Assembly (NCBI GenBank): GCA_021775575.1
Contig: JAJFHO010000209.1
Coordinates: 1 to 38,711, forward strand
Direction of reading: 5' to 3'
DNA length: 38,711 bases
Source: Hyphomicrobiales bacterium
GTDB taxonomy: Bacteria > Pseudomonadota > Alphaproteobacteria > Rhizobiales > Methyloligellaceae
The notes below the pieces were generated by a model that did no database searches, was not told the origin of the DNA, and worked only from the letters and a program-made list of their open reading frames with translations. Position numbers and translations under genes: made by a program. This document shows, piece after piece, positions 1 through 38,711 of the stretch; within the stretch, counting starts at the first letter, position 1; each line of letters opens with the position of its first letter.

Positions 1-1
1 G

Positions 2-202
2 AAGGTCGACGGTTTCCCGAAGCCGAAGATGCTGGAAATCCTGCGCCAAGAGCAGGGGCCGCTTGCCGCAGATGCGAGCGCTGCGCAGTCTGCGGCGACG
101 CCAGAGCCGCCGCAGCCTCGGGATGCAACCAGCGAGCCGCCGCCCGGCGCTGCTACGCCGCAACCGCCCGCCCCGGCCACGGAAAAGCCCGCCGCGCAAT
201 AA
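2..202 (+). CDS. C-terminal end of an unknown protein (5' end outside window)
   Basis: An open frame runs from the window edge to a TAA at 200-202 and leaves 66 residues. The first 19 or so look like ordinary folded-protein sequence, with a GFPKPKMLEILRQ stretch. The rest is a low-complexity tail rich in Pro, Ala, Gln, Glu and Thr, typical of a disordered C-terminus or linker. No family can be named from this fragment. It is convergent with the DUF1232 gene, 27 bp away. Confidence 0.55.
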   Translation, partial: KVDGFPKPKMLEILRQEQGPLAADASAAQSAATPEPPQPRDATSEPPPGAATPQPPAPATEKPAAQ

Positions 203-229
203 CGGTGAGGCTGGCGCGCGCCTGTCCGG

Positions 230-643
230 TTACGCTTGGTCCAATTCTTCCGGCAATTCCTTGCCCAGCGCCTTGGCCGCGGCCGCGCGGTGGCGCGGCT
301 TGATATGGGCGGCGACCATCGAGATCACGCCCGCCAGCACGGCGGCGTCGTCGGTATAGCCGAGGCCGGGGATAAAATCGGGAATGGCGTCGGTTGGGAG
401 AATGAAATAGGCCAGCGCGCCGAGCAGCATGCCGCGCACCTTGGTGGGGGTTTGCGAATCAAACGCGCAGTAATAGGCGGCGACAAGATCGTCGGCGAAG
501 GGGATTCGCGCCGCGACTCGGGCGAACTTGTCCCAGAACTTCAACCGCACTTTCTTTTCGCGCGGTAAAGACATGTCCCGATCTGGGTCGGTTTCACCGT
601 TCTTGCGGCCGATGGGCCCGGTATCGCTGTAGCTGGCGTGCAT
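230..643 (-). CDS. DUF1232 (YkvA-like) small membrane protein
   Basis: A 137-residue protein whose core has the DUF1232/YkvA signature: a hydrophobic stretch (roughly residues 67-85) followed by an LPTDAIPDFIPGLGYTDD-type motif and a second hydrophobic helix. The family is widespread in bacteria and has no settled function. I chose the ATG at 643 because an AGGA lies 5 nt upstream. In-frame TTG (664) and ATG (649) starts are also possible, and a later ATG at 574 would keep the whole conserved domain. It is divergent from the DUF2865 gene. Confidence 0.8.
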   Translation of the reverse strand: MHASYSDTGPIGRKNGETDPDRDMSLPREKKVRLKFWDKFARVAARIPFADDLVAAYYCAFDSQTPTKVRGMLLGALAYFILPTDAIPDFIPGLGYTDDAAVLAGVISMVAAHIKPRHRAAAAKALGKELPEELDQA

Positions 644-768
644 TTTCATCCTGTTTTGGCTCAATCGAGCCCGTGTCTTTAGGCCCTCTTAATCACATAG
701 GGAGAAAATTGCCGCTCACAAGCTCGCCCAGGGCTGAAGTCCATGTAACGGGTAGGGAGGGCAGCAGT

Positions 769-1764
769 ATGGCACGGCATTTGAATAGAAACGGGTCGAA
801 GGCAATCACCGGTCGAAGCCGGCTCAAAATGACCCGAATTACGTCCCCCGACACCTCCCGATCCCCGGCGGGGGCGGCCACGCGCCGCCCCCCGGCAGTT
901 TCTATGCTTCGGCTCGCCGGTATATGCGCGTGGCTGACCCTGCTCGCCGGTTCTCCCGCAATGGCCCAGAGCGGCGCCCTCGCCTCGATCCAGGCGCAGA
1001 TCAACCGCTATGGCTGCAATCTGCCGCAATATGCGACTTCCGTCGCGGCCTGCCGCCAGCTTCATGCGCGCGCCCGCGCGGCGCGGAGCGGCGCGCCCGC
1101 CGCCGCCCGGCGTTCGCCTTACCCCTCTTCATCCTATCGCAGCACGACCCGTCAGCCGCGGGTCGAGAGCCGGAGCGGCCTGTTCAGCGGATTGTTCGGC
1201 GCGCCGGACCCCGACCGCTATCGCCGGCGCAGCCCCGGCAATTCCACGCGGGATTATTATTACAGTCCCGCACCATCGGCCTATGGCGGCTACAGGACGT
1301 TATGCGTGCGCATGTGCGACGGCTACTATTTTCCGATCAGCTACAGGGCGTCCAGCGGGCAGTTGCGCAAGGACGCGGGCCAGTGCGAGTCGAGCTGCGG
1401 CGTGCCGGCGAAGCTGTTCTATCACCATAATCCCGGCGGCAGCGTCGAGGGCATGGTCGACTTGGAAGGCAACCGCTATGCCAATCTGGAAAACGCCTTT
1501 CGCTACCGGAAGGAATATGTGAGCAGTTGCCGCTGTACGCCGCAGCCCTGGAGCGAGGCGGCAAAGGAAGAATATATCAGGCGCGCGGAAATTGAAGCCA
1601 ACCCGCAAATGGCGGAGCAGGAAAAGACCGACGCACCGGTAACGGCCCAGGCCGCACCGCAGGCGCAGCCTTACGCGGTACCGGCCAGCAGCCGGGGCAA
1701 ACGCCGCCGCAAACGCAGTTGGGACTCATTCTTGCCCTTCGGGCGCTGGACGTCGGGGGGATAA
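769..1764 (+). CDS. DUF2865 domain secreted protein
   Basis: A 331-residue exported protein. The C-terminal half has the Cys-rich DUF2865 pattern (RTLCVRMCDGYYFPIS, then CESSCGVPAKLFY, then CRCTPQPW), a family almost confined to Rhizobiales and without a known function. A hydrophobic signal segment ending in AMA-Q lies at about residues 46-66. That makes the n-region unusually long if the ATG at 769 is used. I prefer 769 because GGGAGG stands 8 nt upstream, whereas the ATG at 904, right before the hydrophobic core, has no ribosome binding site. The Cys pairs suggest periplasmic disulfides. The C-terminus is basic (GKRRRKRSW). Confidence 0.85.
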   Translation: MARHLNRNGSKAITGRSRLKMTRITSPDTSRSPAGAATRRPPAVSMLRLAGICAWLTLLAGSPAMAQSGALASIQAQINRYGCNLPQYATSVAACRQLHARARAARSGAPAAARRSPYPSSSYRSTTRQPRVESRSGLFSGLFGAPDPDRYRRRSPGNSTRDYYYSPAPSAYGGYRTLCVRMCDGYYFPISYRASSGQLRKDAGQCESSCGVPAKLFYHHNPGGSVEGMVDLEGNRYANLENAFRYRKEYVSSCRCTPQPWSEAAKEEYIRRAEIEANPQMAEQEKTDAPVTAQAAPQAQPYAVPASSRGKRRRKRSWDSFLPFGRWTSGG

Positions 1765-1785
1765 ACCGCGCCCCCTCCCGCGCCG

Positions 1786-2082
1786 TCACCTGATCGCGAA
1801 CAGCTCATCCATTCGCCGGGCCAGCTCGATATCGAGCCCGGTCAGGCCGCCGGCGTCGTGGGTCGACAGCGTGACCTCGACCTTGTTCCAGACATTGAAC
1901 CATTCGGGATGGTGGTTCATCTCCTCCGCCACCTGCGCGATGCGCGCCATCCAGTTGAACGCGTCGTTGAAATCGGGAAATTGATATTTCCGGGTGATCG
2001 CGTCGCGTCCGTCGGTCTCGCTCCAGTCGGAAAGTTCGGCGAGCGCCGCTTCCCGCGCCGCGCCGGTCAGTTTCTCGGCCAT
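1786..2082 (-). CDS. phhB: 4a-hydroxytetrahydrobiopterin dehydratase (pterin-4-alpha-carbinolamine dehydratase)
   Basis: A 98-residue protein of normal family length. It dehydrates 4a-hydroxytetrahydropterin, regenerating the cofactor used by aromatic amino acid hydroxylases. The active-site histidines are visible as the NHHPEW motif (His57, His58) and His75 in STHDAGGLT. The start at 2082 is firm, with GGAGGAG 6 nt upstream. Longer in-frame starts would run into the divergent phosphatase gene. No hydroxylase partner lies in this window. It may also act as a general moonlighting PCD/DCoH-type protein. Confidence 0.92.
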   Translation of the reverse strand: MAEKLTGAAREAALAELSDWSETDGRDAITRKYQFPDFNDAFNWMARIAQVAEEMNHHPEWFNVWNKVEVTLSTHDAGGLTGLDIELARRMDELFAIR

Positions 2083-2142
2083 ATGTTTCTCCTCCAACAT
2101 ACAACTTCCGCAATCGGCTTGTTTTGCCACAGGACCCATGCC

Positions 2143-2655
2143 ATGGGAAAGGCGGATCGCAGCCCATCGGAGGAATTCTTGCCCAAGCACCGGCTTCTGT
2201 TCGTCTGCCTTGGCAATATCTGCCGCTCGCCGATGGCCGAGGGGGTATTTGCCCATGTCGCGGCCGAGGCCGGCCGGGGGAGCGACTTTCATCTCGACTC
2301 GGCCGGCACCGGCGATTGGCATATCGGCAAACCGCCCGATGAACGCGCGCAAGCCGCGGCACTCGCCCGGGGCATCGACCTATCGCGCCAGCGCGCGCGC
2401 CGGGTCAGGCCCCGAGACTTTTCGGACTTCGATCTGATTCTCGCCATGGACCGCGACAATGTGCGCGCCCTTGAAGTCATGGCGCCGCCAGAGGCGCAGG
2501 CCGGAGTGAGATTGTTCATGGAGTTCGCGCCGGAGACGGGCGTGCGCGAAGTGCCCGATCCCTATTTCGGGGCTGAGGGCGGCTTCGACCATGCGCTCGA
2601 CCTCATCGAGGCGGCGGCGCGCGGTCTGCTTTCCCATCTGATCGATGGGCGCTAG
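2143..2655 (+). CDS. Low-molecular-weight protein tyrosine phosphatase
   Basis: A 170-residue cytoplasmic phosphatase. The P-loop CLGNICRS (Cys22 nucleophile, Arg28) sits near the N-terminus, and the general-acid Asp139 is in the DPY motif, exactly as in the LMW-PTP family. The family dephosphorylates phosphotyrosine on proteins, or arsenate in related reductases. The N-terminus here looks like the phosphatase branch. The ATG at 2143 is 8 nt after AGGA. The gene is divergent from phhB with a 60-bp gap. Its TAG stop lies in the terminal CTAG of a dispersed repeat. Confidence 0.92.
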   Translation: MGKADRSPSEEFLPKHRLLFVCLGNICRSPMAEGVFAHVAAEAGRGSDFHLDSAGTGDWHIGKPPDERAQAAALARGIDLSRQRARRVRPRDFSDFDLILAMDRDNVRALEVMAPPEAQAGVRLFMEFAPETGVREVPDPYFGAEGGFDHALDLIEAAARGLLSHLIDGR

Positions 2656-2758
2656 AGCGCTTGCAGGAAAAGTGTGGGCGGTTTTCCGCCCGGAAAGCGC
2701 GTTAAAACAAACAGATAGAGCATGATCGGCGATTCAGAAATCGTCGAACCTGCTCTAG
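2652..2758. repeat. 107-bp dispersed palindromic repeat, copy 1
   Basis: Matches 14062-14168 over 107 bp with four substitutions and no gaps. Both ends are CTAG. Internal structure: GGGCGG-tttt-CCGCCC hairpin (about 2676-2691); TAGAGCA (2716-2722) pairing with TGCTCTA (2751-2757); and inside that, CGATT-caga-AATCG (2730-2743). This resembles the intergenic mosaic elements of Rhizobiales. It lies between two convergent genes, and each ends on one of its CTAG termini. Confidence 0.9.
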
Positions 2759-3288
2759 CCCAGCGGAAAGTCCTGTTCGATCACATAAGGCCCGCCGCCT
2801 TGGCTGGCGCGCGCGGAAAAAAGCACGAAGCGCGTCGCGGTGAAGGGCTCTGCCGCGAAGCCGCCGCGCGCTTCCAGCCATGAGGCGGCGGCGTGCGCCT
2901 TGACATTTCTGAGCCGCGCCAGGGTCACATGGCCGTGGAAATTGCGCTGCTCCGGCGCCAGCCCCGCCATCTGGGCGGCTTTTTCGTGGGCCTGCCGCAG
3001 CGCGGCGAGCGCGTCGTTGGCGACAATGCCGGCCCAGATGGCGCGCGGGCGCCGGCCGCCGAAGCTTCCCAGGCCGTCCAGTTGAAGATCGAAAGCGGGA
3101 GCGTTGATTGCAGCCAGAGCGCCGGCGAATTCGTCGGCTACGGTTTCGTTCACATCGCCGAGAAAACGCAGCGTGATGTGATAATTTTCCGGCTCGACCC
3201 AGCGCGCCCCGGCCAGCCCGCCGCGCAGCACCGCCAGCCGCTCACCCAGGCCGGCAGGGATTTCGATCCCTGAAAAGAGTCTCGGCAT
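2755..3288 (-). CDS. thpR: RNA 2',3'-cyclic phosphodiesterase (2'-5' RNA ligase family)
   Basis: A 177-residue member of the 2H phosphoesterase superfamily. The two catalytic HxT motifs are clear: HITL (His37, Thr39) and HVTL (His120, Thr122). The family hydrolyses 2',3'-cyclic phosphate RNA ends. The start at 3288 is supported by GAGGA 7 nt upstream and by the MPRLFSGIEIP N-terminus typical of the family. The frame stays open upstream to 3486, but those codons read through hairpin repeats and are not protein. The stop falls in the repeat 2652-2758. Confidence 0.92.
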   Translation of the reverse strand: MPRLFSGIEIPAGLGERLAVLRGGLAGARWVEPENYHITLRFLGDVNETVADEFAGALAAINAPAFDLQLDGLGSFGGRRPRAIWAGIVANDALAALRQAHEKAAQMAGLAPEQRNFHGHVTLARLRNVKAHAAASWLEARGGFAAEPFTATRFVLFSARASQGGGPYVIEQDFPLG

Positions 3289-3330
3289 GGCTCGGTCCTC
3301 GTCAGTCCTAGGCCGTGTACTCATAAATGA

Positions 3331-3428
3331 GCAACGGCTGAGCCGTTGCGGGAATGTCCGCTTTACTCCCGAAAGCGGACATAAATCCACACCGTATGGA
3401 ATGTCTGCTTTGTGCCAATAGCGGACAT
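3331..3428. repeat. Hairpin repeat cluster, left border of small island
   Basis: Three dyads in a row. 3331-3349 is GCAACGGCT-g-AGCCGTTGC, perfect over 9 bp. 3354-3382 pairs ATGTCCGCTTT with AAAGCGGACAT, 11 bp around a 7-nt loop. 3401-3428 is a diverged copy, ATGTCtGCt with aGCgGACAT. The ATGTCCGCTTT family is one I recognise as widely scattered in rhizobial genomes and often mis-called as coding. Two more copies lie at 4521-4595. Confidence 0.8.
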
Positions 3429-3450
3429 CGGTTGGCAAACAAAAACAGAG

Positions 3451-3512
3451 GCTCAGGCGGCCTGAGCGTTCACTGGAAAGTTTCATATTGAATGGGCCAG
3501 TGTCTCACTGGC
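3451..3512. repeat. Two further short dyads downstream of the zinc-ribbon gene
   Basis: GCTCAGG-cgg-CCTGAGC at 3451-3467 and GCCAGTG-tct-CACTGGC at 3496-3512. Both are perfect 7-bp stems with 3-nt spacers. They follow the stop of the minus-strand zinc-ribbon gene and could end its transcript, although no clear U-run follows. Confidence 0.5.
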
Positions 3513-3521
3513 GAGAAGGTT

Positions 3522-3698
3522 CTATTTATCTCGATACCACGAACTCGGCCCACGTCTGGACACCGGTTTAGCTATTACCACCGGCGGCACATAAACGGCC
3601 TGGCAGAGGGGGCAGACGATGGGATCACGGTTCAGATCAAAAAACCTTCCTTCGCACTCGCCGCAAACCCGCTTGATTCCAGTTTCTGCTTTCGACAT
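3522..3698 (-). CDS. Short FYDLN-type (TIGR02300-like) zinc-ribbon protein
   Basis: A 58-residue gene below common length cut-offs. The ATG at 3698 is preceded by GGAAGGA at 7 nt. The protein has two CxxC knuckles (Cys12/Cys15 and Cys29/Cys32) with GRFFDLNRDPIVCPLC between and across them. This closely matches the FYDLN acid family of alphaproteobacteria (GAKFYDLNRDPIVCP). Full-length members are, as I recall them, around 100-130 residues with a long acidic tail. Here the protein stops soon after the ribbon with a basic end (SRRGPSSWYRDK). Function is unknown for the family; zinc binding is inferred. It is the last of three minus-strand genes in the island. Confidence 0.75.
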   Translation of the reverse strand: MSKAETGIKRVCGECEGRFFDLNRDPIVCPLCQAVYVPPVVIAKPVSRRGPSSWYRDK

Positions 3699-3814
3699 TG
3701 GACAATCCTTCCGTCTTTATGAGCAGGGGCAAAGAGCTCCAATCAGCACCATGTTGCTTGGAGATATGATCAAGCCGTTGGATGGCAAGGGCGTCCATAT
3801 CGAGGCTGCGCAGC

Positions 3815-4126
3815 TTAAAACTTCATTCCGGGATATTCCCGCGCCATCGCATCGCAAAAAGCCCGATTGTTTGATTCCCACCAAGCATCGGACAACTCTT
3901 GGCCGCTGATGTGGATCGGCCTCTGCGGCGCGCCCTTATTCGACCTCGTTCTGGCGATGGTGTGGGGTCTCTTGTAAACGCCCCGGTCCCTCAGGAACCG
4001 CGCCATCGTCGCATCCGAAACGCCGCACGCCTCCGCCAATCCGCAGATCGAAGCGCCGCCCTCGTAAAGCCGGATTGCTTCATGGGGATGGTGCAGTTTG
4101 AACTGCTTCGCTGTGATTTGCTTCAA
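3815..4126 (-). CDS. Small helix-turn-helix protein
   Basis: A 103-residue protein. Residues about 15-50 (EAIRLYEGGASICGLAEACG, then VSDATMARFLRDRGV) read as a helix-turn-helix like those of resolvase C-termini or homeodomain-like phage proteins. No recombinase catalytic domain is present. The only usable start is a TTG at 4126, with a weak AGG 6 nt upstream and a stop codon just before it. It could be a free-standing DNA-binding protein or a fragment of a mobile-element gene. The AT-richer setting suggests acquired DNA. Confidence 0.55.
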   Translation of the reverse strand: MKQITAKQFKLHHPHEAIRLYEGGASICGLAEACGVSDATMARFLRDRGVYKRPHTIARTRSNKGAPQRPIHISGQELSDAWWESNNRAFCDAMAREYPGMKF

Positions 4127-4201
4127 AACTTGCCTAAAATCGGGTGTGATAAAATAAATTCGAGCGGCGTCAGGGCCTTGGGGAACAAGGCACCATATCT
4201 G

Positions 4202-4369
4202 TCATATCAATTTGCCATGTCGGAGATAATGGACTCCCAGATAGGAAAACGAAGCGGTTAAGATTCCTATTAAGAAACCTGTTGAAAGAGACCCCGACGT
4301 GAAATCTCCGCCCCCCAAAAACGCAAATATAATTATTATGAATGTGAGTAAAAAAACCATGGCTTCCAT
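4202..4369 (-). CDS. Small two-helix membrane protein
   Basis: A 55-residue protein. The ATG at 4369 has GGGAG 7 nt upstream, a strong site. Residues about 3-20 are a very hydrophobic helix (VFLLTFIIIIFAFLGG) and about 27-46 a second one. It has no Cys and no catalytic motif. I do not recognise it. An upstream in-frame ATG at 4411 would add 14 residues without a ribosome site. It is first of the three co-directional island genes. Confidence 0.55.
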   Translation of the reverse strand: MEAMVFLLTFIIIIFAFLGGGDFTSGSLSTGFLIGILTASFSYLGVHYLRHGKLI

Positions 4370-4520
4370 TGCAAAACTCCCTTCTTCGCATCTATAGCAT
4401 ACGTTTGGCATATTAGCTAATCGTGCGAATTCCTCTTTTTTTCTTTAGAGAAACACAAATTCTCCATTTAATTTTTAGAATAAAACTTCTAGCGAGCTAT
4501 TGAATATTTTAGCTTTTGCG

Positions 4521-4595
4521 AATGTCCACTTTGGGTCAGAAGCAGACATTCAGCTTCACGCCAGGTTTATGTCCGCTTTATCCTCAGAAAGCGGA
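4521..4595. repeat. Hairpin repeat cluster, right border of small island
   Basis: Two members of the ATGTCCGCTTT hairpin family. 4521-4550 pairs AATGTC with GACATT and CTT with AAG, with two mismatched positions between. 4572-4595 pairs TCCGCTTT with AAAGCGGA. The interval 4370-4665 is otherwise AT-rich and shows no gene. Confidence 0.7.
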
Positions 4596-4665
4596 AGTTC
4601 AGATCTTTGATCGGCCATGGCTGCTTTTGTGAGTCCACGTCCTGGTTGCTTGCCGCCCGCTTGCG

Positions 4666-5358
4666 TCATCTGCGGCTTGGAAGGGACTCGAGAAGTCTCT
4701 CCACCTGGGGCAGGATATTGGCAACGATCGCCGCGACGCCTTTTGCATTCGGGTGCAGCCCGTCGGGCTGGTTCAACGCGCGCTTTCCGGCCACGCCTTC
4801 CAGAAAAAAAGGATAGAGCGCCACCTTATGCTTGGCGGCGAGCTCGGCGTAAATCGGATCGAACGCCTTTGCGTATTCCGGCCCCAGATTGCGCGGCGCC
4901 AGCATGCCGGCAAGCAGCACGCCCAAGCCTTTCTGTCTAAGCCGGGTCACGATTGCATCGAGATTGCTTCTGGCCTGCTTGGGCCGCAAGCCCCGCAGCG
5001 CGTCATTCGCGCCGAACTCCACGATCACCGCGTCCGCCTTCTCCGGTATCGCCCAGTCGAGCCGCGCCAGGCCCGCCGCGGTTGTGTCGCCCGATACGCC
5101 GGCATTGACCACCCGCACGGGGAGGCCCTTCGCCCTCAGAGCCGCTTCAAGCTGGTTTGCAAAACTTTTCTCCGGCATCACGCCGAGCCCCGCTGTCAGG
5201 CTGTCGCCGAAGGCGACGAGCACCGTCTGCGCGGCGCGCTCCGCGCGTGCTTCCACCGCATAGAGAAGGATTGCGGCGCCGGCTGCGTATAACAGGGTGA
5301 AGCGGACGCACATCTTCGCGAGCCGGTGCGTTTTGCGCCTTATCAGGGCCAGAATCAT
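4666..5358 (-). CDS. Secreted SGNH-family arylesterase / lysophospholipase (TesA-like)
   Basis: A 230-residue GDSL hydrolase. Block I FGDSLTAGLG carries nucleophile Ser53, block II Gly90 is in GVSGDT, block III FGAND has Asn118, and block V DGLHPN carries Asp199 and His202. A hydrophobic signal segment (about residues 19-39, ending ARA) makes it periplasmic. Family members hydrolyse thioesters, aryl esters or lysophospholipids. The start is uncertain: ATGs at 5391, 5358 and inside the n-region all fit poorly with ribosome sites. I chose 5358. It is divergent from an ABC transporter pair, an arrangement also found in E. coli (tesA next to ybbA-ybbP), which supports both calls. Confidence 0.88.
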   Translation of the reverse strand: MILALIRRKTHRLAKMCVRFTLLYAAGAAILLYAVEARAERAAQTVLVAFGDSLTAGLGVMPEKSFANQLEAALRAKGLPVRVVNAGVSGDTTAAGLARLDWAIPEKADAVIVEFGANDALRGLRPKQARSNLDAIVTRLRQKGLGVLLAGMLAPRNLGPEYAKAFDPIYAELAAKHKVALYPFFLEGVAGKRALNQPDGLHPNAKGVAAIVANILPQVERLLESLPSRR

Positions 5359-5437
5359 GCTTTCTTTGACCTTTCGAGAGCTTTCGACCATTACACGGTA
5401 ATCCTTTGGACAGGAACCCGCCCTTGGAGCGCCGCAA

Positions 5438-6151
5438 GTGAAAAATGACCCGATAGTGCCGGCGATCAAGCTCGAGGATGTCCATGTCACGCTTCCGAGC
5501 CGGGCCGGGCTGGTGGATATTCTGACCGGCGTGAGCCTGTCGGTCGAACAAGGCGAGGCTGTGGCCGTGGTCGGTCCCAGCGGCTCGGGCAAGACCACTT
5601 TGCTGATGGTGATTGCCGGGCTGGAGAGCGCAACCAGTGGCAGGGTCGTCATTTCGGGCCAGGAACTGGGGCCGCTGGATGAGGATCAGCGCGCGCAGAT
5701 GCGGGCCGGCAGGATCGGCATCGTGTTCCAGTCTTTTCATTTGGTGCCGACAATGACGGCGCTTGAAAATGTCGCGCTGCCGCTTGAATTTCTGGGCGAG
5801 GCCGAACCGTTCGTTACGGCGCTTGGCGCGCTGGAGGAAGTCGGGCTCGGATCGCGCGCCGATCACTTTCCGGCACAGCTTTCCGGCGGCGAGCAACAGC
5901 GCGTGGCGATCGCCCGGGCGCTGAGCCCGCGCCCGAAAATCATTCTCGCCGACGAGCCGACCGGCAATCTCGACAGCCGTACCGGAAAACAAGTGATGGA
6001 TTTGCTGTTCGCCCTGCGCGCGAAGTTCGACGCAACGCTTGTGCTCATCACCCATGACGTGGAACTGGCCGGGCGCTGCGGGCGAAAGCTGACCATGCAG
6101 GATGGCTGCCTGATGCCGGCCCGAAGGTCAGCGGCCAGGATCCGCAAATGA
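5438..6151 (+). CDS. ABC transporter ATP-binding protein (YbbA/LolD-type)
   Basis: A 237-residue nucleotide-binding subunit. Walker A is GPSGSGKT (46-53), followed by a Q-loop (VFQSFHL), signature LSGGEQQR, Walker B IILADEP and H-loop LITHD. The TGNLDSR sequence after Walker B is typical of the MacB/LolD/YbbA class, which drives mechanotransmission rather than classic transport. The GTG start at 5438 has GGAG 8 nt upstream. The stop overlaps the permease start by ATGA. With the divergent TesA-like gene, the unit matches the ybbA-ybbP-tesA neighbourhood. Confidence 0.93.
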   Translation: MKNDPIVPAIKLEDVHVTLPSRAGLVDILTGVSLSVEQGEAVAVVGPSGSGKTTLLMVIAGLESATSGRVVISGQELGPLDEDQRAQMRAGRIGIVFQSFHLVPTMTALENVALPLEFLGEAEPFVTALGALEEVGLGSRADHFPAQLSGGEQQRVAIARALSPRPKIILADEPTGNLDSRTGKQVMDLLFALRAKFDATLVLITHDVELAGRCGRKLTMQDGCLMPARRSAARIRK

Positions 6152-8724
6152 ACCAAGCGGCCCAGGACAGTGTGGCGCCGCGCCGGGCGGGCGCCGTCAT
6201 GTTGCCTCTCATATTGCGTCTGGCGCTGCGCGATCTGCGCGCGGGCTTGAGCGGTTTCGCCGTTTTTGTCGCCTGCATTGCCCTCGGCGTCGCCGCTATC
6301 GCTGGGATCGGATCGTTGGCCGGGGCGCTGAAGGGCGGTCTTGCCCTGGAGGGGCAGATCATACTCGGCGGCGATGTCGCCGCCGATCTGGTGCACCGGC
6401 AGCTGAGCGCGCAAGAAAGGGCCTTCCTCGCGCCGCAAGGCACTTTGTCGGAGGTCGCGACACTGCGGGCGATGGCGCGGTCCGCCGGCGCCAAGCGCGA
6501 CGCGCTGGTTCGTATCAAGGCGGTGGACGCGGCATATCCGCTGTTCGGCGCCGTGGCCGCCAGTGGCGGCGCGCCGGAGTCCTACAAACAGACCGGCACC
6601 GCGCTCGCCGAGCGGCTGCTTCTGGAACGGCTCAAGATCAAGGTCGGCGACAGCGTACGGATCGGCACAGCGGATATCCGGATTGCCGGCATTCTCGTGC
6701 GCGAGCCCGATCAGCTTTCCGCCCGGCCGTCGTTCGGTCCGCGCCTGCTGATGTCGCTCGCGACGCTGAAATCCACCGGTTTGATCCAGCCGGGCAGCCT
6801 CATTCGCTGGCGCTACCGGGTCAGGCTTGCCGATGCGTCGCCAGCGCAGCTGACCGGATTTCGAATCGCCCTGGAGACGCAATTTCCCGACGCCGGATTC
6901 GCGATCCGCGACCGGCGCGATCCCAACCCCCGCATCCGGCGGGTGATCGACCGTTTTTCGCAATTCATGACCCTGGCCGGCATAGCGACCCTGATGATCG
7001 GCGGCATTGGCGTCGCCAACGCCATCGCCGCCTACCTGGCGCGCAAGCGCACGACCATTGCCGCTTTCAAATGTCTCGGTGCGTCGGGGAGCACGATATT
7101 CAGGATTTACCTGACCGAAGTCATGCTGCTGGCGGGCGCGGGGACCGCGATCGGTCTGGCTGTCGGCGCGCTGTTTCCGGCCGCCGCGATCGTCGTCGCC
7201 GGCGAGGAGTTGCCGGTGCAGCTGCAAACGGGCCCGCAATTGCTGGCGCTGCTGCTTGCCTCTTTCTACGGGCTTCTGACCGCGCTGGTTTTTGTGCTGT
7301 GGCCGCTCGGGCGCGCGCGCGACGTTCCCGCCGCGCTGCTGATGCGCCAGACTGTTTCGGGCGAAGCGGCCCGCCCGCGTCTGCCCTATCTGGCCGCATC
7401 GGCGCTGTGCGCGCTCGCGCTTGCCGGCACCGCCGTCGCCGGGGCGGATAGTCGGGTTTTGGCCTTGTGGGCGGTTGGCGGTCTGGGCGTGCTGTTCGCC
7501 TTCTATCTGGGGGTCGGCTATGGCATCGAGCGCGTAGCGCGCGCCCTGCCGCGCCCGAGGACGCCGGAGCTGGCGCTGGCCCGGGCGAGCCTCTCGGGTC
7601 CCGGCGGGCTGGCGCGTCCCGTCGCTCTGTCGCTCGGCACCGCGCTCACCCTGCTGGCGGCTGTGTCGCTCGTCAACAATTCCCTCACCGTCGACTTTCA
7701 GACCCATTTGCCCGACGACGCGCCGAGCTATTACCTGCTCGATATTCCACGTGCTGAAATCGATCCCTTCACGGCGCTTGTCGCGGAGCTTGAGCCAAAG
7801 GCCCGGTTGGAACGCGCGCCGATGTTGCGCGGGCGGATTGTGCGGCTGAACGGGAAACTGCCACGCGATGTCAAAGCCGCGCCCAATGCCCGGTGGGTGC
7901 TCAACGGCGACCGCGGGCTGACCTATGCGGCCGAGGTGCCGGAGGGCTCCAAGCTGGTGCAAGGGGAGTGGTGGGCCAAGGACTATAGCGGACCGCCGCT
8001 CGTCTCGTTCGAGGCCGACATCGCTCATGGACTCGGACTGAAGATCGGCGATACGGTCAGCGTCAATGTGCTGGGGCGCACTGTCGAGGCGACCATACAC
8101 AATCTGCGCGAGGTCGACTGGGAGTCGCTGGCGATCAATTTCGTCATGGTGTTCCCGCCCAGCACGCTGGCCGCCGCGCCACATAATTTCCTTGCGACGA
8201 TCCGCCTTCCCGACGAGGCGAGGGAGGCCCGCGAAGCGCGGCTGACGCACGCCATCGGCGAGCGTTACCCCGCGGTTACGGCGGTGCGCGTGCGTGACGC
8301 CATCGATGCGTTTCGGGACATTGCCGAACGGGTCATGACCGCTGTCCGCGCCGCTGGCGGCGTGACGCTGCTGGTCGGCGCAATCGTGCTCGCGGGCGCC
8401 TTGTCGGTGGCCCATCCGCGCCGGACTCGCGAGACCGTGATCTTCAAAACGCTCGGTGCGACGCGCCGGCGCATCGTGACCGCGCATCTGCTCGAATATG
8501 CGCTACTCGCTCTTGCCGCGGGACTCTCGGCCGCCGGTCTTGGCGCCTTTGCGGCGTGGGCAATTGTCACTCAGGTGATGGAGATGACCTTTTCCTTTTC
8601 GTGGGCGGCCGTGATCCAGCCGATCGCGCTTGCTGCCGTTCTCGTCCTGGCATTCGGGGCGATGGGGACCTGGCATATACTGGGAGTCAGCCCGGCCCGG
8701 CAGCTCAGGCGCACGCAAGAGTGA
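6148..8724 (+). CDS. FtsX-like ABC transporter permease (YbbP family)
   Basis: An 858-residue inner-membrane protein of normal YbbP length. There is an N-terminal helix (residues about 28-50), a MacB-type periplasmic domain, then FtsX domains: one near residues 270-390 with several helices, and a second near 730-850. The middle carries further helices and a second periplasmic region. It pairs with the ATPase encoded four bases upstream. The substrate of YbbA-YbbP systems is not established; lipid or lipoprotein handling in the envelope is an inference from the LolCDE-like architecture and the esterase neighbour. Confidence 0.92.
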   Translation: MNQAAQDSVAPRRAGAVMLPLILRLALRDLRAGLSGFAVFVACIALGVAAIAGIGSLAGALKGGLALEGQIILGGDVAADLVHRQLSAQERAFLAPQGTLSEVATLRAMARSAGAKRDALVRIKAVDAAYPLFGAVAASGGAPESYKQTGTALAERLLLERLKIKVGDSVRIGTADIRIAGILVREPDQLSARPSFGPRLLMSLATLKSTGLIQPGSLIRWRYRVRLADASPAQLTGFRIALETQFPDAGFAIRDRRDPNPRIRRVIDRFSQFMTLAGIATLMIGGIGVANAIAAYLARKRTTIAAFKCLGASGSTIFRIYLTEVMLLAGAGTAIGLAVGALFPAAAIVVAGEELPVQLQTGPQLLALLLASFYGLLTALVFVLWPLGRARDVPAALLMRQTVSGEAARPRLPYLAASALCALALAGTAVAGADSRVLALWAVGGLGVLFAFYLGVGYGIERVARALPRPRTPELALARASLSGPGGLARPVALSLGTALTLLAAVSLVNNSLTVDFQTHLPDDAPSYYLLDIPRAEIDPFTALVAELEPKARLERAPMLRGRIVRLNGKLPRDVKAAPNARWVLNGDRGLTYAAEVPEGSKLVQGEWWAKDYSGPPLVSFEADIAHGLGLKIGDTVSVNVLGRTVEATIHNLREVDWESLAINFVMVFPPSTLAAAPHNFLATIRLPDEAREAREARLTHAIGERYPAVTAVRVRDAIDAFRDIAERVMTAVRAAGGVTLLVGAIVLAGALSVAHPRRTRETVIFKTLGATRRRIVTAHLLEYALLALAAGLSAAGLGAFAAWAIVTQVMEMTFSFSWAAVIQPIALAAVLVLAFGAMGTWHILGVSPARQLRRTQE

Positions 8725-8787
8725 CCGCGCTGTCGTCATTTTGTTATCGTAAACAATGATAATTGGCTGACGGGCGAACAGGAATGC

Positions 8788-8816
8788 TTGCAAGATCCGC
8801 GAAAAATCACCATATT
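8788..8816 (+). promoter_or_regulatory. Probable sigma-70 promoter of the Bax-inhibitor-1 gene
   Basis: TTGCAA (8788-8793) and CATATT (8811-8816) are 17 bp apart. Transcription would start near 8823, giving a leader of about 53 nt. The upstream permease ends at 8724, so the downstream gene is expected to have its own promoter. Confidence 0.5.
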
Positions 8817-8822
8817 CGGGTC

Positions 8823-8875
8823 AAATGCCGGCCCGCGACGCCGGTTGGAATTCTTCACCAATAAAGGAGCCATCG
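8823..8875 (+). promoter_or_regulatory. Short structured leader, possible ybhL motif
   Basis: The predicted leader holds a CCGGC / GCCGG hairpin near 8827-8843, then a pyrimidine-rich stretch and the AAAGGAG ribosome site. A ybhL RNA motif has been described upstream of this gene family in alphaproteobacteria. Position and size fit, but I cannot match the consensus from memory. Confidence 0.3.
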
Positions 8876-9598
8876 ATGGCAGACTTTGGCAGACAATATC
8901 AGACGCGTGCCGGGACGGATGCCCGTACAGGCACGGCGGCGGTCGACGAGGGCCTGCGCGCCTATATGCTCCGCGTCTACAATTATATGGCCGGCGGGCT
9001 CGCGGTTACGGGCGTTGTCGCTTATTTTTCCGTGGCGACCGGCATCTATCAGCAGATCGCGGCCACACCCTTGATCTGGGTTGTGATGCTGGCGCCGCTC
9101 GGCATGGTGTTTTACCTGTCGGCGCGGGTCAGCCGTATGAGCGTGACAGGCGCGCAAACGGCCTTCTGGGCCTTTGCGGCGCTGATGGGCCTGTCGCTGG
9201 CCTCGATCTTCCTCGTCTATACGCAGACGTCGATTTCGCGGGTGTTCTTCATTACGGCCGCGTCCTTCGGCGCGCTCAGCCTGTGGGGCTACACGACCAA
9301 GAAGGACATTTCGGGATGGGGCTCGTTCCTGTTCATGGGCCTGATTGGCATCATTATCGCCTCGATCGTGAACATCTTCCTGGCCTCTTCGGCGATTCAT
9401 TTCGCGGTTTCGGTGATCGGCGTTCTGGTGTTCGCCGGGCTGACCGCCTATGACACGCAGCGCATCAAGGAGATGTATTTCGCGGGCGACGACTCAGCCA
9501 CGATGGGCCGCAAGGCGATTATGGGTGCGCTCAGTCTCTATCTCGATTTCATCAACATGTTCCTCATGATGCTGTCGCTGTTCGGCGGCCGCGAATAG
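8876..9598 (+). CDS. Bax inhibitor-1 / YccA-YbhL family membrane protein
   Basis: A 240-residue protein with a hydrophilic N-terminus of about 30 residues and seven hydrophobic helices, typical of the BI-1 (TMBIM) family. The C-terminal signature TAYDTQRIKEMY and the final LYLDFINMFLMMLSLFG are characteristic. Bacterial members are implicated in calcium leak (BsYetJ) or interact with membrane proteases (YccA with FtsH). Which applies here is unknown. The ATG at 8876 has AAAGGAG 6 nt upstream. An intrinsic terminator follows closely, so the gene is monocistronic. Confidence 0.93.
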   Translation: MADFGRQYQTRAGTDARTGTAAVDEGLRAYMLRVYNYMAGGLAVTGVVAYFSVATGIYQQIAATPLIWVVMLAPLGMVFYLSARVSRMSVTGAQTAFWAFAALMGLSLASIFLVYTQTSISRVFFITAASFGALSLWGYTTKKDISGWGSFLFMGLIGIIIASIVNIFLASSAIHFAVSVIGVLVFAGLTAYDTQRIKEMYFAGDDSATMGRKAIMGALSLYLDFINMFLMMLSLFGGRE

Positions 9599-9627
9599 GC
9601 CATCTCTGAAATAGGACGGACGTTCAG

Positions 9628-9664
9628 ACGGGCTCCGGCAACAACGCCGGGGCCCGTTTTCTTT
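9628..9664 (+). terminator. Rho-independent terminator
   Basis: ACGGGCTCCGGC (9628-9639) pairs with GCCGGGGCCCGT (9646-9657) across a 6-nt loop, with one wobble position, and TTTCTTTT follows. It lies 29 bp after the Bax-inhibitor-1 stop codon. Confidence 0.85.
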
Positions 9665-9722
9665 TGCGCTCGCCTGCAATTTTCCGATAACGTCGCGACC
9701 CGGCACAGACGCGAGCGGGGCC

Positions 9723-10262
9723 ATGACGTCATCTGATCTGGTGATACGCTTCTGCGAAGAAGGCGACCTTGAACAGGTTACCGCGATCTATGGCCGTTCG
9801 GTGCTGGAGGAAACGGCATCTTTCGAGCTGACACCGCCCGACCTGGCGGAGATAACCCGCCGCCGCGCCGCCATCGTCGAGAAGGGCTATCCTTATCTGG
9901 TGGCGGAAACGGACGGACAAATCGTGGGTTACGCCTATGCGGCGACCTACCGATCCCGCCCGGCCTACCGGCACACGGTCGAGACCACGGTCTATGTCGA
10001 CCCGGACGCCCAGCGCGGCGGAATTGGCCGGACCCTGATGGATCGGCTCGTCGAAGAATGCGAGACGCACGGCTTCAGGCAGATGATCGCCGTCATCGGC
10101 GATTCAGCCCATATCCCCTCGATCGAGTTTCACAAGGCGCTCGGCTTCACCTATGCCGGCAATCTGGTGTCGGTTGGATACAAGCACGGGAAATGGCTGG
10201 ACAGCGTGTTTCTGCAGCGCGCGCTTGGCCCGGGCGATACCGCGCCGCCCGAACGCGCCTGA
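9723..10262 (+). CDS. GNAT N-acetyltransferase, phosphinothricin/methionine-sulfone type
   Basis: A 179-residue acetyltransferase. The acetyl-CoA loop is seen as QRGGIGRTLM, preceded by the TTVYVDPDAQ strand; ASFELTPPDL near the N-terminus and FHKALGFTYAG near the C-terminus are typical of the Pat/MnaT/YncA group, which acetylates methionine sulfone, sulfoximine or phosphinothricin. A chromosomal copy like this probably protects against such compounds or has a housekeeping amino-acid role. The start codon follows a terminator region, and the gene stands alone. It is convergent with the DUF2794 gene. Confidence 0.9.
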   Translation: MTSSDLVIRFCEEGDLEQVTAIYGRSVLEETASFELTPPDLAEITRRRAAIVEKGYPYLVAETDGQIVGYAYAATYRSRPAYRHTVETTVYVDPDAQRGGIGRTLMDRLVEECETHGFRQMIAVIGDSAHIPSIEFHKALGFTYAGNLVSVGYKHGKWLDSVFLQRALGPGDTAPPERA

Positions 10263-10307
10263 CGGCATAGCTGTTCTTTCTTCGCGCGAGGGCCGTTTCG
10301 CGCCGGC

Positions 10308-10700
10308 TCAGGCCTCGACCAGCCGCAGCTGTCTCTCCAGCACGCGCAGAACATTTCTCAGGCTATGCCCGCGCTTCAAGATAAGCCCGGTCGCCGCGAC
10401 TACGCTGTATTCGCCCTGGCGGCGCGCCAGCCGGGGGCTTTTCTCGATCCGGTATAACGGGTATTCGCTCGCTTTGCGGAATATGGAAAAGACCGCCTTT
10501 TCACCGGCCATGTCGATCGCATAGTCACGCCATTCGCCGGCAGCCACCTTGCGTCCGTAAACGTCCAGAATTTGCGTGAGTTCGCGCCTGTCGAAGGAAG
10601 TCGGGTCCGCCTGCCGGGAGCCGGGCGCCGCCGCGCGGTATCCATTGCGGCCGCCGTGCCTCCGGGGCAGGCTTACAATTATGGGTTCGGAATCGCTCAA
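10308..10700 (-). CDS. DUF2794 protein
   Basis: A 130-residue alphaproteobacterial protein. The core FDRRELTQILDVYGRKVAAG and the following EWRDYAID, then FSIFRKASEYPLYRIEKSP, match DUF2794, which has no known function. I set the start at a TTG (10700) because AAGGAGG is 5 nt upstream. The frame is open to 10772, but no ATG there has a comparable site. It has no signal peptide or membrane segment and is probably cytoplasmic. Confidence 0.85.
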   Translation of the reverse strand: MSDSEPIIVSLPRRHGGRNGYRAAAPGSRQADPTSFDRRELTQILDVYGRKVAAGEWRDYAIDMAGEKAVFSIFRKASEYPLYRIEKSPRLARRQGEYSVVAATGLILKRGHSLRNVLRVLERQLRLVEA

Positions 10701-10860
10701 GAGCGCCTCCTTTCCGAAGCATGAATCATTATGATGGCGCAAAGCAGGCGGGGATGGCAAGTCGGGCGCCAAAACACATAATGTAACAGTCCGAAATCTA
10801 TATCACAGTGTTGCCTTGATTCGGCCCTTGGGCTGCCTCAAAATCCGTTAACATAGCCCT

Positions 10861-11016
10861 TGTTGCCTCTCGGCCCGGTCCAGGCGAGGCTTCGGAATCT
10901 CAGCCCCCCAGCCCCCCCGGGGTCTTGATTATGGACCGGGCCAGTCTACCCAGGTAATCAGTAAGAACACGCGTAATGCGTAACGGACGGGTCGGGTTTA
11001 TCCCGGCCCGTTTCGT
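10861..11016 (+). ncRNA. Candidate structured RNA ending in a terminator (6S-like small RNA or htpG leader)
   Basis: The 396-bp gap 10701-11096 holds no gene but strong structure. GGCCCGGTCC (10872-10881) is perfectly complementary to GGACCGGGCC (10933-10942). A -10-like TAACAT (10849-10854) with TTGGGC upstream at a short 15-bp spacing would start RNA near 10861. A terminator ends it near 11016, so the transcript would be about 155 nt, the size of 6S RNA. I could not confirm the 6S consensus, and the SRP RNA consensus is absent. The first arm can also pair partly with the terminator's 5' arm, so an attenuator leader for htpG is an alternative. Confidence 0.45.
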
Positions 11017-11019
11017 TTT
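10987..11019 (+). terminator. Rho-independent terminator upstream of htpG
   Basis: ACGGGTCGGG (10987-10996) pairs with CCCGGCCCGT (11002-11011) with one G-U pair and a 5-nt loop. TTTCGTTTT follows. It sits about 80 bp before the htpG start. Confidence 0.75.
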
Positions 11020-11096
11020 GGCTTGCGCGCACGCTCCCATCGATTAAATGAAGGGCATCTGGCTTCGCGACGCACCGGAGAGGAGGGAGCGCAACG

Positions 11097-13028
11097 ATGA
11101 CAAAGACAAAGTCCAAAGACGGCACATTCACTTTTCAGGCGGAAGTCGCCCGCCTGCTCCAGCTGATGGTGCATTCGGTCTATTCCGAACGTGACGTCTT
11201 TTTGCGCGAGCTTATTTCAAACGCCGCCGACGCCTGCGACAAGCTGCGTTATGCGGCGATAACCAAGGCCGAACTCCTGAAGGACGACCCGGGGCTGCGG
11301 ATCTCGATTCATGGCGACCCGGACGCGAAGACGCTGACCGTCGCCGACAACGGTATCGGAATGGGCCGCGCGGAGCTGATCGACAATCTCGGCACCGTGG
11401 CGCGCTCCGGCACGAAAGCCTTTCTCGACAAGGCCGAGAAACAGGGCGACAGCCCGTCTCTGATCGGCCAGTTCGGCGTCGGGTTCTATTCCGCGTTCAT
11501 GATTGCCGACAGGGTCGAGGTTGTCTCACGCGCGGCGGGCTCGAAACAGGCGCATATCTGGTCGTCCGACGGTAGCGGCGGTTTTGACGTTGAAAGAGCC
11601 CCGAAAGTACGGGCCGACGAGGTTGCGCGCGGCACCATGGTGATCCTGCATCTGAAGGATGACGCGCTGGAATTTCTCAAGGAGGAGGAACTGGCCCGGA
11701 TCGTGCGCGCCTATTCGGATCATGTTCCCTTCCAGATCGATCTGGTAACGGAAAAGGACGGCAAGGAGGAGCGCCGCCAGCTCAACTCCGCGAGCGCCTT
11801 GTGGACCCGGCCCAAATCCGAGATCGCCCCCGAACAATATAACGAGTTCTATCATCACACCGCCGGGCAGTTCGATGAGCCGGCGCTGACTATTCACTAC
11901 ACGGCGGAAGGCCGCAACGAGTACAGGGTGCTGCTGTTCATCCCCTCCATGCGCCCCTTCGACTTGTACGATCCCGCCCGCGCGGGCCGTGTCCGGCTCT
12001 ATGTGCGCCGCGTCTTCATCGCGGACGACGCGAACCTGCTGCCGTCCTGGCTGCGCTTCGTGCGCGGTGTGATCGATTCAGAAGACATGCCGCTCAATAT
12101 CTCGCGTGAAATGCTGCAGAATAATCCGATCGTCGCCGCCATCCGCAAGGCGGTAGCGAACCGCGTGCTCTCCGAGCTCACCAAATGCGCCGACAAGGAG
12201 CCGGACAAATTCAACACGATCTGGGAGGCTTTCGGTCCGGTCATCAAGGAAGGTCTCTATGAAGACCCCGAACGGCGCGATGAGCTTTTCAAGGCAGTGC
12301 GCTTCAAAACCACGAAGAGCGAAGACTGGCGTACGCTCGGCGACTATGTCGCCGATCTGCGGGAGAACCAGACCAGTATCTACTATCTCAACGGCGAGAG
12401 CCTCGATCAGCTGCGCGCCAGTCCGCAGCTCGAGGGCTTTGCGGCACGCGGGATCGAGGTTCTGCTGCTGAGCGACCCGGTCGATAATTTCTGGGTAACC
12501 ACCGCGCTCGGATTCGACGGCAAGCCGTTCCAGTCGATTTCGCAGGGCGAAGCGGACCTGTCGGCTATTGCGCCGCTCGACGAGAAAGCGAAACCGAAAG
12601 AGGAAGACGCGACCGACGCGGCCGTGGCCAAAGTCGTCGGCAGGCTGAAGACGGTTCTCGCCGACGCCGTTTCCGATGTTCGGGTGTCGAAGCGGCTGGT
12701 GGACAGTCCGGCCTGCCTTGTCGCGGGCGCCGGCGGCCCCGACCGCGGGCTGGACAAGCTGCTGGAGAAGCAGGCGGCGGCAACCGGCGTGTCTCCGGTC
12801 CTTGAGATCAATGCCGGCCATCCGCTGGTCCTGGCGCTCAAGGGCGGCGGTAAAGGCAGCGGCGCGGGCAAAAAGAAGGGGAGCCCGGATTTCGACGATC
12901 TTGCCTGGCTGCTGCTCGACGAGGCACGTATCCTCGACGGGCTGGCGCCGGCCGATCCGGCGAAATTTTCCGAACGCGTGAACCGGCTGGTCCTGTCGGG
13001 CCTTGGCGGCGGACGCCGGAAGTCATGA
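11097..13028 (+). CDS. htpG: Molecular chaperone HtpG (Hsp90)
   Basis: A 643-residue cytosolic Hsp90. The N-terminal ATPase domain shows the Bergerat-fold motifs FLRELISNAADACDKLRY, VADNGIGM and IGQFGVGFYSAFM. The middle domain has LYVRRVFIADD and LNISREMLQ, and the C-terminal dimerisation domain completes the normal length. A GC-rich Gly/Lys insert (GGGKGSGAGKKKGSPD) lies near residues 582-597. HtpG holds and remodels clients during heat and other stress. GGAGGGAG stands before the ATG. Its stop overlaps the threonine aldolase start by ATGA, so the two are translationally coupled. A structured, terminator-bearing leader lies upstream. Confidence 0.97.
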   Translation: MTKTKSKDGTFTFQAEVARLLQLMVHSVYSERDVFLRELISNAADACDKLRYAAITKAELLKDDPGLRISIHGDPDAKTLTVADNGIGMGRAELIDNLGTVARSGTKAFLDKAEKQGDSPSLIGQFGVGFYSAFMIADRVEVVSRAAGSKQAHIWSSDGSGGFDVERAPKVRADEVARGTMVILHLKDDALEFLKEEELARIVRAYSDHVPFQIDLVTEKDGKEERRQLNSASALWTRPKSEIAPEQYNEFYHHTAGQFDEPALTIHYTAEGRNEYRVLLFIPSMRPFDLYDPARAGRVRLYVRRVFIADDANLLPSWLRFVRGVIDSEDMPLNISREMLQNNPIVAAIRKAVANRVLSELTKCADKEPDKFNTIWEAFGPVIKEGLYEDPERRDELFKAVRFKTTKSEDWRTLGDYVADLRENQTSIYYLNGESLDQLRASPQLEGFAARGIEVLLLSDPVDNFWVTTALGFDGKPFQSISQGEADLSAIAPLDEKAKPKEEDATDAAVAKVVGRLKTVLADAVSDVRVSKRLVDSPACLVAGAGGPDRGLDKLLEKQAAATGVSPVLEINAGHPLVLALKGGGKGSGAGKKKGSPDFDDLAWLLLDEARILDGLAPADPAKFSERVNRLVLSGLGGGRRKS

Positions 13029-14065
13029 ACATGATCAATCTTTACAGCGACACCCAGTCGACGCCGACGCCCGCGATGCGCCAGGCGATGGCGCAAGCGC
13101 AGGTCGGCGACGAGCAGGCCGGTCTCGATCCAACCGTCGATGCACTGTGTGAAAAAGTCGCCGCCCTGCTTGGCAAGAGCCGCGCCCTGTTCCTCCCCTC
13201 CGGCACCATGTGCAACGCCATCGCCATTCTCGTGCACTGCCGGCCGGGCGATGAGATCATCGCGCATGAGACGTCGCATATCATCAATTACGAAGGTGGC
13301 GGCCCGGCCGCGCTGGCCGGGGCGCTGATCCGCCCGCTGACCGGTGAAAGGGGTCAGTTCGCGGCTGATGATGTGCGCGGCGCGGTTCGCCCGAAGTCGC
13401 GCTATCACCCGACCAGCCGCCTCGTCTGTGTTGAGCAAACGGCCAATCTGGGCGGCGGCAGTATATGGCCGCTGGCAAGGATCGAAGAGGTCGCGCAAGC
13501 GGCGCGGGAAGCCGGACTGATATTGCATATGGATGGCGCCCGGCTGATGAACGCGGCCGTGGCTTCCGAGGTGAGCGCGGCCGAGTTCGCGAAACCTTTC
13601 GATAGCGTGTGGATCGATTTGTCGAAGGGTCTGGGGTGCCCGATAGGCGGCGTCCTGGCCGGGGATGATGCTTTCATCGAAGCCGCCTGGCAATGGAAGC
13701 AACGGCTTGGCGGCGCCATGCGCCAGGCCGGAATCATCGCCGCCGCCGGTGTTTACGCGCTCGATCACCATGTCGGCCGCCTGCGCGAGGACCATGCCAA
13801 CGCCCGGCTGTTCGCCGAGCTTGTTTCGGTGCATCCCTCGCTTGAGATCGCACCGGACGACATCGATACCAATATCGTTTTTCTGGACTACCGCCCGGCG
13901 AAGAGCGGCACTGAAGCGGTTGCGGCCAGGGCGCTCGCCAATGGCCTGCGCATCGGCGCGACCAATGCGTCACGCTTTCGCGCCGTCACGCATATTGACG
14001 TGGGCGAAGCCGAGGTCAGGGCGGCGGCGGAAATCTTCCGCGATACGCTCGATGCATTTGTCTAG
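13025..14065 (+). CDS. ltaE: Low-specificity L-threonine aldolase
   Basis: A 346-residue fold-type I PLP enzyme that cleaves L-threonine or L-allo-threonine to glycine and acetaldehyde. The PLP lysine is Lys201 in DLSKGLGCPIGG, Asp170 in HMDGAR contacts the cofactor ring, and the N-terminal YSDTQSTPTPAMRQAM and LFLPSGTMCNAIA match the family. The start overlaps the htpG stop (ATGA). The protein ends in a TAG supplied by the dispersed repeat at 14062-14168. In a serine-cycle organism glycine from this reaction could feed serine synthesis; that link is inference. Confidence 0.93.
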   Translation: MNMINLYSDTQSTPTPAMRQAMAQAQVGDEQAGLDPTVDALCEKVAALLGKSRALFLPSGTMCNAIAILVHCRPGDEIIAHETSHIINYEGGGPAALAGALIRPLTGERGQFAADDVRGAVRPKSRYHPTSRLVCVEQTANLGGGSIWPLARIEEVAQAAREAGLILHMDGARLMNAAVASEVSAAEFAKPFDSVWIDLSKGLGCPIGGVLAGDDAFIEAAWQWKQRLGGAMRQAGIIAAAGVYALDHHVGRLREDHANARLFAELVSVHPSLEIAPDDIDTNIVFLDYRPAKSGTEAVAARALANGLRIGATNASRFRAVTHIDVGEAEVRAAAEIFRDTLDAFV

Positions 14066-14168
14066 AGCGCTTTCAGGAAAAGTGTGGGCGGTTTTCCGCC
14101 CGGAAAGCGCGTTAAAATAAATAGATAGAGCATGATCGGCGATTCAGAAATCGTCAAACCTGCTCTAG
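14062..14168. repeat. 107-bp dispersed palindromic repeat, copy 2
   Basis: Same length and orientation as copy 1 at 2652-2758, differing at four positions (14073, 14118, 14122, 14156). CTAG ends, the central GGGCGG/CCGCCC hairpin and the nested TAGAGCA/TGCTCTA stem are all kept. Its first CTAG provides the stop codon of the threonine aldolase gene. Confidence 0.9.
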
Positions 14169-14204
14169 AAAACCAAGAAGAATACGCGCGAACGCCGGCT
14201 TGTC

Positions 14205-14963
14205 CTACCAGTCCTGCATCTCGGCCGCGGCCAGAATAGCGCCTGCGGTGTCCTGCTGCAGAAACACGGTACAGCCGTCCGATCCGCCGCTCATCAAATG
14301 GTGCTTTGGCAGTTTGATCGTAACTGCCTGACCGGTCCAGCGGCCGACCGGCGTCAGCTCGCGCACGACGCTGTGATAAGTGATCGTACGGCCGCCGTTT
14401 TCGCCACGGCCGATCGCCACGGTCTTGCTCTTTTTCACAAGGGCCAGCCAGATCGTTGCCGACTTGACGCGGCCGCCATTCGGAGCAGCGCCGGTCTCGA
14501 TCACCAGCGTGTCGCCCTCGGTCCACATTTTCAGCGGAACGCGAAGTTTCTCCAATTCGTCCCGGGAGCGTGCAATGGCTCTTTCAATCGCGGCTTCCTG
14601 AGAGCCGACCGCGTGGCGCGTGCCGTTGATCACGGCCTGCGGCGTATAGACCTGACCGTCGCCGCGGGCGCTGGCATAGGCGCGCTGGCGTGCGCTGTAT
14701 GCGGGGTTCGCCAGTGTGTCCTTCCAGCCGAGATAGTCCCAATAGTCGACGTTGAAGGTCAACGTGACGACATCGTCCCGAACCTTGAATTTCTCGAGCA
14801 GCTTGTCAGCGGGTGGACAAGATGAGCATCCCTGGCTGGTAAACAGCTCCACAACCGCCACTGGCCGCGAGGACGCGCCCAGGGCCGTCTGCCCGTAAGC
14901 GCCCGCGGCCAACGCCAGCAGCAGGAAAAGACCCGCCGTCCGAACTCTGAACCGTTTCGCCAT
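14205..14963 (-). CDS. DUF1223 thioredoxin-like periplasmic protein
   Basis: A 252-residue exported protein. A signal peptide covers about residues 1-30 (AGLFLLLALAAGAYG core). The mature start VVELFTSQGCSSCPPADKLL holds a CxxC (Cys46, Cys49) in a thioredoxin-like setting, and VDYWDYLGWKDTLANP and YTPQAVING are typical of DUF1223. The family is common in alphaproteobacteria and its substrate is unknown; a redox role is inferred from the CxxC. The ATG at 14963 is the natural start for the signal peptide, although its ribosome site is weak. Confidence 0.88.
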   Translation of the reverse strand: MAKRFRVRTAGLFLLLALAAGAYGQTALGASSRPVAVVELFTSQGCSSCPPADKLLEKFKVRDDVVTLTFNVDYWDYLGWKDTLANPAYSARQRAYASARGDGQVYTPQAVINGTRHAVGSQEAAIERAIARSRDELEKLRVPLKMWTEGDTLVIETGAAPNGGRVKSATIWLALVKKSKTVAIGRGENGGRTITYHSVVRELTPVGRWTGQAVTIKLPKHHLMSGGSDGCTVFLQQDTAGAILAAAEMQDW

Positions 14964-15124
14964 AGAAAAAATCCGCTCGATCACCCCAGTTGAGGAACAA
15001 ATAGCACAACTGGGCATGGCGACCTTTCAATTGCCGGTCACGACTGGGTGAGGGGCCGCGGCAACCCGCGCCGCACGCCCCGGCCCAATATGCCCCCGCA
15101 CTATGCGCCCGATGATTTGAAACG

Positions 15125-17827
<2,703 letters not shown>

Positions 17828-18076
17828 GGAATCAACCTCCTCATTGGTTGGTCTTGCCGCGCCGCCGGAGTGCCGGCGGAAGGTCTGGCGTTCCTTTCAG
17901 GCAGAGACGTTGAAAAAGGCCGTGGCTCCGGTCTCTTCTCCGCAGGCTCTGGCTCGGGAACGCCCCGTTTTTGCGCTGGCGTCAATTGCGCCGAGACCAT
18001 TAGTATATCGCGCGCGATTTCTCAAGTACTCTCAACTCCGCACCAGATCTCCAACGCAACGCCCCGGCCCGCAATC
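17828..18076. promoter_or_regulatory. Divergent promoter region acnA / ccmA
   Basis: 249 bp between two divergent start codons. The clearest structure is CCGCCGG-agtg-CCGGCGG (17862-17879), about 35-50 nt upstream of the acnA GTG, so probably in its leader. No convincing Fur, IscR or RirA operator was recognised. No further gene is seen. Confidence 0.5.
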
Positions 18077-18688
18077 ATGCAGCTTGAAGCCCACGAACTG
18101 ACCTGTATCCGGGGCGGCAAAACGGTATTTGAAGCCCTGAGCCTTGTTGCCGAGTCCGGCAAGGGTGTGTTGCTGACAGGTCCGAACGGCGCCGGCAAAT
18201 CCAGCCTGCTGCGCGTGCTCGCCGGGTTCATCCCTCCTGCGAGCGGGGGAATCGCGCTGGCCGGCGGGCCTGCCGATACGCCGGTCGCCGAGCAGTGCCA
18301 TTTCGTCGGTCACCTGAACGGCATCAAGCGGGCGCTCACCATTTCGGAGAATCTGTCATTCTGGGCCGGCTATCTGGGCGGCGGGGAAGTGGGTCAGGCG
18401 CTGGAAACCTTCGCGCTCGGGGCCCTCGCCGATATTCCCGCCGCGCTGCTTTCGGCCGGGCAGGCCCGCCGGCTGGGCCTGGCGCGGCTTGCACTTGCGC
18501 CGCGGCCGGTCTGGCTTCTCGACGAGCCGTCCGTGTCGCTTGACACGGCGTCGCGCAAGATTCTGTCGGGCGTCATCCGCGATCATCTAAAAGAAGGCGG
18601 CATCGTTCTCGCGGCGACCCATGCGCCGCTCGGCGTCAGTTTCGCAAGCGAGCTGAAAATGGGTGTCAGGAAGGGGAAGGGGACATGA
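18077..18688 (+). CDS. ccmA: Haem exporter ATP-binding protein CcmA
   Basis: A 203-residue ABC ATPase. Walker A is GPNGAGKS, and a shortened signature, LLSAGQARRLGLARL, replaces the usual LSGGQ; this is the CcmA pattern. Walker B is PVWLLDEPSVSLD. With CcmB, CcmC and CcmD it forms the complex that loads and releases haem-CcmE for cytochrome c maturation. The ATG at 18077 gives the usual length; the frame is open far upstream only as the antisense of acnA. It overlaps ccmB by ATGA. Confidence 0.95.
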   Translation: MQLEAHELTCIRGGKTVFEALSLVAESGKGVLLTGPNGAGKSSLLRVLAGFIPPASGGIALAGGPADTPVAEQCHFVGHLNGIKRALTISENLSFWAGYLGGGEVGQALETFALGALADIPAALLSAGQARRLGLARLALAPRPVWLLDEPSVSLDTASRKILSGVIRDHLKEGGIVLAATHAPLGVSFASELKMGVRKGKGT

Positions 18689-19353
18689 GCGCCTTTTGGG
18701 CCCTGGTGCGCCGCGATCTGCGTCTTGCCTGGCGCGAGGGTGGAGCGATCTCAACCACACTCGGTTTCTATCTCGTCGTGGTCGCTATCCTGCCGCTGGG
18801 GCTGGGTCCCGATCTCAACCTGCTGGCGCGGATTGCGCCAGGCGTGCTTTGGGTCGCGCTGCTGCTGTCGGCGCTGCTTTCCGTCGACCGTATATTCCAC
18901 AACGACCATGAAGATGGCGCGCTCGAATTGCTGGCGCTCGGACCTCTGCCGCTGGAGCTGATTGTGGTGGCCAAGGCGCTGGCCCACTGGATTTCGACCG
19001 GGATACCGCTGGTGCTGGCGGCGCCCGTGCTCGCGCTGCTGCTCAATCTGCCGGCGGAGGCATTCGGCGTGCTGCTGCTGACCATGGCGACCGGTACACC
19101 GGCAACCAGTTTTCTGGGCGCGCTGGGCGCGGCGCTGACGCTGGGGCTGAGGCGCGGCGGATTGCTGCTGTCGCTGCTGATCCTGCCGCTCTTTGTGCCG
19201 GTTCTGATTTTCGGGGTGAGCGCCATAAATGCGGTGATTATCGGCCCGTCGCCGTTTTTGCCCTCCTATCTCATCCTCGCCGCATTGACACTGGCAACAT
19301 TGGCGTTGACGCCGTTTGCCGCGGCTGCAGCACTCAGGCTCAACCTGCAGTGA
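18685..19353 (+). CDS. ccmB: Haem exporter membrane subunit CcmB
   Basis: A 222-residue protein with six hydrophobic helices. The FHNDHEDGALELLALGPLPLE segment is typical of CcmB (usual length about 220). It is the permease partner of CcmA in the haem-CcmE release complex. The ATGA overlap with ccmA implies coupled translation. Confidence 0.95.
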   Translation: MSAFWALVRRDLRLAWREGGAISTTLGFYLVVVAILPLGLGPDLNLLARIAPGVLWVALLLSALLSVDRIFHNDHEDGALELLALGPLPLELIVVAKALAHWISTGIPLVLAAPVLALLLNLPAEAFGVLLLTMATGTPATSFLGALGAALTLGLRRGGLLLSLLILPLFVPVLIFGVSAINAVIIGPSPFLPSYLILAALTLATLALTPFAAAAALRLNLQ

Positions 19354-19390
19354 ATTGCGCCATGGCGACAAAACGATTAGACCACTGCCC

Positions 19391-20143
19391 ATGACCCAGA
19401 CCGAAGGACTATTCAACCGGCTCGCGAACCCGACGCGGTTCATGTCTATCGCCGCCGCCATTTTGCCATGGCTGACGGGGGTAACGGTTATCCTCTTTGC
19501 TGTCGGGCTTTACCTGACCTTCTTCGTCGCCCCGCCGGATTATCAGCAGGGCGAGACGGTGAAGATCATGTTCATCCACGTGCCGGCGGCCTGGCTGGCG
19601 ATGATGGGCTATTCGCTGATCGCCGTTTCCAGTATCGGCTCGCTGATCTGGCGGCATCCGCTGGCCGACGTATCGGCAAAGACCGCCGCGCCTATCGGCG
19701 CCGTTTTCACTTTTCTGGCGCTCGTTACCGGGTCGCTGTGGGGCAAGCCGATGTGGGGCACCTACTGGGTGTGGGATGCAAGGCTTACATCCGTGCTGGT
19801 TCTGCTTTTTCTCTATCTCGGCCTGATTGCGCTATGGCAGTCGATCGAGGAGCCCTCGCGCGCGGGACGCGCCGCGGCGATCCTGGCGCTCGTCGGCTTC
19901 GTCAACGTGCCGATCATCAAATTTTCCGTCGACTGGTGGAACACGCTGCACCAGCCGGCAAGCGTCGCGCGGCTCGACGGGCCGGCTATCCATTCCTCGA
20001 TCCTCACGCCGCTGCTTGTCATGGCGGCGGCTTTCACCTGCCTGTTCTTCGTCCTGCACCTGAAGGCAATGACCACTGAAATTCTGCGCCGCCGGGTCGA
20101 GGCTCTGAGAATGACGCAGGTCGCGCGAGCGGCGGCGGAATAA
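19391..20143 (+). CDS. ccmC: Haem transporter subunit CcmC
   Basis: A 250-residue membrane protein with six helices and the tryptophan-rich periplasmic WWD segment, here WGTYWVWDARLTS. Histidines in the MFIHVPAAWLAMMGY and WNTLHQPAS segments match the external haem ligands of the family. CcmC attaches haem to CcmE. The ATG at 19391 gives the expected N-terminus. It lies 37 bp after ccmB and is followed directly by ccmD. Confidence 0.95.
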   Translation: MTQTEGLFNRLANPTRFMSIAAAILPWLTGVTVILFAVGLYLTFFVAPPDYQQGETVKIMFIHVPAAWLAMMGYSLIAVSSIGSLIWRHPLADVSAKTAAPIGAVFTFLALVTGSLWGKPMWGTYWVWDARLTSVLVLLFLYLGLIALWQSIEEPSRAGRAAAILALVGFVNVPIIKFSVDWWNTLHQPASVARLDGPAIHSSILTPLLVMAAAFTCLFFVLHLKAMTTEILRRRVEALRMTQVARAAAE

Positions 20144-20144
20144 C

Positions 20145-20348
20145 ATGATGGGCAATCTGGGAGAGCACGCCGCCTTCATTGTCGCCGCCTATGCGATCGT
20201 TGCGATCGTTCTCGCGGGGCTGATTGCCTGGGTCACGTTGGATGCGCGCTCCCAGGCCAGGTTGCTGGCCGAACTGGAGGCCAAGGGGGTCTCCCGCCGT
20301 TCGGCCCGCAAGGGGCGCAAGCGACAAGCGAGCGAGGCGGCCGAATGA
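20145..20348 (+). CDS. ccmD: Haem exporter accessory protein CcmD
   Basis: A 67-residue protein with a single hydrophobic helix (about residues 9-30) and a basic cytoplasmic tail, the standard CcmD layout. It stabilises the CcmABC complex and the release of holo-CcmE. Two adjacent ATGs (20145, 20148) could serve as start. The stop overlaps ccmG by ATGA. Confidence 0.88.
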   Translation: MMGNLGEHAAFIVAAYAIVAIVLAGLIAWVTLDARSQARLLAELEAKGVSRRSARKGRKRQASEAAE

Positions 20349-20962
20349 GCGGCACAGCAAAAAGAGGCAAGCGCGAGGGACAACAAGCGGTCCCCGCCGC
20401 CGGAGCATCCTGGAAGATGCTTCTGCCGCTCGGCATCTTCGTGGCGCTTGTCGGCCTATTTTTCGTCGGTCTGCATTCGGGCGATCCGCACAAGCTCCCC
20501 TCCGCCCTTATTGGCAAGCCGGTTCCGGAGTTTGCGTTGCCGCCGCTCGAGGGGCTGCTGGACAAGGGCAAACCGGTTCCCGGGTTCACCCATGCCGATC
20601 TGGCCAAGGGCAAGGTGTCCATTATCAATGTCTGGGCGTCCTGGTGCATCCCCTGCCACCAGGAGCACCCGTTTCTGACGAAGCTGGCCAAGCAGTCCGG
20701 GGCGCCGCTGTTCGGGCTGAACTACAAGGACAAGGCGGCGGCCGCGCGGCGTTTCCTTGGGCGCTATGGAAATCCGTTCCTTGCCGTGGGCGCCGACCGG
20801 GCCGGAAGCGCCGCGCTGAATTGGGGCGTGTATGGGGTGCCGGAGACCTTCATCGTCGGCGGGACGGGCAAAATACTCTACAAGCATGTCGGCCCCATTG
20901 ACGACACGGTGATCGCCAGAGACTTGTTGCCAGTCGTCGCCAAGGCCCGCGCCGGCGGATAA
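20345..20962 (+). CDS. ccmG: Thiol:disulfide interchange protein CcmG/DsbE
   Basis: A 205-residue membrane-anchored thioredoxin-like protein. The anchor helix is about residues 24-44, and the redox site WCIPC (Cys101, Cys104) follows VWAS. The YGVPETFIV cis-proline motif is typical of CcmG. It keeps apocytochrome c CXXCH cysteines reduced. It is last in ccmABCD-ccmG. ccmE, ccmF and ccmH are not in this window and are expected elsewhere in the genome. Confidence 0.94.
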   Translation: MSGTAKRGKREGQQAVPAAGASWKMLLPLGIFVALVGLFFVGLHSGDPHKLPSALIGKPVPEFALPPLEGLLDKGKPVPGFTHADLAKGKVSIINVWASWCIPCHQEHPFLTKLAKQSGAPLFGLNYKDKAAAARRFLGRYGNPFLAVGADRAGSAALNWGVYGVPETFIVGGTGKILYKHVGPIDDTVIARDLLPVVAKARAGG

Positions 20963-21053
20963 TTTCGCCAGGCCTGCGCGGGTGAAACCTTTTGTTAACC
21001 ATACCGCAAGCTTTTCGCTCCAATGATCTCCGGGTAACGGGAGGAGAGGGGTC

Positions 21054-21449
21054 ATGACCGCGGTCAAACCGCCGATAACACCGCCGGTCGCGCCGGCCGC
21101 CGCGCGCCCGGCGCCACCGCACGGTCAGGCCGCGGGTCCGCCCCAAAGCGCTTTCCAGCCCGGTCTGGAAGCCCGGCGCGCCGATGCCAGCCGGCCGATC
21201 AAACCGCCTCAGGCGCAAGAACCGCAGCAACCGCGCGCGAGCACGCCCGCCGGCGAGGGCCGTCAATTATTCACGATCCAGGCGTTGTCGGCCTATGCCG
21301 GGGCAATCATCAATGAGATGGGAAGCGATGCGGGACCGGCATCCACTCAGGGACAGAGCAGCGCGCGCTTGACGGGACCGGGACGGCGCAACGATAGCTC
21401 CGGCGCACCTGCGCCGAGGCCAGGCGGACGGCTCGACCTCAAAGTTTGA
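21054..21449 (+). CDS. Small proline-rich hypothetical protein
   Basis: A 131-residue protein not assigned to a family. Residues 1-70 are Pro/Ala/Gln rich and likely disordered. Residues about 71-90 (LFTIQALSAYAGAIINEMG) form the only amphipathic segment. The end, PRPGGRLDLKV, resembles the short conserved C-termini of several uncharacterised rhizobial proteins. It has no signal peptide. GGGAGGAG upstream of the ATG makes expression likely. It sits between ccmG and a convergent MarR gene. Confidence 0.65.
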   Translation: MTAVKPPITPPVAPAAARPAPPHGQAAGPPQSAFQPGLEARRADASRPIKPPQAQEPQQPRASTPAGEGRQLFTIQALSAYAGAIINEMGSDAGPASTQGQSSARLTGPGRRNDSSGAPAPRPGGRLDLKV

Positions 21450-21485
21450 CAAGGGCGGCGCGCGGCGCTGCGTTCAGGGAATTTC

Positions 21486-21956
21486 TCAGTCGGGCGATTC
21501 GCCGTTCGTGGCGGCAATCGCACCGACGATGATGTTCAGGCTATCGATGAATTCATTCCGTTTGGCCGGCGGCAGGGCGGCCAGCAGACGCGCATCGGCA
21601 TTGGTTGCCGCCGGTACGGCACTGGCCAATGCGGCGCGGCCCCTGCTCGTAAGGCGAACCGAATAGGCCCGGGCATCGGTCTTGGTGCGGCGGCGCCGCA
21701 CAAGATCCTTTTTCAGCATACGTCGCATAATGTCGGCGAGCGTCGAACGGTCAATGCCGGTCCGTTCCACGAGGTCGGTTTGGCTGAGCCCTTCATGCTG
21801 CTTGACGGCGACGAGCACCGCGAACTGGCGCGGCGTCAGCCCATCGGTGGCGACTTCCTCGGTGAAAAGGTCTCCCGCGCATTGTCCGGCGCGGTGCAAG
21901 AGATGGACTGCCGATCCGTCCAGAATCCCGCCATTTGTACGGCCATTCGGGTTCAT
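21486..21956 (-). CDS. MarR family transcriptional regulator
   Basis: A 156-residue winged-helix protein. The recognition region LSQTDLVERTGIDRSTLADIMRRMLKKDLV and the wing RRRTKTDARAYSVRLTSRG fit MarR regulators, flanked by N- and C-terminal dimerisation helices. The ligand and targets are unknown. The ATG at 21956 follows a G-rich stretch; an upstream in-frame ATG at 22010 is also possible. Neighbours do not point to a regulon: the genes on either side are a small hypothetical protein and yciB. Confidence 0.88.
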   Translation of the reverse strand: MNPNGRTNGGILDGSAVHLLHRAGQCAGDLFTEEVATDGLTPRQFAVLVAVKQHEGLSQTDLVERTGIDRSTLADIMRRMLKKDLVRRRRTKTDARAYSVRLTSRGRAALASAVPAATNADARLLAALPPAKRNEFIDSLNIIVGAIAATNGESPD

Positions 21957-22114
21957 GTCTCCCCCCCGGGAAAAGTCCTTCGCGCGAGACAGCGTCCTTC
22001 GCGCATACATCCGTATAGAGAATTAAGCCCCCGCGCCCAAAACACGGTCCAGTCACGATTTCTTGAGTCGATCCGCGGGCGCGGGACAAACCGGGCGGTG
22101 GCCGCTGCCAGGCG

Positions 22115-22696
22115 TCAGTCTTCCGGGTGAAGCGCGTGTCTGCGGATCAGGCCTATCTGTACACCGGCAAAGAGCAGGGTCAGCGGCAGCAGGCCAAACA
22201 GCTTGAAGGCGACCCAGAAGTCGGTCGACATGGTCCGCCAGACGACCTCGTTGGCGACCGCCAGAAAGACAAAGAAGCCGGCCCACCGGTAAGTCATGAC
22301 GCGCCAGCCCTGTTTCGTCATCTGGATATTTTCCCCCATCAGCAGCTGCAGAAACAGCCGGTTGAATGCGAGACCGGCAAGCAGAAGAAGGGCGAACAGG
22401 ACGTACAGAATCGTCGGCTTGATCTTGATAAAAGTTTCGTCGTGGAGAAACAGCGTGAGCCCCCCGAACACCATCACCAGTACGGCTGTCACAAGCGGCA
22501 TTGGAGAAATCTTGCCGAGCAGCAGCCTGGACCCGACAAGCGCGAGAATGATCGCCGCCATGAAGGCCGCGGTCGCCGGGAAAATCCCGTAATACCCATT
22601 GACCGCGAAGAACACGATCAGCGGTCCCAGGTCGAGGGCCAGTTTGGTCAGCGCCGTTGCCGGAGGCTGACCGGGCGCTGGCTCCGGCCCACTCAT
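22115..22696 (-). CDS. yciB: Inner-membrane protein YciB (septation protein A family)
   Basis: A 193-residue protein with five to six hydrophobic helices. LGPLIVFFAVNGYYGIFPATAAFM at the N-terminal side and VANEVVWRTMSTDFWVAFKLFGLLPLT near the C-terminus are strong YciB/IspZ signatures. In enterobacteria it influences envelope and septum synthesis. It is last of dapF-mtaB-ftsY-yciB and overlaps ftsY by ATGA. Confidence 0.94.
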   Translation of the reverse strand: MSGPEPAPGQPPATALTKLALDLGPLIVFFAVNGYYGIFPATAAFMAAIILALVGSRLLLGKISPMPLVTAVLVMVFGGLTLFLHDETFIKIKPTILYVLFALLLLAGLAFNRLFLQLLMGENIQMTKQGWRVMTYRWAGFFVFLAVANEVVWRTMSTDFWVAFKLFGLLPLTLLFAGVQIGLIRRHALHPED

Positions 22697-24117
22697 GCGT
22701 CGACCATTTCATGGGCGCCGGCGATTGCCGCGGCGAATTCATAGGCATCGAAGGGCTGCAGGTCGTCGACCGATTCGCCGACGCCGATCGCGTGGACAGG
22801 AAGCGTAAACTGCTTGGCGATGGCGACGAGAATGCCGCCGCGCGCGGTTCCGTCCAGCTTGGTCATCACCAGGCCGGTGACGCCGGCAATCTCCTGGAAC
22901 ACCTCGACCTGGCGCATGGCGTTCTGACCCGTGGTCGCGTCAAGGACAAGCAGAACGGAATGCGGCGCGCTTTCATCGAGCTTCTTGACGACGCGCACGA
23001 TTTTGGCCAGCTCGTCCATCAGGTCGGCCTTGTTCTGGAGCCGCCCGGCGGTGTCGATCAGCAGCGCGTCCGCGCCCAGCTGTTGCGCTTGCTCCAGCGC
23101 GTCATAGGCAAGTCCGGCGGCATCGGCGCCGATGTTGCCGGCAATGACGGGCGCGCCGCTGCGTTCTCCCCAGATCTTCAACTGGTCTATGGCCGCGGCG
23201 CGAAAGGTGTCGCCGGCCGCCAGCACGACCTTTTTCTTCTCCTGCGCAAATTGATGCGCCAGTTTGCCGATCGTCGTGGTCTTGCCGGTGCCGTTCACGC
23301 CGACGACCAGAATGACATGGGGCGTTTTGGTGGCGTCAAGCACCAGCGGTTGCGCCGTCGGCTCAAGAACGCCAGCCACTTCCGCGCCGAGAATGGCGCG
23401 CACTTCCTCGGGCGAGATCTCCTTATTATACCGTCCGCGCGCGACCTCCCCGGTGATCTGCACCGCCATGTCGACGCCGAGATCGGCCTGGATCAGCGCA
23501 TCTTCCAGCTCCTGCAACGTTTCATCGTCGAGCTTGCGCTTGGTGAATATGGTCGTGATGTTTTCGGTGAGCGCATTGGACGTCTTGCTCAGCCCGTCCC
23601 GCAGCCGTGAAAACCAGCCCTTTTTTTTCGACGGCTCCGCGGCCACCTCTTCGGCGAGCTCGGGTTCCGGGGGCGTTTCCGGCTCGGGAGCCGGTTCCGG
23701 CGCCGCCTCGTCCTTGGCGGGGAAGGGGATGATATCGGCCAGCCCGCGCCGTTTTTTCTTCGGCGGTTCGGGGGTTTCCGCGACGGCCGGTTTATCAGCG
23801 GCGGGTTTTTTGACAGCCGGCTTCGGCGCGACTTTCAACTTGGCCGTGGGCGCGGCTTTCGTTTTCGCCGGCTTCGCGGCGGGCTTGGCCTCGGCCTTGG
23901 CCGGCGGTTGTTTGGCCGGTTTCGCCGCCGGTTTTCTGGCCGCCGGTTTTTTTGCCGCGGGCTTCGGCGCAGCAGGCTTTTTCGCCGCCGGTTTCTTCGC
24001 CGAGGGGGCTTTCGCTTCCTTCTTCTGTTTTTCTTCCGGCTCGGTGGGCGCTTCTTCCTTGGAGCCCATCAGGCTGCCAAGCAGCCGCTTGAAGAATCCC
24101 GGCTTCTTGTCGCTCAT
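22693..24117 (-). CDS. ftsY: Signal recognition particle receptor FtsY
   Basis: A 474-residue SRP receptor GTPase. The NG domain spans about 170-474, with G1 GVNGTGKT (273-280), DTFRAAA, G3 DTAGR (355-359) and G4 TKLD (419-422). The N-terminal A domain is unusual: residues about 30-110 are a Lys-Pro-Ala repeat region like a histone H1 tail, followed by an acidic stretch (134-162). FtsY docks ribosome-SRP complexes at the membrane; its partner Ffh is encoded at 32957. Both ends overlap their neighbours by ATGA. Confidence 0.96.
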   Translation of the reverse strand: MSDKKPGFFKRLLGSLMGSKEEAPTEPEEKQKKEAKAPSAKKPAAKKPAAPKPAAKKPAARKPAAKPAKQPPAKAEAKPAAKPAKTKAAPTAKLKVAPKPAVKKPAADKPAVAETPEPPKKKRRGLADIIPFPAKDEAAPEPAPEPETPPEPELAEEVAAEPSKKKGWFSRLRDGLSKTSNALTENITTIFTKRKLDDETLQELEDALIQADLGVDMAVQITGEVARGRYNKEISPEEVRAILGAEVAGVLEPTAQPLVLDATKTPHVILVVGVNGTGKTTTIGKLAHQFAQEKKKVVLAAGDTFRAAAIDQLKIWGERSGAPVIAGNIGADAAGLAYDALEQAQQLGADALLIDTAGRLQNKADLMDELAKIVRVVKKLDESAPHSVLLVLDATTGQNAMRQVEVFQEIAGVTGLVMTKLDGTARGGILVAIAKQFTLPVHAIGVGESVDDLQPFDAYEFAAAIAGAHEMVDA

Positions 24118-25370
24118 TGCAGCGCCGCCCCCTCGAGCAGGATTGCATCATGTCCGGTCAGCCTGGCGGCGATAATGGTGCCCTCGGCATGAGGCGAGGC
24201 GAGGCGGACGGGCGCGAATTGCGGCGTGCGGCCGAGATGTTCGCTCTCCATCAGGAGGGGCGCCGAGCGGCCCACCTGCGCGCCGAGATGCGTCTCCAGC
24301 GCCGCCGCGCCCTTGTCCCGCAACGCGCGCGCCCGCGCCTTGACGAGCTGGCGCTCAAGCTGCGGCATCCGCGCCGCCGGCGTTCCCTTGCGGGCCGAGA
24401 ATGGAAATATGTGCAGAAATGTCAGGCCGCATTCGTCGACGAGCGAGAGCGTGCTGGCAAACATCGCATCGGTTTCGGTCGGGAACCCCGCGATCAGGTC
24501 GGCGCCGAACACGATATCGGGGCGCAGGCGGCGCGCGGTTTCGCAAAAGGCGATCGTGTCGGCGCGGCTATGGCGCCGCTTCATCCGCTTCAGCGTCAGA
24601 TCGTCTCCGGCCTGAACCGAGAGATGCAAATGCGGCATCAGCCGTTCTTCCTCGGCTATCGCCGCGAACAGCGCGTCGTCGGCCTCGATTGAATCGATGG
24701 AGGAGAGCCGCAGCCGCTTCAACTCCGGCACCAGCTTGAGGATCTTGCGCACCAGAGTGCCCAGTGTCTGCGCGCCCGGCAGATCGGCGCCATAGGCGGT
24801 AATATCGACACCGGTCAGCACCACTTCCCGGTAGCCGCGTTCCACCAGCGTCGCGATTTGCGTCACGACCGCGCCGGCGGCAACCGAGCGCGAGGGCCCG
24901 CGCCCATAGGGAATGATGCAGAATGTGCAGCGATGGTCGCAGCCATTCTGGATTTGCACATAGGCGCGCGCGCGCGACCCGAAGCCCTCGATCAGATGTC
25001 CGGCCGTTTCGCGCACCGACATGATGTCGTTGACCCGGACCCGCTCCAGCTCGCCGCCGGCGAGCGCGGTGAAGGTGCCGGGCATCATTTTTTCTGCGTT
25101 GCCGATGACATGATCCACTTCGGTCATGGCGGCAAAGCTCTCCGGCTCGGTCTGCGCCGCGCAGCCCGTGACGATGATGCGCGCGCGCGGATTCTCGCGC
25201 CGGGTCTTGCGGATCGCTTGCCGTGCCTGGCGCACGGCCTCCGCGGTCACCGCGCAGGTATTGACGATGACGGCATCGCCAAGCCCGGCGCGCTCCGCAT
25301 GGGCGGTCATGACTTCGGTCTCATAGCTGTTCAGCCGGCAGCCGAAAGTGAGCGTGCGCGTCTTCCTCAT
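24114..25370 (-). CDS. mtaB: tRNA t6A37 methylthiotransferase MtaB
   Basis: A 418-residue radical-SAM methylthiotransferase that converts t6A37 to ms2t6A37 in tRNAs reading ANN codons. The N-terminal UPF0004 domain begins FGCRLNSYETE and carries cluster cysteines (also in VNTCAVT and TGCAAQ). The radical-SAM CxxxCxxC is in CDHRCTFCIIPYGRG. The C-terminal TRAM-like region ends in LEGAALQ. Residue spacing separates it from MiaB. It overlaps both dapF and ftsY by ATGA. Confidence 0.94.
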   Translation of the reverse strand: MRKTRTLTFGCRLNSYETEVMTAHAERAGLGDAVIVNTCAVTAEAVRQARQAIRKTRRENPRARIIVTGCAAQTEPESFAAMTEVDHVIGNAEKMMPGTFTALAGGELERVRVNDIMSVRETAGHLIEGFGSRARAYVQIQNGCDHRCTFCIIPYGRGPSRSVAAGAVVTQIATLVERGYREVVLTGVDITAYGADLPGAQTLGTLVRKILKLVPELKRLRLSSIDSIEADDALFAAIAEEERLMPHLHLSVQAGDDLTLKRMKRRHSRADTIAFCETARRLRPDIVFGADLIAGFPTETDAMFASTLSLVDECGLTFLHIFPFSARKGTPAARMPQLERQLVKARARALRDKGAAALETHLGAQVGRSAPLLMESEHLGRTPQFAPVRLASPHAEGTIIAARLTGHDAILLEGAALQ

Positions 25371-26242
25371 GACGCCTGCTCCATCTCGAGCAGCGCGGGG
25401 TCGAGCACACCGTCATATTCAAGCTCGCTCGGTCCCGTCATCAAAATGTGGCTGTCGCCCTTGCGCCACTCGATGAGCAGGGGCCCACCGGGCAGCGTCA
25501 CGCTTACGCTGCGCCCGGTCAGGCGCTTGCGGTGGGCGGCGACGGCGACGGCGCAAGCGGCGGTGCCGCAGGCGCGGGTGAGCCCCGCGCCGCGCTCCCA
25601 GACCTTTACCGCGATCGCGTCGGGGCCGGTCAGCTGTGCCAGCGAAATATTCGCGCGTTCGGGAAACAGCGGATGGTTTTCCAGCAGCGGGCCGATGCGC
25701 GCCAGGTCGTGCGCCTCCGTATCGTCGACCCAGAAGATGCAATGCGGATTGCCGATATTGACGGCGCTCGGGGAATGCAGGACCGGATCGTCGACGGGGC
25801 CGACCTGAAGCTCGATATAGCGGGTGTCGGCGAATTCCTCCGATAACGGAATTTCGTTCCATTCAAAACGCGGCGCGCCCATATCGACCGTCACCGTCCC
25901 GTCCGCATTGACCACGGCGCCGAGCAGCCCGGCCCGGGTTTCGATAGTGAGGCTCGGCCGCTTCAACTCCTCGGCCAGAATCGTCGCGACGCAACGCATG
26001 GCGTTGCCGCAGGCCTCGACCTCGCCGCCGTCGTGATTCCAGATCCGCATGAACGCGTCCCCGCCCGCCGGCGAGGCCTCGAGCGCGATCACCTGGTCGC
26101 ACCCCACGCCCCGTTCGCGGTCGGCGATCCGGCGGATCTCCCCGGCCGTGAAGGCGCGCGTGCGCGCGCGCAGGTCGAGCACGGCAAAATCATTGCCGAG
26201 TCCGTTCATCTTGCGCAGCGGTATGGAACCGGTTTCGCTCAT
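25367..26242 (-). CDS. dapF: Diaminopimelate epimerase
   Basis: A 291-residue enzyme converting LL- to meso-diaminopimelate for lysine and peptidoglycan synthesis. The two catalytic cysteines are in EACGNAMRC and TRACGTAACA. The N-terminal KMNGLGNDFAV is diagnostic. The ATG at 26242 has AAGG 6 nt upstream; the open frame continues upstream without another good start. It is first of the dapF-mtaB-ftsY-yciB operon. Confidence 0.96.
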   Translation of the reverse strand: MSETGSIPLRKMNGLGNDFAVLDLRARTRAFTAGEIRRIADRERGVGCDQVIALEASPAGGDAFMRIWNHDGGEVEACGNAMRCVATILAEELKRPSLTIETRAGLLGAVVNADGTVTVDMGAPRFEWNEIPLSEEFADTRYIELQVGPVDDPVLHSPSAVNIGNPHCIFWVDDTEAHDLARIGPLLENHPLFPERANISLAQLTGPDAIAVKVWERGAGLTRACGTAACAVAVAAHRKRLTGRSVSVTLPGGPLLIEWRKGDSHILMTGPSELEYDGVLDPALLEMEQAS

Positions 26243-26370
26243 ACTGTGCCTTATATGGTGATTGCTGCGCCGCCGCAAATAGGACAGCACCGACGATGAT
26301 GCGGCCGACACTTTGGCGCCCGCGGCCCTCCACATCGCAACCGACTTGGAATCCCGCTGCCATTCTGATA

Positions 26371-26405
26371 TTCAAGATGCAAATAATTCGTAATTGCATC
26401 TTGAA
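26371..26405. promoter_or_regulatory. 12-bp inverted repeat upstream of the oxidase-ZIP operon
   Basis: TTCAAGATGCAA (26371-26382) and TTGCATCTTGAA (26394-26405) are perfectly complementary across an 11-bp AT-rich spacer. It ends 14 bp before the oxidase ATG and runs into the AAAGGA ribosome site. It may be a regulator's operator or an RNA hairpin hiding the ribosome site. The half-site resembles NsrR boxes, but the spacing is 6 bp too long. Confidence 0.6.
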
Positions 26406-26419
26406 AGGATCGGTTCGCA

Positions 26420-27514
26420 ATGTTTGCGTGGCTGCAGCGCAAAGTTTCCCGCCGGCAGGGCCTTGCCGTCGTGGCGCAACTGGGCGGACTGGGCGCATTA
26501 CTCGGCGCAAACGGCCTCACGACGCCCGGCGAGGCGGCGCAACAGGGCCCCGGCGCGCAGCACAAGCGTATGCACGGCGCCGGCGCCAATGTGACCGTCG
26601 GAAGCGTCGACCACGTGCGCAACGGCTTCGATCCGCACGCGCTGCTTACCGACTGGGACACCGGAACGCCCGCCATAGACGCTCGGGGCCGGCGCGTGCG
26701 CAATTTCCAGATTGACGCGGTGGACAAGGATATCGAGATCGCCCCCGGGATCTTTTTCCCGGCCTGGACCTATAATGGCCGCATACCGGGACCGACCCTG
26801 CGGGCGGTCGAAGGCGATTTGGTCCGCATTACCTTTCGCAATGGCGGCAGCCACACCCACTCGCTGCATTTTCACGGCATCCATTCCGCGCGCATGGACG
26901 GTATATCGGGCGCCGGGCTTGTGGAGCCGGGCGGCGAGTTCGTCTATGAATTCACCGCCGCGCCCTTCGGCTGCCATCTCTATCACTGCCACGCGATCCC
27001 GCTGAAGCGTCATATCCACAAGGGGCTCTACGGCGCCTTTATCGTCGATCCGGACCCGGAGCGGCATCCCGAGATGAGGGACGTAGCGGCCTCGCGGCTG
27101 CTGGGGAGCGGGGAGAATTCCCGCTGGCAGGAGTTCGTTATGGTGATGAACGGCTTCGACACCAATTTCGACGACGAGAATGAGGTCTACGCCGCCAATT
27201 CGATCGCCTTCGCCTATATGAAAAAGCCGATTCCGATCGCCCGCGAACGCCCGGTACGCATCTATCTGGTCAATGTGACCGAGTTCGATCCGGTCAATTC
27301 ATTCCACCTGCATGCGAATTTCTTCAACTATTTCGACCACGGAACCACACTGGCGCCAACGTTGCGAACCGTCGATACGGTGATGCTGTGCCAGGGCCAG
27401 CGCGGCATCATCGAGTTCAGCTTCGCCGATCACGAGCCCGGCAAATATATGTTCCACGCCCACCAGTCCGAATTCGCCGAACTTGGCTGGATGAGTTTCC
27501 TCGAGGTGGTTTGA
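26420..27514 (+). CDS. Two-domain multicopper oxidase, exported
   Basis: A 364-residue oxidase with two cupredoxin domains. A Tat-type signal is likely (SRRQGLA, Arg11-Arg12, then a hydrophobic stretch to about 33). Trinuclear-cluster histidine pairs are His150/152, His189/191, His297/299 and His346/348. A type 1 site fits domain 1: His147, Cys190, His198, with Leu203 where nitrite reductases have Met. In domain 2 the Cys is replaced by Ala (HAH), so only one type 1 site remains, as in type B two-domain oxidases, which work as trimers. The substrate is unknown; Cu(I), Fe(II), Mn(II) or phenols are all possible. The ZIP gene starts on its last base. Confidence 0.88.
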   Translation: MFAWLQRKVSRRQGLAVVAQLGGLGALLGANGLTTPGEAAQQGPGAQHKRMHGAGANVTVGSVDHVRNGFDPHALLTDWDTGTPAIDARGRRVRNFQIDAVDKDIEIAPGIFFPAWTYNGRIPGPTLRAVEGDLVRITFRNGGSHTHSLHFHGIHSARMDGISGAGLVEPGGEFVYEFTAAPFGCHLYHCHAIPLKRHIHKGLYGAFIVDPDPERHPEMRDVAASRLLGSGENSRWQEFVMVMNGFDTNFDDENEVYAANSIAFAYMKKPIPIARERPVRIYLVNVTEFDPVNSFHLHANFFNYFDHGTTLAPTLRTVDTVMLCQGQRGIIEFSFADHEPGKYMFHAHQSEFAELGWMSFLEVV

Positions 27515-28656
27515 TGCTGCGCGCGGCCGCCTATTTCGCGCTTCCCCTGGCGACGTTGGCCGCGCTGGTCGCCCTGCTTGTCTGGCTTGCACCCTTCGAG
27601 GCGCTCACCCCCGGCGCGCCGCCGGTCGAGTCGCTCGCGTTCGAGACGGTCCGGCTCGAGCCCGGCCTTATCCGCGCGCGGGTCCGAGCCGACGGATCGG
27701 GGCCGGTCATCCTGGCGCAGGTTCATGTCGATGGAGCGTATCGCAGTTTCAGGCAGACGCCGCCGGGCCCGCTGGACCGGCTGCGCTCGGCGGAACTGGT
27801 TATTCCCTATCCCTGGGTGGAGGGCGAGGCGCATCATGTCGTCGCTCTCACAAGCTCCGGCGCAACCTTCGAACACATGATCGAAGTCGCGCAAATGACG
27901 CCCGATCCGTTTGGCCGGCAGACGCCGATGCTGCTGCTTGTCGGTCTGCTGCTGGGCCTGGCCCCGGTTTCCATCGGCCTCATGAGTTTTCCGGGCTTGC
28001 GCGCGCTGGGCCCCCGCGCGACCGGGTTCGTGCTGGCGGTGACGGTCGGCCTGCTCATCTATCTGCTGATCGATACGCTCGGCGAGGGGTTGGAAGCCGC
28101 GGAGACGGTTCTCGACCGTTTTCGCGGCGGCACGCTTGTCTGGGTGTCGGCGCTCGCCACCGCGGCCATCCTGACCGGCCTTGGCCGCAGCGGCACGAAG
28201 CCGCCGCACGGTCTGACGCTTGCTGCGTTCATCGCGCTCGGCATCGGTCTGCACAATCTCGGCGAAGGGCTCGTCGTCGGCGCGGCTTTCGCGTCCGGCG
28301 AGACGGCGCTCGCGGCCTTTCTTGTCGTCGGCTTTGTCATTCATAATGTCACCGAGGGCTTTGGTATCGCCGCGCCCTTGACCGGGACGCGGCCGCCGCT
28401 CGCGGCTTTCGCCGGTCTGGCCGCGCTCGCGGGGTTGCCGGCGCTGGCCGGTGTTTTCCTTGGGGCACAGGTGGTCAGCCCGTTATGGACCGCGGTCTGT
28501 TTTGGCATCGGTGCGGGCGCAATCGCTCAGGTTATTTTCGAGATAACCGCGCTGCTGGCGCGCCAGGGCGGCGCGGCGAAGCTTGCCGGCGCATCGGTGC
28601 TCGGCGGGGTGACGCTTGGGCTTGCCGTGATGTATGCGACGGCGCTTCTTGTCTAG
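27514..28656 (+). CDS. ZIP-family metal transporter with periplasmic N-terminal domain
   Basis: A 380-residue protein. Residues 1-26 are a membrane helix, about 27-135 a hydrophilic, probably periplasmic, beta-rich region, and 136-380 a ZIP-type bundle of about eight helices. The metal-site motifs HNLGEG (His247, Glu251) and HNVTEG (His277, Glu281) match helices 4 and 5 of ZIP transporters. These normally move Zn, Fe or Mn into the cytoplasm. The extra N-terminal domain is not part of the usual ZupT layout. Its start overlaps the oxidase stop (TGATG), so the two are made together. Confidence 0.85.
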   Translation: MLRAAAYFALPLATLAALVALLVWLAPFEALTPGAPPVESLAFETVRLEPGLIRARVRADGSGPVILAQVHVDGAYRSFRQTPPGPLDRLRSAELVIPYPWVEGEAHHVVALTSSGATFEHMIEVAQMTPDPFGRQTPMLLLVGLLLGLAPVSIGLMSFPGLRALGPRATGFVLAVTVGLLIYLLIDTLGEGLEAAETVLDRFRGGTLVWVSALATAAILTGLGRSGTKPPHGLTLAAFIALGIGLHNLGEGLVVGAAFASGETALAAFLVVGFVIHNVTEGFGIAAPLTGTRPPLAAFAGLAALAGLPALAGVFLGAQVVSPLWTAVCFGIGAGAIAQVIFEITALLARQGGAAKLAGASVLGGVTLGLAVMYATALLV

Positions 28657-28709
28657 CGGAGCGGGTACGTCGTTGACTGGACCCGATATTGCGGTGATTG
28701 TGGCGCGCC

Positions 28710-29327
28710 ATGGCCAGCGATGATTCCCGACAACCGAATGGAAAGAATTCCGACAACGCCCACAAGCACGGGCCGCGCGAGGCTTCAGGCTGGGTGCGCC
28801 GTTTCCTTGGCGGTGTCCGCGCCGGCGGCGATATTCTCGATGTCGCCTGTGGCGGCGGGCGCCATCTTCGCCTTGCGCTCGACCAGGGCTACCGGGTTAC
28901 CGGCATCGACCGGGACGTATCGAAACTCGACGATCTGGCCGAACGCCGCGACGTCTCTCTGATCGAGGCGGACCTGGAGGCCGGCCACCCGTTTCCGCTG
29001 CGCGAGCTGCGCTATGACGGCGTGATCGTGACCAACTATCTCTGGCGCCCGATCCTGTCCGAGATTGTCGGCTGCGTCGCCGATGACGGCCTGCTCATCT
29101 ACGAAACCTTCGCAGCCGGTCACGAGCGGCTTGGGCGACCCTGCAGCCCGGACTTTCTGCTGAACAATAACGAGCTTCTCGAGGCGGTCATGCCAAAGCT
29201 CACCGTCGTTGCATTCGAACATGGGGTCAGGCGGGGCGCGCGTCCGAAGATCGTTCAGAGGGTTGCCGCCTGCGGACCCGATCACGATTGGGCCGGCAGC
29301 GAACACATTCACTTGAGCGATCATTGA
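28710..29327 (+). CDS. Class I SAM-dependent methyltransferase
   Basis: A 205-residue cytoplasmic protein. Motif I is ILDVACGGGRHLRLAL, and the acidic end of strand 2 is TGIDRD. The later LIEADLE and YDGVIVTNYLWRP segments complete a Rossmann methyltransferase. Substrate unknown; it resembles small TehB/UbiE-like enzymes. The ATG at 28710 lacks a strong ribosome site; a TTG 12 nt upstream is possible. It lies 53 bp after the ZIP gene and may share its transcript. Confidence 0.82.
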   Translation: MASDDSRQPNGKNSDNAHKHGPREASGWVRRFLGGVRAGGDILDVACGGGRHLRLALDQGYRVTGIDRDVSKLDDLAERRDVSLIEADLEAGHPFPLRELRYDGVIVTNYLWRPILSEIVGCVADDGLLIYETFAAGHERLGRPCSPDFLLNNNELLEAVMPKLTVVAFEHGVRRGARPKIVQRVAACGPDHDWAGSEHIHLSDH

Positions 29328-29392
29328 ATCGCCTGAAGTTGCGAGTAATTCACTGGCCATGCGCCGCGCGGAAGCGGCGATTGGAGGCAGTG

Positions 29393-29686
29393 ATGAAACA
29401 ACGACTCCTGACAGCAACGGCGCTTTCGATTGGCGCCATCGGCCTGCTCGCGGCGCAGGCGAGCGTGCCGGCCAACGCCGGTCCGGGCGCGCGCGTTACC
29501 GCCCAAAGCAATTACGGCAACGGTTCCCTGACCGGAGCAGTCCGCAAAACCTCTTTCGGCTACCAGGTGCAGCTCCCCAGCGGGTTTTGGGAGGATTGCG
29601 AGCGCGACTGCCGCGAGGCGCTGCGCCGCAAACATCTCGACTTCTGGGAAACCCTGAATGAGGAAGGCCCCGGCAACCGGCGCTAG
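29393..29686 (+). CDS. Small secreted protein, tandem paralog A
   Basis: A 97-residue exported protein. The signal peptide is about 1-29 (LSIGAIGLLAAQASVPANA). The mature part has RVTAQSNYGNG, then GAVRKT, YQVQLPSGFWEDCERDC and HLDFW. Two Cys three residues apart (CERDC) may form a disulfide or bind metal. Over 58 residues, 44 are identical to the next gene. Similar YGNG...LPSG.W.DC proteins occur as hypotheticals in Rhizobiales; no function is known. GGAGG lies 5 nt before the ATG. Confidence 0.75.
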   Translation: MKQRLLTATALSIGAIGLLAAQASVPANAGPGARVTAQSNYGNGSLTGAVRKTSFGYQVQLPSGFWEDCERDCREALRRKHLDFWETLNEEGPGNRR

Positions 29687-29861
29687 GGTTAGGTGCATTG
29701 CCGGGCGGGTCAGGGCCTGGGCCGCGGCGCGGCTGATTTGTGCCGCCCGCGCCACCGTCGTTTCGGCGCGGCCTTCCCCGAACATTTCCCGCCGGCCGGT
29801 TTGCCGGTGCCCATCGATGCCGCTAGACTCCGCCAGGCAGGGGGCAGAAAGATGAGTTGCG

Positions 29862-30164
29862 ATGATGCGCAGACCATTAAGGGCGGCCGCTGCGATGCTT
29901 CTTTCCGTCAGCGCGCTTGTCGTTCCGCCGCCTGAGGCCGGCAACGCCGGGCCGCGCTACGGCCGTGTTACGGCGCATAGCTACTATGGCAATGGCAGCG
30001 TCACCGGCGCCGTGCGGAAAACAGGCAATTACTATCAGGTCCAGCTTCCCAGCGGTTTCTGGGAAGACTGTGAGGGCGATTGCCGTGAAACCCTGCGCCG
30101 GCAGCATCTCGATTTCTGGCGATCCATCGATGAGGATGCGCCGAATGGCGGCAACCGAAACTAG
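29862..30164 (+). CDS. Small secreted protein, tandem paralog B
   Basis: A 100-residue paralog of the preceding gene, about 76% identical in the mature core, with its own signal peptide (about 1-29, AAAAMLLSVSALVVPPPEAGNA). The CEGDC pair and HLDFW end are retained. Two adjacent ATGs (29862, 29865) could start it; the ribosome site is weak. The 175 bp between the two copies holds nothing recognisable. Confidence 0.72.
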   Translation: MMRRPLRAAAAMLLSVSALVVPPPEAGNAGPRYGRVTAHSYYGNGSVTGAVRKTGNYYQVQLPSGFWEDCEGDCRETLRRQHLDFWRSIDEDAPNGGNRN

Positions 30165-30244
30165 GGTCCGGACCCCAGCTCACTCAACGCCGGCGGCGAA
30201 TGGCCGGCTTTCATGACGTGCGGAGTTGGGATAGGATTTGTCAC

Positions 30245-30433
30245 ATGTGCGCCGATCCGAAAATGCGCGGTTTGCTGATGCAGGAGCTTCGCGGTGAGCT
30301 GGCCTCGCGCCGGCGTGCCCGCGCCGGGGATGCGCCGGGTGCGCTCGATGGCCTCTCGGGCCGGAAAATCGCGGCATTTATAGTGGCCGTCCCGATGGTG
30401 GTGGCGGTTGCTCTCGCCGCATCTTATTTTTAG
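30245..30433 (+). CDS. Small single-helix membrane protein
   Basis: A 62-residue protein with a basic N-terminal half (ELASRRRARAG) and one C-terminal helix (about residues 42-61, IAAFIVAVPMVVAVALAASYF). The ATG at 30245 follows AGGA by 8 nt; an earlier in-frame ATG at 30200 is possible. No family recognised. It lies 62 bp before the JmjC gene and may be co-transcribed with it. Confidence 0.5.
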   Translation: MCADPKMRGLLMQELRGELASRRRARAGDAPGALDGLSGRKIAAFIVAVPMVVAVALAASYF

Positions 30434-30495
30434 TTTCCCTTTATTTTCGGTTCGCTGACGCAGTAAAAATTGTTCATCGCCAGCGGGGAACCGCC

Positions 30496-31689
30496 ATGAG
30501 TGAACCGATCGCCACCTTTGCCCGTCTCTTGTCGCCGATCCTGGTCGACGACTTTTTCGACACCTATTACGAGACGAAGCCGGTCCATATCGAAGGGACG
30601 CCGGACAAGGTCGAGAACATATGCAGCTGGGCTGAATTCAACGAGCTTATCCAGAAAACCGGAATCTGGTCCGACCAGAATTTCAAGATGGTGGTCGACT
30701 CCGAGCGGGTGGCGGCAAACGATTTTTGTGAGCGCGCGCCGGGACGCGACGGCATGTCTCTCTACATGCCCGCGTCGCACAAGGTCCGCAAGCAGATGGA
30801 CAGGGGCGCCTCGATCGTTCTCGACCTTATCGAGACGCTGACGCCCGGCATTCGCGCGGTTACCGAGGCGCTGGAAATGGCGCTGGCGACGCGCATTTCC
30901 TGCAACGCCTATTGCTCGCAGGATCAGCGCCGCGCCTTCCCCTCGCATTTCGATACGATGGAAGTGTTTGCGCTGCATATCGAGGGGCAGAAAAGCTGGC
31001 GCGTCTATCAAAACCGGTTCGATGACCCGCTGGAGGCCCCAGGCTACGACCAAACCAGCTTTCCGCCGGCCTACCACGACAAGGCCAAGGGCGATGTGCT
31101 GATGGAGATCGAGATGAAGCCCGGCGATATGCTCTATCTGCCGAAAGGCTGGTATCATGATGCGCTGGCGTCATCGGAGGCCTGTCTGCATCTCTCCTTC
31201 AGCACGGCGCAACCGACCGGACTTAGTTTCATGAGCTGGGTGACGCGGGGTCTCGACGATATTGCCCTGTTCCGCCAGCCGATGCCGCCGCATGACGAGA
31301 TCGCCGCGCATGATGCGCATGTTGCAGGACTGAAGGACGCGCTGTCCGATGTCCTCAGTCAGCCCGACGTGGCGAGCCAGTTCCGCGACGACCAGCGCGC
31401 CAAGGCGTTTGGCTCGCTCTCGAATGTCGCTATCCCCCGGGCCTCGCGCCGGTTCCGGGTGAGGGGACGGGGCGTGAAGATCGTGCGCCGCGGCTCTGAA
31501 TTCCAGCTCAGCGCGCCTGGCGGCAAGGGGTCGCTGCCCGATGGCGGCGATAGGGTGGTAACGTGGGTATTGGAGCGTGACCATTTCCGCCTGTCCGATC
31601 TTGCCGGGGCGGTCCCGGATCTGGACGAGCAGAGGCTTCTGGAAATTACCCAGGCGCTCACAGCCGTTGGCGCGCTCGAGGCGCTGTGA
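30496..31689 (+). CDS. JmjC/cupin-4 2-oxoglutarate-dependent oxygenase (ROXA-like)
   Basis: A 397-residue protein of the cupin-4 class of JmjC oxygenases. The iron ligands are His151 and Asp153 in SHFDTMEVFALHIEGQKSW and His221 in YLPKGWYHDA. The C-terminal region (about 300-397) resembles the winged-helix module of ribosomal oxygenases such as E. coli RoxA (YcfD), which hydroxylates ribosomal protein uL16. Ribosomal hydroxylation here is inference; the substrate may differ. The formate/nitrite transporter follows after 22 bp. Confidence 0.85.
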   Translation: MSEPIATFARLLSPILVDDFFDTYYETKPVHIEGTPDKVENICSWAEFNELIQKTGIWSDQNFKMVVDSERVAANDFCERAPGRDGMSLYMPASHKVRKQMDRGASIVLDLIETLTPGIRAVTEALEMALATRISCNAYCSQDQRRAFPSHFDTMEVFALHIEGQKSWRVYQNRFDDPLEAPGYDQTSFPPAYHDKAKGDVLMEIEMKPGDMLYLPKGWYHDALASSEACLHLSFSTAQPTGLSFMSWVTRGLDDIALFRQPMPPHDEIAAHDAHVAGLKDALSDVLSQPDVASQFRDDQRAKAFGSLSNVAIPRASRRFRVRGRGVKIVRRGSEFQLSAPGGKGSLPDGGDRVVTWVLERDHFRLSDLAGAVPDLDEQRLLEITQALTAVGALEAL

Positions 31690-31711
31690 GGATATTGAGG
31701 AGCACGGGGAG

Positions 31712-32530
31712 ATGGCGCGCAAGCCTATGCGAACACGAAAAACGCCGGCTGTGAATGTCACCGGTATCGACGCCTACGCACCGAGAGAGATCGCCAATCT
31801 GATCGAAAAGACCGGTGTCGAGAAAGCGGCGATGCCGCTCGACAAGCTGTTGATGCTGGGACTGCTGGCGGGCGCATTTATCGCTTTCGGGGCGGCATTT
31901 TACACCCTTGCGGTGACCGGCAGCACGCTCGGTTTCGGCCCGACGCGGCTGCTGGGGGGGGCTGCTTTCAGCCTCGGGCTTGTGCTTGTCGTGGTCGCCG
32001 GGGCGGAGTTGTTTACCGGCAACAATCTGATCGTCATGGCCTGGGCCGATGGCGAAGTGACCAATGATCAATTGTTCCGCAACTGGTTCGCGACCTTCAT
32101 CTCAAATGCGATTGGCGCGCTGATCATCGCGCTGCTGGTTTTCTTTTCCGGCGTTCTGGCCAATGACGGCTTAAGCGTCACCGCGATCCAAATCGCCGAG
32201 GCAAAGATGAACCTGTCATTCGTGGAGGCGTTCTTCCGGGGCGTCCTGTGCAACGCGCTCGTATGCCTGGCAATTTGGCTTAGCTTCGCCTCGCATCGGG
32301 TATCGGGAAAGATTCTGGCGATCCTGTTTCCGATTACCGCCTTCGTGGCGCTCGGATTTGAGCATTCGATCGCGAATTTCTATCTCATCCCAGTCGGCAT
32401 CATGGTGGGCGCCGACGGCGGCGTCGGAGGGTTCGTCGCCAACATCGTGCCCGTCACACTGGGCAATGTGCTGGGCGGCGCGGGTATGGTCGCTTTTGTC
32501 TATTGGGTGATTTACCGCAACAGCGCCTGA
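31712..32530 (+). CDS. Formate/nitrite transporter (FocA/NirC family)
   Basis: A 272-residue membrane protein with six helices in the FNT fold. Diagnostic segments are VAGAELFTGNNLIVMAW, NWFATFISNAIGAL, FFRGVLCNALVCLAIWLSF and GFEHSIANFYLIPVG. It forms a pentameric channel for formate, nitrite or a related monovalent anion. GAGGAG lies 9 nt before the ATG at 31712. In a probable C1-using organism, formate is a reasonable cargo, but the sequence alone does not decide it. Confidence 0.9.
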   Translation: MARKPMRTRKTPAVNVTGIDAYAPREIANLIEKTGVEKAAMPLDKLLMLGLLAGAFIAFGAAFYTLAVTGSTLGFGPTRLLGGAAFSLGLVLVVVAGAELFTGNNLIVMAWADGEVTNDQLFRNWFATFISNAIGALIIALLVFFSGVLANDGLSVTAIQIAEAKMNLSFVEAFFRGVLCNALVCLAIWLSFASHRVSGKILAILFPITAFVALGFEHSIANFYLIPVGIMVGADGGVGGFVANIVPVTLGNVLGGAGMVAFVYWVIYRNSA

Positions 32531-32761
32531 GGGCGCGCGGCATTCAACGCAGGCGCCGGGCCTTGACTTTCCTTGCTCCGGACGCCAAAACTCCGCGCCA
32601 TATCCGGTATGGCTCGCACGAAGCGCAACAGGCGCGCTTCAAGACAAGCCGCCGCCCTGCACATGGGTCCCGCCGGAAGAGCGGGACGCCGGGAGGCAAG
32701 GGGGTTAACATCCGCCAGCGAGGGTTCGCCCGCGGATGGCATTTTGCTTTGGAAAAACGAA

Positions 32762-32956
32762 ATGACTGAAGAACTTAAGACAGAAGAATGCATCAACGAG
32801 ACCTGTCCCTGGTCGGGCAAGCCCGTCTCGGCGGACTCGCTGATGCGGTATCGCGATCGGGTGATCGGTTTCTGCAATCCTGGGTGCCGCGACAAGTTTC
32901 AAAAGGCCGCCGTCCTTTTCGACGGCCTCATCGGCACCACACGGCAGGCGCCATAA
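32762..32956 (+). CDS. Small TRASH/YHS-like cysteine protein
   Basis: A 64-residue protein with Cys10, Cys15, Cys38 and Cys42. The pattern Cys15-x22-Cys38-x3-Cys42 (CPWSGKPV, then GFCNPGCRDKF) fits a treble-clef metal site of the TRASH/YHS type, as in copper or zinc sensors and chaperones. Its stop is directly followed by the ffh ATG with no gap, so the two are probably translationally linked. The ATG at 32762 has only a weak GGA upstream. Bases 32531-32761 hold no other gene. Confidence 0.7.
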   Translation: MTEELKTEECINETCPWSGKPVSADSLMRYRDRVIGFCNPGCRDKFQKAAVLFDGLIGTTRQAP

Positions 32957-34459
32957 ATGTTTGAAAGCCTATCAGATCGCCTCTCGGGCATCTTCGACAA
33001 GCTCACCGGCAAGGGTGCGCTGAGCGAATCGGATGTCGCGGAAGCCATGCGCGAAGTGCGCCGTGCGCTGCTGGAGGCCGACGTCGCGCTGGAAGTCGTG
33101 CGCAGCTTTGTCGAGACGGTAGGCAAAAAGGCGGTCGGGCAGGAAGTTCTCAAATCCGTCACGCCGGGCCAGCAGGTCGTCAAGATCGTCCATGACGAGA
33201 TGGTCGCCATGCTCGGAGACGATGCGGCGGGCGTCGATCTCAAGGCCAAGGCGCCGGTGCCGATCATGCTGGTGGGCCTCCAGGGCTCGGGCAAGACGAC
33301 GACTTGCGCCAAGATCGCCAAGCGGATCACCGACAGGGAGAAAAAGAAGGTTTTGATGGCCTCGCTCGACGTGGCAAGGCCCGCCGCCCAGGAGCAGCTT
33401 CGCGTGCTGGGCGAGCAGATCGGCGTCGATACGCTGCCGGTCAAGAAGGGTCAGGACCCGGTGCAGATCACCCGCCGCGCCATCAAGGACGCGAAGACCG
33501 GCGGTTATGACGTGGTGATGCTGGACACCGCCGGGCGGCTCCATATCGACGAAGAGCTGATGGCCGAGACGCAAACCGTGCACAAGCTCGCCAACCCGCA
33601 TGAAACGCTGCTGGTCGCCGACGCGCTGACTGGGCAGGACGCGGTCAATCTGGCCAAGGCGTTCGACGAATGCGTGCCGCTTTCCGGCATCGTCCTCACC
33701 CGTGCCGACGGCGACGGGCGCGGCGGCGCGGCGCTCTCGATGCGCGCGGTTACCGGCAAGCCGATCAAGCTCATCGGCACCGGCGAGAAGATCGACGCGC
33801 TGGAGGATTTTCATCCCGCGCGTATCGCCGACCGCATCCTCGGCATGGGCGACGTGGTCAGCCTTGTGGAGAAGGCGGCGGAGACGCTCGACGCGGAAAA
33901 GGCGGAAAAGATTGCGCAGAAAATGCGCAAGGGCGCCTTCGATCTGGAAGACCTTTCCGACCAGCTCGAGCAGATGAAGAAGATCGGCGGCATGTCCGGC
34001 GTGCTGTCGATGCTGCCGGGCATTGGCAAGGTCAAGAAACAGATCGAGGAGGCCGACCTCGACAATACCGTTGTGAAGCGCCAGCAGGCGATCATCTCCT
34101 CGATGACGCCGCGCGAGCGGCGCAGCCCCAAGCTGCTCAACGCTTCGCGCAAGAAGCGCGTTGCCGCGGGCTCGGGCACCAGCGTTCAGGACATCAACAA
34201 GCTTTTGAAAATGCACCGCCAGATGGCGGACATGATGAAGAAGATGAGCAAGGGCAAGGGCGGCCTCGCCTCGATGTTCGGCATGGGCGGCGGCGCTCCG
34301 GAGTTGCCGGGCGACGCGCTTGGGCCAGCTGGGGCCGCGCCCGGAATGCCCGGAATGCCGCCCGGTATGCCGGGAGGGCTTCCCGGTCTTCCGGGGCTTG
34401 GACAGGGCGGCGGTCTGCCGCCCGGAATACCGGGATTGCCGAAGGGCAAGAAGAAATGA
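32957..34459 (+). CDS. ffh: Signal recognition particle protein Ffh
   Basis: A 500-residue SRP GTPase. The N domain is about 1-90, G1 GLQGSGKTT begins at 107, DTAGRLH follows near 190, and G4 is TRADGDGRGG rather than TKLDGD, a variant seen in alphaproteobacteria. The M domain (about 320-435) contains the SRP RNA and signal-sequence binding helices, then a Met/Gly/Pro-rich tail (about 438-500). It delivers nascent membrane proteins to FtsY (22693-24117). It is first of the ffh-rpsP-rimM-trmD group. Confidence 0.97.
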   Translation: MFESLSDRLSGIFDKLTGKGALSESDVAEAMREVRRALLEADVALEVVRSFVETVGKKAVGQEVLKSVTPGQQVVKIVHDEMVAMLGDDAAGVDLKAKAPVPIMLVGLQGSGKTTTCAKIAKRITDREKKKVLMASLDVARPAAQEQLRVLGEQIGVDTLPVKKGQDPVQITRRAIKDAKTGGYDVVMLDTAGRLHIDEELMAETQTVHKLANPHETLLVADALTGQDAVNLAKAFDECVPLSGIVLTRADGDGRGGAALSMRAVTGKPIKLIGTGEKIDALEDFHPARIADRILGMGDVVSLVEKAAETLDAEKAEKIAQKMRKGAFDLEDLSDQLEQMKKIGGMSGVLSMLPGIGKVKKQIEEADLDNTVVKRQQAIISSMTPRERRSPKLLNASRKKRVAAGSGTSVQDINKLLKMHRQMADMMKKMSKGKGGLASMFGMGGGAPELPGDALGPAGAAPGMPGMPPGMPGGLPGLPGLGQGGGLPPGIPGLPKGKKK

Positions 34460-34511
34460 CGATCAGACGAAATTCACGTGAAACACAGGATTTGATGAAG
34501 GGAATAAGCAT

Positions 34512-35093
34512 ATGTCGCTGAAAATCAGAATGTCGCGGGGCGGGGCGAAAAAGCGCCCCTACTTCCGGATCGTCATCGCCGATTCGCGCATGCCGCGCGA
34601 TGGGCGGTTTATCGAGCGGGTCGGCTCTTACGACCCGCTGTTGCCCAAGGATCACGAAGGCCGGGTGACGCTCAATGAGGACCGCATCAAGCATTGGCTT
34701 TCGGTCGGTGCGCGCCCGTCGGACCGTGTGAATCGTTTTCTCGATGCGGCGGGTATCATGAAGCGCGAGGCGCGCAACAATCCCAACAAGGCGAAGCCGG
34801 GCCAGAAACGCCTCGACCGGGAAGAGGCGAAACGCGAGGCGGAGGAAAAGGCCAAGGAAGAAGCCGTGGCCGCCGAAGCCGCTGCCAAGGAGGCGCCCGT
34901 CGAGGAGGCTCCCGCCGAGGAAGCCCCTGCCGAGGAAGCCCCTGCCGAGGAAGCCGCGCCGGACGAGGCTGCGGCTGAGGAAGCTCCCGCTGAAGAGGCC
35001 CCCGCCGAAGAGGCGGCCGCGGAGGAAGCTCCCGCTGAAGAGGCCCCTGCCGAGGAAGCTCCCGCCGAGGAAAGCGAAGAGAAGAAGGACTAG
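34512..35093 (+). CDS. rpsP: 30S ribosomal protein S16 with long acidic tail
   Basis: A 193-residue protein. Residues 1-80 are a normal S16 ([20 protein letters not shown] start, [33 protein letters not shown]). The family is usually about 80-100 residues; here residues 90-120 are charged and 120-190 are Glu-Glu-Ala-Pro repeats. AAGGGA lies 8 nt before the ATG. S16 is an assembly protein of the small subunit. The tail may stay disordered on the ribosome surface. The group continues with rimM. Confidence 0.95.
34869..35080. repeat. Low-complexity Glu-Ala-Pro codon repeat inside rpsP
   Basis: Near-tandem units of about 12-15 bp encoding EEAPA and EEAAA. The repeats vary in codon choice, so the protein pattern is better kept than the DNA. 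Slippage could make the tail length variable between strains. Confidence 0.8.
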
Positions 35094-35128
35094 TGCATTC
35101 ATGGCCAGCGTGCCGCTGATGTCGGGTC

Positions 35129-35650
35129 ATGGCTGAGCGGGACAAGCGCGTGCTGCTCGGCCATATCGCCGGTGCGCATGGCGTGAAAGGCGAGGTCCGC
35201 ATCCGCGCCCATACTGAAACGCCGGAGAGTATCGGCGATTACGGGCCGTTGCAGGACGAGGCCGGGACCCGGCAGATCACGATTCTGTCCGTCCGCGCCG
35301 CCAAGGAGGGCGCCGTCGCCCGGATACAAGGGATCGGGACCCGCGAGGCGGCCGAGGCGCTGAAAGGAACCGCGCTTTATGTGGAGCGCGCGGCCCTTCC
35401 CGGCGAGATCGAAGAGGGAAGCTATTATCATGCCGATCTCATTGGCATCGTCGCCCTGGATGCGGACGGCGCGGCATTGGGTCAGGTCGTGTCGGTGCAG
35501 AATTTCGGCGCCGGCGATCTGCTGGAAGTCCGCCCCGCGACCGGCGGCAAGACCGTTCTGGTGCCTTTCACGCAAGAGATCGTGCCCGATATCGAGCTCG
35601 ATGCCGGCTGGATGCTGATGCTTGCGCCCGAGGGTCTGTTCGAGGAATGA
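35129..35650 (+). CDS. rimM: Ribosome maturation factor RimM
   Basis: A 173-residue two-domain protein. The N-terminal RimM barrel starts [17 protein letters not shown]; the C-terminal PRC-barrel carries [16 protein letters not shown] and ends [12 protein letters not shown]. It assists 30S head assembly and binds S19. It overlaps trmD by ATGA. Confidence 0.95.
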
Positions 35651-36363
35651 AGCCGGCGGGAGCCGTTATGCCCTGGACCGCGACGATATTGACGCTGTTC
35701 CCGGACGTTTTTCCGGGCCCCCTGGCCGCCAGCCTCTCAGGTTCGGGGCTGGCTGAAGGCCTCTGGCGGCTCGATACCATCGGCCTGCGCGATTTCGGCC
35801 TTGGCAGGCACCGCTCGGTCGACGACACACCGGCGGGCGGCGGACCCGGCATGGTAATGCGCGCCGATGTGGTCGCCGCCGCGGTCGATGCGGCGCGCGG
35901 ACGTGTCCCCGATGCACCGGTCATCTATCTGTCGCCGCGCGGGCGGGCGCTGACGCAGGAGCGTGCGCGCACGCTCTCGAAAGGCGCTGGCGTGACGCTG
36001 CTGTGCGGGCGCTTCGAGGGCATCGATGAACGGGTACTGCAGGCGCGGGAAATCGAGGAAATCTCGCTCGGCGATTTTGTGCTGTCGGGCGGCGAGATCG
36101 CCGCGATGGCGCTCATTGACGCCTGCGTGCGGTTGCTGCCCGGCATTGTCGGCGCCGACGCCTCGCTCGACTGGGAGAGCTTTGAGAAGGGCCTGCTGGA
36201 ATATCCGCATTATACACGCCCGCGCGAATGGGAGGGCCGCGCCATCCCCGGCATATTGCTGTCGGGCGATCACGCAAAAATCGCCAAATGGCGGCGCGAT
36301 CAGGCGGAGAAGATCACGCGGCAGAGGCGGCCGGACCTGTGGGACCGGTTCACCAAAGGCTGA
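35647..36363 (+). CDS. trmD: tRNA (guanine37-N1)-methyltransferase TrmD
   Basis: A 238-residue SPOUT-class enzyme that makes m1G37. Knot motifs are [24 protein letters not shown] and [22 protein letters not shown]; the C-terminal [21 protein letters not shown] follows. The start overlaps rimM (ATGA). rplS, which usually follows trmD, is not found in the next 2.3 kb. Confidence 0.96.
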
Positions 36364-36768
36364 GCACACCGCCTTTTTTCAAGGCCGCGTGCCGCACAGG
36401 CATTGAATTTCCGATCGCTACCGGTTGATCCGGCGGGCTTTGTTTTTGCCAAACCGGAGCATTTTCAAAGCTCCCAATTTTTTTTGCGAAAAATGCGTCA
36501 AGAAATCTATTACGCAGCCTATTAACCTATTGATAAAAGCTTTGATTTATTTTTTTTGTAAAATGGAAATATTTTCCATTGTAATGTATTTAGTCTCCCC
36601 ATAATCTGTGCGGCGATCACGTAAGGCGATGTGCGCCATGGCGCAACCGTCGCGCCGGAGGTCTGTGCGGAGCCGTGGATGCTTGGCCGTGCTTGTGGTC
36701 GCGATCTACATAATTTGACGAAAAATGATGCGGGGCAAAGCGTCCGGCTGAATATCAGGGAGAATAAA
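36364..36768. promoter_or_regulatory. Intergenic control region before the serine-cycle genes
   Basis: 405 bp without a gene. The middle (about 36470-36600) is strongly AT-rich. Two palindromes stand out: AATGGAAA-tat-TTTCCATT (36562-36580) and TGCGCCATGGCGCA (36632-36645, perfect 14 bp). A weak CCGGTT/AACCGG dyad is at 36421-36457. Either palindrome could be an operator; in Methylobacterium the LysR-type QscR controls sga, but these do not fit the T-N11-A box well. No promoter could be called with confidence. Confidence 0.5.
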
Positions 36769-37962
36769 ATGGCTGGTTTTAAAGGCCTTGCGGTACCGGG
36801 CCCCACCAATATGCCCTTCCAGATTCGCCAGGCGATGGACGTCGCGCTGGAAGATCACCGTGCACCGGACTTTCCTGAATTCACCCTGCCGCTGTTCCAG
36901 GACCTGAAGAGGATCTTCAAGACCACCAAGGGTCAGGTCTTCATCTTCCCGGGATCCGGCACCGGCGGCTGGGAATCGGCCATAGCCAATACCCTGTCTC
37001 CCGGCGACAGGGTTCTCGCCTCGGTATTCGGCCAGTTTTCCTATCTCTGGGCCGATCTGTGCGAACGCTTCGGCCTCGAAGTCGACGCGGTCGACGTCGA
37101 ATGGGGCAAGGGCGTACCGCTGGATGTTTACGAGCAGCGCCTGGCTGCCGACAAGGATCACAAGATCAAGGCTGTCCTGGTCTGCCAGAACGAGACCGCC
37201 ACTGGCGTTACCAGCGATATCGCCGGGGTTCGCCGCATCCTGGACGACCTCGGGCATCCCGCCCTGCTCATGGTCGACGGTGTCAGCTCTATCGCATCCA
37301 TCGATTTCCGCATGGACGAATGGGGCGTCGATGTCGCCGTATCGGGCTCGCAAAAGGGATTCATGCTACCCACCGGACTGGCCATCGTCGGCGTCAGCCA
37401 AAAAGCGCTCGAAACCAAGAAGACCGCCAAGCTGCCGCAGTGCTTTTTCGACTATGGCGACATGATCAAGACCAACAAGGACGGCTATTTTCCCTACACG
37501 CCGGCGGTCACATTGTTGCGCGGATTGCGCGCGTCGATCGACATGCTGGAGGCCGAAGGCCTGGAGAATGTCTTTGCCCGGCATAATCGCCTGGCGGAAG
37601 GCGTGCGCAAGGCGGTTGAGGCCTGGGGGCTGAAGCTCTGCGCGCAGGGCCCTGAATGGTATTCCGACACGGTGAGCGCGATCATGGTGCCCGAAGGCTT
37701 CGATGCCAACGACGTCATAAAGACCGCCTACTACCGCTATCAGCTCTCTCTCGGCGCGGGGCTCTCGAAAGTAGCCGGCAAGGTGTTCCGTATCGGCCAT
37801 CTCGGCTATCTCAACGAACTCATGGTATTTTCTGCGCTCGGCGGCGTCGAAATGGCGCTTCGCGATGCAGGCATAAAATTCGAGGCGGGCTCGGGCGTGG
37901 GTGCTGCCGTGGCACATTACAGCGAGACGGCGCAGGCGCTGCCATTGGATAAGGTCGCGTAG
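36769..37962 (+). CDS. sga: Serine--glyoxylate aminotransferase
   Basis: A 397-residue fold-type I PLP enzyme that converts serine plus glyoxylate to hydroxypyruvate plus glycine, the entry step of the serine cycle's C3 branch. The PLP lysine is Lys196 in SGSQKGFMLPTG, and Asp170 in LMVDGVSS binds the ring nitrogen. The N-terminal PGPTNMPFQIRQAM and HRAPDFPEF are typical of methylotroph Sga. GGGAG lies 6 nt before the ATG. It is followed after 194 bp by hydroxypyruvate reductase, the next enzyme of the pathway. Confidence 0.95.
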   Translation: MAGFKGLAVPGPTNMPFQIRQAMDVALEDHRAPDFPEFTLPLFQDLKRIFKTTKGQVFIFPGSGTGGWESAIANTLSPGDRVLASVFGQFSYLWADLCERFGLEVDAVDVEWGKGVPLDVYEQRLAADKDHKIKAVLVCQNETATGVTSDIAGVRRILDDLGHPALLMVDGVSSIASIDFRMDEWGVDVAVSGSQKGFMLPTGLAIVGVSQKALETKKTAKLPQCFFDYGDMIKTNKDGYFPYTPAVTLLRGLRASIDMLEAEGLENVFARHNRLAEGVRKAVEAWGLKLCAQGPEWYSDTVSAIMVPEGFDANDVIKTAYYRYQLSLGAGLSKVAGKVFRIGHLGYLNELMVFSALGGVEMALRDAGIKFEAGSGVGAAVAHYSETAQALPLDKVA

Positions 37963-37988
37963 GCCGAGCGGCGACAATTGACGCCGCA

Positions 37989-38074
37989 CCCAGATTGCTC
38001 CAGCAATTTGGGACGCCGGGCGACTTTGTCAGCCAAATGACTCTCAAATTCCTCCCGAGGGTTATTTGGCTGAC
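37989..38074 (+). promoter_or_regulatory. Two consecutive hairpins between sga and hprA
   Basis: First: CCCAGATTGC (37989-37998) pairs with GCAATTTGGG (38003-38012) around a 4-nt loop with one G-U pair. Second: GTCAGCCAAATGAC (38028-38041) pairs with GTTATTTGGCTGAC (38061-38074), 14 bp with one G-U pair and a 19-nt loop. No U-run follows either, so they are not plain terminators. They may stabilise or process the message, or act as operators. Confidence 0.6.
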
Positions 38075-38156
38075 GGCCCGTGGCCGGTTTGCGGGAACAG
38101 GTTATCAGTAACGCAGAACAATCAGTGTCAATGACAGGACGAGGAGCTAGCCGGAG

Positions 38157-38711
38157 ATGACGCGTATCGTATTCCTTGACCGTGGGACGATTGGTCCTGC
38201 GGTGACATTGTCGAAGCCCGGTTTTCCTCATGAGTGGGTCGACTATGACCGGACCGCGCCCGAGCAGGTCGTGGAACGGCTGCAAGGGGCTGATATCGCC
38301 GTTTGCAACAAGACACCTATTCGCAGGGCTCAGATCGAGCAGCTTGATCAGCTCAAGATGATTGCCATCCCGGCAACCGGTTATGACGCCTTCGACATCG
38401 ACGCCTGCGAGGAACGCGGCATTACGGTCTCCAACGTTCGCGGCTACGCGACCAATACGGTGCCCGAGCATGCTTTTTCCCTGATCCTGGCGCTCAGACG
38501 CAACATTGTCGGCTTCCGTCAGGACGTGATCGACGGCAAGTGGCAGGAGGCAGATCAATTCTGTTTCTTCACCCACCCGATCGCCGATCTGTCCGGTTCG
38601 ACACTCGGCATTCTCGGTGAAGGCGCGCTCGGCCAGGGCGTTGCGCGTCTGGGCCAGGCGTTCGGCATGCGCACGTTGTTCGCCGCGCATAAGGGCGCCG
38701 AGGGGCTGGGG
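38157..38711 (+). CDS. hprA: Hydroxypyruvate reductase / glycerate dehydrogenase (N-terminal part)
   Basis: The frame is open from the ATG at 38157 to the window edge, giving 185 residues of a D-2-hydroxyacid dehydrogenase. The N-terminus MTRIVFLDRGTIGP, the substrate loop IPATGYDAFDIDAC, NVRGYATNTVPEHAFSLILA and the nucleotide motif LGILGEGALGQGVARLG are all present; catalytic Arg, Glu and His lie beyond the edge. It reduces hydroxypyruvate to glycerate with NADH, following Sga. GAGGAG is 10 nt upstream, with GGAG directly before the ATG. Confidence 0.92.
   Translation, partial: MTRIVFLDRGTIGPAVTLSKPGFPHEWVDYDRTAPEQVVERLQGADIAVCNKTPIRRAQIEQLDQLKMIAIPATGYDAFDIDACEERGITVSNVRGYATNTVPEHAFSLILALRRNIVGFRQDVIDGKWQEADQFCFFTHPIADLSGSTLGILGEGALGQGVARLGQAFGMRTLFAAHKGAEGLG

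Follow-up and report, generated by a model that had tools for sequence, protein, structure and literature searches.

The fungal ferroxidase–permease system Fet3–Ftr1 consists of a three-domain multicopper oxidase (MCO), Fet3, and a permease, Ftr1. In bacteria, the import of manganese is attributed mainly to NRAMP proteins and Sit/Mnt ABC importers. The regulator Mur of R. leguminosarum responds to manganese by repressing sitABCD and mntH (PMC5575495). In ammonia-oxidizing archaea, the gene for the oxidase MCO1 adjoins that of a ZIP permease, and oxidation followed by import of copper has been proposed (PMC7785015); passages in PMC5767755 and PMC5817080 report the same adjacency. MCO1 has been described as a lineage of thaumarchaeal genomes only, and copper uptake (PMC7785015) or hydroxylamine oxidation (quoted in PMC5767755) is considered. 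Among the literature matches listed, we found no link between the MCO1–ZIP adjacency and manganese.

We analyzed a window, the whole 38,711-nucleotide stretch of DNA from a Hyphomicrobiales bacterium, in which an MCO gene is followed by a ZIP-family gene. The earlier note on this DNA had considered such a pair, to its knowledge, uncharacterized; given the three archaeal reports, it is not entirely new. Going by the published description, the archaeal locus resembles that in the window; i.e., both have a two-domain MCO beside a ZIP gene, and the type 1 axial residue of MCO1 is Leu (PMC7785015), as in the window's enzyme. What is new relative to the published adjacency is the predicted Mn-type control of the pair. 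Fet3–Ftr1 is likewise an MCO with a metal permease; however, its permease is Ftr1 and its oxidase has three domains, whereas the window's pair has a ZIP protein in place of an Ftr1 permease, two oxidase domains and control that points to manganese. Rhizobial MntH and SitABCD share the same Mur-type or MntR-type boxes at NRAMP and SitA-like promoters but belong to other transporter families and lack an oxidase.

Conservation and spread of the gene pair

The MCO gene occupies positions 26420–27514 of the forward strand (ATG start, 364 residues), and the ZIP gene, which encodes an N-terminal extension, occupies positions 27514–28656 of the same strand (380 residues from the ATG at 27514). The longest open reading frame given by the program for the ZIP gene begins further 5', at 27388. 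The MCO stop and the ZIP start share one base (TGATG), as the earlier note had read correctly from the sequence. With ZIP starts chosen nearest the MCO stop, the genes overlapped in 73 of 80 related loci, by 4 bases in 56 and by 1 base in 15; that is, the overlap as such is conserved, and the 1-base form is not.

These 80 loci hold the best MCO relatives in named genomes, and the pair was present at all of them. They are the best 80 of 584 and, therefore, over-represent close relatives; they are counted as loci, not genomes (L089 and L107 come from one genome), five are common to the close-ortholog set, two contigs are common to a sample of 398 genomes across the phylum, and L086 is the plasmid L033. 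The pair was also present at 10 of 10 close orthologs (61 genomes) and in all four MCO-bearing genomes, the window's own included, among the 398. An adjacency unique to the window's genome had been named in advance as grounds for giving up the reading of the pair as a system; instead, the pair was found to be widely conserved. MCO and ZIP form a conserved, overlapping unit.

Plasmid searches returned 144 records for the MCO and 145 for the ZIP protein, with near-identical tallies when compared by genus, and 74 of the 144 MCO-bearing plasmids are predicted to be conjugative. The pair was present in 21 of 22 plasmid records inspected, which were hand-picked from the 144 for spread; in the exception, from Paroceanicella, a Tni/Mu-type transposon splits the MCO from a shortened ZIP. 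Sinorhizobium fredii NGR234 also carries the MCO gene on NC_012586, with the ZIP gene directly 3' of it. The pair ranges from alphaproteobacteria to haloarchaea and includes several bacterial phyla. With regard to a phage origin, no relative was found in viral_contigs and no PHROG match was obtained. One genome (G233) carries a C-terminal ZIP fragment of 170 residues with no MCO within 9 kb, the ZIP of L090 is read in two frames, the ZIP match of L005 ends at residue 305, and the MCO of L012 begins at a contig end.

Features of the oxidase and the transporter

In Pfam, the MCO exceeded the cut-off with Cu-oxidase_3, at 76.3 bits, and also with Cu-oxidase_2, at 70.8 bits; it is related to NirK. 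Compared with solved structures, it scored 541 bits against 7rab and 324 bits against 3gdc; 7rab/7rac and 3gdc are of the same family as the window's MCO. These entries were deposited merely as "multicopper oxidase", and no paper was found by entry code. Among 95 family members, the eight closest to 7rab share 73–77% identity with it, and all eight occur with ZIP. The leader of the MCO contains the twin-arginine (Tat) motif SRRQGL (residues 10–15; positions 26447–26464, forward strand), the RR of which was invariant across a 17-member alignment and present in 96 of 97 aligned sequences, with a gap in the remaining one. The motif predicts that the oxidase is exported, in agreement with the earlier note.

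As in two-domain MCOs, the protein consists of two cupredoxin domains, which contain four HxH motifs. By motif, the trinuclear site comprises H150, H152, H189, H191, H296, H298, H346 and H348, and the type 1 site in domain 1 comprises H147, C190, H198 and L203, the last position being Leu or Met among relatives; these residues are presumed copper ligands. The eight histidines together with H147, C190 and H198 were conserved in 97 of 97 sequences, and, by its motifs, the MCO has all the copper ligands needed to reduce oxygen. The putative type 1 copper motif occurs in domain 1 only, where HCH is found, and domain 2 has HAH/HPH/HGH without Cys, an arrangement that we take to be "type C". Near the domain-2 copper motifs, E288, D290, N293 and E351 were invariant and E354 was present in 99 of 100 sequences; these five residues might form a metal-substrate site.

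The ZIP protein scored 22.9 bits with Pfam Zip, below the gathering cut-off of 35.1, and this model at E<=0.01 matched 54 of 55 family members. With the NCBIfam ZupT equivalog, it scored 28.6 bits against a cut-off of 252, over the C-terminal part only, and it is not assigned to ZupT. An AlphaFold2 model (pLDDT 92.4) superposed on BbZIP with Z 20.0 and rmsd 3.3 over 219 residues (region 139–380), indicating that the predicted fold is the eight-helix ZIP fold. The motifs H247-N-x-x-E251-G and H277-N-x-T-E281-G lie in the two central helices, where we take them to form the metal site; H247, N248, E251, N278 and E281 were present in 100 of 100 members and H277 in 98 of 100. The usual ZIP motif is HNxPEG, whereas the window's HNxGEG and HNxTEG lack the Pro.

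In the model, the eight-helix core is preceded by an extra N-terminal membrane helix, TM0 (residues 2–25 by DSSP; positions 27517–27588, forward strand), and by a predicted periplasmic beta-sandwich domain (residues 39–123; positions 27628–27882, forward strand). ZupT and BbZIP share the ZIP fold but have neither TM0 nor the beta-domain. The earlier note had assigned about 110 extra periplasmic residues to the ZIP protein; the size was right, and the membrane helix in the model was missing from that claim. In the 398 genomes, no ZIP other than the four linked to an MCO, one of them that of the window, carried the extra domain, in support of the note's view that it is absent from ordinary ZupT. 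The beta-domain resembles the archaellum stator proteins FlaF and FlaG, which share a beta-sandwich fold and have an N-terminal helix ahead of it, as in the ZIP extension. The ZIP model matched FlaF (4zbh) with Z 12.1 and rmsd 1.9 over 91 residues, and the beta-domain by itself with Z 11.7 and rmsd 1.7 over 91 residues; the Foldseek E-value against FlaG was just 9e-4. However, the likeness is a fold match only (14–17% identity), and the ZIP domain is fused to a transporter.

Partial correlations between MCO and ZIP distances, uncorrected for phylogeny, were 0.59 for the N-domain and 0.32 for the membrane part (100 pairs). Among the 79 nearer members, the membrane part correlated slightly better than the N-domain (0.83 vs 0.79), and we set these correlations aside as interface evidence.

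Operators, regulators and neighboring genes

Upstream of the MCO, an unstranded candidate operator was found at positions 26371–26405, an inverted repeat TTCAAGATGCAAATA-5-TAATTGCATCTTGAA with 15-nt arms that are 93% complementary. It contains a 21-base Mur-type core, TGCAAATAATTCGTAATTGCA (positions 26378–26398, unstranded), with 0 mismatches to the pattern set on relatives, which ends 21 bases before the MCO start codon. A version of the operator pattern with six spacer bases gave no matches, the actual spacer being seven. No sigma-70 promoter was found within 26200–28800.

At our cut-offs, an MntR-type or Fur/Mur-type box was present at 45 of 80 MCO promoters. Of the 47 loci that had no DtxR/MntR gene nearby, 27 carried the Mur-type box, vs 0 of the 33 that had one; the MntR-type box was present at 15 of these 33 loci vs 3 of the 47; as the cut-offs were set after inspecting these promoters, the Fisher comparison of the counts is descriptive. 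Neither box nor a DtxR gene was present at 17 of 80 loci at the same cut-offs, and 18 of the 33 DtxR loci had no MntR box at <=2 mismatches. At several of the DtxR loci missing the MntR box, a TTAGC-N4-GCTAA variant was spotted post hoc.

The NRAMP and SitA comparisons used other promoters from the same genomes. Among the promoter regions of the 20 strongest NRAMP matches in pair-bearing genomes, 14 had one of the MCO-promoter boxes (0.17 expected) and 6 had neither; in three genomes (G473, G497 and G460), the NRAMP promoter was of Mur type and the pair promoter of MntR type. In 11 genomes, the Mur-type pattern gave 26 sites, whereas its reversed form, as a control, gave 1. Of the 26 sites, 12 were at MCO promoters and 8 upstream of ZnuA/SitA-family genes; two, which overlap, were at mntH, one was near a Fur-family gene (L187) and 3 were unassigned. 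The box preceded SitA-like genes in 8 of the 11 genomes, although NCBIfam models do not separate these from zinc-type AztC (three of the eight score higher with AztC, L182 clearly). Operators are, therefore, common to the pair and to NRAMP or SitA-like genes in relatives, and predicted control of the pair by manganese is well supported.

A DtxR/MntR-like gene was present beside the pair at 33 of 80 loci (HMM and distance) and a Fur-like gene at 7. MntR was the commonest neighbor (28 loci by clustering), and its upstream copies were on the opposite strand in 27 of 27 cases. In the 22 plasmid records, a gene annotated as MntR or metal-dependent regulator adjoined the pair in 10 and Fur in 1; NRAMP also adjoins the pair on a Deinococcus plasmid, and GDT1 adjoins that of Halorubrum. 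On several plasmids, no Mn regulator adjoins the pair, and some of these pairs are in metal islands, ArsR being near some; some copies adjoin P-type ATPase, CopC/CopD, CopZ, SCO or ArsR genes. In the 4.5 kb around each of the 80 loci, we looked for neighbor families and found MerR-type genes (14 loci), CDF (14), P-type ATPase (10), YkuD (10), PCuAC copper chaperone (9), DUF411 (9) and SCO1 (8), with the copper genes varying in both distance and strand; the families scanned were 10 of 40 cluster representatives, and several other clusters appear to be reading-frame shadows. Only certain lineages have Rieske, plastocyanin or TatA as a third gene. A fixed third gene was rejected, since beyond MntR the other families occur in few loci at varied distances.

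The window's genome encodes a Fur/Mur protein that shares 55% identity with one whose gene adjoins a SitA-like gene and obtains its best scores from Fur models. It also encodes Irr, the usual rhizobial iron regulator. No NRAMP or DtxR/MntR protein was found in this genome (Pfam; 281 contigs, 98.75% complete, 4.45% contaminated), nor a Sit-type importer; its one ZnuA-family protein is of zinc type, and a second ZIP is an ordinary one. The operators shared with NRAMP or SitA-like genes, as for a Mur/MntR regulon, are those of relatives; in the window's own genome, no NRAMP or Sit-type gene was found for comparison. A second Mur-type box in this genome lies ~63 bases before a gene of PF11449, "10TM heavy-metal exporter".

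Metal and function of the pair

The earlier note had offered copper, iron or manganese as the redox metal; the promoters point to manganese, and part of the neighborhood points to copper. We ranked manganese above copper and iron as cargo because the promoters carry the boxes of NRAMP and SitA-like genes. Mn uptake by the pair is likely, and we give a probability of roughly 0.55 to the pair being a manganese-acquisition unit induced at Mn scarcity, with ZIP as the permease and the MCO as a metal oxidase at its mouth. From control through import and docking to the oxidized substrate, we infer the following. With ample Mn(II), the pair would be kept off by a repressor that senses Mn (Mur, of the Fur family, in the window's genome; MntR in many relatives) and binds the operator close ahead of the MCO start codon. 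As Mn falls, both proteins would be made from one message by coupled translation, perhaps in the fixed ratio that the earlier note had supposed. The MCO would be exported folded via the Tat system. ZIP would span the inner membrane, its FlaF/FlaG-like domain reaching into the periplasm; this domain would most likely dock the MCO at the transporter mouth, as the note had also suggested, while ZIP carries metal inward. The MCO may remove competing Fe(II) or Cu(I) by oxidation, leaving a promiscuous ZIP to take mainly Mn, or it may oxidize the cargo and pass it on to ZIP, in the way that Fet3 supplies Ftr1.

A copper unit, in which the MCO would turn Cu(I) into Cu(II) and ZIP would import Cu(II), or the cell would be protected from copper, is unlikely. 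MCOs often oxidize Cu(I), and copper or heavy-metal genes recur near the 80 loci and some plasmid copies. In PMC7785015, the import version is proposed for ammonia-oxidizing archaea, and MCO1 and its ZIP are mildly induced under Cu limitation in N. viennensis. However, NRAMP and SitA-like genes have operators of these same two types, MntR is the commonest neighbor (33 of 80), and the copper genes, scattered in distance and strand, may just serve the MCO's own need for copper or mark metal islands. Less likely again is a ferroxidase with a ZIP importing or excluding iron under an iron-sensing Fur. Ferroxidases are common among MCOs, the Mur-type box belongs to the Fur-family boxes, which can report iron too, Fur models give the highest scores to the regulator of the window's genome, and one box in L187 is near a Fur-family gene; nevertheless, the boxes mark NRAMP and SitA-like promoters, an MntR-like gene adjoins 33 of 80 pairs and the window's genome also has Irr. 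The Rhizobium Mur, moreover, answers to Mn (PMC5575495).

The MCO may instead be a Mn oxidase, forming Mn(III/IV) or conferring Mn tolerance and switched on at high Mn, with ZIP in a side role or as an exporter, which we regard as improbable. Some known bacterial Mn(II) oxidases are MCOs, one carrier (L049) is named "Bacterium MnTg02", and the exporter gene of the window's genome follows a Mur-type box. B. subtilis MntR can activate efflux genes, as quoted in PMC9240420. By contrast, the operator core, 21 bases before the start codon, is placed as suits repression, and the same boxes mark Mn uptake genes. In addition, ZIP proteins are importers. Very improbable is an electron-transfer or nitrogen-cycle enzyme to which ZIP merely supplies copper, as suggested by the Rieske or plastocyanin genes of some lineages, the relation to NirK and the hydroxylamine proposal for MCO1 as quoted in PMC5767755. 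The Mn-type control argues against it, and no electron-carrier third gene was found among the ten neighbor families scanned around the 80 loci. The pair is also widespread, including in groups that are not known as ammonia oxidizers.

With the Mn-acquisition unit as the preferred reading, we tentatively consider it a manganese counterpart of Fet3–Ftr1, which is possible but doubtful: the FlaF/FlaG-like domain would hold the oxidase at the ZIP mouth, oxidation of cargo or competitors would make Mn import selective (or energetically downhill), and the two-gene cassette would have spread across Bacteria and Archaea. If this is true and the cassette also gave rise to the MCO1–ZIP pair of ammonia-oxidizing archaea, MCO1 would serve in metal uptake and would not be the missing hydroxylamine oxidase of these archaea. 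Several bacterial phyla and haloarchaea would have a further Mn unit, often plasmid-borne and, in many alphaproteobacteria, under the same switches as NRAMP and Sit-type importers, yet with an oxygen-consuming copper enzyme, which raises the question of why a cell would oxidize while starved of Mn. Of 48 pair-bearing genomes, 22 had some NRAMP match and 17 a strong one; the latter speak against a simple replacement of MntH by the pair.

Conservation of the oxidase–transporter pair

The gene for a two-domain multicopper oxidase (MCO; 26420-27514, plus strand; Cu-oxidase_3 and Cu-oxidase_2 matches in Pfam) and that for a ZIP-family transporter (ZIP; 27514-28656, plus strand) share one base; the observation in the earlier note was correct, and the adjacency is conserved. 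Close MCO orthologs were found in 10 of 61 genomes, namely the window's own and its relatives (E 3.3e-144 or better; next match 9.6e-25), and ZIP adjoined MCO on the same strand in all 10. Named genomes contained at least 584 stretches encoding an MCO relative (E ≤ 1e-3), and ZIP was present at each of the best 80. Taking the ZIP start closest to the MCO stop, 56 of these 80 loci showed a 4-base overlap of the genes, 15 a 1-base overlap and two a longer one, while the genes were 1–4 bases apart at six; ZIP lay in two frames at one. Across the phylum, MCO occurred in 4 of 398 genomes, including the window's own, with ZIP adjacent in 4/4; ZIP occurred in five, the fifth being a fragment without MCO.

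Among 72,556 plasmids, the MCO and ZIP queries matched 144 and 145 records, respectively, with near-identical genus tallies (Pseudosulfitobacter 37/37, Rhodococcus 30/30, Sinorhizobium 10/10). We examined 22 of these records, chosen for spread; the pair was adjacent in 21, and a transposon lay in between in one. The hosts were alphaproteobacteria, cyanobacteria, actinobacteria, bacilli, Deinococcus and haloarchaea. MCO and ZIP distances were correlated (0.86–0.90, 100 pairs), as would be expected if the two genes travel together. The split record is a Paroceanicella profunda plasmid (L192:1682-7369), on which a Tni/Mu-type transposon separates MCO from a shortened ZIP, with mntR still alongside. 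By annotation, the pair is followed by a Rieske 2Fe-2S gene in one cyanobacterium and two actinobacteria (L025:7144-7578, L026:7201-7620, L036:6216-6497), by a plastocyanin gene in haloarchaea (L027, L032, L139, L140) and by tatA in bacilli (L028, L136, L141).

Features of the two proteins

The solved structures closest to MCO were 7rab (541 bits) and 3gdc (324 bits), titled only "multicopper oxidase", followed by copper nitrite reductases (≤137 bits). The alignment comprised the window's MCO, 7rab and the MCOs of 95 loci, 97 sequences in all. The leader contains SRRQGL, whose RR was present in 96/97 sequences, with a gap in the remaining one. The four HxH pairs (trinuclear site by motif) and H147, C190 and H198 (type 1 site in domain 1, by motif) were kept in 97/97, while position 203, the expected axial ligand, was Met in 62 sequences and Leu in the other 35, the window's among the latter. 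These copper-ligand roles are assumed from nitrite reductase and multicopper oxidase structures. Close to the copper motifs of domain 2, four carboxylates (E288, D290, E351, E354) were conserved in 99–100 of 100 sequences and, judging from sequence, possibly form a metal site. Positions 288, 290, 293, 351 and 354 make up a (near-)invariant Glu/Asp/Asn cluster around these motifs, in the domain without the type 1 Cys.

ZIP scores under the Pfam Zip cut-off, and its predicted model (pLDDT 92.4) fits BbZIP (Z 20.0, rmsd 3.3, 219 residues). The model places a membrane helix (2–25) and a beta-sandwich (39–123) before the ZIP core. The sandwich resembled FlaF and FlaG, stator proteins of the archaellum, both within the whole model (Z 11.9–12.1, rmsd 1.5–1.9, 88–91 residues) and modelled alone (pLDDT 89.6; Z 11.5–11.7, 85–91 residues), with weak Foldseek E-values (best 5e-4). 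Archaellum and archaeal pilus subunits (Z ~10) were the next matches to the lone sandwich, which methane and ammonia monooxygenase subunits also matched (Z 8–9). Q69 and W101 were invariant and H107 was present in 90/100 sequences; from its residues, this appears to be no obvious metal-binding domain. Its HMM matched only the four MCO-linked ZIPs in the 398 phylum genomes, and a role as a putative dock for MCO is plausible.

Regulators, promoter boxes and the metal of the pair

Among the best 80 loci, a DtxR/MntR-like gene lay beside the pair in 33 and a Fur-like gene in seven. Clustering of neighbours gave MntR as the most frequent partner (28 loci; 27 upstream on the opposite strand). In 10/22 plasmid records, a gene annotated as MntR or a metal-dependent regulator lay alongside the pair (two checked by Pfam), and a Fur gene did so in 1/22. 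DtxR-like and NRAMP genes were divergent to the pair on a Deinococcus plasmid, and a GDT1-family gene was close to it in Halorubrum. At MCO promoters of the 80 loci, the MntR-type box (TATAGC-N4-GCTATA) was found in 15/33 DtxR loci versus 3/47 others, whereas the Mur-type box (TGCAAAT-N7-ATTTGCA, or the short form TGCGAAT-N-ATTCGCA) was found in 0/33 versus 27/47; a Markov model predicted 0.5 and 0.1, respectively. Seventeen of the 80 had neither box and no DtxR gene. The window's Mur-type box (26378-26398) lies inside a longer inverted repeat.

The boxes, set on MCO promoters, were then applied to genes outside their derivation. Seventeen pair-bearing genomes supplied 20 NRAMP promoter regions: seven had the MntR-type box (0.10 expected by chance), seven others the Mur-type box (0.07 expected) and six neither; NRAMP locus and pair differed in box type in three genomes. 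In 11 Mur-type genomes, the Mur-type pattern gave 26 sites versus one with the reversed control: 12 at MCO promoters, eight before ZnuA/SitA-family binding proteins (eight genomes), two overlapping at mntH, one close to a Fur-family gene and three without an assigned gene. The eight boxed binding proteins scored 152–222 bits with manganese-type EfaA and ≤85 bits with ZnuA, zinc AztC scoring about equally to EfaA and higher in 3/8, and no score attained its model cut-off. PMC5575495 describes the manganese-responsive Mur of Rhizobium leguminosarum as a repressor of sitABCD and mntH.

We consider that the pair is under manganese control, with a probability of about 0.8; somewhat less firmly, it probably serves manganese uptake. 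Copper remains a rival because copper and heavy-metal genes surround the pair: within 4.5 kb of the best 80 loci we found PCuAC (9), DUF411 (9), SCO1 (8), MerR-type (14), CDF (14) and P-type ATPase (10) genes, and some plasmid pairs sit among metal-resistance genes with no manganese regulator alongside. However, the copper genes lie at variable distance and on either strand, unlike MntR. The earlier note was on the right track in proposing a system for a redox metal such as Cu, Fe or Mn; of these, manganese is now favoured with fair confidence. MCO–ZIP would then be a manganese-starvation unit, and the task of MCO is the weak point of this reading: MCO may oxidise competing Fe(II)/Cu(I) and so exclude both, or it may oxidise the cargo and then hand it over. 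Both versions fit the data.

The pair belongs to the oxidase-plus-permease kind and is no new category. In ammonia-oxidising archaea, MCO1 adjoins a ZIP, an arrangement interpreted in terms of copper uptake and hydroxylamine (PMC7785015, PMC5767755, PMC5817080); those pairs are possible relatives of the one here. A literature search covering few subscription papers gave, among the matches listed, no report of a bacterial MCO–ZIP pair or its manganese control.

The window's own genome

Fur/Mur, Irr and Zur were each found in the window's genome, as was one further ZIP; no DtxR or NRAMP was found there. The Fur/Mur shared 55% identity with a Fur/Mur whose gene is divergent to that of a SitA-like protein, where the promoter carries a box. 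The one ZnuA-family binding protein was of the zinc type (ZnuA 219 bits, EfaA 38). The only other Mur-type box at ≤3 mismatches (L122:1501-1521, contig C172; 2 mismatches) lies ~63 bases upstream of a gene (L122:1585-2793) for a PF11449 membrane protein ("putative 10TM heavy-metal exporter"); this gene is an additional candidate for the manganese regulon. Downstream of the pair, 29390-29686 and 29862-30164 encode tandem paralogous small proteins (59% identical) with leader-like N-termini and no Pfam match, which share a conserved GFWEDCExDCRExLRRxHLDFW stretch.
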